Shown piece by piece: positions 1 to 64,000 of a DNA stretch of 64,000 nt. The translations under genes and the position numbers were made by a program. This DNA is from Candidatus Blochmanniella camponoti (GTDB lineage Bacteria; Pseudomonadota; Gammaproteobacteria; Enterobacterales; Enterobacteriaceae): positions 62,001 to 126,000 of the forward strand of contig NZ_CP097751.1 in the NCBI RefSeq assembly GCF_023585825.1, given 5' to 3'. Below the pieces are notes generated by a model, which worked only from the letters and a program-made list of their open reading frames with translations, did not search any database and was not told the DNA's origin. Position 1 is the stretch's first letter. The number at the start of each line of letters is the position of its first letter.

Positions 1-1572
1 TCCAGCATAAGATGATATCCATCCATTTATTTGTAGATGTTGAAAACACGCTCCTATATCTATCTGAACAGTTTTTTCAGGTTTTAATTTTAAAATATCA
101 TCTATATTAATGTTTTCACCGGATTTAGTATAAAATAGCTCCCAATAATCAGGCAAACGAAAACTTGTTCCTACACCAATATAATATGACAACAACGGAT
201 TGATATTATCCTCATAGCGTATAAACCCAGCAGGATATACTATACCATGTCGTTTATATTTAGAACAATTATTAAAATTAATTACACTATATTCCAGTCG
301 TGTCCCTCCCACAAATCTTCTGTTTGACAATGAATCCACGATCAATTCGGTAAATATACCCGTGTCTCGAGAGACAATGTCCGTTTTCCAATTAGAATTA
401 GATTCCATATGTTCTCTATGTGTATTAATTTGAACATCTGCGCCACTATGACATTTGATATTATCCCACTGAGATACAGCAATACCTCGTGCACCCCATA
501 TTAATCGATCAACATTATTATTAATATTACCACTAAACCCACAACATTTTTCAGTAGATAATTCTGTATTACGAGACACAGTGTCAGCCATAATATGATT
601 TACATAATTATGCCAAGCTTGTAATTCAATTTTATCTAATATTTTGCTGATATCTAAAGCTTCTATTTTCATTCCATAACTTTCTCTAGCAAAACACAAC
701 CCATCCATAGATCGAGCGGCATAATTTGCAGTACCATTTCCCTGTCCTAGGCTGACTTCTAGATATGTATCTGAACTCAAATTAAATGACAAAATCGCAT
801 CAGCGTTCCATTTATACCACGCAGAATGTACCTGGTCTTTATTGCCATCATGATAGTCGTCTGAACGAGAAATATTGCCTATTAATCTAATATAGCCGTA
901 TTTACTCCCCATAACACTATCTATATTTTTATCTATTTTATTATTTGCACCGATTGTTACATTACTACGCAATTGAATTTTTGATTTATCAAATCTAGGA
1001 TGATATCGTTCAAATTGCAACGTACCCGCAGATGTTACAGGACCCCATAGTACTGTTTGAGGGCCTTTAATGATATTTAAAATATCAAAAGTCTCGGGAA
1101 AAATATAAGCACTAACAGGATCCATATGAGAAAAACAAGCACCAAGTATTTCTCCGTTATCCATCAAAATACGTATTCGAGATCCAAACATTCCCCTAAA
1201 CACTGGTTCGTTATTTACTCCTCCATTACGAATAGCAGAAAATCCAGCAATACTTTTTAAATAATCAGAAACATCAATTACATACAACGACTGCAAAGTC
1301 GTTGCAGGAGAATCACTAAAAATCAATGGGGAATTTTTTGACGAAATAACAGTTATGACGTCATCATGCATTTTTCCTTGGAATAATATAGGTAGTTTTT
1401 GTACGCCACTAAATATTGATATCGAAGTATCTTTAGGTTTACTACTAACAGATACATCATTTGAATTAGCTTGAGAATTATTAACAGTAAATATGATTAA
1501 CACAAAACATATCAAAAATAATATCATATGAATTAATATTTCATTACTATAAAAAAATTTACTATATACCAT
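1..1572 (-). CDS. TonB-dependent outer-membrane receptor, OprC-type copper receptor (3' end beyond window)
   Basis: The reverse-strand frame is open from the window edge to an ATG at 1572, giving 524 residues without the C-terminal end of the barrel. The N-terminus has a hydrophobic signal-like stretch (about residues 10-35), then a plug domain and strands typical of TonB-dependent receptors. The segment around residues 140-200 (MDP, AYIFPE, IKGPQTVLWGP, AGTLQFER) closely resembles the Pseudomonas OprC copper-receptor family. Two ligand motifs known for OprC are present: CFSHM (C146, M150) and HIM (H326, M328). I infer TonB-driven import of copper ions across the outer membrane. E. coli YncD-like receptors are an alternative label, but the copper-ligand motifs favour OprC. 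It is divergent from the regulator at 2169 across about 600 bases. Confidence 0.78.
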   Translation of the reverse strand, partial: MVYSKFFYSNEILIHMILFLICFVLIIFTVNNSQANSNDVSVSSKPKDTSISIFSGVQKLPILFQGKMHDDVITVISSKNSPLIFSDSPATTLQSLYVIDVSDYLKSIAGFSAIRNGGVNNEPVFRGMFGSRIRILMDNGEILGACFSHMDPVSAYIFPETFDILNIIKGPQTVLWGPVTSAGTLQFERYHPRFDKSKIQLRSNVTIGANNKIDKNIDSVMGSKYGYIRLIGNISRSDDYHDGNKDQVHSAWYKWNADAILSFNLSSDTYLEVSLGQGNGTANYAARSMDGLCFARESYGMKIEALDISKILDKIELQAWHNYVNHIMADTVSRNTELSTEKCCGFSGNINNNVDRLIWGARGIAVSQWDNIKCHSGADVQINTHREHMESNSNWKTDIVSRDTGIFTELIVDSLSNRRFVGGTRLEYSVINFNNCSKYKRHGIVYPAGFIRYEDNINPLLSYYIGVGTSFRLPDYWELFYTKSGENINIDDILKLKPEKTVQIDIGACFQHLQINGWISSYAG

Positions 1573-2168
1573 ATGTATGCTCGTAACTATTACATTCTTT
1601 TAAAGATACTAATATCATGTATTACAATATATATTAAAAACTCAATTTCTTCTAATATAAAATCAGATAAATAGATAACATTAACAATCTCGATTAAAAT
1701 CGATCGTTTCTGACTAAATACCTAATCTTAAAATTATTTACAAATATCATAATGCTTAAAGAGAAATTGAGATCTATATAACATTGAACTTATAACATTG
1801 CACTAAACACTGAGAAAATTAAAGTACTCACTATACTATATCCTCAACTGCAGTTTAGTTAACACGTCTTATTTAATTTATCAAAAGAATCAACTGCTCA
1901 AATCAAATATCGTCTTGATATTGATTTGAGCAATACACATACTAATATGCTAGATTTTTATTAAATGTTGTTATACTATCAAAAAAAATAAATTGTAAAC
2001 GCCACAATCTAAATAACACAAATTACAATCATGTTAATGCATTTTTATGATGAAATACTTTTTATAGTATCTATATATGTTTTTTAATTAAAATATATTA
2101 TCTAAATCTTTATAAACAGCTGGCGTAAATGTTGATTTATCCATGTACAGTTCATATAGAGTAATTAC
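1573..2168. other. Divergent intergenic region between receptor and regulator
   Basis: About 600 AT-rich bases lie between the divergent receptor and regulator starts, so both promoters should be here. I could not fix a convincing promoter pair. The only strong structure is the inverted repeat at 1895-1932. Confidence 0.6.
1895..1932. promoter_or_regulatory. Inverted repeat in the receptor/regulator intergenic region
   Basis: The arms TGCTCAAATCAAATATC and GATATTGATTTGAGCA pair over 16 base pairs with one bulged A and a five-base loop (GTCTT). No T-run follows on either strand, so it is not an obvious terminator. Its central place between two divergent starts suits an operator or a mRNA leader structure. 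Function is inferred from position only. Confidence 0.4.
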
Positions 2169-2807
2169 ATGAAATATGTCATTCAATCGACTATAATATT
2201 TGACACTACAGAGTATACTCTGACATTATTAACTGATTCCAATACATCAGTAAAATTATCTAATTCTGCTGGACGGGTATTAGAAGAGCTTATTAAACGA
2301 CACAATATTGATATTTGTGCGCCAGTCACTCGAGAACACTTGTTTTCAATCGTTTGGAGAGCTTATGGACTGGAACCATCTAACGGCAACTTAAATCAAC
2401 AAATTAGTTTGATACGAAAAACTTTAACTTCTTTTGGATTAGATTCTTCATCCATTATAACTATTCCTAAGCGAGGGCTAAAGCTAAACAATCAACTGAT
2501 TATAGAAAAAATACACGAAGATCGATCATGCATATCTTCCCCTCTACATAAAACCACAGATCAAAACAATAATTTATTATCATCTTCTATTTTACTAAAT
2601 ATCAAAGCTCATATAAAATATATGATTACTCTGACGATAATGGTCGTAATATTACTCAGTATTGGTTTTGTGTACTTATACACTAAAAAAGATCATATTA
2701 AACTATATTGCTGCAAAGAAATAAACTCATGTAATATTTGCGCTTTCCATTCAGAATTGGGATTTGAATGCAATGACTGCATTATGCAGTGCACCGAAAT
2801 TACATAA
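2169..2807 (+). CDS. Membrane-anchored winged-helix regulator, ToxR/CadC-like, with Cys-rich C-terminal tail
   Basis: This 212-residue protein starts with a winged-helix DNA-binding domain of the Trans_reg_C type (about residues 8-108), as in ToxR, CadC and OmpR-class regulators. A polar linker follows, then one clear transmembrane helix (about 151-171) and a short tail. The expected topology is DNA-binding domain in the cytoplasm and tail in the periplasm. The tail of about 40 residues holds seven cysteines (181, 182, 188, 191, 201, 204, 208), including CNIC and CNDC. There is no large sensory domain as in CadC. It is divergent from the copper-type receptor, so I infer that it may sense metal or redox state and control that gene. 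I do not recognise a specific named orthologue. Confidence 0.7.
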   Translation: MKYVIQSTIIFDTTEYTLTLLTDSNTSVKLSNSAGRVLEELIKRHNIDICAPVTREHLFSIVWRAYGLEPSNGNLNQQISLIRKTLTSFGLDSSSIITIPKRGLKLNNQLIIEKIHEDRSCISSPLHKTTDQNNNLLSSSILLNIKAHIKYMITLTIMVVILLSIGFVYLYTKKDHIKLYCCKEINSCNICAFHSELGFECNDCIMQCTEIT

Positions 2808-3713
2808 CACAATCAAATAAATAATAATTCATATTATTTTGATTTTAACTCTAAAATTTTAGTTGTTATATAACATGCACGTAACAACAGTGTGCGTTTT
2901 CAATAACTTACCTGGATTGTACGCGCGATTCACTAATAATTACTAAAAACATATAAAAAATAAAATGCATTTATTTATATATTCTTTCAATCAAAAACCA
3001 CTTCTTCAATTAAAGCACCCATTTATAAATTTGTTAAATAAACCCACTAAATTCAACACATTTTTCTTTTATTAAAATTTAACAAATATTATAGATGATA
3101 TCTATCAACTATTTATTTAAAAAATAATATTATTTTTTTCTAAAATATTATCGCGTTGTTTGTAATTCTTCAATTTTTACTAAAAACCACATTGTAAAAT
3201 GCATATCACAAAAATTAAAAAATTATTATTTTTTAATTCATTATTAACAGGTATTCCCCAAAATAGGGATGCCCTCTAACAAAATAGATATCAACCGTAT
3301 ATATCTAAATCATTTGAATAAACTAACATTTGTATCCGATCAACAATAATGAAATATATATAGTTATCTATTTGATAGATAAACACAAGTTATTCGCTGC
3401 GTGAAATAAAATTTTTTAATGAAATAATTAGAACAAAAAAATATTATTATATTTTCAATATTATTGAAGCCAATTTAACGTAATCAGACCAACCGTTTAT
3501 TATCATTCAAAAGTTATCAATATCCTGTATTTATTTATTTCAATAACAACCGAAACTAAATATACCATTTACTTATTTAAATTACATAAAATTAACCGGC
3601 TATGAACAAATTGTACTAATAATATGTTTCATCAAATCACAATAGCCATAACGTATATCTCATAAAATTTTATCAAAATAAAATATTTGTATAAAAAGAC
3701 ACTATTATTACAA
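2808..3713. other. Gene-free gap between convergent genes
   Basis: About 900 AT-rich bases lie between the convergent regulator and emtA. No supported ORF is present. A short, more GC-rich hairpin (GGTATTCC with GGGATGCC, near 3249-3275) would be more stable in RNA from the plus strand because two pairs are G-U. It has no T-run after it. The stretch near 2910-2940 is also more GC-rich but unrecognised. Confidence 0.5.
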
Positions 3714-4358
3714 TTAATTTTGTGTAACATAAATAGAATTAACTTTAAATAAATAGCGTTGCGCTTGCTTAGATGGATGATGAGATTGTATATGTTGGTA
3801 AAATTGTTCCGGATTAAGTTTGTTTATTTTTTCAATAGCATAATTACGATCAATAGAAAATGTTTTCAACAAGGCACTTAAACCATTCACATAAGCAACA
3901 ATTATGGCATAACGTCTAGTTTTCACATCAATAATTCCCTCTAATTGTTTTTGTAATATAGACAAATAAGCAGTACCAAGATCAATGTTAACAGCAGCAT
4001 TTTTTAATTCATGAATACTAGGTTCTCCTCTCCATCCTTTCAAACGATAAGCATCTCTTCCTGCAGTATCCGCTTTAAGCTGCATTAACCCAACAGCATT
4101 AGATTTACTGATTACAGTAGGATTATAATTAGATTCTACTTGAATAATGGCTTTCACTAAAGATGCATCTACTCCATAATTCATAGCACAATAATGAATA
4201 TAATCATTATACATAGACGGTGCAATTCGTTTAGGAAAATAAATTATCTTGTACTTTGAATTAGTATATAATGTCCATGCAGTATTTTTTTCAATATTTT
4301 TTTGAGCACAAGCTGTTAGAAACAAAATTACAACTAAATGTATTATGTACATCTTCAT
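3714..4358 (-). CDS. emtA: Endo-type membrane-bound lytic murein transglycosylase
   Basis: The 214-residue protein has a lipoprotein signal ending in FLTAC, so the mature N-terminal cysteine should anchor it in the outer membrane. The SLT domain follows, with the catalytic glutamate in IIQVESNYNP and the family signature AVGLMQLKADTAGRDAYR. The C-terminal part (YVNGLSALLKTFS, QAQRYLFKV) matches E. coli EmtA/MltE, which is 203 residues long. It cleaves glycan strands within peptidoglycan to give 1,6-anhydromuropeptides. No partner gene is adjacent; mntR lies upstream on the same strand, about 450 bases away, so the two are probably transcribed separately. Confidence 0.93.
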   Translation of the reverse strand: MKMYIIHLVVILFLTACAQKNIEKNTAWTLYTNSKYKIIYFPKRIAPSMYNDYIHYCAMNYGVDASLVKAIIQVESNYNPTVISKSNAVGLMQLKADTAGRDAYRLKGWRGEPSIHELKNAAVNIDLGTAYLSILQKQLEGIIDVKTRRYAIIVAYVNGLSALLKTFSIDRNYAIEKINKLNPEQFYQHIQSHHPSKQAQRYLFKVNSIYVTQN

Positions 4359-4814
4359 AATTTCATGATTTTTATGATCAAAATATGTATTTCTTCATAA
4401 AATTATTATACAAAAGTGATGTTCTCATACTCTAAAAAATTAATTTTTCCACAATTTAAATAATTAAAATACATAGGAACACCTATTTATACATACATGC
4501 ATAAATACACGAATAATGATTCATGTTATATTTGTTACCGAACGAATAATTATACTTAAAGTTTATACTAAAAATATTAAAAACATTGACTGTTCTGTAT
4601 AGAACAAAATATTTATTTCTCTAACAAATCAGGATAACACAAGTTATATATGTTTTTTACTAAAATTAAATAATAATTACTTAAATGAATTTAAACAAAA
4701 AATATTAAAATAAAAATTCAAAATTAAATATCTATAATTATAATACACAATGTTAAAACTTACTTTTTACTATCTATGTACTACATACATAGATAAAACC
4801 ACGTACATAGATAA
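4359..4814. other. Intergenic region upstream of emtA and downstream of mntR
   Basis: About 450 AT-rich bases carry no ORF of note. A ten-base-pair hairpin (TATCTATGTA / TACATAGATA, 4771-4795) lies just beyond the mntR stop codon. No T-run follows it on the mntR strand, so its role as a terminator is doubtful. Confidence 0.4.
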
Positions 4815-5279
4815 TTATTTATTGAAGCGCTTAGAAAATTGAATAAATGCCAATAATGTTTCATTACTAACATGATGCTCAATGCCTTCTGCATCTCTTT
4901 GAGCAATTTTTTTATTGATACCTAAATCTATTAAAAAAGTTTTTACAATTTTATGTCGTATATGATTTTCATTAGCCAATTGCCTCCCTTGTTCTGTCAA
5001 CGACACTCCATGATAACGTTTATGCTTAATTAATGAAGAGGCAATCAACTTTTTTAACATTTTTGCTACTGTTGGTTGCGTTACTCCAAGTCTTAATGCT
5101 AAATCTACCTGACGTGCTTCCCCGCATTCTCGAATTAAATCTGCAATTAATTCAATATAATCATCAATAAGCTCACGTCGATGTGCTGCTCTAACCTGGA
5201 TAAATCCTTGTAAATTATCTGTTTTTTTTTTAAAACACGCTAAATTACTGGACAATACTTCTATATCATTTTTAGTCAT
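4815..5279 (-). CDS. mntR: Manganese-responsive transcriptional regulator
   Basis: This 154-residue protein is a full-length match to MntR of the DtxR family (E. coli 155 residues). An N-terminal winged helix includes [13 protein letters not shown] and the recognition segment [15 protein letters not shown] helical metal-binding and dimer domain follows with RHKIVKTFL and the histidine pair in [12 protein letters not shown]. In enterobacteria the Mn-bound dimer represses the importer mntH and activates the exporter mntP; neither gene is in this window. Retention of a metal regulator in such a reduced genome is notable, and the N-terminal and metal-ligand regions look intact. Confidence 0.92.
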
Positions 5280-6005
5280 AATAAAATCTCATGTTACATT
5301 ATAAATGTATAATACTTTTTTATCGATTTGCATAAACAGATGTTGTATTTAATAAATAATAATCGTTGTACACTTGTTTACATATGTAAATATAAAGTTC
5401 ACAATCTGCATTGTTATACTCCATGTTAGTAAATACGATATATCAAATAATTTATGTATGTAAATAAAAAATAATAGACATTACATATACATATATAACA
5501 TAGAAACAAATTAAATATTTGACTATCGCGCTGATCTCTTAAATAGACAGAACAATCATCTAAATATTAGATAAATGTTTTTAATATATCTTTTAATAAT
5601 TAATTACATAAAAAATTATCTTGATCTATCGTAATTTATCCATATATTGAATATGTAATAATGGTAATCAACATACGTTTGATAGAATAAATAATTAATT
5701 GACAACATATTTAGCAGAATATGATATTTACATATCAAATTATTTTAAGTAATGACAATATCATTTGATACACTTATCATCATCTTTATAGCTCAAATAA
5801 ATATCTTTTAATTCCATCCTTCATATGAGTTAAAAATATTTAATTTTTTTTAAAATGTATATTTTGGAAATTAAAAAATAAATCGTATAAATTATTCGAT
5901 ATACTATTATTATCCGCATACATTTATGTAAATAAATACTTAAAATACAAAATTTCTATATTACATACTATACCAATCATTTTATGTTTTATTTTGTTAT
6001 AAATT
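5280..6005. other. Divergent intergenic region mntR / mnmA
   Basis: About 725 very AT-rich bases separate the divergent mntR and mnmA starts. A perfect 14-base palindrome, TTTACATATGTAAA near 5378-5392, is the only symmetric site seen. I saw no clear match to a known MntR box and no ORF. Confidence 0.4.
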
Positions 6006-7118
6006 ATGTCATATAATCGCACAAAAAAAGTAATTGTTGGAATGTCTGGTGGTGTAGATTCTTCTGTATCTGCATGGTTGCTACAACAACAAGGATATAA
6101 AGTAGAAGGATTATTTATGAAAAATTGGGAAGATGACGACAGCACAGAACATTGTGCATCAGCATCTGACTTATCGGATACTCATGCTGTTTGCGATAGT
6201 TTGGGCATATATCTACATACCATAAATTTTTCTAAAGAATATTGGGAAAATGTATTTCAAGTATTTTTACAAGAATATAGCATGGGTCGAACTCCCAATC
6301 CTGATATACTTTGTAACAAAGAGATTAAATTTAAGTATTTTTTAGAATTTGCATTGCAAAACTTAGGTGCAGATCTCATTGCAACCGGACATTACGTACG
6401 CCGTTTTGATATAAATAAAAAAACTTATCTGATACGTGGTGCAGACCGAAATAAAGATCAAAGTTATTTTTTGTATACACTAAGCTATAAACAACTTAAA
6501 CAATGTTTATTTCCTGTAGGAACATTAAATAAATCCCAAGTTAGAAATATTGCTAAAAAATTAAACTTAATCACAGCAAATAAAAAAGACTCAACTGGTA
6601 TCTGTTTTATTGGTAAACGTAAATTTAAAGATTTTATTAGTAAATATATACCAATACAACCAGGAGTTATAATCGATATAAATGGAGATACAATCGGCAC
6701 GCACCAAGGAATATCCTTTTATACCTTAGGACAAAGAAAAGGTCTAAAAATAGGTGGAGTGAAACAAGGAAATGGACAACCATGGTACGTAATAGATAAA
6801 AATATATCAAATAATACATTAATTGCAGCGCAAGGACGTAATCATCCACGTCTCATGTCTATCGCGTTCATTACTGAGGAAACCCAATGGGTAAAACGAC
6901 ACGCACTTTCATCCCCTTTACGTTGCACAGTTAAAACCAGATATAGACACCCCGATATTCAATGTCAAGTATATCCTCTTTTTAACAACAATCTTAAAGT
7001 TATTTTAAAAATTCCGGTTCTGGCAATTACACCAGGACAATCAGCAGTATTTTATTTAAAAGAACGTTGTTTGGGCGGGGGAATTATTACAAAAATATAC
7101 CCTTTTTTAGATTCTTAA
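6006..7118 (+). CDS. mnmA: tRNA-specific 2-thiouridylase
   Basis: MnmA forms the 2-thio group of the wobble uridine U34 in tRNA-Lys, tRNA-Glu and tRNA-Gln, using sulfur relayed by the Tus proteins. The 370-residue length matches E. coli (368). Visible signatures are the PP-loop [15 protein letters not shown] near the N-terminus, the catalytic cysteine in [12 protein letters not shown], the second cysteine in [12 protein letters not shown], and the C-terminal SPGQ-like segment TPGQSAVFY. TusE, the last sulfur carrier of the same relay, is encoded at 32744. In E. coli it lies in mnmA-hflD-purB order; hflD is missing here. Confidence 0.96.
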
Positions 7119-7523
7119 ATATTAGAACAATTGTTTTAACAAATATCAAAAATATCAATTGTTAAAATCAAATATAACTAATAGTTATTGCATGTAATTT
7201 ACACTTCCATTATAAATAAATGTTATAGTTTTAAAGATTTAGTTACAACTAAAATCATCTAAGTAAATATCAATAAATCAATCATATGAATATTCTACAA
7301 AATCATGTCTATCATTATTATGAATGATGATTTATTATCATCATCCCATATATTTTTATACATTAATGTTAGTATAATATAATCATCTATATTTATGAAA
7401 TAAAATTTGCATTCAAAAATATGAAAATATCCAATAAGATACACATAGTTTATCCAAGATAAACTTGTAATTTTTAAATGTCATATAAAATATAAGCACC
7501 TAATTAATTATGAAGAGGAAAAA
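7119..7523. other. Gap mnmA-purB, former hflD position
   Basis: About 400 bases sit where E. coli has hflD, and no ORF resembling it remains. Two small perfect hairpins occur: ATGATGAT-ttatt-ATCATCAT at 7324-7344 and AGTTTATC-caa-GATAAACT at 7447-7465, about 60 bases before purB. Neither is followed by a T-run. Confidence 0.5.
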
Positions 7524-8906
7524 GTGATAACATTATCGCCCTTAACTGTAATATCTCCTATTGATGGCCGTTACTACAAACAAACTGATTCTTTACGTAA
7601 TATTTTTAGTGAATTTAGTTTTCTAAAATTTCGTGTCCAAATAGAGATTCATTGGTTAAAAAAACTGGCTAACACAATTTCTATTAAAGAAATACCACCT
7701 TTTACACAAATCGAATGTGATTTTTTAGATAAACTGACAATCAACTTTAATATTAAAGACGCAGAACGTATTAAAGAAATAGAAAAAATTACCAATCATG
7801 ATCTCAAAGCAATAGAATATTTTTTAAAAGAAAAAATAAACATATTACCTAATTTAAAAAAAATCAGTGAATTTATTCATTTCGCTTGTACTTCAGACGA
7901 TATTAACAATCTTGCGTATGGATTGATGCTGACTAACACCAAGAAAACTGTTTTTTTGCCCATTTGGAAACAAATTATTAACGAAATAAAAAAAATGAGT
8001 CTTAATTATAAAGATATTCCTGTGTTATCCAGAACCCATGGGCAACCCGCTACCCCTTCTACTATCGGAAAGGAAATGGCTAATATTGCATACCGTTTAA
8101 TACGTCAATATCATCAATTAGAATCAATCAAAATTTTAGGTAAAATTAATGGTGCCGTAGGAAACTACAATGCTCACATAATAGCATATCCAGAAATAAA
8201 TTGGCGCAAATTCAGTGAAGAGTTTGTTATATCTTTAGGAATGAAATGGAACCCTTATACAACACAAATAGAACCACACGATTATATTGCCGAACTATCC
8301 GACTGCATTGCACGATTTAATACCATATTAATAAATTTTAATAGAGACATATGGGGATATATTGCTCTTAACTATTTTAAACAAAATCATAAAAATACTA
8401 CAATTGGATCTTCTACTATGCCATATAAAGTAAATCCTATAAACTTTGAAAATTCTGAAGGAAATTTAGGATTAGCAAATGCCATGCTTAACCATTTTTC
8501 CGCTAAACTACCAATATCACGTTGGCAACGTGATTTAAGCGATTCTACTGTTTTAAGAAATCTAGGAATGGCCATGGGGTATGCCTTAATTGCCTATCAT
8601 AGTGTATTAAAAGGTATAAAAACACTGACAATTAATAAAGAATATGTATTAACCGAATTAAACAAAAATTGGATAGTGTTAAGCGAAGCTATTCAAACAG
8701 TAATGCGGCGACATAATATTCATGAATCTTATGAATGCACAAAACAATTCATCAATAATACAAAGATTAATCCTGAAAAAATAAAAATTTTTATTGAATC
8801 ACTACCATTACCAACAACAGAAAAAATACGATTACAACAAATCACTCCACTTGATTACATAGGCTTGGCGGCAGTCATGGCAAATGATATCACTGATATA
8901 ATATAA
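7524..8906 (+). CDS. purB: Adenylosuccinate lyase
   Basis: PurB removes fumarate from SAICAR and from adenylosuccinate, so it acts twice in AMP synthesis. The 460 residues compare with 456 in E. coli. Signatures include the N-terminal SPIDGRY, TSDDINNLAYGLML, the catalytic-histidine segment RTHGQPATPSTIGKEMAN, and the fumarase/lyase-family signature SSTMPYKVNPINFENSEGN. The start is a GTG with a good ribosome site (GAAGAGG) nine bases upstream; no ATG aligns with the family N-terminus. The convergent neighbour is lolE. Confidence 0.96.
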   Translation: MITLSPLTVISPIDGRYYKQTDSLRNIFSEFSFLKFRVQIEIHWLKKLANTISIKEIPPFTQIECDFLDKLTINFNIKDAERIKEIEKITNHDLKAIEYFLKEKINILPNLKKISEFIHFACTSDDINNLAYGLMLTNTKKTVFLPIWKQIINEIKKMSLNYKDIPVLSRTHGQPATPSTIGKEMANIAYRLIRQYHQLESIKILGKINGAVGNYNAHIIAYPEINWRKFSEEFVISLGMKWNPYTTQIEPHDYIAELSDCIARFNTILINFNRDIWGYIALNYFKQNHKNTTIGSSTMPYKVNPINFENSEGNLGLANAMLNHFSAKLPISRWQRDLSDSTVLRNLGMAMGYALIAYHSVLKGIKTLTINKEYVLTELNKNWIVLSEAIQTVMRRHNIHESYECTKQFINNTKINPEKIKIFIESLPLPTTEKIRLQQITPLDYIGLAAVMANDITDII

Positions 8907-9194
8907 TAATAAAAATAATCAATCATTACATATTTAATTAATCATTATTATGATGAAAATAATGAAATTATAAATAAATAAATGCTATAAAATACATGAA
9001 CGGATCGAATGATTCACATTATATTATGTTTCTATATATATAACAATTACATATATTTTAAAACTATAAGATAGTATATTATCTCATTGTATTTGTATTA
9101 ATGTGGCATTATCGTTAATAACCCGATTACATGATTTAACCAATTTATCTACTCAAAGCACCATTATAATACTCTAATAAAAACCACAATCATG

Positions 9195-10430
9195 CTATTT
9201 TAAGATTTTAGATAAATTAACCTGCCTTATTTTTGACGCTGCATACCAACTAGTTAATGAACCTAGTAATAATGTTGTGCTTAATACCAATAATATATCC
9301 CACCCTTTTAGCTTAACGGGTAAAAAATTAATAAAATAAGTTCCTTCTGATAAAATTTTATTTCCCAATAAATCATTACATATCGTAATTAAACTCGTTA
9401 AATTAAAAGCTATAAAAATACCCAATCCAGTGCCTATAATACTAGAAATTGTATAAATAATTAACCCATACCAAAAAAATACACATTGAATTAAAATATT
9501 CTTAGCCCCCAATGCACGTATTATTGCAATATCATAGTTTTTGTCTTTTATGGATAAAATCAGTGTAGCGACTACATTAAAACAAGAAATACCTATGATT
9601 AATATCATTGATAAATATATAATTGTGCGAACCATTTGAATATCTTGATAAATATACCCATAAGTATCCATCCAACTTCGCGCAAAAACCTGATGGTTGA
9701 GCATTCTTTGAATTTTATATAGTATTTTATTAACAGAAAAAATATTATTAATCTTAATAGCTATTCCTGAAACATCTGAGGTTTCATCATAATAACGTTG
9801 CACATCTGATAGAGACATTATAGCAATATTGCAGTCCAATTGACTATTTAAATTTAATATTCCAGCTACTTGTAAACGAATTTTTTTGGATGATAATAAT
9901 TTATTGTTCGAACGAAAATCATGAGCAGTCAAAACGGTAATCCAATCACCTACTTTAATTCCTAAATCTTCTGATATGCCTTTCCCTAAAATAATTTTTT
10001 CTATATTTTCACAAAAATATTTCCAAGAATCTTTTTCTATAAAATTAAGTAATGCGTTTTCATTTACGTTTTGCTTTAAATCTACACTTCTAACATAAAC
10101 TACATGCCATTTATTATTATATTCAACAACGCCATAAAAATTAATATAAGGATTCACATGACTAATATCTGGTATCTGACGAATACACTCTAAAACTGTT
10201 TGCCAATTAATGAATGGTGCTCTTATTGGTTCAATTTCTCCATGTGGAATAACTGATAAAATACGATTACTTAATTCATATTTAAAACCATTCATTGTAC
10301 TTAATGCAATTATAGATATAGATATTCCTATAGTAATACCAATAACAGAAATCAAAGACATTAAGGATATTAAAATATTACTATGCGAACCTCGATGAAA
10401 TTTTAATGCAATTTTCAAAGACAACATCAT
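9195..10430 (-). CDS. lolE: Lipoprotein-releasing system transmembrane subunit LolE
   Basis: LolE forms the inner-membrane LolCDE ABC transporter that extracts outer-membrane lipoproteins and hands them to LolA. The 411 residues match E. coli LolE (414) across the length. Seen are the first membrane segment with STMNGFKYELSNRIL, the periplasmic domain with PYINFYGVVE and LGKGISEDLGIKVGDW, and three C-terminal membrane helices starting near IQMVRTIIYLSMILI. It is last in a lolC-lolD-lolE operon, ten bases after lolD. Keeping both LolC and LolE, rather than a merged LolF, is the enterobacterial state. Confidence 0.95.
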   Translation of the reverse strand: MMLSLKIALKFHRGSHSNILISLMSLISVIGITIGISISIIALSTMNGFKYELSNRILSVIPHGEIEPIRAPFINWQTVLECIRQIPDISHVNPYINFYGVVEYNNKWHVVYVRSVDLKQNVNENALLNFIEKDSWKYFCENIEKIILGKGISEDLGIKVGDWITVLTAHDFRSNNKLLSSKKIRLQVAGILNLNSQLDCNIAIMSLSDVQRYYDETSDVSGIAIKINNIFSVNKILYKIQRMLNHQVFARSWMDTYGYIYQDIQMVRTIIYLSMILIIGISCFNVVATLILSIKDKNYDIAIIRALGAKNILIQCVFFWYGLIIYTISSIIGTGLGIFIAFNLTSLITICNDLLGNKILSEGTYFINFLPVKLKGWDILLVLSTTLLLGSLTSWYAASKIRQVNLSKILK

Positions 10431-10440
10431 TTATAAACAA

Positions 10441-11142
10441 TTACCTAAACAAATCATTCTGCCTCAGTTTTATTTTACCATTAGATATCATTAATATTTT
10501 ATGGCATTGTTTAGCAAAATCTAAATCATGCGTTGCTATTAAAAAAGTTGTACCATAATATGTATTTAACTTTTTTAATAATTGAAAAATACTATCTGAA
10601 TTTTTTTGATCTAAATTACCAGTTGGTTCATCAGCTAGTATTAAAGATGGATTATTTACTATAGCCCGAGCTATGGTAACTCGTTGACTTTCTCCTCCAG
10701 ATAATTCATGCGGAAAAGAATGAATATGATTTTTTAATCCAACTGACTCTAATACACATTGCGCTCTACTTTTTGCCTGATTAAACTCAATACCTCCAAT
10801 CAACAAGGGCATTGCTACATTTTCTAAAACATCAAAATCTAACAATAAATGATGAAATTGATAAACAAACCCTAACCGTTTATTGCGTATCACAGAACGT
10901 TCATTGTCAGTTAACTTATGTAGCGCATGACCCTCAAAAAATATCTCTCCTTCAGTTGGCTTATCCAATCCTCCAAGTAAATGCAACAATGTACTTTTAC
11001 CAGATCCAGATGCGCCTACCACAGCGATCATTTCATTAGGTTGTATGCTCAGAGTAATGCAATTCAATACTCTGATTAAGAAATCAGCACGTTGATAATA
11101 TTTTGTTAACTGAATACAATTCAACAATGGAATATCAGCCAT
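10441..11142 (-). CDS. lolD: Lipoprotein-releasing system ATPase LolD
   Basis: This 233-residue ABC ATPase powers LolCDE. It contains the Walker A motif [18 protein letters not shown], the LolD-type Q-loop context [16 protein letters not shown], the ABC signature LSGGESQR, Walker [13 protein letters not shown] and the H-loop TFLIATHDL. Its start lies eight bases inside the end of lolC, so translation of the two is likely coupled. Confidence 0.97.
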
Positions 11143-12343
11143 AACGTAAAATTTTTGCAGGATGAAAGGAAGCTGCTCGCCACGATGGGTATAACGTAGC
11201 CAATAAGATCATAATAAACGTCATAAATATGATACTTAATATTTGAGAATATTTTATTTCTATAGGTAAAGATATAGTATCTGGAAATATTTTTAAAAAT
11301 AATAATATTTTATTTAACTTATGAGATAACAGTACTCCTAATATCGTTCCCAATATAATACCAAAAAAACCATTAGTAACTCCTTGAATCATAAAAAGTA
11401 AGATAACCTGGCGGCGAGTGAAACCATATGTTTTAAGTATTGCAATTTCTATTTGTTTTTCTAGTATTAATAATACTAAAAAAGAAACAATGTTAAAACC
11501 TGCTGCTATTATAATTAAACCTAACAACAAAGACATTATATTTTTTTCTATTTTCATCGCTTGAAATAAAGACCCTTTATATTCTCTCCAATCCTTCCAA
11601 ATCCAGTCTGTATGTAATAATCGCAATTGTTGAGTATAGTTACTGAGTAAAAATGGTTCATGTAGCCATAAACGCCACCCAGTAACACATTGTAATGGAT
11701 AATGCATTAACGCAGCAGCATCTGATTGATGAACTAATACTTGATAAGAATCAACTTCACTGTTGGTAATAAAAATATCTAATACCGTAAACAATCGTTG
11801 ACTGGGGATATAGCCAATAGGAGTGATCTGCATAACAGAAGGAATAATTAAACGAATTTGATCATTTATATGTACTTCAAGTTTTTTTGCTAATGCTGAG
11901 CCAAGAATTATATAATATTTTCCTAAAACCAATTGATTTTCATGTTTATTTACCAAATAATCACATAAGGGTTCAAAACAATTTGGATTGATCCCTAACA
12001 TCACTCCAAACGACATTTTATTGGAACTTTGTAATATCACATCGGATATGACCAATGGTTCCTCGCGTGTTATATTATGTAGTTGATCTAATACTAAATT
12101 TGGTTTATCCCTAACATGTACGTATCCTTTGGGAGTAGTGAGTAACGCATGAGGTATGAAATTAAGAAGATTTTGTTTTAACTCACGCTCAAAGCCATTC
12201 ATGACTGATAACACGGTTATCATAGCCATCATACCTATCATAATAGCAAAACTAGAAAACCAATAAATACACCGACCAAATTGATCTATCGATTTTCCTG
12301 AAATATAACGTAGCGCAATAAACAATATAGTTGATCGATGCAT
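11135..12343 (-). CDS. lolC: Lipoprotein-releasing system transmembrane subunit LolC
   Basis: LolC is the partner of LolE; its periplasmic hook binds LolA. The 402 residues match E. coli LolC (399): ALRYISG at the N-terminus, [16 protein letters not shown] after the first helix, [28 protein letters not shown], and the C-terminal [20 protein letters not shown] chose the ATG at 12343; a TTG one codon upstream is equally in frame, and there is no strong ribosome site for either. It is the first gene of the lolCDE operon and overlaps lolD by eight bases. Confidence 0.95.
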
Positions 12344-12587
12344 CAATATTTGTTTAAGTCACCTCATAAATATAAAAAACAATACACAACCATATATTTT
12401 ATATTATATGAAATATATGATTACATGCACATATACATACGGATACAAAACTTATTGAAATAATAAATATAATTGTTTTAATTAAATTCTAATAACCGAA
12501 TTATTTTTTAGTATTATATTTCTCAGTCTCTTAAAAGAGTTTTTAAATGACCAATATCTCAATATTGTTAAGAACTGTTTATATTCT

Positions 12588-13124
12588 CTATACAGAACTA
12601 TTAACAACACGTAAAATCTCACCGGTTTTAACGGATATTAATTGCAATTCTAAATTTGGTTTTAATGCATCTCCATAAGCAATACCATACAAAATATAAT
12701 TCGCTTTTAAATAATTTGCAATTTTCATAGAAAAACTATAAGAATTTCTATTATCTTCTGGCAACATACCTAATTCCCTATACACAGAATACAGTACTTC
12801 CATATCAATAACATTATATTTTCTGGTATTCTCTACAATATAATTAATTAAAATATTCGTAATTTTGCTAGCCTGCAAAATACCATCAGTTTTATTCTTT
12901 ACCATATTTACTAATAATATGCTATCGCGTTCAATACTATCAAAAAAAAATACACTCTGAAGCATTCTTAATAAAACCGGTTGCCAATTAATTAAATTAA
13001 TTTTTTGGGGTATTAATAAAGTAGGTTCTGTCGTCAAAATAGGCACATTATTGTCAGACAAATCAATATGATCTAAAAAAATCATACTAAGAAATAGATG
13101 CACTATTTGTTTATTTACAATCAT
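12588..13124 (-). CDS. lpoB: LpoB-like PBP1B activator without a lipobox
   Basis: LpoB is an outer-membrane lipoprotein that activates the peptidoglycan synthase PBP1B. The C-terminal two thirds match it: RDSILLVNMVKNKTDGIL, MEVLYSVYRELGML, IANYLKANYILYGIAYG, LELQLISVKTGEIL. Position between hinT and lolC also matches the E. coli order hinT-ycfL-lpoB. The 178 residues are short of E. coli's 213 because the proline-rich linker is reduced. The N-terminus keeps a hydrophobic run (IVHLFLSMIFL) but no cysteine, so it cannot be lipidated in the usual way. A stop codon five codons upstream rules out a longer start. Confidence 0.8.
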   Translation of the reverse strand: MIVNKQIVHLFLSMIFLDHIDLSDNNVPILTTEPTLLIPQKINLINWQPVLLRMLQSVFFFDSIERDSILLVNMVKNKTDGILQASKITNILINYIVENTRKYNVIDMEVLYSVYRELGMLPEDNRNSYSFSMKIANYLKANYILYGIAYGDALKPNLELQLISVKTGEILRVVNSSV

Positions 13125-13316
13125 AATATATATATGCTATTATTGACAATAAAACTTAATATTACTTTTTTAAAATTTTTTATTCAATTATATGAATTTG
13201 ATACAACAAGCACCACGCTCCATTAACTATGCATGATGCATATATACAAGCACACTATCTTATTTAAATAAATACACAATTGCTTTTTTAAAAATTCATT
13301 TTTAAATCAAACTATG

Positions 13317-13667
13317 TTACTTCTGCAACAAAGGACCCAAAGGCTTTCCACCCAATAAATGCATATGAAGATGATAAATTTCTTGGCCAGAATGATCATT
13401 ACAGTTAACTATTAAACGATAACCTGAAGAATGTATATTCTTTTGTTCAGCAATTTTTGCTGCTACTATAAATAATCTACCTAATATTATTTCATCATGA
13501 GTTGTTGCATGATTAACGGTAGGAATCAAAATATTAGGAACAATTAATACATGAACAGGCGCCTTAGGATTTAAATCATAAAATGCAGTAACTAACTCAT
13601 CCTGATATAATATATCGGTTTTGACTTTTTTTTGAATAATATTCATAAAAATATTGTCTTTTTTCAT
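13317..13667 (-). CDS. hinT: HIT-family purine nucleoside phosphoramidase
   Basis: HinT hydrolyses AMP-lysine and related adenosine phosphoramidates. The 116 residues compare with 119 in E. coli. The core is seen in VTAFYDLNPKAPVHVLIVPN and the histidine-triad motif HLHMHLLGGKPLG near the C-terminus, with YRLIVNCNDHSGQEIYH before it. It lies upstream of lpoB on the same strand, as in E. coli after loss of ycfL. Confidence 0.95.
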   Translation of the reverse strand: MKKDNIFMNIIQKKVKTDILYQDELVTAFYDLNPKAPVHVLIVPNILIPTVNHATTHDEIILGRLFIVAAKIAEQKNIHSSGYRLIVNCNDHSGQEIYHLHMHLLGGKPLGPLLQK

Positions 13668-13939
13668 AACTTATTCTATTCCTAAAAACCATATGAATGC
13701 TACAATAATTTTTTTAAATGCATCAAACAACATTATACTCTGAAAATAACAAATGCGAATACTACATTATTTCAAAATACTATTCCTTATATTTTCTTCT
13801 ATATTTACTACATACATGAATCTCACATTAACTAAAGAATAATTCAATACCAGTATAATTATCATACTCTCAAAATTAACAAAAATACGAACAATAATTT
13901 ATTTATACATACAAATTAATACATAATATTATTATAATT

Positions 13940-14725
13940 TTATTTCAAATGAAACAAGGTACGAAAATTAGATGTAGTGATAACTGCTAATTCATCTATA
14001 TCTATATTTTTTATAGACGCTACGTATTTGGCAATTTCATATATGTAAGCAGGTTGATTCTCTTGTCCTCTATAAGGCACTGGAGTTAGATAAGGAGAAT
14101 CAGTTTCTAACAAAATACGGTCGGAAGGTACATATTTAATTACTTCCTGCATCATATAAGATTTGGTAAACGTTATCATTCCAGAAAAAGATATATAAAA
14201 ATTGAGATCTAACAATAATCTTGCAGTATCTGTATCTTCACTAAAACAATGCAATATACCACCGCACTCTTCTGCTTCTTCTGAACGCAAAAGAGTGACA
14301 GTATCCTTGCAAGAATCGCGACTATGTACAATAATTGGCTTTTTTGCTGCTTTAGCAACACGAATATGTTCTCTAAATGCTTTTTTTTGCTTTTTTTTAC
14401 TATCCGATTCTAATCGATGATAATAATCCAATCCAGTTTCACCTATAGCTACTACATTCCTTTTAGAAGATAAAACATACAATTTTTCGCTATCAAAATT
14501 ATTAATTTTATATATATATGTAGGATGCACTCCACAAGAAAACACAACATCACTTCTATATCCAATTAATTTTACCATATCATCATAATCCGACATAGTA
14601 AGGCTGACCGACAAGACTAATTGAACCCCCTTTTGTTTCGCTTTGTTCAACACATCTGAGACATTTTTATGAACATCTTGATAATTCAATTGATTTAAAT
14701 GACAATGAGAATCCACCAAAAACAT
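13940..14725 (-). CDS. ycfH: TatD-family metal-dependent hydrolase YcfH
   Basis: The 261-residue protein is a TatD-family metallohydrolase (TIM barrel; putative deoxyribonuclease). The ATG at 14725 gives the family N-terminus MFLVDSHCHLNQL with the HxH metal ligands. Other ligands lie in GETGLDYY, KPIIVHSRD, GGILHCFSED and LLETDSPYLTPVPYRG. It follows holB on the same strand after 16 bases, as in E. coli, and is probably cotranscribed with tmk and holB. Two eight-base T runs in the plus strand (14381-14388 and 14391-14398) are A8 runs in its message, but the frame is intact. Confidence 0.93.
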   Translation of the reverse strand: MFLVDSHCHLNQLNYQDVHKNVSDVLNKAKQKGVQLVLSVSLTMSDYDDMVKLIGYRSDVVFSCGVHPTYIYKINNFDSEKLYVLSSKRNVVAIGETGLDYYHRLESDSKKKQKKAFREHIRVAKAAKKPIIVHSRDSCKDTVTLLRSEEAEECGGILHCFSEDTDTARLLLDLNFYISFSGMITFTKSYMMQEVIKYVPSDRILLETDSPYLTPVPYRGQENQPAYIYEIAKYVASIKNIDIDELAVITTSNFRTLFHLK

Positions 14726-14741
14726 AACATTATATACTCCA

Positions 14742-15743
14742 CTAATGCAAACAAGATTCAACAATATCTTGTTGCCAATTTAATAATCGATAAGTCAATA
14801 ATAATTCACGATCAATATTAGTAAATTCTTGAAAATAACGTAACAGCACCAACCATTGTTGTAACTGACGACTTAAAGCTGCAATACCCCAATGAACGGT
14901 AATAACAGTAATCAATTCTACTTGATCTAAATTTATTAAAAATCTTTTTTTTATCCCTTGCTTCCATTTTAATGCATCTACAAGTACAGTTATAAACCAA
15001 TACAAATATACATCATTCTTACAAGCATTTAAAAATGGCACAAGTTTTAAAAAATCCCCGTTTGCAATTACATAATTTATACATTTACATAATTCTAATC
15101 GTTGTTTCCATAAACCTAATTTAAACATATCTTCAGCTTCTATAGGAGATCCATCACACAAACGTAATGCACATTGCACTGACAAAATATCATTTATCCC
15201 TTCTCTATTTTTCATTAACCACTGCAATCCGATCGATTCTTTTGGAGATATAATAGGCCATCGCATGCATCGACTCAACAACGTTAATGATATTCTCATA
15301 TAATCTCGAGTTTTAAAAAAAAAATAAGTATTTGTTGGAGGTTCATCAAGTGTTTTTAACAATGCATTAACAGCCTGATCAGTTAAACATTCCACATATT
15401 CTATGTATATAATTTTTACTTTACTTTGGCATGCATGTTTGTATAAAAAATTAATACAAGCACGCATAGTATCTACGCCTATAATTTGAGTATTATTTTC
15501 AGGACTTATTTCGTAATAATCTGGATGATGCCCTACGTTCATTAATCTACAATCATAACAAATATTGCAATATCGATTCGCGTCAGGATGAGAACAAATT
15601 AACCAACGTGCAATAGCATAAATTAAAGTATTTTCACCATTGTTTCGTTTACTATTTAAAAGTAGGGCGTGATGTCCTCTATCTTGTCGATAGGCATTTA
15701 ATATTTGATTATAAGTACTATCTAACCAAGGATACCATCTCAT
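14742..15743 (-). CDS. holB: DNA polymerase III delta-prime subunit
   Basis: HolB is a subunit of the clamp loader that puts the beta clamp on DNA. The 333 residues match E. coli (334). The N-terminus MRWYPWLDSTYNQIL, the zinc-binding cysteines (CSHPDANRYCNICYDCRLM), HHPDYYEI, and the clamp-loader segments NALLKTLDEPPTNTYFFF and LLSRCMRW are all visible. It follows tmk after 12 bases, the standard tmk-holB-ycfH order. Confidence 0.95.
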   Translation of the reverse strand: MRWYPWLDSTYNQILNAYRQDRGHHALLLNSKRNNGENTLIYAIARWLICSHPDANRYCNICYDCRLMNVGHHPDYYEISPENNTQIIGVDTMRACINFLYKHACQSKVKIIYIEYVECLTDQAVNALLKTLDEPPTNTYFFFKTRDYMRISLTLLSRCMRWPIISPKESIGLQWLMKNREGINDILSVQCALRLCDGSPIEAEDMFKLGLWKQRLELCKCINYVIANGDFLKLVPFLNACKNDVYLYWFITVLVDALKWKQGIKKRFLINLDQVELITVITVHWGIAALSRQLQQWLVLLRYFQEFTNIDRELLLTYRLLNWQQDIVESCLH

Positions 15744-15755
15744 TATAGATTATTC

Positions 15756-16388
15756 CTACGGATGCAAGAACCACCAATCTAAATGTCTATAAATAGACAC
15801 GGAAACTTCTTCTAAACTTTGAGTAGCATCAATCGTGATAATATTTTTTCTTTCAGAAGCTAATTTTTTGTAACAAGAACGTACGCGATCAAAAAAACTC
15901 AGAGGCTCCTGTTCAATACGATCTAATTTCTGTCTATGATTTATGCGAGATATGCTTAATTCTGGAGAAATATCAAGATAAAATGTCAAATCTGGAGATA
16001 AGGTATTTGTGATCTTATCTGATAAAGCATGTAACAATAATATATCAATTCCTCTTCCGCCTCCTTGATACGCCTGAGAAGACAAATCAAATCTATCCCC
16101 AATTACCCAATAACCTTTAGATAGAGCTGGTTTAATAACATTTTCTATTAATTGTAATCGCGCAGCGTATATCATTAATAATTCTGATATACTATCAATA
16201 GGTTCGTTCATAGGACCACCATATTTAATCAATATACGTAAAAAATCCGAAACTGGCGTCCCACCGGGTTCATGAGTGGTCAAAATGTTGGTTACACCAT
16301 ATTGATTTAAGTATTTACTTACTCTATGAGTAATAGTAGTTTTTCCAGCACCATCTAATCCTTCAATCGTAATAAACCTATTGTCCAT
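15756..16388 (-). CDS. tmk: Thymidylate kinase
   Basis: Tmk phosphorylates dTMP to dTDP. The 210 residues (E. coli 213) contain the P-loop GLDGAGKTT, the DR(Y/F) motif with LID region DRFDLSSQAYQGGGRG, and the N-terminal FITIEGLDG. It starts the tmk-holB-ycfH cluster. In E. coli mltG (yceG) lies between pabC and tmk; here that position is an ORF-free gap. With tdk at 56581 it would complete thymidine salvage. Confidence 0.96.
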   Translation of the reverse strand: MDNRFITIEGLDGAGKTTITHRVSKYLNQYGVTNILTTHEPGGTPVSDFLRILIKYGGPMNEPIDSISELLMIYAARLQLIENVIKPALSKGYWVIGDRFDLSSQAYQGGGRGIDILLLHALSDKITNTLSPDLTFYLDISPELSISRINHRQKLDRIEQEPLSFFDRVRSCYKKLASERKNIITIDATQSLEEVSVSIYRHLDWWFLHP

Positions 16389-16758
16389 AGCATCCTGATG
16401 TAAAGTTGTGTAATCGTTTTATTTAATTATTTATTAAAGTCTATAAAATTTCACATATTTATGAAAATAAACAATAATTAAAATATATAATCTTACATAT
16501 GCCCTAATCGTATCTTTTCAAATATATAACCATAAAACCCAGAATAATAAAACCTAATCAATCCTACAAGGATTGCCAATCATGATTTATATCGTACGGA
16601 TGCAAATATCATTTTCTACGCCACACAGTAATATCTTGAAGAACAATTATTATTGAAATCATTAGTTACTTTTAAATAAATTGATACGACATATAATTAT
16701 AACTAACAGAGAGCATAAATATTTCATTTATATTATTTTCAACAACATTGTAAATATT
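16389..16758. other. Gap tmk-pabC, former mltG position
   Basis: These 370 bases occupy the place of mltG (yceG) in E. coli. No ORF or recognisable fragment of MltG remains. The stretch 16550-16640 is slightly richer in GC but reads into stops in every frame that I checked. Confidence 0.45.
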
Positions 16759-17583
16759 TTAAATTTTATTATGTATAATATGAAAACGTAGCAAATGAAA
16801 TAATGTTCTATCCGAATACACACAATCATCAATTGAGTTAACTGGCGCTAACGGTAATAAAGCATTTGTAATAAAAACTTCATTTGCATTTTTTAAATGT
16901 TCAGGTCCAACCGTCACTTCTCGTATACAGTAGCCTAATTTTGGTAATAATTTTAGTACTAATTGACGCATAGTTCCATTAACACCGGAATAATATAAAG
17001 ATGGGGTAAATACTTGGTATTTATATCTCCAAAAAATATTGGCACTACAACATTCTACCACGTTTCCATCAGTGTCCAAAACTAGTGCTTCATCAGTTGT
17101 GTCGTTTTTGCTTACCCAAATGGCAATCATAACTTGTTCCAATCTATTAAGATGCTTTATTCCTGCCAAGCAAGAATTACGTGCTAACCGCACAGTACTC
17201 GTTCTTAAACGAATCCCAGAATGAATCCAGCGTGTGTAATATTTTGGCAATCGACTAACATGAATTATACGTAATGGTTCAATATCATTATTACATCGAT
17301 ATCCATATAGTCTGTGACTATTACTCCTACTTATTATTACTTTAATAACATTATATATATCATTATACGCAGCCGCCTGTTGCATTTCTTTATGCAGAAG
17401 ATTAAAATTAAAATTGTTAAATATTAACCTTTTTGCTGAAATAACCAATCTATCCATATGCCAATCTAAAAAATCTATTTTTCCATTTTGTACTTTAGCA
17501 GTCGTAAAAAATCCATCTCCAAAATGTAAAGCACGATTATTTAATGATATTGTTTTTTTTGAAATTCCATTCACCCAATACAT
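16759..17583 (-). CDS. pabC: 4-amino-4-deoxychorismate lyase
   Basis: PabC releases pyruvate from aminodeoxychorismate to give p-aminobenzoate for folate. It is a fold-type IV PLP enzyme. The lysine that holds PLP is in LAGIKHLNRLEQVMI, and NNRALHFGDGFFTTAKV and GVNGTMRQLVL are conserved segments. I use the ATG at 17583, which gives the family-like MYWVNG start with GAG upstream; a TTG at 17598 would add five residues. Length 274 compares with 269 in E. coli. It lies downstream of acpP, from which fabF has been lost. Confidence 0.93.
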   Translation of the reverse strand: MYWVNGISKKTISLNNRALHFGDGFFTTAKVQNGKIDFLDWHMDRLVISAKRLIFNNFNFNLLHKEMQQAAAYNDIYNVIKVIISRSNSHRLYGYRCNNDIEPLRIIHVSRLPKYYTRWIHSGIRLRTSTVRLARNSCLAGIKHLNRLEQVMIAIWVSKNDTTDEALVLDTDGNVVECCSANIFWRYKYQVFTPSLYYSGVNGTMRQLVLKLLPKLGYCIREVTVGPEHLKNANEVFITNALLPLAPVNSIDDCVYSDRTLFHLLRFHIIHNKI

Positions 17584-18191
17584 TTTAATCTCAATCAATC
17601 AGTGTTTAATAATGTTAATAATTATTTATATAATTAATACTAAAATAATTATTAATGATCATACATAACAAAAAGATAAACATTATTTTTTATTTATATG
17701 CGCTGTGTGTTACTCACATTAAAATAAACATAATCACACATTAACGCGTACAATATCAGCACGCATGCAATTAATATCTATCTTACCCTATATCTTTATG
17801 TAGACAAATGTTTAATCTAACCTGATTATCATGTAGATCTTGTGATATCTTCAATTTTATAATAAAACAAAACGATTTATATTAATATTCATAATGTTCT
17901 CTATAGAGATAAATTTTTTGAAACTACTATCTTTTAATGTTCATACACTATTTATTACTATTTTTCATACTATAATTCGATTTTTTAATAAAAAAATAAT
18001 TCGTGAATTTATTAATCAGTGTATTAAATTATTAAACTAGATAAAGATAACACTCACACATTTAACCAAATGCATACATAACAAGAACTATCTCCGATAG
18101 AATTTAATTCATATTATGATTATGAATATAATTTGCTAAAAATCATTCATATATTATTTAATTACAACAAAATAAAGATATCAGTTTATAA
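17584..18191. other. Gap pabC-acpP, former fabF position
   Basis: About 600 bases lie where E. coli has fabF. The sequence is very AT-rich. No frame longer than a few tens of codons resembles a ketoacyl synthase, and no clear terminator was seen. Confidence 0.5.
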
Positions 18192-18443
18192 TTAATTACT
18201 CTTATTTTGCTGATGACTATTACTAATAAAATCTATTGCCGCCTGAACAGTTGTGATTTTTTCAGCTTCTTCATCTGGAATTTCAGTATCGAACTCTTCC
18301 TCTAACGCCATAACCAACTCAACAGTATCAAGAGAATCAGCTCCAAGATCATCAACAAATGAAGCATGATTTACTACTTCCTCTTGTTTAACCCCTAATT
18401 GTTCAGAAATAATTGTTTTTACTTTTTCTTCTATAGTACTCAT
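18192..18443 (-). CDS. acpP: Acyl carrier protein
   Basis: The 83-residue acidic protein is ACP, which carries growing acyl chains on a phosphopantetheine arm. The attachment serine is S37 in [11 protein letters not shown], and [19 protein letters not shown] follows as in E. coli. The C-terminal tail is a few residues longer than the 78-residue E. coli protein. A ribosome site (AGGA) precedes the ATG. It follows fabG in the same operon. Confidence 0.98.
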
Positions 18444-18575
18444 ATTTTTATTTTCCTATCAACATACACTTATATATAGTATCCAAAAATATAAACCACA
18501 CGACACTGCAAACGATGAATAAAATACATTTGTATTTTCTTATATTTTTATTTAAAATAAATCACATAGAATAAA

Positions 18576-19310
18576 TTAACCCATATACATTCCTCCATTA
18601 ATATGCATCGTTTGCCCAGTAATATAGTTTGAATGATCAGAAGCAAAAAATATTACCGCATAAGCCACATCTTTGGGATCTCCAAAACGATTAACTGGTA
18701 TTTGTAATAAAATATCATTTTTTTGTTTATCAGTTAATTTTTTAACCATATCTGTACAAATAAATCCTGGTGTTACCAGATTAACCGTAATGCCTCTCGA
18801 AGCAACTTCACGAGCTAAAGACTTTGTGAACCCAATCAATCCTGATTTAGCAGCCGAATAATTTGTTTGCCCAGCATTGCCCATAACACCAACTACAGAA
18901 CCAATATTAATAATTCTACCATAATGTTTTTTTATCATCGATTTTATTACCGCTTTAGACATACGGTATACAGCGGTTAAATTTACGTCAATAACAGATT
19001 GCCATGTATCATCTTTCATATATAACAAAATATTATCTTGAACGATACCAGCATTATTCACTAATATATCAACACTATCAAATTCTTGGCGCATTTTTTC
19101 AAAAAAAAGATCGATAGAACATTTATCTGTAACATTTAATTGCATCCCTTTTCCTTGATTTCTTAAATACCTATTAATGTCTCTGACACCTAATTCACTA
19201 GTTGCAGTTCCTATTACAGTAGCTCCGTACATTGTAAACATTTCGAGAATAGCACGACCAATACCGCGACGAGCACCAGTTACTAAGACAATTTTTCCAT
19301 TAAAATTCAT
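18576..19310 (-). CDS. fabG: 3-oxoacyl-ACP reductase
   Basis: FabG reduces 3-oxoacyl-ACP with NADPH in each elongation cycle. It is a short-chain dehydrogenase with the nucleotide motif GARRGIGR, LVNNAGI, the catalytic serine in NIGSVVG, and YSAAK. The ATG at 19310 gives exactly 244 residues, as in E. coli, and the start MNFNGKIVLVTG matches; longer in-frame starts upstream are less likely. It lies between fabD and acpP. Confidence 0.97.
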   Translation of the reverse strand: MNFNGKIVLVTGARRGIGRAILEMFTMYGATVIGTATSELGVRDINRYLRNQGKGMQLNVTDKCSIDLFFEKMRQEFDSVDILVNNAGIVQDNILLYMKDDTWQSVIDVNLTAVYRMSKAVIKSMIKKHYGRIINIGSVVGVMGNAGQTNYSAAKSGLIGFTKSLAREVASRGITVNLVTPGFICTDMVKKLTDKQKNDILLQIPVNRFGDPKDVAYAVIFFASDHSNYITGQTMHINGGMYMG

Positions 19311-19339
19311 CCTACATGTACTCCTCTTATACAAATATA

Positions 19340-20278
19340 TCAATTTTTATTAATTTTAATTGCTTCTGACAAAGAAATAGGATCATTTACTGACAAACTA
19401 AACACATCACTAACAGTACTACGTATCAATCCGGTTAATATTTTTCCAGGTCCCATTTCTAAAAATCTTTTAATTTTTTGATGAATGCAATATTGCACGA
19501 TTTCATGCCAACGCACCGGAGTATATAATTGCCGTATTAATGCATTACGAATATCTTTAGGTTCCCACTCAACACATGCATCAACATTATTTACTACTGG
19601 TATTCTAGGAGTAGTAATGACGATTTTTTCTAATTCTTTTCTGAATTTTACAACCACTGGTTTCATTAATGAGCAATGCGATGGAACACTAATCGGCAGC
19701 ATAAGTATATGTTTAGCACCTGCATTTTTACAACACAAATTGACACGATTTACTGCTTCTTTATGTCCGGCAATAACCACATGTCCAGGCCCATTAAAAC
19801 TAGCAGGAGAAACAATTTGATCTTGTTGTGCTGCTTTGCATAATTCAAAAACAACATCATCACTTAGCCCGATAATTACAGACATAGCTCCACGTCCATA
19901 CGGTACTGCTTCTTGCATTAACATACCACGTATCATTACTAATTTAACTGCAGAATACAAATCCATACCTTCCGCGCATACTAAAGCAGAATATTCTCCT
20001 AAACTATGACCAGCCATTATCTTTGGTGTACAACCTCCCTGCTGTTTCCATATTCTCCAAACAGCTACTGAAGCTGTTAAAATAGCTGGCTGTGCTCGAT
20101 AAGTTTTATTTAATTCTGTAGCAGGCCCACATTGTACCAATTTCCATATATCATAACCTAGGATCTCCGATACTTCAGAAAAAGTCTCTTTTACTAACGG
20201 ATAATGTTCCGAAAGAGTTCTTAGCATCCCTACTTGTTGAGCTGCCTGTCCTGGAAATACCACAGCTAATGTATTCAT
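19340..20278 (-). CDS. fabD: Malonyl-CoA:ACP transacylase
   Basis: FabD moves malonyl groups from CoA to ACP. The nucleophile is in GHSLGEYSAL, the catalytic histidine in VPSHCSLM, and the N-terminus reads LAVVFPGQAAQ. I prefer the ATG at 20278, which aligns with the family start; an ATG at 20299 would add seven residues and contains the AGAGGA that more likely serves as the ribosome site. Length is 312 residues (E. coli 309). The operon order fabH-fabD-fabG-acpP is conserved. Confidence 0.96.
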   Translation of the reverse strand: MNTLAVVFPGQAAQQVGMLRTLSEHYPLVKETFSEVSEILGYDIWKLVQCGPATELNKTYRAQPAILTASVAVWRIWKQQGGCTPKIMAGHSLGEYSALVCAEGMDLYSAVKLVMIRGMLMQEAVPYGRGAMSVIIGLSDDVVFELCKAAQQDQIVSPASFNGPGHVVIAGHKEAVNRVNLCCKNAGAKHILMLPISVPSHCSLMKPVVVKFRKELEKIVITTPRIPVVNNVDACVEWEPKDIRNALIRQLYTPVRWHEIVQYCIHQKIKRFLEMGPGKILTGLIRSTVSDVFSLSVNDPISLSEAIKINKN

Positions 20279-20301
20279 AATAATTAATATTCCTCTCATA
20301 A

Positions 20302-21255
20302 TTAAAACCGTAACAACGCTGAACCCCAGGTAAATCCAGCCCCAAACGCTTCTAGTAATACTAGTTGACCTGACTTAATGCGACCATCACGTACAGCTTC
20401 ATCTAACGCTAAAGGAACAGAAGCTGCAGATGTATTCCCATGTCTATCAAGCGTAATTACTACTTTTCTCATATCCATATCTAATCGTTTAGCAGTAGCA
20501 GAAATAATTCTTAAATTAGCCTGATGAGGGACTAACCAATCTAATTCATCTTGATGTAAATTGTTAACATTCAAAGTTTCATCTATAACGCGCGCTAAAA
20601 CAGAAACAGCTATTTTAAATACTTTGTTGCCAGACATGGTTAAATAATTAGATATAGTAGGACTCTTCCTATTACAATTAGGCAGAGTCAATAAATCCCC
20701 ATGATCTCCATCTGCATGTAAGTGAATAGAAATAATACCTGGTGTTTTCGAACGACCAAGTACTACTGCCCCTGCTCCATCCCCAAATAAAATCAATGTT
20801 CCACGATCTCTAGGATTTAGAGTATGACTTAAAGTATCTGATCCTACAACCAAAGCATAATCTACACTTCCATTTTTAACATATTGATCTGCTACACCTA
20901 GCGCATAAACAAATCCAGAACAAGCTGCTGATAAGTCGAAGGCAATAGTATCTCGTATATGTAGATCACGTTGAATTTGACATGCTGAACTAGGAAATGC
21001 ATGACTGGAAGATGTAGTTGCAACAATAATAATCCCTACTTTGTCAGCGTGCACACGAGACATATCTAAAGCTCTTTTAGCAGCAAAATAACCCATTTTG
21101 GCAACAGTTTCATCAGAAGTAGAAATACGCCGTTCTTGAATACCAGTACGGGCAACAATCCATTCATGCGATGTATCTACCATTTTTTCTAAAACAATAT
21201 TAGATCTAATGTTTTTAGGTAAATAACTCCCTGTTCCAAGAATTCTAGTAAACAT
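20302..21255 (-). CDS. fabH: 3-oxoacyl-ACP synthase III
   Basis: FabH starts fatty-acid synthesis by condensing acetyl-CoA with malonyl-ACP. All three catalytic positions are visible: cysteine in [10 protein letters not shown], histidine in PHQANLRII, asparagine in [11 protein letters not shown]. The 317 residues match E. coli exactly in length. It follows plsX by five bases. With fabF absent here, other elongation must depend on a synthase encoded outside the window, for example FabB. Confidence 0.97.
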
Positions 21256-21260
21256 GTATA

Positions 21261-22319
21261 TTAATGATTATTTTTAGATAGCACTGCACTTAATTGATGA
21301 GAAATTTTTTCTGGAACCTCCCGTTCCACGGCATGCATTGCCTGTGTGATAGCGGCAATAAATGCGTGTTGATTAGCTGCTCCGTGACTTTTTATTACCG
21401 TACTACGTAAACCTACCAAGTGAGCACCATTATACCAATCAGGGTTAAATTGATTAAATTGCTTAAACAGATACTTTCTGATCCAAAAATTAATAATTTG
21501 CATAAACCAGTTCAGCTTATTTTTTTTTCCTGACGATTGTAATGTTGATAAAATAACTCTTATAACTCCTTCCATAGTCTTTAAAGTAATATTGCCAATA
21601 AATCCATCACAAACCAAAACATCTGTTTTCCCCATTAATAAATCATTTGCCTCAACATAACCAACATAATGAATTGATGAAATAGTATGCAATATCCTGG
21701 AAGCATGACGAATATTATCCAATCCTTTAGTTTCTTCCGATCCGATATTTAATAATGCTACTCTTGGATTACTTACTCCTAAAATTTGCTGTGACAATAC
21801 TGAACCCATGATCGCAAACTGTACCAGCATTGCTCCATCACATGAAATATTCGCGCCTAAATCTAAAATAACAGTTTTTCCTTGTTTTTGGTGCGGCAGC
21901 AACGTTGTTAAAGCAGGACGTTCAATACCGTGTACAGACTTAAGCACTAATTTAGACAAACCCATGAGAGCCCCTGTATTTCCTGCGCTAACACAAGCGT
22001 GAGCGCGACCCGACTTGATAAGCTCTAAAGCTACACGCATCGAGGTATCTTTGCTTACTCTGATAGCTTGAGCAGGCCTCACATCTCCGCTTATTACCGA
22101 TTTTGCTGGAATAACAGTTAATCTATCAAGAAGACCTATAGACTTTGATGCTGCTAATATGGGTAAAATTGCATCAGGATTTCCAACAAGTAACAATCTA
22201 AGTTTTGGATATAAAGATAATGCTTGTAAAGAAGCAGGCACCGTTACCACAGGACCAAAATCGCCACCCATTGCATCTAATGCAATAACCAAATTTTGTA
22301 GCTGTATATCGTTTTTCAA
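21261..22319 (-). CDS. plsX: Phosphate acyltransferase
   Basis: PlsX makes acyl-phosphate from acyl-ACP, linking fatty-acid and phospholipid synthesis. The 352 residues (E. coli 356) show [47 protein letters not shown] and [13 protein letters not shown]. The start is a TTG at 22319, supported by GAGAAG six bases upstream; no ATG precedes the conserved GGDFGP motif. It follows rpmF by three bases. Confidence 0.96.
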
Positions 22320-22322
22320 AAA

Positions 22323-22493
22323 TTACTTCTCAATCATTTTTCGCCCACGATAAAATCCATCAAAAGTAACACAATGACGTCGATGTATTTCTCCAGATGT
22401 CCGATCTATTGATATAGTAACCGAACGCAGCGCATGATGAGAACGACGCATTCCTCTTGTAGAACGAGTAGATTTATTTTGTTGTACGGCCAT
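22323..22493 (-). CDS. rpmF: 50S ribosomal protein L32
   Basis: This 56-residue protein reads [20 protein letters not shown] at the start and ends [10 protein letters not shown], a near full-length match to L32 (57 residues in E. coli). The paired cysteines of some bacterial L32 are absent, as in enterobacteria. It heads the rpmF-plsX-fabH-fabD-fabG-acpP operon, and a ribosome site (GGAGAG) lies just upstream of the ATG. Confidence 0.97.
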
Positions 22494-23437
22494 GCTATAC
22501 TCTCCTTTTGATATATTTCAATATTATTTTTCATCCAAAGACCGATCTAATCTGAATGAGATCGACTAATAATTAAAATATTCACTTATTTAATCACACA
22601 CCTGTAGTTTTTTAAGATAGAAATATTGTTTATTTTCAATATAAAAATAATTATTTACCAGAAAATATATTATGATTAATTATCTATCGTTCCGCAAATA
22701 TAATTTTTTATTTATTTAACCTACCTTTTTTATATTATCACAAAACATGCTTCTAACTGTTTAAAAAAATAGTGACCCCATATAATCACCACATTTACAC
22801 ACATAATTATATATTTTAAACTGCATAAAAATGCAGTTGATATAAAATATATTATATACATTATAATGCTGTATTTTTACAGTTTCATTTTATGAACCTA
22901 CTGCTTCTTAAAATAAGAAATATCATTTAAGACACATTAAAAATAGATCTTTTAACATCGATCACTAACACATTGATCCAACTAATAAAATTTCATGATA
23001 TATTTCAACAAAATTCAACTCACTTAAATATATACAATCCTTAACTCATGATATTATATAGCTCATCCTAAATATTACATTCTTACTTATAATTAACATT
23101 ACTAAAATATACATATACTCTACAACTTATCAAAAAATTGATTAATTTTTTATTCTTTAAGATAAATTTTCTAAATATTTGTAACTAACATTAACTGCGC
23201 AGAATAATTAAATTATACGGTTACTTCAAAAAACTCATTGTTTCATAATATTTTTTATATTAAAAATAAGTAATTAAATCAATGTGTAATTTACGTATAT
23301 TTTTTATTAAAAAAATAAATAGGCACAATTATTTTAAAATAAAATTACGCATATCATCCTTCTAATAGAAATTAACAATAATAAATTTTAATTATTTTAA
23401 ATAATCTATATTTCTACTAATATTTTCCAATAAACAA
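22494..23437. other. Gap rpmF-rluC, former yceD/yceF region
   Basis: About 940 very AT-rich bases sit where E. coli has yceD and yceF. No ORF or fragment of either was recognised. The promoter of the rpmF-fab operon should lie in the first part (22494-22700), but I could not assign hexamers. Confidence 0.5.
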
Positions 23438-24409
23438 TCACAATTTTTTTATAGATAAATTTCTTAAAAAAAATAAGCAATTGTGAAATGATTGACCTAA
23501 TGGCGCATATATATGGAAATTTTTTTTTGTGTTTGGATGGATAAAACGCAATATAGAAGCATGTAAGAATAATCGATTAAATCCAAATCGTTTAAATAGA
23601 GTATTAGATTGATAATTACCATACCGGTTATCCCCTACAATAGGATGACTCGCGTATTGAGTATGTACTCTAATCTGATGTGTGCGTCCAGTAATAGGTT
23701 TAATTGCCAGAAAAGTCGCTACGCTATCAAAATATTCTTTAATTTGAAAATGAGTTGTAGAAAATTTTCCCTTTTCCGAGTCTATGTAAACAACTCTGCT
23801 ACTGTTAAGTAAAGTGTTTTTTTTAAACAATGGCGCGGATACTATTTGTAGATTTACATCCCATTTTCCATGTACTAAAGCTAAATATTCCTTTTTCATA
23901 TTTTGTAAACGTAACTGTTCATGTAAATATACTAAAGCAGTACGTTTTTTAGCCACTAATAACACACCAGAAGTTTCTCTATCTAAACGATGAACTAACT
24001 CTAAAAACTGTGCTTTAGGACGCAATGCTCGTAATCCTTCAATAACACCAAATTTAAGACCACTTCCTCCATGTGCAGCAATGCCAGTAGGCTTGTTCAG
24101 TGCTAATAAATAATCATCTTCATAAATTATGATATTCTGTAAAAATGCAACTTCTTCCATATATTTCGTATTAAATCTATTGATTTTTATTCCTCTTATT
24201 GGAGGAATTCTTAATAAATCTCCTATTTGCAACTTATACTGAAATTTAATTCTTTTTTTGTTAACACGTATTGCACCAGTTCGTATAATTCTATAAATCA
24301 TAGATTTAGGTGCTACTTTTAAATAAGTATACAAAAAATTATCAATTCTTTGACCAGAAGAACTTGAAGAAATTCTAATAGAATGTATATGAATATCATG
24401 TTCTTTCAT
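23438..24409 (-). CDS. rluC: 23S rRNA pseudouridine synthase C
   Basis: RluC makes pseudouridine at 955, 2504 and 2580 of 23S rRNA in E. coli. An N-terminal S4 domain (GQRIDNFLYTYLK, KSMIYRIIRTGAIRVNKKRIK) precedes the catalytic domain with the aspartate in LVHRLDRETSGVLLVAKK and later TGRTHQIRVHTQYASHPIVGD. I use the ATG at 24409 (323 residues, E. coli 319); a TTG five codons upstream is less likely. It is divergent from rne as in E. coli. Confidence 0.95.
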   Translation of the reverse strand: MKEHDIHIHSIRISSSSSGQRIDNFLYTYLKVAPKSMIYRIIRTGAIRVNKKRIKFQYKLQIGDLLRIPPIRGIKINRFNTKYMEEVAFLQNIIIYEDDYLLALNKPTGIAAHGGSGLKFGVIEGLRALRPKAQFLELVHRLDRETSGVLLVAKKRTALVYLHEQLRLQNMKKEYLALVHGKWDVNLQIVSAPLFKKNTLLNSSRVVYIDSEKGKFSTTHFQIKEYFDSVATFLAIKPITGRTHQIRVHTQYASHPIVGDNRYGNYQSNTLFKRFGFNRLFLHASILRFIHPNTKKNFHIYAPLGQSFHNCLFFLRNLSIKKL

Positions 24410-24928
24410 AATAAACCATGGCAATTACATAATTGTTTTAATATAATAATAAAGATAATAAAAAAATCATAATTTTAGAAAACTAATATAAGTTTGCATG
24501 ATAAATACTGTAAATATTGATATATTTAATATTCGCAATTAATAATTTTAAATTAAAAAACTTAATTTCACACGTATATAATTTTTATAGTGTTATTTTT
24601 TCATCTAATACCAAGTACAATTATTAGTTCATTTGATTATAGTAAGATTACTTATAGCTGATGTATTCTTAAAAAATAACAACAATAATAAATATTATTC
24701 GTAATGATGTTATGTACAATACAATAGTCTATCGATAACTAATATTATGATTTGCATAGATATATGGTTATTAACAATTCCAGGAACCTTCTAGACAAAA
24801 AATAATTATACATTTAAGTATGTAAATACAAATCTATTAAACATCAAACTATAAAAATACTGAAAATAATTAGATATTTAAATCAAAATATCTACATTTC
24901 AATATATCAACATTGAGCAAAAATTATA
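24410..24928. other. Divergent region rluC / rne
   Basis: These 519 bases should hold the promoters of rluC and rne and the rne leader. In E. coli the long rne 5' untranslated region mediates autoregulation by RNase E. I saw no comparable strong hairpin here and no ORF. Confidence 0.45.
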
Positions 24929-27532
24929 ATGAAAAGAATGTTAATTAACGCTACTCAACAAGAAGAATTACGAGTAGCATTAGTAGATGGGCAACGATTA
25001 TATGATCTAGATATTGAAACAGTAGGTCATGAACAAAAAAAATCAAATATTTATAAAGGAAAAATTATCCGAATTGAACCTAGTTTAGAAGCAGTATTTG
25101 TAGATTATGGAGTCGAACGACATGGATTTCTTCCTATAAAAGAAATCTCACACGAATATTTTCTTTCTTCGTCATCTTCCTATAATAAGTTCAATATTAA
25201 AGAAATTTTATGTGAAGGACAAGAACTAATTGTACAAATAGATAAAGAAGAAAGAGGAAATAAAGGTGCTGCATTAACTACTTTTATCAGTTTAGCAGGT
25301 AGCTATTTAGTACTCATGCCAAATAATCCCAAATCCGGTGGAATCTCAAGACGAATTGAGGGAAACGATCGTATCGGATTAAAAGAAATTCTATCTACTT
25401 TAGAATTACCTGAAGGAATGAGTTTAATTATTCGTACCGCTGGGTTGGGAAAATCTATCGAGGCATTAGAATGGGATTTAACTTCTCGCTTGCAACATTG
25501 GAAAACCATCAAAAATACTGCAGCAAAGCACTTGGCTCCTTTTTTAATTCATCAGGATAGTAATGTTATTGTACGTGCATTTCGAGATTATTTACGCCCA
25601 GATATAGGAGAAATTTTAATTGATAATCCCAAAATTATGAATTTAGCTAAAGAACATATAACTTCTTTAGGTCGCCCAGATTTCACTAAAAAAATAAAAT
25701 TTTATAATGGCGATATTCCTTTATTTAGTCACTACCAGATAGAATCTCAAATAGAATCAGCGTTTCAACGAGAAGTAAGATTGCCATCTGGAGGCTCCAT
25801 TATTATAGACACTACCGAAGCTCTAACAGCAATCGATATTAATTCTGCACGCTCCACTAAAGGAGCAGACATTGAAGATACAGCTTTTCATACCAATTTA
25901 GAAGCAACTGATGAAATAGCACGTCAGTTACGTCTTCGTGATGTAGGCGGATTAATTGTTATAGATTTCATAGACATGACTCCAATTCGACATCAACGAG
26001 AAATTGAAAATAGCTTAAAAATAGCGGTGCATCAGGATCGTGCCCGCATTCAGATAGGACATATTTCTAAATTTGGTCTATTAGAACTATCTAGACAAAG
26101 ATTAAGTACGTCGCTTGGAGAATTAAGTCATCATATTTGCCCACGTTGCAGCGGAACAGGCAGCATTCGTGACAATGAATCTCTTTCTCTATCAATTTTA
26201 CGTTTAATTGAAGAAGAAGCGCTAAAAGATAATACTTATGAAGTACATGCTATCGTTCCTGTAGCTATCGCCTCATATTTACTCAATGAAAAACGAAAAG
26301 CCATTAGCGATATAGAACAACGACAAAAAGGAGTTCGTGCCATCATAGTACCTTACGAACAAATGAAAACTCCAAATTACGAAGTACGACGTATACGTAA
26401 AGGAGAAACATACAATAAACCAAGCTATTTGTTAGCAACAAATCAAGACTATGAAACAACCCAATCATCAGGAGAAATAATTTCTTCAAATTACACTTAT
26501 ACTACAGAAAAACTACAGCCAAAAACAAGCACCGCATCAAATTTAGTACCTATTTATAACAAAATTTTTTATTATGCAAATTTCAAATTGCAATTTAAAT
26601 CAAAAAGAGAAATATCATGGTTTGATAAAATCAAAAATTGTTGCCATAAAATACTCAGTTTATGTATTACAAGTTATAATAATTTAAAACAAATATTATC
26701 AAAAATAATCACCAAAAACATTAATTGGATATATACTAAAATTATATATCAACACAGACCATCTCAAAACACAAATCATTATTTAAAGCCATATCCGAAT
26801 TTTTATTCTAAATACAGTAGTAGTAATAATAATAAAAAAAATTATACCCATAATACAAAAAACAAAACTGATTTAAATAATCATAAAAAAATAACAGATT
26901 TTTTTAATAAAGATAATAGTAACAATACTAAGTCTCTATCGAAATTTAATGACAATATTTACAAATCTGTACCTACTCCCTGCTACACTAATCCAACACA
27001 GTCTATTGAAAAAATAACGAAAAAACCAGCTATACGGAGATATAAAAAAAGATATACGCACAACGTCAAACATCAGCACTTAAATAAGGCACATCATTCA
27101 GAATATTGGATATGGCGAAAACATCACCAATCTGAGCACATCTTGCATATGAAAGTAAATAAAGAACCAGTAGTACCTATAAATATCAATTCCTACAGGA
27201 TATATAATACAGCAAATTCCTGCGTTTTTGACAAAAAAACCACCGTTGCTGAAGTAAACTCTAATACTATTGATAATTCTACAAATATTCATATCTCTGC
27301 TTTGACATCAAATACTCTACATATTCCAAAAAATACCAATACTATTATACACTATCCACATGTCACTCCTAAACATTATAACAACATATCTCAACAAGAC
27401 AACAATAACCGCACACAACTAATTCGGCGTATACGCCGATCTTCTCGTCATTTTCGTATCAATTTTAAATACCGATTACAACGACGTCGAGAAAAAATTG
27501 CCTTAAAAAAATACAATAATATTACTAAATAA
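24929..27532 (+). CDS. rne: Ribonuclease E, shortened scaffold
   Basis: RNase E cuts single-stranded AU-rich RNA in mRNA decay and rRNA and tRNA maturation. The catalytic half is intact: S1 domain (about residues 35-125), DNase I-like part with [12 protein letters not shown] and LIVIDFIDM (metal aspartates), and the zinc link CPRCSGTG. The protein is 867 residues against 1061 in E. coli. After about residue 510 the sequence is rich in asparagine, lysine and threonine. A segment [16 protein letters not shown] may correspond to the membrane-binding helix, and the C-terminal [14 protein letters not shown] resembles the E. coli arginine-rich RNA-binding segment. All that follows it in E. coli, including the PNPase site, is missing. 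Confidence 0.95.
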
Positions 27533-27922
27533 ATATGACATAGTGCTAAAATAACTCTCGAAATTTCGTTACATACACATACCTTTCATATGTCTAAAAT
27601 ATAATCCAAAATAAAAACTAGTTCTTTATTTTCTAATAAAATAAATTTACAATTATATTTTAATTTTTAAGATTTACAATCTCTAAAGAAATGACTAATT
27701 AACATAAATATATTTCCTACATGCATGAACCTATATACCTAATTTTAAAAAATTTTATTCGCTGAAAAAGTACATATAGATATTTAAGTATGCTATACTT
27801 AAATATCTATATGTACAATTTTATGAAAATAGATTCCTGAAAATATATATGATTGTAACAATTAATATTGTAAATATACGCTAATACATTTTTTTATGTC
27901 GTTTATATGACGTTAACTACAT
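27533..27922. other. Gap rne-lpxL
   Basis: 390 AT-rich bases with no ORF of note. They contain the perfect 22-base-pair inverted repeat at 27770-27816. Confidence 0.5.
27770..27816 (+). terminator. Perfect 22-base-pair inverted repeat downstream of rne
   Basis: The arms (27770-27791 and 27795-27816, beginning GTACATATAGATATTTAAG) are perfectly complementary around a three-base GCT loop. The sequence AATTTTA follows on the plus strand. It lies 240 bases after rne and 107 before lpxL. A terminator or mRNA-stability hairpin for rne is the simplest reading, but the T-run is weak. Confidence 0.45.
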
Positions 27923-28849
27923 ATGAGAAAACTTCCAGTTTTTAATTACTCTTTTTTGCGCCCACGATTTTGGTTAATTTGGTTAGGTATAGGAACATTA
28001 TATATTTTAGTATTACTCCCTTATCCTATCATACACTATCTTGGTACTAGAATTGGTCGTATTACAAAATATTTTATGATAAATCGCATGCGTATTATTC
28101 GTAGAAACTTAGAACTCTGTTTTCCTAATTTACCAAGTCAAGAACAACAAAATTTGTTCAACAAAAATTGTGAATCGATAGGTATGGGGATATTTGAAAC
28201 TGGCATGGCTTGGTTTTGGTCAGAACATAGAATTAAACGCTGGTTTAAAATTAGCGGGCTAGACAACATAACCCAAGCACGACGAAAAAAAAATCAAGGC
28301 ATATTACTGATTGGGATGCATTTTTTTACTTTAGAATTAGGTGCACGAATTTTAGGTATGCTAAATCCAGGCATTGGTGTCTACCGTCCTAATAATAATC
28401 CATTATTAAACTGGTTACAAACTAAGGGACGATTAAGATCGAATAAAACCATGTTGGACCGTACTAATATTAAAGGTATGATCAAAGCTTTACAACACGG
28501 TGAAATTGTCTGGTATGCACCAGATCATGATTATGGATATAAAAACAGTGTATTCGCCCCCTTATTTGCAGTGTCAAACGCAGCGAGTACTATCGGTACT
28601 TATATACTCACAAAAATAGCCAAACCTGCAATTGTTCCTTTTGTGGCACGCAGATTACCTAATGTTCTCGGATATGAACTACTAATTTTGCCAAATCAAC
28701 AAGATGAAATACCTTTAGATACAAATGTCGATATGATCAAACACATTAATAAAGTAATCGAACAAGTAATCTTACTAGCCCCTGACCAATATATGTGGTT
28801 ACATCGTCGATTTAAAACCCGTCCTCCTGGAGAATCTTCTTTATATTAA
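27923..28849 (+). CDS. lpxL: Lipid A lauroyl acyltransferase
   Basis: LpxL (HtrB) adds laurate to Kdo2-lipid IVA using acyl-ACP in the inner membrane. The 308 residues match E. coli (306). Seen are the N-terminal membrane segment (WLIWLGIGTLYILVLLPYPI), RNLELCFPNL, the catalytic HX4E-type motif HFFTLE in GMHFFTLELGAR, GVYRPNNNP, WYAPDHDYG and the C-terminal MWLHRRFKTRPPGE. Lipid A hexa-acylation would need lpxM, which is not in this window. Confidence 0.95.
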   Translation: MRKLPVFNYSFLRPRFWLIWLGIGTLYILVLLPYPIIHYLGTRIGRITKYFMINRMRIIRRNLELCFPNLPSQEQQNLFNKNCESIGMGIFETGMAWFWSEHRIKRWFKISGLDNITQARRKKNQGILLIGMHFFTLELGARILGMLNPGIGVYRPNNNPLLNWLQTKGRLRSNKTMLDRTNIKGMIKALQHGEIVWYAPDHDYGYKNSVFAPLFAVSNAASTIGTYILTKIAKPAIVPFVARRLPNVLGYELLILPNQQDEIPLDTNVDMIKHINKVIEQVILLAPDQYMWLHRRFKTRPPGESSLY

Positions 28850-29226
28850 TAAAACAAACAAAATCAAACAACTTATTGCAGGCCGATAAAATTACTCATA
28901 TTATATAAATTATTATTGATATAAATTCAGATACGAAAAAATATGCGTAATTTATCCATCTCATTTCATAATTAAATATTATTTAAATCATATTATACTC
29001 ACAATGTTGCTATTTAACTAAGGAATCATTTTTTTTTGAAATTAATAAAAATTAAATTTTTATATACTGCTGAATTTCATACAATTTTTGATATAATAAG
29101 AGACTACATTGATTGATTTTAAGTTATAATTAAACGTTCCTAAAAATTTTTAAAATAATTTTTACAACACTATTAATCATATACAAAAATAACAAAACAT
29201 ATATTTTTTAAACAATGTAAATAAAT
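28850..29226. other. Gap lpxL-ldtC
   Basis: 377 AT-rich bases. No ORF, strong hairpin or T-run terminator was identified. Confidence 0.4.
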
Positions 29227-30175
29227 ATGAATACAAAAATATATTTTTATAATATAATATTTTTTATTACTGGTTTATATCAGTATTTAGCTTCTGCTAC
29301 TGTTTATACATTACCTGATAACAATAATAGACTAATAGGAGAAAATATTGAAATTGTCACACCTAAAAACAATACATATTCTCTTGAGTATTTTTCTGCA
29401 CAATTTCAAGTAGGAATGAGCAACATGTTAGAAGCTAATCCCGACGTCGATGTATATCTTCCAGGTTCAGAAAAAAGATTAATAATTCCACATCAATTAA
29501 TTTTACCAAATACACCTCATTCGGGAATTGTTATCAACAATGCTGAAATGCGATTATACTATTATCCTGAAAAAAAAAATACTGTAATTGTGTTACCGAT
29601 AGCTATCGGGACCATTAAAAATGCAACACCATCACATTGGATAACTTCAATAACACATAAAAAAAAATCCAATTTGGATCCCTACCAAAAATATGCGTGA
29701 TGAATATATTAAACATGGAGAAACCCTACCTACCATATTTCCGTCTGGATCTAATAACCCTATGGGGCTGTATGCTTTATACTTGGAAAAAAATTACGCA
29801 ATCCACGGCACCAATAAAAATTTTGGAATTGGCCTTAGAATAACTCGAGGCTGCATAAGATTACGGCCTGAAGATATTAAATACTTATTTAACGTTGTCC
29901 CCGTCGGTACTAAAGTGCAGTTTATAAATGAACCTGTGAAAAGTACTGTTGAAAAAAATGGTATGCGGTATTTAGAAATTCATAATCCTTTGTCTTGTAA
30001 CAAAGAAAAAAAACAATCAGAAGCATCGATAATAGAACATTTAAAACAGCAAATACGATCTATATTAATAAACGATTCCAACGTAGATTATGAAATAATT
30101 AACAAAGCATTAAAAGATCGTTCTGGTATACCAATAAACATCACACGTAAATTTACCAACAATGAAAACAAATAA
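29227..30175 (+). pseudogene. ldtC: L,D-transpeptidase LdtC (YcfS) split by a frameshift at a nine-A run
   Basis: LdtC-type enzymes attach Braun lipoprotein to peptidoglycan. The first frame (29227-29700) has a signal-like N-terminus, LysM-like segment, and IVINNAEMRLYYYP; it stops at 29700. The second frame (seen from an ATG at 29693) ends the enzyme, with YAIHGTNKNFGIGLRITRGCIRL holding the catalytic histidine and cysteine. Reading through in the second frame upstream of that ATG restores NPIWIPTKN, which matches the family. The frames meet at A9 (29659-29667); losing one A or gaining two would fuse them into one protein of about 315 residues. All key residues are kept, so this may be a slippage-rescued gene, a recent pseudogene, or a sequencing error. 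Confidence 0.85.
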
Positions 30176-30317
30176 CTATTATAAATAGCCATCTATATTA
30201 AACATAATGGCATTGCACTTTAAACACATACTAAAAATTATCAAATCAATTTATTTTTAAATAAAAACCATTTTTAATATTTAAAAACTTTTATCCCACA
30301 ATAGCATTATAACAAAC

Positions 30318-30399
30318 TACCCGGGACGAGATTTGAACTCGTACAGTCAAAGCCGAGGGATTTTAAGTCCCTTGTGTCTACCAATTCCACCACCCGGGC
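30318..30399 (-). tRNA. leuZ: tRNA-Leu (UAA)
   Basis: The reverse strand folds as a class II tRNA: acceptor GCCCGGG with CCCGGGT, anticodon TAA in ACTTAAAATC, an extra arm CTCGGCTTTGACTG, and T-loop GTTCAAATC. The 3' CCA is not encoded. It matches E. coli leuZ, which ends the glyW-cysT-leuZ unit next to pgsA. Confidence 0.95.
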
Positions 30400-30413
30400 T
30401 GTTCAGAATAAAA

Positions 30414-30484
30414 AGACGCGTCTCGGAATTGAACCGAGATATACGGATTTGCAATCCGATGCATGACCACTCTGCCAACGCGCC
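30414..30484 (-). tRNA. cysT: tRNA-Cys (GCA)
   Basis: The reverse strand begins GGCGCGTTGGCAGAGTGGTC and has anticodon GCA in GATTGCAAATC, T-loop GGTTCAATTCC, and discriminator U as expected for tRNA-Cys. The CCA end is not encoded. It lies 14 bases upstream of tRNA-Leu, and the two are probably cotranscribed. Confidence 0.95.
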
Positions 30485-30909
30485 TCACAAACAATGTTAA
30501 TCAGATATACAATAAAGTACATAATCCTATCAACATAATCATATTTTAATCATATATTCTTCAGTAACAATTCAAATTATTACTGATTAACTTAGCAAAT
30601 AGTAGATCTACAGTAATCTCAAACTATCCTTTTATTTAAAAAAATACAGTTCTTACACGATACAGATTCAAACATCAACATAATTTTCATCATATTGGCA
30701 TCAGTGATTAAATTCAAATTATATTTTTGTCTTTAAATAAGTGTACATTTACTATATGTGTAATATACATATTTAATGTTTGAATATAATGTAATTTTAC
30801 ACAAATAACCCTATACCTATATATAATAGATATAGGTCAATGCTAATCAATTTCTCAAATAAATACAATTACATTCTGACCTTAAAATCATAATCTATAT
30901 AAATAAAAA
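30485..30909. other. Gap cysT-pgsA, former glyW position
   Basis: 425 AT-rich bases between pgsA and cysT. In E. coli glyW lies here. I found no tRNA-Gly fold, only AT-rich sequence. Confidence 0.5.
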
Positions 30910-31461
30910 TCAATAATTAAACAAGTCATAACGCACAATATATAAATAAAGGCACATAGACCAAAATGTCAATAACACTGAGGCATATAGCGCAACAATG
31001 CCTATAATTACTATCCATTCATCAGAGCTCCATAGTAATGCAGTTAAAGCCAACATTTGTACAAATGTTTTAATTTTGCTAATCCATAAAACCCCAATGC
31101 CGTTACGATTACCAATCGCAGCTACCCATTCACGTAATGCTAATATAATCATTTCACGAATAATTATAATAGACGCTGGTAATGTGACCCACCACGCATG
31201 AAAATGCTCAGCGATTAAAACAAGTGCTGCAACTATCATAACTTTATCTGCTACTGGATCTAAAAATTTACCAAAGCTAGTAGTTTGTTTCCAACGACGA
31301 GCCAAAAACCCATCAAACCAATCTGTGACAGCCGCAACAAAAAACATAATGGTGCATATCATCGGCGCCCACCTTACAGGTAAATAAAACATCACCGTAA
31401 AAAACGGCACCATGATAACACGCAATAAAGTAAGATATGTCGGTATATTAATAAAATCCAT
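30910..31461 (-). CDS. pgsA: CDP-diacylglycerol-glycerol-3-phosphate 3-phosphatidyltransferase
   Basis: PgsA makes phosphatidylglycerol phosphate in the inner membrane, the first step to phosphatidylglycerol and cardiolipin. The CDP-alcohol phosphotransferase signature is complete ([11 protein letters not shown], then [10 protein letters not shown]). Four or more membrane helices are evident. The ATG at 31461 gives [16 protein letters not shown] and 183 residues (E. coli 182); the TTG upstream is unlikely. ClsA (54664) acts further down the same pathway. Confidence 0.95.
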
Positions 31462-31959
31462 AATAACAAAAAACAATTAATCTAACAAAATCAGAATGTT
31501 AACCCTTGAAAATACTACAAATTTACAAATACACATTCCATCCTTTATATTTATACAGAATCTCACATAATAATATTATTCACTATCAATATAACCAAAA
31601 TTCTTAATTAGATAAACCACTACCCATTTACCTTATAACCAATATTCTTATAACATAAAATCGAAATATAGTATCTATTTATTTAATAAACTACATCGTT
31701 GCAACCTTACGTCATAAAATATTTATAAAATACATAATCATCAATTTTCTCTATTATTATGTGATATAATAGAACATGAAGACCACAGTACTCTACTGCT
31801 GTAGATACAATATCTATGAGTTACTATAATTAATTGAGCTGTCTTTAGCCCAGTAAATAACCAATTACACATATTAATATCACGTATTAATATATAAAGA
31901 ATAAATAATCAAAATTCAATTTAATTACTAACATAGTATCGTATATTTAAAACATAATT
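31462..31959. other. Divergent gap pgsA / tRNA-Lys
   Basis: About 500 AT-rich bases between divergent pgsA and the tRNA-Lys gene. In E. coli uvrC lies upstream of pgsA; no trace of it is visible here. No ORF is supported. Confidence 0.45.
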
Positions 31960-32033
31960 GGGTCGTTAGCTCAATATGGCAGAGCAGTTGACTCTTAATC
32001 AATTGGTTGTAGGTTCAAATCCTACACGACCCA
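31960..32033 (+). tRNA. tRNA-Lys (CUU)
   Basis: The fold is clear: acceptor GGGTCGT pairs with ACGACCC, D-arm GCTC/GAGC, anticodon stem GTTGA/TCAAT around the loop CTCTTAA, T-arm GTAGG/CCTAC. Anticodon positions 34-36 are CTT, which reads AAG. The body is otherwise very close to enterobacterial tRNA-Lys(UUU). No CCA is encoded. Confidence 0.93.
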
Positions 32034-32328
32034 ATCAATGAGACACTACAATATCTGCTAACATTTTCAGTAAATTAGAGAAACCTTTAAAATTTTTTAC
32101 ATAAATATATATCTATGAAATAACTGCAATATTAGAACAAAAACTTTAATAATCACTTCTAAATGCATGCTCTTAAAATAGTATAAATGAAAAACCACAC
32201 ATTAATTATCAAAATAACTAGTTTTTAAGAAGTATATTTGCTTATACAATTTTTAAAAAATGATAAAAATATTAATTTTTATCACATTCCATTAGTACGA
32301 AAAAAATAATCATTATACTTTAAAGCTC

Positions 32329-32412
32329 CGGAGGAGTAGAGATTCGAACTCTAGAATGCTTTGCATTACCGATTTTCAAGACCGGCGCCTTAAACCACTC
32401 GGCCACTCCTCC
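32329..32412 (-). tRNA. serT: tRNA-Ser (UGA)
   Basis: The reverse strand begins GGAGGAGTGGCCGAGTGG and ends in CTCCTCCG. The anticodon is TGA in GGTCTTGAAAATC, with a long extra arm as expected for serine. It matches E. coli serT, which lies near tusE and hspQ there as well. Confidence 0.95.
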
Positions 32413-32743
32413 ATAAGATTTGAAACAATATAACTATTTTATCATTTTTTGGTACATACAATAAATACATTATACTTCTACGCGTAGCAAAAACTTAAAC
32501 GATTTAAATTATTAATTTAATACTAAAATCAATACTGAATTATAAAAATAATTCCTATAAATAAAAAAGACCATATTTAACGACATTATTGTTAATCTAT
32601 ATCAAGTATAGAGTATACTACTATGAATATACATACTCATAGTTAATACAATTTTGATTATATCTAAATTTAAACACTATTTTAGTCTCCATACATTATT
32701 ATTGAATCATAATAAATTTATTAAGTAATTAAGGAGTAACCCT
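32413..32743. other. Divergent gap serT / tusE
   Basis: About 330 AT-rich bases between divergent serT and tusE. It should hold their promoters, but none was assigned. No ORF is present. Confidence 0.4.
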
Positions 32744-33073
32744 ATGAAATATAATCAAATTAATGTTAATGTTGACACACAAGGATATTTAATTCACCTT
32801 GAAGATTGGAATGAAGAAATTGCAATTAATATTGCTAAATTAGAAGGCATTACACTGAACACAATACATTGGGAAATTATATATTTTGTACGAAAATTCT
32901 ATATGGAATTTAATTCGCTACCCAAAATTAGAATATTAATCAACGCTATAGCGCTTAAACACGGTAAAGAAAAAGGAAATAGTCAATACCTTGCTCGTTT
33001 ATTTCCAAAAGGATCTGCGGCTCAAAAAATTGCAAAAATTTCCGGCCTTCCTAAACCCGTTAAATGTTTATAA
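32744..33073 (+). CDS. tusE: Sulfur relay protein TusE
   Basis: TusE takes sulfur from TusBCD and passes it to MnmA (encoded at 6006). The 109 residues equal the E. coli length. DTQGYLIHLEDW, HWEIIYFVRKFYMEFN, LARLFPKGSAAQKIAKISGLPKPVKC are conserved, and the penultimate-region cysteine (C108), which carries the persulfide, is kept. A strong ribosome site (AAGGAG) lies nine bases before the ATG. Confidence 0.95.
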   Translation: MKYNQINVNVDTQGYLIHLEDWNEEIAINIAKLEGITLNTIHWEIIYFVRKFYMEFNSLPKIRILINAIALKHGKEKGNSQYLARLFPKGSAAQKIAKISGLPKPVKCL

Positions 33074-33240
33074 TAAAATAAGCACACTTTTAAATTTAGA
33101 ATAAATTGTTTTATTAAATACTTTTAACATTACAATAGAAGGCTATTAAATCTACTTAATAAATAATTTACCCTTGATTTTGTTATCTTATCCCATATCT
33201 ATCCTATTATTTCCAGTAGGTAATATTTAATGGGGGGTTT

Positions 33241-33558
33241 ATGATAGCTAGCAAATTTGGAATAGGACAACAAGTACGCCATAAATTATTAGGATATTTA
33301 GGAGTAATAATAGATATAGATCCAGAATATTCTCTTGAAAAACCTACATTAGATGAAATTACAAAAAATGACACCCTACGAAAATCTCCCTGGTATCATG
33401 TTGTTATGGAAGATGAAGAAGGAAAACCCATGCATACTTATTTAGCAGAAGTACAACTAGGGTATGAGAACATACTAACACATCCAGAACAAACAACTTT
33501 AGATGAGCTTTCTGAATCTATTCGTTTACAACTGCAAACACCAAGATTAAGAAATTAA
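33241..33558 (+). CDS. hspQ: Heat-shock protein HspQ
   Basis: HspQ binds hemimethylated DNA in E. coli and modulates Lon protease specificity. The 105 residues match E. coli in length and nearly in sequence: [42 protein letters not shown], and the C-terminal [15 protein letters not shown] run lies just before the ATG. It follows tusE by about 170 bases. Confidence 0.94.
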
Positions 33559-34388
33559 TCTTCATATCCAAGAAACTTTTAATGTACATATAAAAAATTA
33601 TCAAAAATATCATATTTTGTATGGAAAATATGATGATATTAAACACTTTTCAAATGGTTATATTGTGTTATAAATATAACCATTTGAATTCAATAATATC
33701 TTAAATTTTAAACATATCTATTATTTGATATCAAATTCAAATAAAAATTTAATCGTAGTAATTAATTTCCAATCACACCTATATACAACATAACTTTTAT
33801 CTCCATAGCCTATAGGAAGCGCATACTTGAAACATATCAATTGATGCTTAAAATATTTTTATTACCACATATTAATTACAATAAATACCAATTGACATAT
33901 TTTTTTCATAATTTAGATTCACATTTATCTAATATAAAACTATTTTTTTAATAGAACATAATATGTATATTATATTATCTTTAATAAAGATATATTTTCC
34001 AAGAAATATATATTTATAAAATCACACACCATTAAATTATATTTGATATCAAAAATAACCATTACTATATTAAAATAATACATATTAAATATAATTACGC
34101 GCACTTAAAAAAATTCATATATATTTAATAAACAATAATATTTTCAGACTCAAACAGATATAATAGAATAGTTCAGAAAATGAACATACAACTTCAAATT
34201 TCATTAAAACATAATGACTTAAACTTTTTATCAAAAAATTTAATCATTTAATAAAATTATTAAATATATAGTGTAATAAATATTTTTCATCATATACATA
34301 TACACATACGGAATATAATCACATTTAATAAATTTGATATTTTATATTATACGAAATGAGCAAATATATTCATAAGATGAGATGTACT
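33559..34388. other. Gap hspQ-fabA
   Basis: About 830 very AT-rich bases. Two hairpins lie near the left end (33609-33634, 33649-33688). I saw no ORF or recognisable remnant in the rest. Confidence 0.5.
33609..33688. terminator. Tandem hairpins downstream of hspQ
   Basis: The first hairpin pairs ATCATATTTT with AAAATATGAT (33609-33618 and 33625-33634). The second pairs TTCAAATGGTTATATT with its exact complement (33649-33664 and 33673-33688) around an eight-base loop. They begin about 50 bases after the hspQ stop codon, fitting a transcript end, though neither has a clean T-run. Confidence 0.4.
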
Positions 34389-34907
34389 ATGCTTAATAAA
34401 CGTGAATACTATACAAAAGAAGATCTATTAGCTTCCAGTAGGGGGGAATTATTTGGAAAAAACGGACCTACACTGCCCGCTCCTAACATGCTGATGATGG
34501 ATCGAGTAATAAAAATGACTAAAAATGGAGGCAATTATAATAAAGGATTTATAGAAGCAGAATTAGATATTCAATCAGATATGTGGTTTTTTAATTGTCA
34601 TTTTATAAAAGACCCAGTTATGCCGGGATGTTTAGGATTGGATGCTATGTGGCAATTAGTAGGGTTTTACCTCGGTTGGCTCGGAGGAAAAGGTAAAGGA
34701 CGCGCTTTAGGAGTAAAAGAGGTTAAATTTACTGGCCAAATTTTACCTACGTCTAAAAAAGTTACTTATTTTATTCATTTTCGAAGAATCATCAACAGAA
34801 AGCTAATTATGGGCATGGCTGATGGTGAAGTATTATGTGATGGGAAAATAATTTATACCGCAACTGATTTAAAAGTTGGATTATTTAAAAATTCTACAGT
34901 ATTCTGA
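34389..34907 (+). CDS. fabA: 3-hydroxydecanoyl-ACP dehydratase/isomerase
   Basis: FabA dehydrates and isomerises the ten-carbon intermediate, starting unsaturated fatty-acid synthesis. The active histidine is in [18 protein letters not shown] with the aspartate at its end; [16 protein letters not shown] and [11 protein letters not shown] follow. The ATG at 34389 gives 172 residues, the E. coli length, with GAGAT upstream; ATGs at 34356 and 34377 are less likely. Unsaturated chain elongation would normally need FabB, not in this window. Confidence 0.96.
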
Positions 34908-35254
34908 AATATTTAGAGATATAAAATATAAAAATATTTTCACGTATTAATGTAACTATATTAACTAACTCCATCAAAATTTAACTTATTTCATATAAAA
35001 GACGTAACTATCATATATTACAACAACTAACAATATATGTTGTTATTTTAACAATAAACATATCTCTGATTAATAATTTATTAAGTTATAACAGTTATTT
35101 ATATCTGATCACGAGTGTACTCAAAGAAATAAAAAATTGTGAGCTATATATACTACATACTATTTCAAATACAATTATCAGTATAAGATGTTTAACATTT
35201 ATAATATAACTAAAAATTAAAATATTATTAGTCTAAAAATCAGGAGACTATAAA
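34908..35254. other. Gap fabA-asnS
   Basis: 347 AT-rich bases without a supported ORF or strong hairpin. The asnS ribosome site (CAGGAGAC) is at its right end. Confidence 0.4.
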
Positions 35255-36664
35255 ATGAATGTAGTATCAGTAGTAGATATATTAAGCGGCCATGTATCAA
35301 AAAATACTGAAATTACTATACAAGGTTGGATTCGAACCCGACGAGATTCTAAAGCTAACATTTCTTTCCTAGATCTATACGATGGTTCATGTATTAACTC
35401 GTTACAAATAATTGCGTGTGATAAGTTACATAACTATAAAAATGAGATATTGCGTTTAACTAGCGGTTGTTCAGTTATAATTGTGGGAATAATAGTTAAA
35501 TCCATTGGTATAAAACAACATATTGAAGTAATTGCAAAAAACATTAAAATATTAGGATGGATAGAAGATCCTAGTACTTACCCAATAACTGCTAAAAAAC
35601 ATACTATGGAATATCTACGTGAAGTTTCACATCTGAGACCACGTACTAATATAATTGGTGCTGTTGCTCGTATCAGAGACACGTTATCACAATCTATTCA
35701 TAACTTTTTGCATAAACAAGGATTTATATGGATTCCTACTCCTATAATTACCGCATGTGACACTGAAGGAAGCAGTAAAATGTTCTGCGTATCTACTTCA
35801 GAAACTCAACAAATTTTAAATAATCCAAACAAAAAATTACATCATACTCACGACGCCTATGACTTTTTCAGTAAAAAAGCTTTTTTAACAGTATCAGGTC
35901 AATTAAATGCAGAGGCTTATGCTTGTGCGCTATCAAGAGTATATACTTTTGGTCCAACTTTTAGAGCAGAATATTCCAATACTAATCGACATTTAGCTGA
36001 ATTTTGGATGATAGAACCAGAAGCGGCATTTATGACTTTAGATGATATTATTATTTTAGCAGAATCTTTACTTAAAAACATCATCAGAATACTCCTTGAA
36101 AAACGTTCTGATGATATAAAATACTTAGCTGATAAAATAAACAAAAATATTATTACTATCCTGGAAAATTTCTCTGAGATTAAATTCAATCATATAGAAT
36201 ATACTGAAGCAATAAAATTATTAGAAATATGCAACAGAAAATTTAATAATCCGATCCACTGGGGAACAGATTTATTTTCTGAACATGAAAAATATCTATC
36301 GGAAGAATATTTTAAATCCCCAGTAATAATAAAAAACTCTCCAAAAAACATCAAAGCCTTCTACATGCGTTTAAACGATGATAATAAAACTGTAGCATCT
36401 ATGGATATTTTAGTTCCCGGGATTGGTGAAATAATTGGAGGTTCACAGCGAGAAGAAAGATTATCAAAATTAGATCAAAGATTACAAGAAAACTGTTTAA
36501 AACAAGAAAATTATTGGTGGTATCGTGATCTACGACGCTACGGAACAGTGCCTCATTCAGGGTTCGGGCTAGGTTTTGAAAGATTAATGATATATGTAAC
36601 AGGAATAAAAAATATTAGAGATGTCATTCCGTTTCCCAGAACCTCAAAAAACATTAATTTTTGA
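35255..36664 (+). CDS. asnS: Asparaginyl-tRNA synthetase
   Basis: AsnS charges tRNA-Asn. It is a class IIb synthetase of 469 residues (E. coli 466). The OB-fold anticodon domain occupies about residues 15-105 ([23 protein letters not shown]). Class II motifs follow: [43 protein letters not shown] (motif 2 region), and [10 protein letters not shown] (motif 3). A strong ribosome site precedes the ATG. Confidence 0.96.
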
Positions 36665-36875
36665 CAAAATCTATAGGCATCAATACATAAATAAAATAAA
36701 TCTAATTATAATGCTTAAAAATAATCCATATATATACATTATTATATGCATGATTATATATTTATATTCTTATATTATTAAAATTGAAAATTTCAATATA
36801 AATAATTGGAAAAACGTGATAGTTTTTGATATAAATAAAATATTCTGCATATTATAATAAATACGGATGCATGTT

Positions 36876-38081
36876 ATGTTTAAATCTATTAAAATGGCAC
36901 CTGATGATCCAATTCTTGGTTTATCAGAAATTTATGATGCTGATGAACGAAAAAATAAAATTAATCTAGGAATAGGCGTATATATCGATAAACTGAAAAA
37001 TACTCCTGTTTTAACTAGCGTCAAACAAGCTGAAGAATGGTTACTAAAACATGAAATTAGTAAAAATTATCTTAGCATAGAAGGTTTACATTCCTTTAAT
37101 ACTGCGACTCAATATTTATTATTTGGAACGGATGATAATTCTATTATTTCAAAAAAACGCATGCGAACTGTTCAAACTCCTGGAGGAACTGGTGCGTTAC
37201 GTATTGCAGCTGAATTTATAGTAAAAAATACCAATTCTAAACGCATATGGATTAGTTCTCCTACTTGGATCAATCATAGAAATATTTTCCTTGCTGCAGG
37301 ATTAAAAGTATACACTTATCCTTATTATAATAGTGTAACTCGTTTACTAAGTTTTAATGAATTATATTCAAGTTTAAAAGACGTTAAGCCTAATGATGTC
37401 GTATTATTCCATTGTTGCTGCCATAATCCTACAGGCATTGATCCTAATGCCGAACAATGGGAATTACTATCGGAATTATCAGCAAAAAAACAATGGTTAC
37501 CTTTGTTTGATCTCGCTTATCAAGGATTTTCTCGTGGTTTACAAGAAGATCTTGAAGGTTTATATATTTTCTGTAAAAAAAATTCAGAGTTGATAGTATG
37601 TAATTCTTATTCAAAAAACTTCGGGTTGTATAATGAACGGATAGGAGCGTGCACTGTAATCGCTAATAATAATGAAGATGCTGAACACGCATTAAGTCAA
37701 TTACGTGTTATTATTCGAGGAAATTATTCCAATCCACCAGCTCATGGAGCATCCGTTGTATCTTTGATATTAAACAACAAAGATTTACGATCTACATGGG
37801 AAAAAGAACTCAAAAACATGCGAGAAAGCATCAATCATACGAGAAAATTATTTGCAAACACTTTACAAACTAATGACAAAAATAGAGATTTCAGTTTTAT
37901 TGAACAACAATGTGGTATGTTTTCTTTTATGGGTTTAAATGAAAATCAAGTGATGAGATTAAGAGATCAATTTGGTATTTACCTAGTAGGAGCGGGTAGA
38001 ATTAATTTATCTGGTTTATCAGATGATAACATCACTTATGTCAGCGATTCTATAATTAAAACCTTACAAACAACAGCGTAA
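36876..38081 (+). CDS. aspC: Aspartate aminotransferase
   Basis: AspC interconverts aspartate and oxaloacetate with glutamate and 2-oxoglutarate, and can also form aromatic amino acids. It is a PLP enzyme; the lysine is in SYSKNFGLYNERIGA. Other signatures are TPGGTGALR, FHCCCHNPTGIDP, LFDLAYQGFSRGL and NYSNPPAHGASVV. The ATG at 36876 gives 401 residues (E. coli 396); an ATG at 36867 would add three. It is convergent with gloC, as in E. coli. Confidence 0.95.
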   Translation: MFKSIKMAPDDPILGLSEIYDADERKNKINLGIGVYIDKLKNTPVLTSVKQAEEWLLKHEISKNYLSIEGLHSFNTATQYLLFGTDDNSIISKKRMRTVQTPGGTGALRIAAEFIVKNTNSKRIWISSPTWINHRNIFLAAGLKVYTYPYYNSVTRLLSFNELYSSLKDVKPNDVVLFHCCCHNPTGIDPNAEQWELLSELSAKKQWLPLFDLAYQGFSRGLQEDLEGLYIFCKKNSELIVCNSYSKNFGLYNERIGACTVIANNNEDAEHALSQLRVIIRGNYSNPPAHGASVVSLILNNKDLRSTWEKELKNMRESINHTRKLFANTLQTNDKNRDFSFIEQQCGMFSFMGLNENQVMRLRDQFGIYLVGAGRINLSGLSDDNITYVSDSIIKTLQTTA

Positions 38082-38108
38082 CCATCTTGATGGTAAGATA
38101 GTTGGCGG

Positions 38109-38154
38109 ATGTTTAATTGCATTTATTTTAATTAAAATAAATGCAATTAAACAT
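38109..38154. terminator. 46-base perfect palindrome between convergent aspC and gloC
   Basis: The sequence from ATGTTTAATTGCATTTATTT to its exact reverse complement is symmetric about 38131/38132 with no spacer. It lies 28 bases after aspC and 79 beyond the gloC stop codon on the other strand. A bidirectional terminator is the likely role; the arms supply A- and T-rich flanks on both strands. Confidence 0.6.
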
Positions 38155-38232
38155 TTATAAAACACAAATAACAAAACGACACACACACTTCGGTCTCTCT
38201 TAAATTTAAAGATTTTCTCTCATTAAAGAGCA

Positions 38233-38904
38233 TCATAAATTTTTACTATGACATATATGTGTTACGTAAATATTATTTAAACGCTCATAACCCAGCGTAG
38301 AGCTGCTACCATGTCCCGGTAAAAACAGAATATCATCTCCCAATGGAAACAATTTAGTCTTAATAGAATTAATTAAGACTGCAATACTCCCTCCGGGCAA
38401 ATCCGTACGACCAATACTTTTTTTAAATAATACGTCTCCCATCACCATAAATTTTCGTATTTTATTCCAATATACTATATGTCCCGGAGAATGTCCTGGA
38501 CAATGCAATACATCAAAAACTTCGCGACCCACTTGTACTGTATCGCCATCTTCTAACCAAACATCTGGAATAACTGCAGTAGTACTACTGTTAGGAAGAT
38601 CGACATCTAACATTCTGCATTGAACAGATAAATCATCTAACAACGATTGATCAGCTTTGTTTGGACCTATTATTGGAATTTTATAATATTGTCGTAACTC
38701 CATAGCACTACCAACATGATCAAAGTGACCATGAGTTAATAAAATTTTATTTACTTTTACTCCTAATTTATCTATTTCTGATCGTAATTTGTTACTTTCT
38801 CCTCCAGGATCTACTAAAACTGCTTCATGTGTTACTTCGCACCAAATTATTGAACAATTTTGATGAAAAGGAGTAACTGGTATAATATTGTATCGCATAT
38901 CCAT
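38233..38904 (-). CDS. gloC: Hydroxyacylglutathione hydrolase GloC (YcbL), type II glyoxalase
   Basis: This metallo-beta-lactamase-fold protein hydrolyses S-lactoylglutathione in methylglyoxal detoxification. The zinc motif LLTHGHFDHVGSA, later HCPGHSPGH, VMGDVLFKKSIGRTDLP, and FLPGHGSSSTLGYE match E. coli YcbL (215 residues; here 223). A second ATG two codons downstream (38898) aligns better with the E. coli start and may be the true one. Its place next to aspC is the E. coli arrangement. Confidence 0.92.
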   Translation of the reverse strand: MDMRYNIIPVTPFHQNCSIIWCEVTHEAVLVDPGGESNKLRSEIDKLGVKVNKILLTHGHFDHVGSAMELRQYYKIPIIGPNKADQSLLDDLSVQCRMLDVDLPNSSTTAVIPDVWLEDGDTVQVGREVFDVLHCPGHSPGHIVYWNKIRKFMVMGDVLFKKSIGRTDLPGGSIAVLINSIKTKLFPLGDDILFLPGHGSSSTLGYERLNNIYVTHICHSKNL

Positions 38905-39193
38905 TCCATTATCGTATACAGCTAGTTCTAAAAATTAATAATTATTCTAATATTATTCTTACAACACGAATCTAACCATCATAAATCATATTTATGACAC
39001 AATCACATTATAAAAATAAATTATTAAATTCCACAATAAAAGATAAATTATAAAGAAATCACATATTCACTATAACCCAAAAATTTTTAAAAACACAAAC
39101 GATCTCAAACATAAAATGTAAGCATATTATTATTTAATAACACTGCAAACATTCAAATATAATAACTATATCCTACATTACTAATTATATTAA

Positions 39194-39982
39194 TTATTCT
39201 ACATCATCTATATTAGATGCAATATTAAATCCACCATCAACATAAATTATTTCACCAGTAATACCAGATGATAAATCAGAACATAAAAATACAGCAACAT
39301 TTCCAATTTCTTCAATAGAAATATTACGACGAATAGGTGATTGCCTTTGATAACACAACAACATCTTTTTAAAATTCTTAATACCAAAGGATGCTAAAGT
39401 GCGAACAGGCCCACAAGAAATCGCATTGACGCGAATACCTTTTTTTGGTCCCATGGCATTGGCCATATAACGAGTATTCGCTTCCAATGAAGCTTTAGCT
39501 AATCCCATTACATTATAATAAGGAGTAGCGCGCATAGCACCTAAATAAGTCAATGTAACTAAAGATGCGCTATTGTTAAGCATGTTCTCGCATGCTTTAG
39601 CTATTCCTACAAAGCTATAAGAACTAATAACATGAGATAACGTAAACCCTTCACGAGTAACAGTATCTACATAATCACCTGTCAATTGATCAGTGGGAGC
39701 AAACGCTATTGCATGTATAAAACCATCGAAAGTCGACCACTTTTTTCTCAACTCAACAAATAATTTATCTATACAAGAATCTTCGGATACATCACACGGT
39801 AATACAATATCAGAATCAAAATTTTTAGATAGATTTTGCACTCTCAATTTTAATTTATCAGTATGGTAAGTAAAAGCTAATTCAGCGCCTTCTCTATGTA
39901 AGGCCTGCGCTATACCGTAAGCTATAGATTTATTGTTAGCTATACCGGTAACTAAAATTCGCTTATTACTAAGCAATGCCAT
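39194..39982 (-). CDS. fabI: Enoyl-ACP reductase (NADH)
   Basis: FabI does the last reduction in each fatty-acid elongation cycle and is the target of triclosan in E. coli. The 262 residues match E. coli exactly in length. Signatures are [22 protein letters not shown] [11 protein letters not shown], and the active Tyr/Lys pair in [13 protein letters not shown]; the C-terminus has [15 protein letters not shown] ribosome site TTGGAG lies before the ATG. Confidence 0.96.
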
Positions 39983-40754
39983 GTTTGTACTCCAAAATAT
40001 AACGTTTATTATAACTAATATTTAAAAATATAATTAATACATTAATCATTCATTCAAAATTAATGGTAACAAATATTATTGCATTTTTATAAACTTGTCT
40101 ATTATTACAGCAACATCGTTTTCAATCTTAATTATATAAGTTACTATTAAAAAATTCATAAAATATTACCCCTATCACAAATAATCATCTCTACAACTGT
40201 ATGTTTCATTGCCATTGAAATCTACGATTGCCATATCGCAAACATCGATATCAATTTAAACCACAATAAACTATTCTCGTATCATGACCCAACTCTATTT
40301 TACGATAATTAATTAATTACTATCAAATACTAAAAACTTTTTAGTATATTTTAATTAAAAACATACACCATTTACTTCTGTTCAACCACCACAATTATTA
40401 AAAAATTTATTAAAAAAATTTATTAAAACTTATATTTGTAAACAATTCATCAAATCATTATTACTCATCATCCATTTTGAAAATTTTTAAAACACTCTGT
40501 TTTTATCTGTCAACATTTTTAACCAAAATTTTATTAATTATACCATGGTAAATTCTCAAATTAAATTTGACTTGCTTATTAGCATATCTCAAAAATATTA
40601 ATTTTGAGACAAATCCAGATCTGTATAATCCCTTTGCACACCTTAAATTATAAAATATAGATATATGTATAAAATAATCGTTACATTTACAATTATGTAA
40701 TCACTATTAATTGTGAATAATATTTCTAATTATTGTTATCTTAACACTCAATTT

Positions 40755-40796
40755 GAATCTGTGTATATATCAAATGGATCATGCACAGATTCTTTT
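40755..40796 (+). terminator. Orphan Rho-independent terminator-like hairpin
   Basis: GAATCTGTGTAT (40755-40766) pairs over 12 bases, one G-U, with ATGCACAGATTC (40781-40792), and TTTTCATTTC follows on the plus strand. This is one of the best terminator shapes in the window. No plus-strand gene lies upstream (fabI is on the other strand), so the transcript it would end is unknown. Confidence 0.5.
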
Positions 40797-41566
40797 CATT
40801 TCTATATAAAATAGAGAATAAAATATCTAAAAAATCAATCATATTTTGATACTACTATTATTCGTTTCTATTATTTAACATGAGTTAATATTACATATCA
40901 ATTGTTTTCTATTTTTATCTAAAAACAAAATTTATCATTCTATTCGTTTATACTTCTATTTTTTATAGTTTATATGTTAATGTAAAACAAAAATAAAAAC
41001 ATAGAAAATAAAATCTTATACAATTAAGATTGTACTAATTCCCTACACCTGTTACGTTCATAACAAACAATATAAAAATTTTACTAAAATCATTTTATTT
41101 ACATTAACAATATATAAACTCAAACCTGCAATACCATCATCTTTTAACAATAAATATCCAATAAGATATCTGCTATACAGATATTAACTGATTTCATTAA
41201 CTATTATACTAATTTCATGTCGAAAACATTACAAACATCTGATATTTTCTCTATCCACATGTCATTTATTCTTTTTTTTATAACAGGCACAATAAAATAT
41301 CAAAAGTATTTATTTTTTCTGTAATTACAAACATATATAAAAATAAATACCAATTATGTGTATAATTCCTATATGTTTTAAACAATTTTATTTAAATCAA
41401 TAATCTACAATGGATATTCATAAATGTTATCGAATACATTATACTATTATAACTTCAAAATTCAAAAAGATATCGATATTTAAAATTGTAGATACAAGTT
41501 GTAATTCTCTGATTTAATATCATCTTTTCATATAGTTTTTAATAAAACTCACTAAAAAAACAACAT

Positions 41567-41612
41567 TAATAAATATTATATGTAATATAAATAACACATA
41601 TAATATTTATTA
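41567..41612. repeat. 17-base-pair perfect inverted repeat upstream of ribA
   Basis: TAATAAATATTATATGT (41567-41583) and its exact complement (41596-41612) flank a 12-base spacer. It lies about 200 bases before the ribA start. There is no T-run; function is unknown. Confidence 0.45.
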
Positions 41613-41813
41613 TAATAAAACTTAAATAATTATGCGTATAGCAATGATATTAAATATCGAGTTATTAATTAATAAAGTTATTGCACTATAAAAAACATAA
41701 TACGAATATTTGTACATATAACATATTCTTACACTTCAATACTATTATTGAGAAACTATCAATGCTTTAATAAAAATAAACATTCTTGATGACATCTTTA
41801 GAGAGGCAATAAC

Positions 41814-42413
41814 ATGCGACTTAAGCGGGTGACAGAAGCAAGATTACCAACACTTTGGGGAAATTTTTTAATAGTAGGATTTGAAGAAAATTTCACTGGG
41901 CATAATCATGTTGCATTAATATACGGAAATATCACTGGATCTGATCCAGTATTAACACGAATACATTCTGAATGTTTAACAGGCGATGCTTTATTTAGTT
42001 CACGTTGTGATTGTGGATTTCAACTAAAAACCGCATTACATTGTATTACAGAAGAAAAACGCGGTATTCTAATCTATCATCGACAAGAAGGACGCAATAT
42101 CGGATTATTGAATAAAATTCGTGCTTATGCATTGCAAGATAGTGGAGCTGATACAGTAGAGGCAAACCAATGTTTAGGTTTTGCTCCCGACGAAAGAGAC
42201 TTTACTATTTGCGCAGATATTTTAAAATTACTGCACGTAAAAAAAATACGTATTTTAACCAATAACCCAAAAAAAGTAGAAATCTTAAATAAATCATGTA
42301 TTAATATTACAGAAAGAGTTCCGTTAATAGTAGGAAGAAACCCAGAAAACTCTAGATATTTAGATACCAAAGCATCTAAATTGGGACATTTATTTTATAG
42401 CTATCATAAATAA
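41814..42413 (+). CDS. ribA: GTP cyclohydrolase II
   Basis: RibA opens GTP in the first step of riboflavin synthesis. The 199 residues (E. coli 196) include the zinc cysteines in [15 protein letters not shown], the catalytic region [22 protein letters not shown], and [11 protein letters not shown] strong ribosome site (GAGAGGC) precedes the ATG. The gene stands alone, flanked by gaps of 1.8 and 3 kb; its E. coli neighbours (acnA, cysB, topA and others) are missing here. Confidence 0.97.
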
Positions 42414-44604
42414 AAATTATAAACATAATAATGAAAAAATAAAAAATGTTTTGTTATGTGCAAAATTTATTAGTTACTTCTATATACAAAAATAAATAAT
42501 ACGCACACATTTTATCTACTTAATCCGATCTTCTTTTCTTCAATCAAGAAAATTATAATTTTAAATATCAGCATTTAATTTCAATTATATATACAAGACC
42601 AAATCCATTTAATTTACATAAAATCTATCTGAATTTTTTTCATAAATTATATTTTTAAAAAATTATTTTTTTATTTATTCTTTTATAGAAAAACAACCAT
42701 GGATTAAATTATAAGCCCATTCTAAATAAAAATAATTAAAAGAAATAACAATCTATTGATAAACAATATTTAAATTCAATTAATTTCAATACACACTAAT
42801 TTATCATAAATTACACATACTTTAAAAGTATGAAAAATATCTACAAACATAATATCTTTCTTTTATTTAAACAAAAACTATTATCTTTCAAATTCGTTAA
42901 ATAATACATACAACACAATTAAAATCTTATTTATTGTATTAAATACAGCCCCTCAAATAACATATTAATTTCACTAAAATTTAACTATACCAAACTCAAA
43001 AAATCATATACTTCTATGTATAAAAACATGTCATCTTTTTTATTAAGAACTTATTCGTATCATATGCGCAATCTATATATGTTTTAATTATGACTCCCCT
43101 ATTATCTAAAATAAATTACATACCGCATATCCATCCATATTCAAACATTTATTTTAATTTTAAAGACCCAACAAAAATATATTCAAAAAAAATAATTCTT
43201 GATCCAAATCAAGATCATTTACAAATAAAAGCAACTTTAAATTATTATTACAATAAGCAATTAATTCTAGTATACTCCACACATAAATATCTTTAATAAT
43301 ATTACCATTGCATAAATTTTTCCAATTTTTCTCTACAGAACACAACTAATATTTAGTTGTTAACTAACCTTAATTAAAACCACTTCACGCATCTCCGCTG
43401 TGTATATACAATAAAATTGTATGCTATATAACTTAAAATTTCAAATAATTTACTTACCATTAATATTTTCTGTTTTTAAATACATACAACCACAATTTAA
43501 AAAACAACCCTATCAATATAAATTCATTAACAAACAATTATCACTATAATGACATATTTGCTAACATTTTTTATTTCACAATTAATAATAAAACACATCA
43601 AAATATGAGTTATATAGATTTATATTTCATATAATCACAACAACTCTACACCTAATTTACAGTTTATTATATAATGTTATTTTGGGTATCATCTATCACC
43701 AACTTATTTTAAAATTCCTCTAAAAATAATACATCCAACTTTATAGTCACATTGGCTATGTAAGAATAATTATTATAATGAATATTACATATTGAATTCG
43801 GTTAATAAAAATAGATTCAATCACTAAAGTTATATGCATATAAATTCATATATCTGCAGAAAGATATGCATACTTATTCAATGCTGCAATTCCCATTGCA
43901 AACAAAATTTATATATTAGTATAATACCATCAACAAACAATATTGATATTCATATATCAACATATATACTAATTTAATGACATTTTATCTATGAACAAAA
44001 ATCATCAAACTTAATTATTTTTTATTGTTATATCTAGTTTTTATTCATATCATTTTAATGTACACAAATCATTATTTGATACCTAATTCATTAGAATCTT
44101 GTCAATTAAAATTTCTATAAACACTAAAAATTGAATAATTTATTTCTATGCAATATTAAATATATATGATATGTGATATCATCATGGCTAAATATATTTA
44201 AACCAACATACTTACATGCATACTTATACTTAACCTATAATGAATGAAATGAAATGTGACCAACAAACGATAATAGTCTTTATTATAATCTTTATTTTTA
44301 ATAATTTAAGTAAAAATCCTTGTAAGTTTCCATTAATCACTGTTTTATAAACTCAATTAAAGATGAATGCATACCATCAATATAAATAAACTATATCTTG
44401 CATATATCTTGAATGTTTAAAATAATCCTTTTCTAAATACTATAACAATTTTTATTTTTAATAAAAAAATACCTTACTAATTACTAAATTAATTAATTAC
44501 ATTGACATAAATAAAAACATAATAAAAATAACCGTTTCATCTTCTTTATTGTAAACAAAGTTTCTCAATAAACTGTCTTTATATGTATATTGAATGTACA
44601 TATA

Positions 44605-44642
44605 TTAATAACATAAATAGTCTCATCTATTTATGTTATTAA
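44605..44642. repeat. 16-base-pair perfect inverted repeat in the ribA-trpE gap
   Basis: TTAATAACATAAATAG and its exact complement flank a six-base loop TCTCAT. No gene is adjacent on either side for more than 800 bases. It may be a fossil terminator of a lost gene. Confidence 0.45.
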
Positions 44643-45143
44643 ACACAATCTTAAGCTTTACATCGTAATTCAAATAATAAAAAATTCATATACACCCCAT
44701 GAAATAAACTTCATAGCTACTAATTAAAACATTTATATAAATATTTTTTATTAATTATTTTTACACCATTAAATAGCATAAAATTATACAAATATATTAT
44801 CCTAATGTTAGCTAAAAATTACCATTAAATTAACAAAGTAAACCAAATGTAACGACCAAATCGTTTTCATGGCGCAACATAATACGAAAAGTCATACATC
44901 TACAAAAATATATTCATAATATATTTACGTACGTATAAACATATATTTTGATAACATTATCTAGGTACACCTATTACATTCTATTATAGTTGATTATGCA
45001 ATAACACCCTTTCCAAAATAAAATCACCAAGACCTATAAAAACTAATAAAATATATATATTAATTATAATTAAATATAATTTAATATTTGTCACAATAAT
45101 TATACTTTAAATAAAAAACCATACATTTGATATTTATAGTAAT

Positions 45144-45177
45144 AATAGACAGCTTATTCACTAATAAGTTGTCTATT
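45144..45177. repeat. 15-base-pair hairpin upstream of the trp operon
   Basis: AATAGACAGCTTATT and AATAAGTTGTCTATT pair over 15 bases with one G-U and a four-base loop CACT, followed by AAATTAT. It lies just upstream of the candidate trp promoter. It may end a former upstream gene or act as a regulatory site. Confidence 0.4.
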
Positions 45178-45240
45178 AAATTATATAAATTAGTGTATTC
45201 AATTAAAAAATGTTTTTTACTATCCTTCAATTACTGCTAT

Positions 45241-45269
45241 TTGACATTTAAAAAAAAAAATAGTATTAC
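45241..45269 (+). promoter_or_regulatory. Candidate trp operon promoter
   Basis: A perfect -35 hexamer TTGACA (45241-45246) is followed after 17 bases by TATTAC (45264-45269, four of six matches to TATAAT). The spacer contains a run of 11 A. It would leave an untranslated leader of about 190 bases before trpE. No TrpR-box-like palindrome overlaps it. Confidence 0.35.
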
Positions 45270-45464
45270 TAATACCATTAGCATTCGTATATCTATAAAA
45301 TAAATATAATCACATCACAATAAAAATAAGTATTCTCTCATTGAAACCGTTTCTAGTAATTAAGCAATTATTTAGAATGTTACTATGCTTGAAGATATTG
45401 CAATTAGATCCTTAAATATAAATGAGGTTTTTGATAAATAAATCACTGGGAAATTTAAAAAATA

Positions 45465-47027
45465 ATGAGATATCAAAAAAATCGGATGAAATGTCTAAAT
45501 ATTCAAGTGCGCTATCATTCTAATCCAGCAGCTGTTTTTAATCAATTATGCAATAACCGTAATTCGACATTATTATTAGAATCAGCAGAAATTAATAAAA
45601 AACACAACATAGAAAGTATGATGATTATTGATAGCGCATTGCGTATTACCGCTTATGGCTCAACCGTTACTGTACAAGCTTTAACTAAAAACGGCGCAAG
45701 TTTACTCCCATTACTAGTACAAACGTTACCCACAAAAATACAAATTCATAAAACTTCTGACAGCATCAAATTTACGTTTCCTACAACACAGACAATGACT
45801 GACGAAGATACACGTCTACGATCGATTTCAATATTTGACTGTCTACGCTCATTGTTAAAAATAATACAACCTCTTCACAATACCCCCAAAGCTACATTTT
45901 TGGGAGGTTTATTTTCCTACGATTTAATATCTTGTTTTGAATATTTTCCTCAATTAATTAATACTTATAAATGCCCAGACTACTGCTTCTATTTAGCCGA
46001 AACATTATTAGTGTTTGACCATCAAAAATATACTGCTTCGTTACAAATTACCTTGTTTAGTCCAAATATCTTAGAAAAAGATCGATTACAAACCAGAATG
46101 AATCAATTAAAAACCCAAATTAATCAAACACCACAATCTATTCCTTATAAAAAAATACGCAATATGACACTACGCTGTGATCCAAATGACGAAAAATATA
46201 AACGAATTATACGTAAAATACAAAGATCTATACGTCAAGGAGAAATATTACAAGCTGTCCCTTCACGACGATTTTTTCTTCCATGTCCTTCACCATTAGC
46301 GGCATATCATGTATTAAAAACTAATAATCCTAGTCCCTATATGTTTTTTATGCAAGACATAGCATTTACACTTTTCGGAGCTTCTCCTGAAAGTTCTTTA
46401 AAATACAATGCAGATACTCGACAAATTGAAATTTACCCCATCGCTGGTACGCGAGCTAGAACTTATCGTACTGATGGATCATTGGATACAGATTCAGATA
46501 ACCGTATAGAATTAGAAATGCGCTTAAATCATAAAGAATTATCAGAACATCTCATGTTAGTAGACTTAGCAAGAAATGATTTAGCACGTGTCTGTAAAGC
46601 GGGTAGCCGTTATGTCGCTGATTTATTAAAAGTAGATAGATACTCTTTTGTTATGCATTTAGTGTCTAGAGTAGTAGGAGAATTGCGTCATGATCTTGAT
46701 GCGCTACATGCCTATCGTGCATGTATGAATATGGGCACATTAACTGGAGCTCCAAAAATTAGAGCTATGGAACTTATTTATGAAGTAGAAGGTACACGTC
46801 GTAACACTTACGGAGGCGCTATTGGATACTTAACTGGTGCTGGAAATTTAGACACATGTATCATCATTCGATCAGCCTACGTCACAAATCAAATAGCTAC
46901 AGTACAAGCAGGAGCGGGTATAGTAATAGATTCCATACCTCAATCAGAAGCTGATGAAAGTCGTAGCAAAGCACGCGCAGTTTTACTTGCCATCTCTGCA
47001 GCACATGGTTCTAAGGAGTTATTTTAA
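45465..47027 (+). CDS. trpE: Anthranilate synthase component I
   Basis: TrpE makes anthranilate from chorismate with ammonia supplied by TrpG. The 520 residues equal E. coli's length. Signatures include [68 protein letters not shown] and [10 protein letters not shown]. The tryptophan-binding LLES motif (residues 37-40, S40 as in E. coli) is kept, so feedback inhibition may still operate. It heads trpEGDCBA; a second ATG eight codons in is possible. No leader peptide with tandem tryptophans lies upstream. Confidence 0.97.
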
Positions 47028-47029
47028 CA

Positions 47030-47644
47030 ATGGTTAACGTAATATTACTAGATAACATTGACTCATTTACGTACAATTTAGTAGATCAGTTACGCAATCA
47101 CGGTCATCAAGTATTGATATATACTAATCAACTACCTGCATCAATCATTATTGATACACTATCAAATATGGTAAACCCAATTTTAATGTTATCTCCAGGT
47201 CCTGGGTCCCCTAGTAAAGCTGGATGCATGGCAAAATTGATAGCACAATTACGCAGACAAATCCCAATCATTGGGATTTGTCTGGGATATCAAGCCATTG
47301 TAGAATTTTATGGAGGGCACATATCGCGATCAAAAGAAATTTTTCATGGAAAATCTTCTTTGATATATCATGACAATTCAGCTATGTTTTCTAATATACC
47401 AAACCCTTTTTTAGTAGGACGATACCATTCATTAATAGGTAGTTGTATACCAAATAATTTAAAAATTAATGCTTATTACAATAAACACACAGCAATGGCA
47501 GTACGTAATGACTCTGATCGGATTTGCGGGTTTCAATTCCATCCCGAATCTATTTTAACTACTCATGGAACGCAACTTATTCAGCAAACTATCGCATGGG
47601 CAATATGCTTATACAAGGAAAAAATAACATGCAAGACATCTTAG
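47030..47644 (+). CDS. trpG: Anthranilate synthase component II (glutamine amidotransferase)
   Basis: TrpG releases ammonia from glutamine for TrpE. The 204-residue class I amidotransferase shows [28 protein letters not shown], the catalytic cysteine in GICLGYQAI, and the catalytic His/Glu in [10 protein letters not shown]. In E. coli TrpG is fused to TrpD; here it is a separate gene that ends just after trpD begins. It follows the trpE stop codon by two bases, with AAGGAG near the end of trpE. Confidence 0.96.
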
Positions 47645-48654
47645 ACACTTTATATCAAGGTAAAAATATTAACCGAAAACAAAGTGAAGCATTATTACGT
47701 TCCATAATAAAAGAAAGATTGTCTGCAATACAAATTGCATCGGCACTTATTAGTATGAAAATACGTGGAGAGACCTTTGAAGAAATTGTAGGTGCTGTGA
47801 ATATATTATTAACTCATGCTAAACCTTTTCCTCGTCCAAACAGCTTGTTTGCAGACATTACAGGCACCGGAGGAGACAATAGTAACACTATCAATATTTC
47901 TACAACTAGCGCCATTGTAGCTTCAACTTGCGGCGCAAAAATTATTAAACATGGTAACCGTAGTATATCTAATCTAATGGGATCAATGGACTTACTAGAA
48001 CAACATTGTTTGATGATCAGCAATCCGCAACAAGCACGTAAAAACTTCGATGAATTAGGTATATGCTTTTTATATGCTCCGCAATACTATACAGTGCTGC
48101 ATCGCATAATGCCCATACGTAAGCAATTAAAAACTCCTACATTATTTAATATAGTAGGTCCATTGATTAATCCATCCAAACCTCCATTAACGCTTATTGG
48201 TGTATATAAAAAAGAATTATTATCGCCTATAATCCGAATATTACAATTACTTAAATATAATCACGCTATAGTAGTGCATTGCGGGGGAATTGATGAAGTG
48301 GGATTACACTCCCCTACTCATGTAGCAGAACTATACAATAACATCATAAATAATTATATTTTGACAGCATCAGATTTTGGATTGGACTCTTATCCAATAG
48401 AAATATTACGTTGTTATTCGAGAAAACAAGCCCACGAATACATGATTGATATATTAAAAGGAAGAGGAAAACCTGCGCATTCAGCTGTAATAGCAGCCAA
48501 TGTAGCATTATTATTAAAATTATTTGGGTATAACAATCTACGCGCTAATGCACAACTAGCTTTAGAAACAATGCATCATGGCATACCTTACACTCGTTTA
48601 AGTTCTTTATCAAAAACTAAGATACAAAATCATGCAACACACAATGCTCGATAA
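47629..48654 (+). CDS. trpD: Anthranilate phosphoribosyltransferase
   Basis: TrpD joins anthranilate to phosphoribosyl pyrophosphate. The ATG at 47629 is preceded by AAGGAA and gives 341 residues starting [12 protein letters not shown], which matches the transferase part of E. coli TrpD. Motifs are [36 protein letters not shown], and [12 protein letters not shown]. It overlaps trpG by 16 bases, so a former fusion has probably been split or never formed, and translation is likely coupled. A longer in-frame start inside trpG (47524) is unlikely. Confidence 0.96.
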
Positions 48655-50002
48655 AATTTTATCATATAAAAAAATATGGATAGCTGATCAAAAAAAACAA
48701 CATTCATTACATATTTTAAAAAGCAAAACACAAGCAAGCAATCGTGATTTTTATAGCGCTGTGTCTCGCAATAAATATCAAACAATATTTATATTAGAAT
48801 GTAAGAAAGCGTCTCCTTCTAAAGGTATCATTTGTAATGATTTTGATCCTATCAAAATAGCACAAACTTATAAAAATTACTCCTCAGTGATTTCAGTATT
48901 AACTGATAATAAATACTTTCATGGAAATTTTGATATTTTACATCAAGTGAGCAACATCGTAGAACAACCAATATTATGTAAAGATTTCTTTATTTCAGAA
49001 TGGCAAATTTATTTTGCACGCTTACATAAAGCTGATGCTATTTTACTAATGTTATCAATTTTAGATGATGCAACCTATCAAAAATTGGTCAAAATAGCTC
49101 ATACATTATGCATGGGGGTACTAACAGAAATCGCAAACGAAGATGAATTAAAGCGCGCTAAATATTTGGGAGCTAAAGTCATCGGTATAAATAATCGTAA
49201 TCTGAATGATCTGTCCGTTGATTTAAATCGCACTATTACTCTAAGCAAAGATATACCTGACACAATCACTGTAATCAGCGAGTCTGGTATTAGCAATCAT
49301 TGTCATATAAGAAAACTTAGACAATATGTCAATGGATTTTTAATAGGCACGATATTAATGTCTCAACCAAATCTTAATACAGCCATTAAAAAATTAATTT
49401 TAGGAGAAAATAAAATATGTGGACTAACTCGAGTGAGAGACGCTGATATTGCATACAAATCAGGTGCAATATATGGAGGACTGATTTTTGTTCCCACTTC
49501 ACCTCGCTACATAAATATCACAATTGCACAACGTATTGTTTCTTGTGTAAAACATTTAAGTTATGTTGGTGTGTTTTGTAATGCTATAATTTCTTATATT
49601 GTTACCATAGTTAACATATTAGGACTAGCAGCAGTTCAGCTTCATGGCGTAGAAGATCAAGATTATATTAATATTCTACGGACACAATTACCCATGACAT
49701 GTCATATATGGAAAAGTATTAATATGAATCACAGACCATTGTCGAAATGTAATATACTGAACGTGGACCGCTATTTAGCAGATAATGGAGGGGGTAGTGG
49801 AAAAACCTTTGATTGGGCACTGCTCTCTAGTATGCAATTAGATAAAGTAATTTTAGCCGGAGGATTAACAGTAAACAATTGTAATGAAGCGGTGCGCATA
49901 GGTTGTTTAGGTTTAGATTTTAATTCTGGAGTTGAAATTAAACCAGGTATTAAAAATCACCAGAAACTCATCAAAGTCTTCCAAATAATCAGGTCTTATT
50001 AA
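48632..50002 (+). CDS. trpC: Indole-3-glycerol phosphate synthase / phosphoribosylanthranilate isomerase
   Basis: This fused enzyme does two steps: isomerisation of phosphoribosylanthranilate and ring closure to indole-glycerol phosphate. The N-terminal TrpC barrel (about residues 1-255) has ILECKKASPSKGII, CKDFFISEWQIY, GINNRNLNDLSVDL and VISESGI. The C-terminal TrpF barrel (about 256-456) has KICGLTRVRDAD, GLIFVPTSPRY and VQLHGVE. The 456 residues match E. coli (452-453). It overlaps trpD by 23 bases. Confidence 0.96.
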   Translation: MQHTMLDKILSYKKIWIADQKKQHSLHILKSKTQASNRDFYSAVSRNKYQTIFILECKKASPSKGIICNDFDPIKIAQTYKNYSSVISVLTDNKYFHGNFDILHQVSNIVEQPILCKDFFISEWQIYFARLHKADAILLMLSILDDATYQKLVKIAHTLCMGVLTEIANEDELKRAKYLGAKVIGINNRNLNDLSVDLNRTITLSKDIPDTITVISESGISNHCHIRKLRQYVNGFLIGTILMSQPNLNTAIKKLILGENKICGLTRVRDADIAYKSGAIYGGLIFVPTSPRYINITIAQRIVSCVKHLSYVGVFCNAIISYIVTIVNILGLAAVQLHGVEDQDYINILRTQLPMTCHIWKSINMNHRPLSKCNILNVDRYLADNGGGSGKTFDWALLSSMQLDKVILAGGLTVNNCNEAVRIGCLGLDFNSGVEIKPGIKNHQKLIKVFQIIRSY

Positions 50003-50044
50003 AGGAATATATATTTCAAATCATTAAAAAATAAAGTAATCAAT

Positions 50045-51235
50045 ATGATAAAATTAAAATCCTATTTTGGAGAATTTGGAGGTATGTATGTACCACAAAT
50101 TCTAATACCAGCGCTAACTCAATTAGAAGAAGCATTTATATCGGCTCAAGATGATGCTGTTTTCCAAAAAGAACTCAAATATCTTTTAAATCACTACGCC
50201 GGTCGTCCCACTCCTTTAACATTATGTAGAAATTTAACAAAAGGAACTCGCGCTAAACTGTATTTAAAACGTGAGGACTTATTACATGGAGGATCTCATA
50301 AAACCAACCAAGTATTAGGACAAGCTTTATTAGCAAAACGTATGTCTAAAACAGAAATAATCGCTGAAACTGGTGCCGGACAACATGGAGTTGCTGTTTC
50401 CATTGCAGCATCTCTTTTAGGATTAAAATGTCGTATTTATATGGGATCTAAAGATATAAAACGTCAAAAACTCAACGTTTTGAGAATGCAATTAATGGGC
50501 ACACAAGTTATTCCAGTACATCGTGGATCTGAAACTTTAAAAGATGCTTGTAACGAAGCCATGCGCGAATGGTCGAAAACTTATGAATACACTCATTATA
50601 TGCTTGGTACAGCTGCTGGACCTCATCCTTTTCCCACAATCGTTAGAGAATTTCAACGTATTATTGGAAAAGAAACATACAAACAAATACAAAAATATGA
50701 GCAATGCTTACCAGATGCAATTATTGCTTGCGTAGGAGGGGGATCTAATGCTATTGGCATATTTTCCGATTTTATTGACATACCATCAGTGCAGTTATTA
50801 GGTGTAGAAGCTGGAGGATTAGGTATAGATACTGAATATCATGGTGCTGTTTTACAACATGGAAGTATAGGAATTTATTTTGGTATGAAAACTTCAATCT
50901 TACAATCTTCAGAAGGACAGGTAAAAAACTCTTATTCTATTTCCGCTGGTCTTGATTTCCCATCTGTCGGTCCAGAACATGTTTATCTCAAAAATACTGG
51001 CCGGGTACAGTATGTATCTGTTAATGATATGGAAGCCATAACAGCTTTTAAGAAATTATCTATTCATGAAGGAATTATTCCAGCTCTAGAATCTGCTCAT
51101 GCTTTAGCTCATGCACTAAAAATAATTCAAAAACAACCAAATAAAGCACAAATTTTAATAGTTAATTTGTCTGGACGTGGAGATAAAGACATTTCTATAG
51201 TTCATAATGCATTACAAAAAGAAAGAGATACATAA
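50045..51235 (+). CDS. trpB: Tryptophan synthase beta chain
   Basis: TrpB condenses indole with serine using PLP. The 396 residues (E. coli 397) show [17 protein letters not shown], the PLP lysine in [26 protein letters not shown], the phosphate-binding [12 protein letters not shown], and NLSGRGDKD at the C-terminus. It is followed after two bases by trpA, so coupled translation is likely. Confidence 0.97.
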
Positions 51236-51237
51236 CA

Positions 51238-52068
51238 ATGAATCGTTACAAAAAATTATTTACACATTTAAAGCAAAAAAAAATGGGAGCATTTGTTCCT
51301 TTTATTACTGTAGGATATCCCGATCCTATTTCTTTTATGCATATCATCGATATATTAGTGTCTTCAGGTTCCGATGCACTAGAATTAGGAATACCATTTT
51401 CTGATCCTATATCAGATGGACCTATAATACAAAAGAGTATGGAACGTGCTTTCAAATCAGGTATGAATTTTTCACGTTGTGTGACGATACTACACAATAT
51501 TCGCAACAAATATCCAAATCTTCCCATCGGATTACTAATTTATGCAAATTTAGTCTTTAAAAATGGAATAGATAATTTCTATTCATGTTGCTCAAAACTA
51601 GATATAGATTCCATATTAATTCCTGACCTTCCTGTAGAAGAAAGTCTACCGTTTTATAATGCTGCTATACAACATAAAATAGCCCATATTTTTATTTGCC
51701 CACCTAATGCTACCGAAAAATTAATCCATAACATTACCACTCTCGGACACGGATACATCTATTTATTATCCCGTCCCGGAGTAACTGGAATTGATATTAA
51801 TACAAAAAAAATTTATAATGCTATATTACATAATATAATTAAATGTATCCAAAAACAAAAAAAAAAATTACCTATACTGCAAGGTTTTGGAATACACACA
51901 CCGCTTCAAGCTCAAGAATCATTATTATTAGGAACTTCTGGGATCATTACCGGTTCTAAAATTGCAAGCATTATAGAAGAAAATATATCTAACACAGAAC
52001 TAGCGTTTAAGAAAATAGAAAAATTAGTACGTCTTATGAAAACATCCATGTGTTCTATTATTAATTAG
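51238..52068 (+). CDS. trpA: Tryptophan synthase alpha chain
   Basis: TrpA cleaves indole-glycerol phosphate and passes indole through a tunnel to TrpB. The 276 residues (E. coli 268) include PFITVGYPDP, the catalytic Glu and Asp in LELGIPFSDPISDGP, and the GSKIASII end of the barrel. An 11-A run inside the frame (51857-51867) encodes KKK and is prone to slippage. It ends the trp operon. Confidence 0.96.
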   Translation: MNRYKKLFTHLKQKKMGAFVPFITVGYPDPISFMHIIDILVSSGSDALELGIPFSDPISDGPIIQKSMERAFKSGMNFSRCVTILHNIRNKYPNLPIGLLIYANLVFKNGIDNFYSCCSKLDIDSILIPDLPVEESLPFYNAAIQHKIAHIFICPPNATEKLIHNITTLGHGYIYLLSRPGVTGIDINTKKIYNAILHNIIKCIQKQKKKLPILQGFGIHTPLQAQESLLLGTSGIITGSKIASIIEENISNTELAFKKIEKLVRLMKTSMCSIIN

Positions 52069-52514
52069 AATTAGTAATAATAGGTGTTTTTCTATTCTTT
52101 TTTAACAAAAAACCGAACGATTATAGATGATAATCATCAAAATTAGTACACAAATCCTTATAAATGCTCCAAAATACATTATATTAGATTTAATATTACT
52201 TTGATATACAAAATGTTATTACAATACTTATTAATCTCTGTATGCAAACACATTAAACTTATAAATGTATCTACGCGTACAATACATCGACAATACGTTG
52301 ACTCAAAAATATTCAGTTCATTATAACTAATAATATTATCAAAAAATTGCAAATATAAGTACTCCCTAAACAATATGTTGAATATAATTATTTATAGAAT
52401 CACATTATATTTTAATTAAAATTAAATAATTTAATCATATTTCACGAATTCAATTTTAAAGAAATATGACCTCTTTATTTTCAAAAAATATTTTTTGGAA
52501 AAAATATAAAAATT
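52069..52514. other. Gap trpA-yciC
   Basis: About 446 AT-rich bases. A weak terminator-like hairpin lies just after trpA (52079-52103). No ORF is supported in the rest. Confidence 0.4.
52079..52103 (+). terminator. Possible trp operon terminator
   Basis: AATAG (52079-52083) pairs with CTATT (52092-52096) around an eight-base loop, followed by C and a six-T run. The stem is short, so this is tentative. It lies ten bases after the trpA stop codon. Confidence 0.3.
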
Positions 52515-53252
52515 ATGATAATCAAAGTATCTCAAGACGTATTATGTTTTATTCGTAATTATTACATTAATATTATAACTCTAATACTAGCTACAACAGT
52601 AATTCAAGCTAGCTTAGATTACATCTTATTACCAAAAAAAGAAGATCTCATATTTATGAATAATTTTATTAATGGGAGCTTACAAGACATGATCAAAGAG
52701 TTATCGTCAGATCAACAGTATATTTTATTAAAATTATCTGCTGCTAATAGTATTTCTAAGCTTTTAAGTAGTACTTTTTTATTCGGCAATATACTAACCA
52801 TGTTGCATGTTTTATCTACTACCAATAAAAATAAACAATCTTTCAATATAATAAACATTATTAAGTCAGCAATACCATTATTTCCAAAATTATTGCTATT
52901 AATTTTTTACACTACGTTGTGCATACAACTGGGATTAATGATAGCAATTGTTCCAGGTATTCTATTAGCCATTATAATTAGCCTAACTCCGGTTATGCTT
53001 ATCACTAATAATATATCTATCATGGAAGCTATACGCCTTAGTATAAAAATAAGCTATCGCAACATTCATTTGACTACACCACCAATACTATTATGGTTTC
53101 TAATGAAAACTATACTTATACTAATATTAATCCATTATTTCCATTCTTGGATCTTCATTGTTAAGATTTTAACAAACACCACGAACAATATATTATCTGT
53201 AATTATTTTAATTTATTTATATCGCTTATATATGATTATCAGAACAGTATGA
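52515..53252 (+). CDS. yciC: YciC family (UPF0259) inner-membrane protein
   Basis: This 245-residue hydrophobic protein matches E. coli YciC (247 residues) in length, spacing of about six membrane helices, and segments such as SSDQQYILLKLSAANS, IPLFPKLLLLIFYTTL, IVPGILLAIIISLTPVM and IYLYRLYMIIR. Its function is not established. In E. coli it is followed by yciB, yciA and tonB; the first two are missing here and tonB is convergent. Confidence 0.88.
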   Translation: MIIKVSQDVLCFIRNYYINIITLILATTVIQASLDYILLPKKEDLIFMNNFINGSLQDMIKELSSDQQYILLKLSAANSISKLLSSTFLFGNILTMLHVLSTTNKNKQSFNIINIIKSAIPLFPKLLLLIFYTTLCIQLGLMIAIVPGILLAIIISLTPVMLITNNISIMEAIRLSIKISYRNIHLTTPPILLWFLMKTILILILIHYFHSWIFIVKILTNTTNNILSVIILIYLYRLYMIIRTV

Positions 53253-53305
53253 AATTATTAATTTTTTAAAAAAATTTTATTTATATTTATATTAAAAAAT
53301 AACTA

Positions 53306-53328
53306 ATATACAGAAAAAACCTGTATAT
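53306..53328 (-). terminator. Hairpin between convergent yciC and tonB
   Basis: ATATACAG pairs with CTGTATAT around the loop AAAAAAC. On the minus strand it is followed by TTAGTTATTTTTTAA, so it best suits the end of tonB. It lies between the stop codons of the convergent genes. Confidence 0.45.
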
Positions 53329-53422
53329 ATTGCAACCCGAAATAATAAATTATTCAATTGATTAAAATCATTATTTTCACATAAACCTGCAAATCAATTT
53401 ACTAACATAACCATATGTAATA

Positions 53423-54118
53423 TTAATTACCAAACATTTTTACAGAATTTAAACAAAATTTGAAAGTAATAATCATTTTTTTTTCTGGTTTATTGCTCTC
53501 ATATACCCAACGACGCATAGCTGATCTAATACTTTCTTCGAAAATACCGGGAGGGACCGCTGATAATATACATATGTTATCAACTTTACCTCTAGTATTC
53601 ACATCATATTGTACAATAATTTTTCCTTCTATATTTAATATTTTCGCTCTATTAGGATATTCAGGATATACGCGATTAATTATGCAAGAAGATATATACG
53701 GTCGATCATGATGTTTTTTAGGCAAATGCACAGAATGTGTTGTAGATTCTACAACATTAACATTGTTTTTCTCAACCAAAGGCAAATTTTTATCAGCATT
53801 TAATTTATATTTAGAACTATCCAAAATTTTTTTTTCTGAACGAATTATAGATCTTGAATGTTGCTGCTTATGACATGTTTTAAGTGTTTTTGACAACTGC
53901 TTTTTTTCTAACGATTCATGAAAAAGTTGACTAGTTTGCAATAATGACAATGTCATTATATTAGATTTTTGCGCGCAAACAGGCTTATTAAAAGAATGAT
54001 AACAATGATGTAATAATACATGCATTAGAAATACATGTATTACACATGATAAAAAACAACAAAAGTAAATTGACATATGCAGTTTACTCCAAATCCGTTG
54101 GAACGGATCTATAATCAA
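53423..54118 (-). CDS. tonB: TonB energy-transducing protein
   Basis: TonB links the proton gradient, through ExbB and ExbD, to outer-membrane receptors such as that at 1-1572. The N-terminal membrane helix keeps the SxxxH motif (S24 and H28 in SCVIH) needed for ExbB contact. The C-terminal domain reads YPEYPNRAKILNIEGKIIV, then GKVDNICILSA and AMRRWVYE, as in E. coli. The 231 residues are close to E. coli's 239, but the spacer lacks the usual Pro-Glu and Pro-Lys repeats and is Lys/Ser/His-rich. The start is uncertain: TTG at 54118 aligns with the family N-terminus, while the first ATG (54076) would still keep the helix. Confidence 0.88.
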   Translation of the reverse strand: MIIDPFQRIWSKLHMSIYFCCFLSCVIHVFLMHVLLHHCYHSFNKPVCAQKSNIMTLSLLQTSQLFHESLEKKQLSKTLKTCHKQQHSRSIIRSEKKILDSSKYKLNADKNLPLVEKNNVNVVESTTHSVHLPKKHHDRPYISSCIINRVYPEYPNRAKILNIEGKIIVQYDVNTRGKVDNICILSAVPPGIFEESIRSAMRRWVYESNKPEKKMIITFKFCLNSVKMFGN

Positions 54119-54663
54119 ATCTTTTATTTTTTTAAAAAAAAAATCTCATATTTCATTATGATTTTGAATATTCTATGTTTTTATACTAGGAATTATTTTA
54201 AATCACTCTCCTTAATATTTTAAGTACCTGGATATATACTACAACAAATAATTACACATCAATTCTAATTGTCTAAAATTAAACAATTTTGACTAAACAC
54301 ATACATCAGTTTTTCGTTAATTACTTGTATTATTCAAGTATTAATAATCAATTATATATATTGCATCGCATAATAATTACTAATTATATATATGAAATAT
54401 ACAAACTAATTTATTTCCTCAAAATATAATAAATGTTTGAAAATATCATATACTGTATATAATGTATAAATATAATAATGAAATTAATATTATTAAATAA
54501 TTATTAATATTAATTAATATGTTTTACTAATCAATATACGATCATTATATATATCTACGCCTTTTATATGATTATATAATTTGTCATAAAATAAATATTC
54601 AATAATAATCTATAGTCTTTGTTTAAGATATCTCATAAACATCTCAATAGGATTTATATAATC
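54119..54663. other. Divergent gap tonB / clsA
   Basis: About 545 very AT-rich bases between divergent genes. A nine-base hairpin around ACTTG-tattatt-CAAGT (near 54322-54340) is the only feature. No Fur-box-like palindrome was recognised. Confidence 0.4.
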
Positions 54664-56133
54664 ATGATTGCGATTCATGCCATATTTAATTGTATTTTCT
54701 TATGCAGTTATTGGTTATTAATCGTACTAGTTACATTTCGAGTTTTAATAAAACGCCGAGCAGTACCATCGTCTATGGCATGGTTATTAGTAATTTATGT
54801 TTTGCCTTTAATAGGTATCATTACATATCTATTATTTGGAGAATCTAACCTTGGTAAACAACGATCTACTAGAAGTAAGATAGCATGGTCATCTACTATG
54901 CGTCGCATACAAATACTAAAAACCTACAAACACATATTTTCCACTGAACACAGCGCAATCGCTTCTTCATTATTTAAGCTTTGCGAACATCGTCAAGGAA
55001 TAGGAGCTCTAAGGGGTAATCACATACAGTTATTAAAAAAAACTGACGATACCATCATATCTTTAATTAAAGATATTGAATTAGCTCAACACAGCATTGA
55101 TATGGTATTTTATATTTGGGAATCTGGGGGACTAGTAGATCATGTTATAAAAAAATTAATTATAGCGGCTAAAAGAGGCATCCGATGTCGAATTATATTA
55201 GATTCAGCCGGATGCGCCAATTTTTTTAGTAGTTCATGTCCTAATATAATGCGCCAAGCTGGGGTGAATATTGTAGAAGCACTGCATGTCAATTTGTTAC
55301 GCGTCTTCTTACGTCGTATGGATTTGCGACAACACCGAAAAATGATATTAATTGATGACCATATTGCTTATACTGGCAGTATGAATATGGTAGATCCGCA
55401 GTTGTTTAAAAAAAATATAGGCATTGGACAATGGGTCGACATTATGGTACGTATAGACGGGCCTGCAGCTTCAGCCATGAGTATAATATTTTCTTCTGAT
55501 TGGGAAATTGAAACAGGACAACACGTATTGTTCCCGCTGTTATTCAACACTCACATAGTAGCAGATCATAAACTAATATCAACAGGACATACTATTCAAA
55601 TTATTCCCTCTGGACCAGGATGCCCAGAGGGAATAATTCATCAAGCATTACTAATATCATTATATGAAGCACGTAAAAAGCTTATTATTACTACTCCATA
55701 TTTGGTGCCTAGTGATGATTTATTACATGCCATTTGTACAGCAGCGCAACGGGGAGTAGAAGTACATATTATTATTCCTCAAAACAACGACTCTGTATTA
55801 GTAAACTGGGCTAGTAGAGCATTTTTTAGCGAATTATTAAAAGCCGGAGTTTTAATACATCAATTTCAAAATGGATTACTACACGTAAAAAGTGTATTAA
55901 TCGATCAACAATTAAGTTTAATAGGAACCGTAAACTTAGATATACGCAGTTTATGGCTAAACTTTGAAATCACATTAGTCATTGATAGTAAAGATTTTAG
56001 TAATGAGTTAGAAAAAACACAAGAGAATTATATTGCACACTCTAAAACAATCGATCCCAAAAAATGGGCTAACCGTCCTTATTGGGAACGCATTGTTGAA
56101 CGTTTATTTTATTTCTTAAGTCCTCTGTTATAA
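54664..56133 (+). CDS. clsA: Cardiolipin synthase A
   Basis: ClsA makes cardiolipin from two phosphatidylglycerols in the inner membrane. Two N-terminal helices precede two phospholipase D HKD motifs: [18 protein letters not shown] and [19 protein letters not shown]. The 489 residues match E. coli (486), with [14 protein letters not shown] region, FYIWESGG, and the C-terminal [12 protein letters not shown] use the ATG at 54664; a TTG at 54619 would add 15 residues not seen in E. coli. Confidence 0.95.
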
Positions 56134-56580
56134 GGAATTTTTTAACTTTTAGTTTCAAAAAAAATAACTCAAAATAAACATAACAATCCCATACTACATC
56201 CATTAAATAGGGTACTATTAATATAAATTAAAATATCCATAAAATCCCTTTATCATAATTAAACATATACTCACATATCAATTTAATTTACATAAAAATA
56301 AGAATTCTATATGCGTTTAAAACAAGAAATATATTCTGCATTTAATTAACTTAACACCTGGAGCCAAATATATAATGAGATTGCGCAGTATTTCATTATC
56401 ACTACATGTAACTGCAAATTGTGATATATAAAATATGAATCAATCCATATTGATTAATAAAAATGAGTCCGTAATACAAATTATATCTATATCAGTCTAG
56501 AAATTGAATATAAAATTTATTGTGTATAAAAATGTATCTTATTTAAAAGAAAGTAACATACGCATAACTTCAATAAACTA
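56134..56580. other. Gap between convergent clsA and tdk
   Basis: About 447 AT-rich bases between convergent genes. A small hairpin AATCAAT-ccat-ATTGATT (near 56439-56456) is present without a T-run. No ORF is supported. Confidence 0.4.
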
Positions 56581-57198
56581 TTATCTATTTTTATATACAC
56601 GTTTTGTTAAAGATAATGGTGATTCTAATTGTTCTACAAAATGTTTACGACACACTGAAACATAACGATTATTACCACCAACCAATATTTGATTTCCATC
56701 TCGGATTATTAAACCTTGATCATCAATTCTAAGCACTCTATTAGCTTTTCGTCCACAATAACAAATAGTTTTTAATTCAATTAATTTATCTGCCCATGCT
56801 AATAACCATAGACTGCCTGAAAATAAATCAGCTCTAAAATCAGTACGTAATCCATAACATAATACTGGAATATTTAACACATCGACTATTTTGCTTAAAT
56901 CAATCACTTGATTACGATTGAGAAAATGACACTCATCCACTAACACACAATGTATTATATCCTTTTGATGTATAGTTACTATTTGATCAAAAAAATTAGT
57001 TTTAATGTTAAACGCTCTAGCAGAAGCATATAATCCAATACGAGATTTAATTTGTTGATATCTATTATCTCGAGAATTCACGTCAGCAGTATATAACACA
57101 GTGTGCATTCCTCGTTCTTGATAATTATAAGAAGACTGTAATAATGCGGTAGTTTTTCCAGCGTTCATTGCGGAATAATAAAAATATAATTGTGCCAT
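56581..57198 (-). CDS. tdk: Thymidine kinase
   Basis: Tdk phosphorylates thymidine for salvage. The ATG at 57198 gives 205 residues, the E. coli length, starting [20 protein letters not shown] with the P-loop. VLVDECHFL (Walker B), GLRTDF, the zinc cysteines in ICYCGRKA and CRKH, and [13 protein letters not shown] are present. It is divergent from hns, as in E. coli. Confidence 0.96.
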
Positions 57199-57770
57199 AC
57201 AGTTCACGCCCTATTCGACTCACAGTATTTTACTACTATCAACATAAATATAATTTAAATTATGATAATATTAGGTTTAAAAATTATTTAATCTATAAAC
57301 TTATAAAAAACATTTATTTTTATATACTAAATTAATGTGTGATGAAATAAGTTTTTTATTTTATATTCAAAATAACGATTCAGGTAAATAAAACAATCTA
57401 TACTTAACGTACAATCCATATATTTACAAAAATAATTTATATTTAATAAAAAGATATTATTTATATTTAAAAATTTTATAAGTAAATAAATAATTTTAAT
57501 TTGAATGGATAATACTTAAACATTAAATAATATTTAATATTATCATATAATAATATATAAATCATCTAATTAAAGTTAATTAAATATTTTTAATAGGAAA
57601 ACATAAATCATACTCACTAATACTTATAACGCTATATATATTTAATTACCAATTCACACAAAATATAATAAGATTATTTATAAATTAAACACCCTAGGTC
57701 TTGCAGAAAATAAATTAGCGCTCTATTCTTACACTAAACTTGTTAGTTATCACATTTTGAGATTAATTCG
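57199..57770. other. Divergent gap tdk / hns
   Basis: About 570 extremely AT-rich bases. Such sequence could be curved and bind H-NS itself, as at the E. coli hns promoter, but that is inference. No ORF is supported. Confidence 0.4.
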
Positions 57771-58181
57771 ATGAACAACACACTAAAAATTCTTAATAAT
57801 ATACGCACTTTACGAGCGCAAGCTAGAGCGTGCACCCTTGATACCTTAGAAGAAATGTTAGAAAAATTAGAAGTAGTTGTTAATGAACGCCGAGAAGAAA
57901 GTAATCAAGCTCAAGCTGAAATAGAAAAACATTCTCGAAAATTACAACAATATCGTGATATGCTCATAGCTGATGGGATAGATCCTAATGAACTATTACA
58001 AAATATAACTTCTAATACTAAACCTTTTCACAAAAATAAACGTGCAGCTCGCCCAGCAAAGTATCAATACATTAACAAATATGGTGAAATTAAAACTTGG
58101 ACCGGACAAGGGCGCACTCCCTCAATTATCAAAAAAGCTATCGATGAAAAAAAGAAAAAATTAGAAGATTTTTTACTATAA
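57771..58181 (+). CDS. hns: DNA-binding nucleoid protein H-NS
   Basis: H-NS coats and silences AT-rich DNA. The 136 residues (E. coli 137) align end to end. The N-terminal dimerisation region ([19 protein letters not shown], coiled coil to about residue 65) and the C-terminal DNA-binding domain with the core [10 protein letters not shown] are both intact. Retaining an AT-targeting silencer in a genome that is almost entirely AT-rich is notable. Confidence 0.96.
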
Positions 58182-58971
58182 TTAATGATAAATAATACTT
58201 ATTTATTTCATCTCAACTCAAACAAAGAAATTCTTGGTAATATTTTCAAGCTCTTTGTCTGGAATCATCATATGCATAATTTAATATATATTAAACTGTT
58301 CACAATCATTCAAATTAATATTTTTGTTTCATAATATCGCGTATAACAATCATCATCAATTTTTTATAAAATACAAATATATTTAACTAAATTAATAAAT
58401 CTGTTATATATTTATTATTTTTGTCGAAACGCTAGTTGCCCATTACTACACTGTTTAGTAAAAGTAAACAAATTTTCAGTAATTTTAACAATGTCCATCT
58501 CTAATATAAATTTATTATTACCCAAACAAATTATCACTATATTAAATTAATGTAACATTTTTCATACATATAAGTAAATTCTATTTAATTCCATCTCAAA
58601 ATATCTCTATATATTTTATATATACTTTCAATATCAATTGAAAACCAATAATCTATACTTACTGACATATTATATTCCTTAAAAATATAAATCTTAAAAA
58701 ACAAAAATAACTATATTGACATTGACTGTAGAATTGAAAAATTTTATTAACATAAATATCACGATTTATTAAATATGGTTACTTGTATAAATGTCAATTA
58801 TTATTTCTTTTATAACCTCGATCTAAAATATTAGATGGAAATATCATACACAATTTATTAAAAATTGATTCTTAATTAAAAAACGCAATACCTATAAATA
58901 TATACCAAATAAGTACATATACTTACGATCTATACTTTTTTAGAGTTGTTAAAATAATTAAAAATAAACTC

Positions 58972-58999
58972 TTGACATAACATCATAATATAATTTAAT
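58972..58999 (+). promoter_or_regulatory. Orphan promoter-like sequence in the hns-xthA gap
   Basis: TTGACA (58972-58977) and TTTAAT (58994-58999, five of six matches) are separated by 16 bases. A palindrome TTATAGTACTATAA overlaps just downstream and TAGTACT recurs. The nearest plus-strand gene, xthA, starts 1.1 kb away. Confidence 0.3.
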
Positions 59000-59465
59000 T
59001 ATAGTACTATAATATAGTTGATAGTACTAAATAGACATATTTTGAATGCTTAATAAAAATTAATGATATTATAAATATTAGAAATATCCTAGCATCATGT
59101 ATATTAGAACGATCACTATACTCGTTAATATATTTCAATAAAAATTCAAATTGCAAAAATCATTACACTCACTAACATTCAATAATACCATTTGACATAT
59201 TTTCTAAAAATTTTGTGATTTTAAATTTTTATGATATGTCCTATTGACATATACAAAGATACAATACACCTTTCGATATCACTAATAGCCTCAACATAAA
59301 ACATATTAAAAACTATTTAAAACCATAGAATTGATTTCCAATCATACAACATATAAATTTGCAATTGTTTCAACATAATTTTACATTACTGAAAAAATAA
59401 ATTTATACAAAAATCATTAGTATCATATAATATTTTCAATATATCTATATTATATAAAACAACTC

Positions 59466-59519
59466 TCCTAATGATAGGATCAAAATAGGCTTTTGGAACA
59501 AGCCATAAATCTATTTTTT
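59466..59519 (+). terminator. Orphan hairpin group with T-run
   Basis: Two stems lie in series: TCCTA-atga-TAGGA (59466-59479) and GGCTT-ttggaac-AAGCC (59488-59504). An outer AAAATAG (59482-59488) can pair with CTATTTT (59511-59517), and six T follow from 59514. GC content is well above the surroundings. It resembles a terminator or the 3' end of a small RNA, without an associated gene. Confidence 0.4.
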
Positions 59520-60145
59520 CTAAATATTATTTCAAATACGTATTTAAATTACCTTTTTAATTATTCTTCAGAAATTTTATAAAAAAATTGATAACAAACC
59601 AATTTTAAATCAACATGATTTGAATTTAAATAACTAACCATTATATGCAAACATTCTATTAAATAAAATGAGAACAAAACTACAGATTATTGAAACGTAC
59701 GTTTTATAAACTATTACAATAATAATGTAATTTTCGATTACTAGTTAAATTAATTGATCGTAAAATAATAAATATATAACAAAATTAGAACCATAATAAT
59801 TGATTATTAATACATTAAATAATCTTCTCATACTCACAAACATACCCATACCTAAATAATTTATTCAAAACATAACAAATATTTTAAATTTATTAGCTCA
59901 TCGTATTATATAGAAACATTCATATATAATAACCTGCAGTTTTGAAGCTCCAACTATTATCTTTAAAGAATTAAATATACTGAACTGACTAATAATTAAA
60001 TAATTGTAACAAATAGTATATATTTTCATATACTATGATACATATAAAAAGTATAATGGTTAATTATTGTTAATTATTTTTATTTTACTAAGTCAATAAC
60101 ACCTATATTTATGATCGAAAAACAAATACGGATCATCACCATCAT

Positions 60146-60952
60146 ATGAAATTTGTTTCTTTTAACATCAATGGATTGCGTGCGCGTATGCATCAACTAA
60201 ACGAAATTATCTTTCAATTGAAACCTGACGTCATTGGTTTACAGGAAACTAAAGTACATGATGATTTTTTCCCTATAAAAGAAATACTACAACATGGTTA
60301 TCACGTATATTATTACGGTCAAAAAAAATATCATGGGGTTGCGTTGTTTCTACGTCAAACTCCTTTAACTGTTACTCGTGGACTGACTGATGATAATAAT
60401 TTATCTCAAAAACGGATAATTATGGCTGATATTATGACATCAATAGGAACATTGACTATTATTAACGGTTATTTTCCCCAAGGAGAAAACAAAAATCATC
60501 CAGAAAAATTTATGTACAAAAAAAATTTTTATAAAAGTTTCCAAAACTACGTAGAACATACCTATCACAGTCATTCATTATTACTGATTATGGGCGACAT
60601 GAACATTAGTCCTACAGATTTGGATGTTGGTATTGGTGAAAAAAATAAAAAACGTTGGATCGCATCAGGACGATGTTCTTTCTTACCAGAGGAAAGAATA
60701 TGGATCAATCGTTTGATGAGCTGGGGTTTGGTAGATATATACCGAAACATGCACCCTCAAGATAATGAACGTTATTCCTGGTTCAGCTATAGATCTCGTG
60801 GTTTTTACAAAAATAATGGCTTACGTATTGATTTAATATTGGCAACACGTCCTCTAGTCAATCGTTGTAAAAATAGTAATATAAGCTATAATATTCGTAG
60901 AATGCAACGACCCTCCGATCATGCTCCGGTATGGGTAGATTTTGATATTTAA
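60146..60952 (+). CDS. xthA: Exodeoxyribonuclease III
   Basis: XthA is the main AP endonuclease and a 3'-exonuclease in base-excision repair. The 268 residues equal E. coli. Motifs are [24 protein letters not shown] (metal Glu), [11 protein letters not shown] (Asp/Asn), and the C-terminal RIDLILAT and [12 protein letters not shown] with the catalytic Asp-His pair. The gene stands alone between a 2 kb gap and sppA. Confidence 0.96.
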
Positions 60953-61156
60953 TATATACTTACGTCACACGGAAATCATTTTATATAAACCTTAATTACT
61001 AATATGACATAATATTACTGAAAATCTTTAATTTTTATATGTGTAAAAATTAATAAAATCATGAAAATTTCATAATTTTCATTTAATTTGTGCGTATTGT
61101 GTGATACCCAATTCGATTTAAGTGTGAAAATACAAAGTTCATGTGGATATTGTATA

Positions 61157-63034
61157 ATGTTTTTAATGATAAAATCGTTCATTCAGAATATATGGAAAAT
61201 CATTTATAAAATACTTAGATATAGCGTGCGTACACTATATCTAATACGAACAGTAATAATAAATATATTTTTCATAATTTTCATTATGATTAGTGTGGGA
61301 GTATATTTAAATTTACGTGATTCTTCTGCCTCATTATCAAATTACTCTGCATTAATTCTAGATCTTTCTGGTATTATTGTAGATAAACCAGTGACATACA
61401 GTAAATTTCAGAAATTCAGTCAACATTTATTAAATACAAATAGATCAAATGCTAAAGAAAACTCGCTATTTGATATTATTAATATATTACGTCAAGCCAA
61501 AAATGATCCACATATAACTGGATTAATATTATCATTAAAAAACTTTTATGGAAGCAATCAAACATCATTAGAATATATTGGTAAAGCATTACGTGAATTC
61601 AAAGAATCTGGTAAACCAATTTATGCTATTTCTGATTATTACAATCAATCACAGTATTTGCTCGCTAGTTATGCCAATAAAATTTATCTCACACCACATG
61701 GATTTGTAGATTTACGAGGAATTTCTACCAGCAAATTATATTATAAATCTCTATTAGATAATTTAAAAGTTAATACTCATATTTTTAGAGTAGGTGCATA
61801 TAAATCTGCCGTTGAACCATTTATTCAAGATCACATGTCTGATCATGTACGACATGAAGAAACAAAATTGGTAAATCGTTTATGGGATCAATATTTAAAA
61901 ATAATATCTATTAATCGTAACACAACAACACAGGCAATTTTTCCAGGAATTAATAATATATTAAATGAATTGCATCAAATGCAAGGCGACACTGCAGCTT
62001 ATGCGCTCAAAAATAAATGGATCGATGAAATCGCATCCCATTTTGTTATAGAAAATACGATGAAAGAAATATTTGGATCTAATAAACAAGGCACTTCATT
62101 TAATGCAATTAGCATGTATGATTATAATCTTATAGCTCCTACAAAACAAGATAACCAAATAGCAATAATATGTATTAATGGCCCTATCGTGGATGGACCT
62201 GATATACCAGGTTCAATTGGTGGTGATACTATAGCGCATAAAATCCGCAGCGCTCGGTTTGATCCTAAAATCAAAGCAATAGTACTTCGCGTCAATAGCC
62301 CGGGGGGAAGCGTGAATGCTTCTGAATTAATTAGATTAGAATTAATAGCTGTCAGAGATTCTGGTAAACCAGTAGTGGTTTCTATGGGTGGCATAGCAGC
62401 ATCTGGCGGATATTGGATATCAACGCCAGCCAATGTTATTATTGCAAGTAACAGTACTATTACAGGTTCGATCGGTATATTTGGTATTATTAATACATTT
62501 GAAAAATCTCTTGACACCATCGGTATTCATAGTGATGGAGTAAATACATCCCCTATATCAAATATTTCAATAACTACCCCGCTACCTACTGAATATATAA
62601 ACATGATGCAACTTTATGTAAATACCAGCTATCATTATTTTATTAACACTGTGGCTGAATCTCGCTGTAAAACTGCAGAAGATATCCATAAAATTGCTCA
62701 AGGACATGTATGGCTTGGTTATGATGCAATAAAAAATGGATTAATTGACAATATAGGAGATTTAGATGACGCAATAAATAAAGCTATTGAACTAGCTCAC
62801 TTAAAAGAATATCAACTGAATTGGTACGAAAATAAAATAAATTGGATAGATGTTTTAATGCAACAAGCTAATAAAGTTATTCATAATATAATTATGAATT
62901 TATTAAATCATTACGTTTCATTAATTAATGTTAATAATAATATAAAAATAAATAACTCTAACATTCTGCAATTTTCGTGGAATGATCCAAAACATTGTTA
63001 TGCTCTTGATTTAGATTATTCGGAACAATTATAA
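61157..63034 (+). CDS. sppA: Signal peptide peptidase A (protease IV)
   Basis: SppA degrades cleaved signal peptides at the inner membrane. One N-terminal membrane helix (IINIFFIIFIMISVGVYL) precedes two S49 domains. The catalytic lysine is in GAYKSAVEPF and the serine in MGGIAASGGYW; RVNSPGGSVNASE and GSIGIFGIINT are conserved. The ATG at 61157 (with GTGGAT upstream) gives 625 residues against 618 in E. coli; the TTG at 61088 would add a tail not seen in the family, and ATG 61166 is also possible. Confidence 0.94.
   Translation: MFLMIKSFIQNIWKIIYKILRYSVRTLYLIRTVIINIFFIIFIMISVGVYLNLRDSSASLSNYSALILDLSGIIVDKPVTYSKFQKFSQHLLNTNRSNAKENSLFDIINILRQAKNDPHITGLILSLKNFYGSNQTSLEYIGKALREFKESGKPIYAISDYYNQSQYLLASYANKIYLTPHGFVDLRGISTSKLYYKSLLDNLKVNTHIFRVGAYKSAVEPFIQDHMSDHVRHEETKLVNRLWDQYLKIISINRNTTTQAIFPGINNILNELHQMQGDTAAYALKNKWIDEIASHFVIENTMKEIFGSNKQGTSFNAISMYDYNLIAPTKQDNQIAIICINGPIVDGPDIPGSIGGDTIAHKIRSARFDPKIKAIVLRVNSPGGSVNASELIRLELIAVRDSGKPVVVSMGGIAASGGYWISTPANVIIASNSTITGSIGIFGIINTFEKSLDTIGIHSDGVNTSPISNISITTPLPTEYINMMQLYVNTSYHYFINTVAESRCKTAEDIHKIAQGHVWLGYDAIKNGLIDNIGDLDDAINKAIELAHLKEYQLNWYENKINWIDVLMQQANKVIHNIIMNLLNHYVSLINVNNNIKINNSNILQFSWNDPKHCYALDLDYSEQL

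Positions 63035-64000
<966 letters not shown>

Follow-up and report, generated by a model that had tools for sequence, protein, structure and literature searches.

A reduced YqeI/MarT-type regulator with a cysteine-rich tail, encoded divergently from an OprC-type copper receptor in Blochmannia

What signal would a membrane-tethered transcription factor ending in a short, cysteine-rich tail detect, and how is it related to the copper receptor gene that lies divergent to it? We address this question for a 64,000-nucleotide stretch of DNA (the window) from a single-contig genome of 0.79 Mb that belongs to Blochmannia, symbionts of carpenter ants and related ants. The original prediction for the locus was a ToxR-like one-component regulator paired with a copper receptor in what could be an undescribed copper-sensing circuit.

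The regulator gene (2169..2807, plus strand) runs from ATG to stop and encodes 212 amino acids. The N-terminal winged-helix DNA-binding domain (residues 1-112, 2169..2504) is confidently modelled. A profile of the regulator family hits residues 1-103 of the PDB entry for the DNA-binding domain of ToxR (E 2.4e-12), and the model matches the same domain by fold (Foldseek E 3.4e-8), consistent with the predicted ToxR-like one-component membrane regulator. Pfam profile PF00486 recognizes the window's protein weakly (23 bits against a cut-off of 26.2) and exceeds its cut-off for the regulator in 6 of the 14 genus genomes. A variable cytoplasmic linker (residues 113-148, 2505..2612), the least conserved part of the protein, leads into the transmembrane segment (residues ~149-172, 2613..2684; helix 138-173 in the model), the single hydrophobic helix of which spans ~149-171 and is followed by a 41-residue tail. 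Since the DNA-binding domain has to be cytoplasmic, the tail is expected to be on the periplasmic side. It comprises a conserved segment (residues 173-193, 2685..2747) with C181, C182, C188 and C191, and a variable segment (residues 194-212, 2748..2804) with the clade-specific C201, C204 and C208. The reading frame, all seven tail cysteines and both CxxC motifs (188-191 and 201-204) are therefore real features of the window's protein, as predicted. Model confidence in the tail is low (pLDDT below 50 at 174-188 and 190-212), so the modelled hairpin is tentative and we make no claim about cysteine geometry.

Such a concentration of cysteines is exceptional within the window. Across the 43 open reading frames of at least 150 amino acids in the window, 217 of 13504 residues (1.6%) are cysteine, and a 40-residue stretch with seven cysteines occurs in the regulator alone, the next best having five; the binomial probability of at least seven in 40 is 3e-6, uncorrected for scanning. 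A profile search returned 71 proteins. Together with the window's own, these fell into two groups: 37 short proteins of Blochmannia type, 12 of which are either the window's own or those of named Blochmannia, and 25 longer proteins of Sodalis/Wigglesworthia/Biostraticola type, among them P0071, a fragment of 188 aa. Another ten (P0042, P0063-P0070 and P0072) belong to neither group and are outside all counts. Among the 37 short proteins, C188 and C191 are present in all, C182 in 36 and C181 in 34, and 28 residues are invariant. Mean top-residue frequency is 0.81 for residues 173-193 and 0.80 for the winged helix, against 0.50 for residues 194-212 and 0.45 for the linker. Conservation of the tail cysteines is thus uneven: the first CxxC is found genus-wide (37/37), and the second is a feature of one clade. 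Positions 201, 204 and 208 alternate mainly between tyrosine (17, 14 and 20 of the 37) and cysteine (13, 7 and 8), possibly through one-step TAT-TGT changes.

Pooled pN/pS over the whole gene is 0.17 in a clade of five (L001 and L003-L006; L002, nearly identical to L001, was omitted) and 0.23 in a clade of three (L007-L009), indicating purifying selection. For the clade of five the tail has the lowest ratio (0.09, against 0.13 for the winged helix, 0.22 for the helix and 0.31 for the linker). In the clade of three the corresponding values are 0.24, 0.20, 0.30 and 0.20, so that the tail is not below the linker, and strong tail constraint is thus seen in one clade only. The pooled ratios bear out the idea that the tail is under purifying selection, and its cysteine codons swap between TGT and TGC yet remain cysteine. 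Relative to Sodalis sp. Psp, cysteines have been gained at 6 of 40 tail residues versus 19 of 1187 in trxB, the receptor and lolA combined (Fisher P 9e-5), a comparison that was picked after the tail had been seen and that uses three reference proteins only.

Where this tail came from is apparent from the longer proteins. The regulator can be aligned without a break to full-length proteins of Sodalis, Biostraticola and Wigglesworthia, two of which are called YqeI in their sources, and it represents the YqeI/MarT branch of ToxR-like membrane regulators in Blochmannia. The full-length relatives are 265-291 residues long and have four conserved cysteines after the helix (in 25, 25, 24 and 24 of the 25). 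The expectation that homologues would share the cysteine cluster failed for these 25 proteins, in which C188 alone of the seven Blochmannia positions is cysteine (25/25). Position 191 is tyrosine and position 182 phenylalanine, leucine or methionine in all 25, whilst position 181 is phenylalanine, tyrosine or leucine and never cysteine. The three further ancestral cysteines (25, 24 and 24 of 25) lie in a part that the Blochmannia protein does not have, and the periplasmic domain with a disulfide near its C terminus is likewise absent, the protein ending earlier. In the alignment, all that Blochmannia retains of the periplasmic domain is a short initial segment, with C188 the sole ancestral cysteine left, and new cysteines have appeared beside it at former Phe/Leu/Tyr sites to give CC-x5-C-x2-C. 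A tblastn search downstream of the regulator in the 14 Blochmannia loci found no remains of the lost C-terminal half; G013 alone aligns to the lost part, over 16-19 residues that lie inside the end of its own reading frame. This lack of decayed remains indicates that the truncation is old and settled.

In larger-genome relatives the gene directly downstream encodes a FidL-like protein (FidL_like PF15941, 126 bits), and 7 of 11 named loci have genes for a FidL-like and a GGDEF/dCache protein after the regulator; the other four are from symbionts (B. floridanus, Sodalis sp. Psp and two Wigglesworthia). The conserved cassette in the larger genomes, a YqeI-type regulator, a FidL-like protein and a dCache-GGDEF diguanylate cyclase (L041:9699-12716, L059, L061-L065), suggests that c-di-GMP signalling lay downstream of the ancestral system. 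Whole-genome searches found no FidL-like protein in any of the 14 Blochmannia, the two Wigglesworthia or the one Sodalis sp. Psp genome, and the same search found one in all three other genomes, from which we conclude that three symbiont lineages have lost the partner. With the PF15941 profile, too, the 14 genus genomes had no match, a result that proves nothing alone as the control genomes gave no match either. Among these partner-losing lineages the periplasmic domain was truncated only in Blochmannia. The regulator of Sodalis sp. Psp, for which no partner was found, has two of the four ancestral cysteines and looks like an intermediate in the reduction. In Wigglesworthia (L058, L060) the regulator is full-length with all four ancestral cysteines, and neither FidL-like nor receptor matches were obtained.

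The shortened regulator is present and intact in all 14 genus genomes. PF00486 has a single match per genome in 13 of them, always the regulator, and misses the regulator in G001. Retention is not a default in small genomes: outside the genus, 14 of the listed genomes of up to 1.4 Mb lack a match and one has it, with 67 further non-matching genomes standing beyond this listed set. Among the named organisms that carry the gene are two Wigglesworthia, Acerihabitans, Martelella alba and Biostraticola tofi.

The gene on the other side of the shared intergenic region (1..1572, minus strand, start codon at 1572) encodes a 714-residue OprC-type TonB-dependent copper receptor, its 3' part extending past the left edge of the window. 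The receptor scores 494.3 bits against TIGR01778 (cut-off 472.45), a model whose cut-off is exceeded in 7 of the 12 genus members with any match, and aligns to PDB OprC 6fok with an E value of 1.3e-134. The copper ligands of OprC are Cys143, Met147, His323 and Met325 (PMC8610252); the Blochmannia receptor keeps the equivalents of C143/M147 and H323/M325, and the CxxxM-HxM pattern is kept in all 15 regulator-adjacent receptors (12 Blochmannia, two Sodalis and Biostraticola). The neighbour was thus correctly predicted to be a genuine copper receptor, divergent and upstream, with 596 bp between the start codons. The divergent pair occurs in 12 of the 14 genus genomes, which are all 12 that have the receptor, with the genes 429-683 bp apart. 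It also occurs in the two Sodalis and Biostraticola, 1228-1517 bp apart, and on this gene order the pairing predates the genus; linkage within the genus reflects common gene order and is accordingly not independent evidence. Across the eleven named loci, three have the divergent pair, five have both genes on different contigs and two are the Wigglesworthia; in the eleventh, SoCistrobi, the contig end is too near to judge pairing. In the Sodalis-like G039 (L040:6741-8201) the regulator is intact and the receptor next to it is broken into two frames, a recent loss at the position that the intact pair has in L041.

The regulator is also found where the receptor is not. Neither the receptor nor TonB was matched in G009 (Polyrhachis) or G013 (Colobopsis), and their 19-kb stretches contain no receptor remains at E up to 10, but both retain the regulator with C182, C188, C191 and C201. 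Similarly, both Wigglesworthia searched keep the regulator and gave no receptor match. In a three-gene tree the placement of G009 and G013 reaches only 53% support and the other 12 genomes group with full support. The regulators of G009 and G013 are 54-56% identical to the window's (TrxB 62-63%), compared with 58-59% for those of G011, G001 and G003 (TrxB 74-76%), and so show no sign of faster decay relative to TrxB. That the regulator outlives the receptor implies some target or use besides it. The predicted co-occurrence of cysteine tail and receptor linkage therefore stands for 12 of 14 Blochmannia and breaks down in G009 and G013. Beyond the genus, the linkage extends to Sodalis and Biostraticola but not to either Wigglesworthia, which have no receptor match, or to the five larger genomes with the genes on different contigs.

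The 596-bp intergenic region common to both genes (1573..2168) is a candidate operator region on grounds of conservation. Of four intergenic regions aligned across nine genomes it has the highest conservation (0.35 invariant versus 0.13, 0.22 and 0.26). However, its longest invariant run is 7 bases, for one pair of genomes its identity is matched by another region (0.78 versus 0.79), and it holds two promoters, so that no operator site could be named by footprinting of 1573-2168. A second metal regulator, MntR (4815-5279, minus strand; NCBIfam 211 bits, over cut-off), is encoded 2 kb downstream; G011, G003 and G009 show no counterpart within their 19-kb stretches (L035, L037 and L038).

What the tail does has to be considered against the chemistry of its compartment. 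DsbB is present in 14 of 14 genus genomes and DsbA in 13, and thus a disulfide-forming periplasm exists. The exception is B. floridanus (G011), where no DsbA match was found alongside DsbB and where five tail cysteines are nevertheless kept, which is hard to reconcile with a role driven by DsbA alone. Haem-copper oxidase subunit I is encoded in all 14 genomes whereas a P-type ATPase was found in none of the 14 (the control matched in 14/14), implying a need for copper with no P-type copper exporter found. The reading that we favour, and hold to be somewhat more probable than its negation, is of a reduced ToxR-family regulator of YqeI/MarT type in which the tail acts as a thiol cluster that replaces the lost partner and through which oprC and other genes are controlled. 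The sequences show that the DNA-binding domain and membrane helix have been kept under selection in a genus where no FidL-like partner was found, that three of the four ancestral cysteines disappeared with the truncation, and that new cysteines were gained beside C188. The tail, expected to lie in the periplasm, would work as a thiol cluster. Its state, whether disulfides within or between subunits or binding of a thiophilic metal, could determine how active or how stable the tethered dimer is, in the lost partner's stead. The DNA-binding domain may act on the promoter region shared with the OprC receptor and, because the gene outlives the receptor, on at least one further target. From the comparative evidence the regulator probably acts on oprC among other genes, and periplasmic thiol/disulfide state is a somewhat likelier signal than copper, although copper sensing is possible.

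Three other explanations have to be weighed. A dedicated copper sensor, in which the CC-x5-C-x2-C tail binds periplasmic Cu(I) and thereby turns oprC, the divergent gene, on or off, we regard as unlikely. The adjoining receptor is a real OprC with its CxxxM and HxM ligands in 15 of 15 cases, the cells have a haem-copper oxidase but no detected P-type ATPase, and the 181-182 CC pair occurs in all 12 receptor-bearing genus genomes, the two receptor-less ones having C182 only. These 12 genomes are however a single clade, so the match between CC and receptor may be a single event. Moreover, G009 and G013, which have neither receptor nor TonB, keep the regulator and four tail cysteines, Wigglesworthia keeps a regulator with no receptor match, and ancestral full-length forms that do not have the cluster already adjoin the receptor in Sodalis and Biostraticola. 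Also rather unlikely is a scheme of stepwise cysteine gain, with 182 and 191 arising at the root of the genus, 181 in the Camponotus-type clade and 208, 201 and 204 later. After loss of the partner and most of the sensor domain, this would have produced a ~40-residue periplasmic Cu(I)/thiol switch that controls OprC copper uptake in a bacterium that has few other regulators.

Alternatively, the cysteines could be purely structural, with local disulfides holding together the stub or a constitutive dimer of an activator that senses nothing. The exchange of three ancestral cysteines for others within the same short domain, the near-universal DsbB and DsbA, and the usual presence of disulfides in ToxR-family periplasmic domains (PMC9214523) fit this idea, but a tail of 41 residues with between four and seven thiols has more than one stabilizing disulfide needs, and B. 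floridanus has its five without a DsbA match; we consider it improbable. A degenerating relic or pseudogene was rejected on the basis of the 14 intact copies and purifying selection. Although the missing FidL-like partner, the truncated domain and the variable distal tail are what would be expected of a regulator kept by chance on its way to loss, the intact genes, the whole-gene pN/pS of 0.17 and 0.23, the 28 invariant residues and the clean downstream sequence make this highly improbable.

The regulator has recognizable relatives among characterized systems. YqeI/YqeJ and MarT/FidL, defined in 2022 as co-component systems (Kinch et al., PMC9214523), share its ToxR-like winged helix, single membrane helix and cysteine-containing periplasmic domain. 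They differ in that no FidL-like gene can be detected in Blochmannia, where most of the periplasmic domain is gone and a new cysteine cluster has arisen. Because both the partner and the C-terminal disulfide are missing, the Blochmannia regulator is, as far as its sequence tells, a derived, partnerless offshoot of these systems; searching the text of PMC9214523 turned up neither endosymbionts nor Sodalis. ToxR and TcpP of Vibrio cholerae provide the best PDB sequence and fold matches to the DNA-binding domain, and titles in the reference list of PMC9214523 indicate that periplasmic thiol chemistry affects both, but the Blochmannia tail is 41 residues long with no ToxS/TcpH-like partner seen. 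The regulator itself is not new: it was named in 2006 as a membrane-linked transcription factor, Bfl390/yqeI of B. floridanus, with a winged helix, a membrane helix at 149-171, a suggested role as a membrane-signal switch and no predicted interactions (PMC1360075). The description of the circuit as undescribed thus does not extend to the regulator, but does to the cysteines, the truncation and the receptor, none of which is discussed in the accessible portion of that account. Likewise, what is available of the OprC study describes no ToxR-like neighbour and states that no mechanism is known for the down-regulation of oprC (PMC8610252). The literature searched yielded nothing on the cysteine tail or on the regulator/receptor pairing, and no paper joining Blochmannia, TonB and copper.

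Obligate insect symbionts discard most transcription factors, and the retention of this regulator throughout the Blochmannia genomes searched, and in Wigglesworthia too, marks a signal that still needs sensing. If the regulator controls the divergent receptor, it would provide a first lead on the regulation of OprC-type importers, of which PMC8610252 says that nothing is known. The tail, for its part, would show how a two-protein membrane sensor can become a tiny one-protein thiol sensor.
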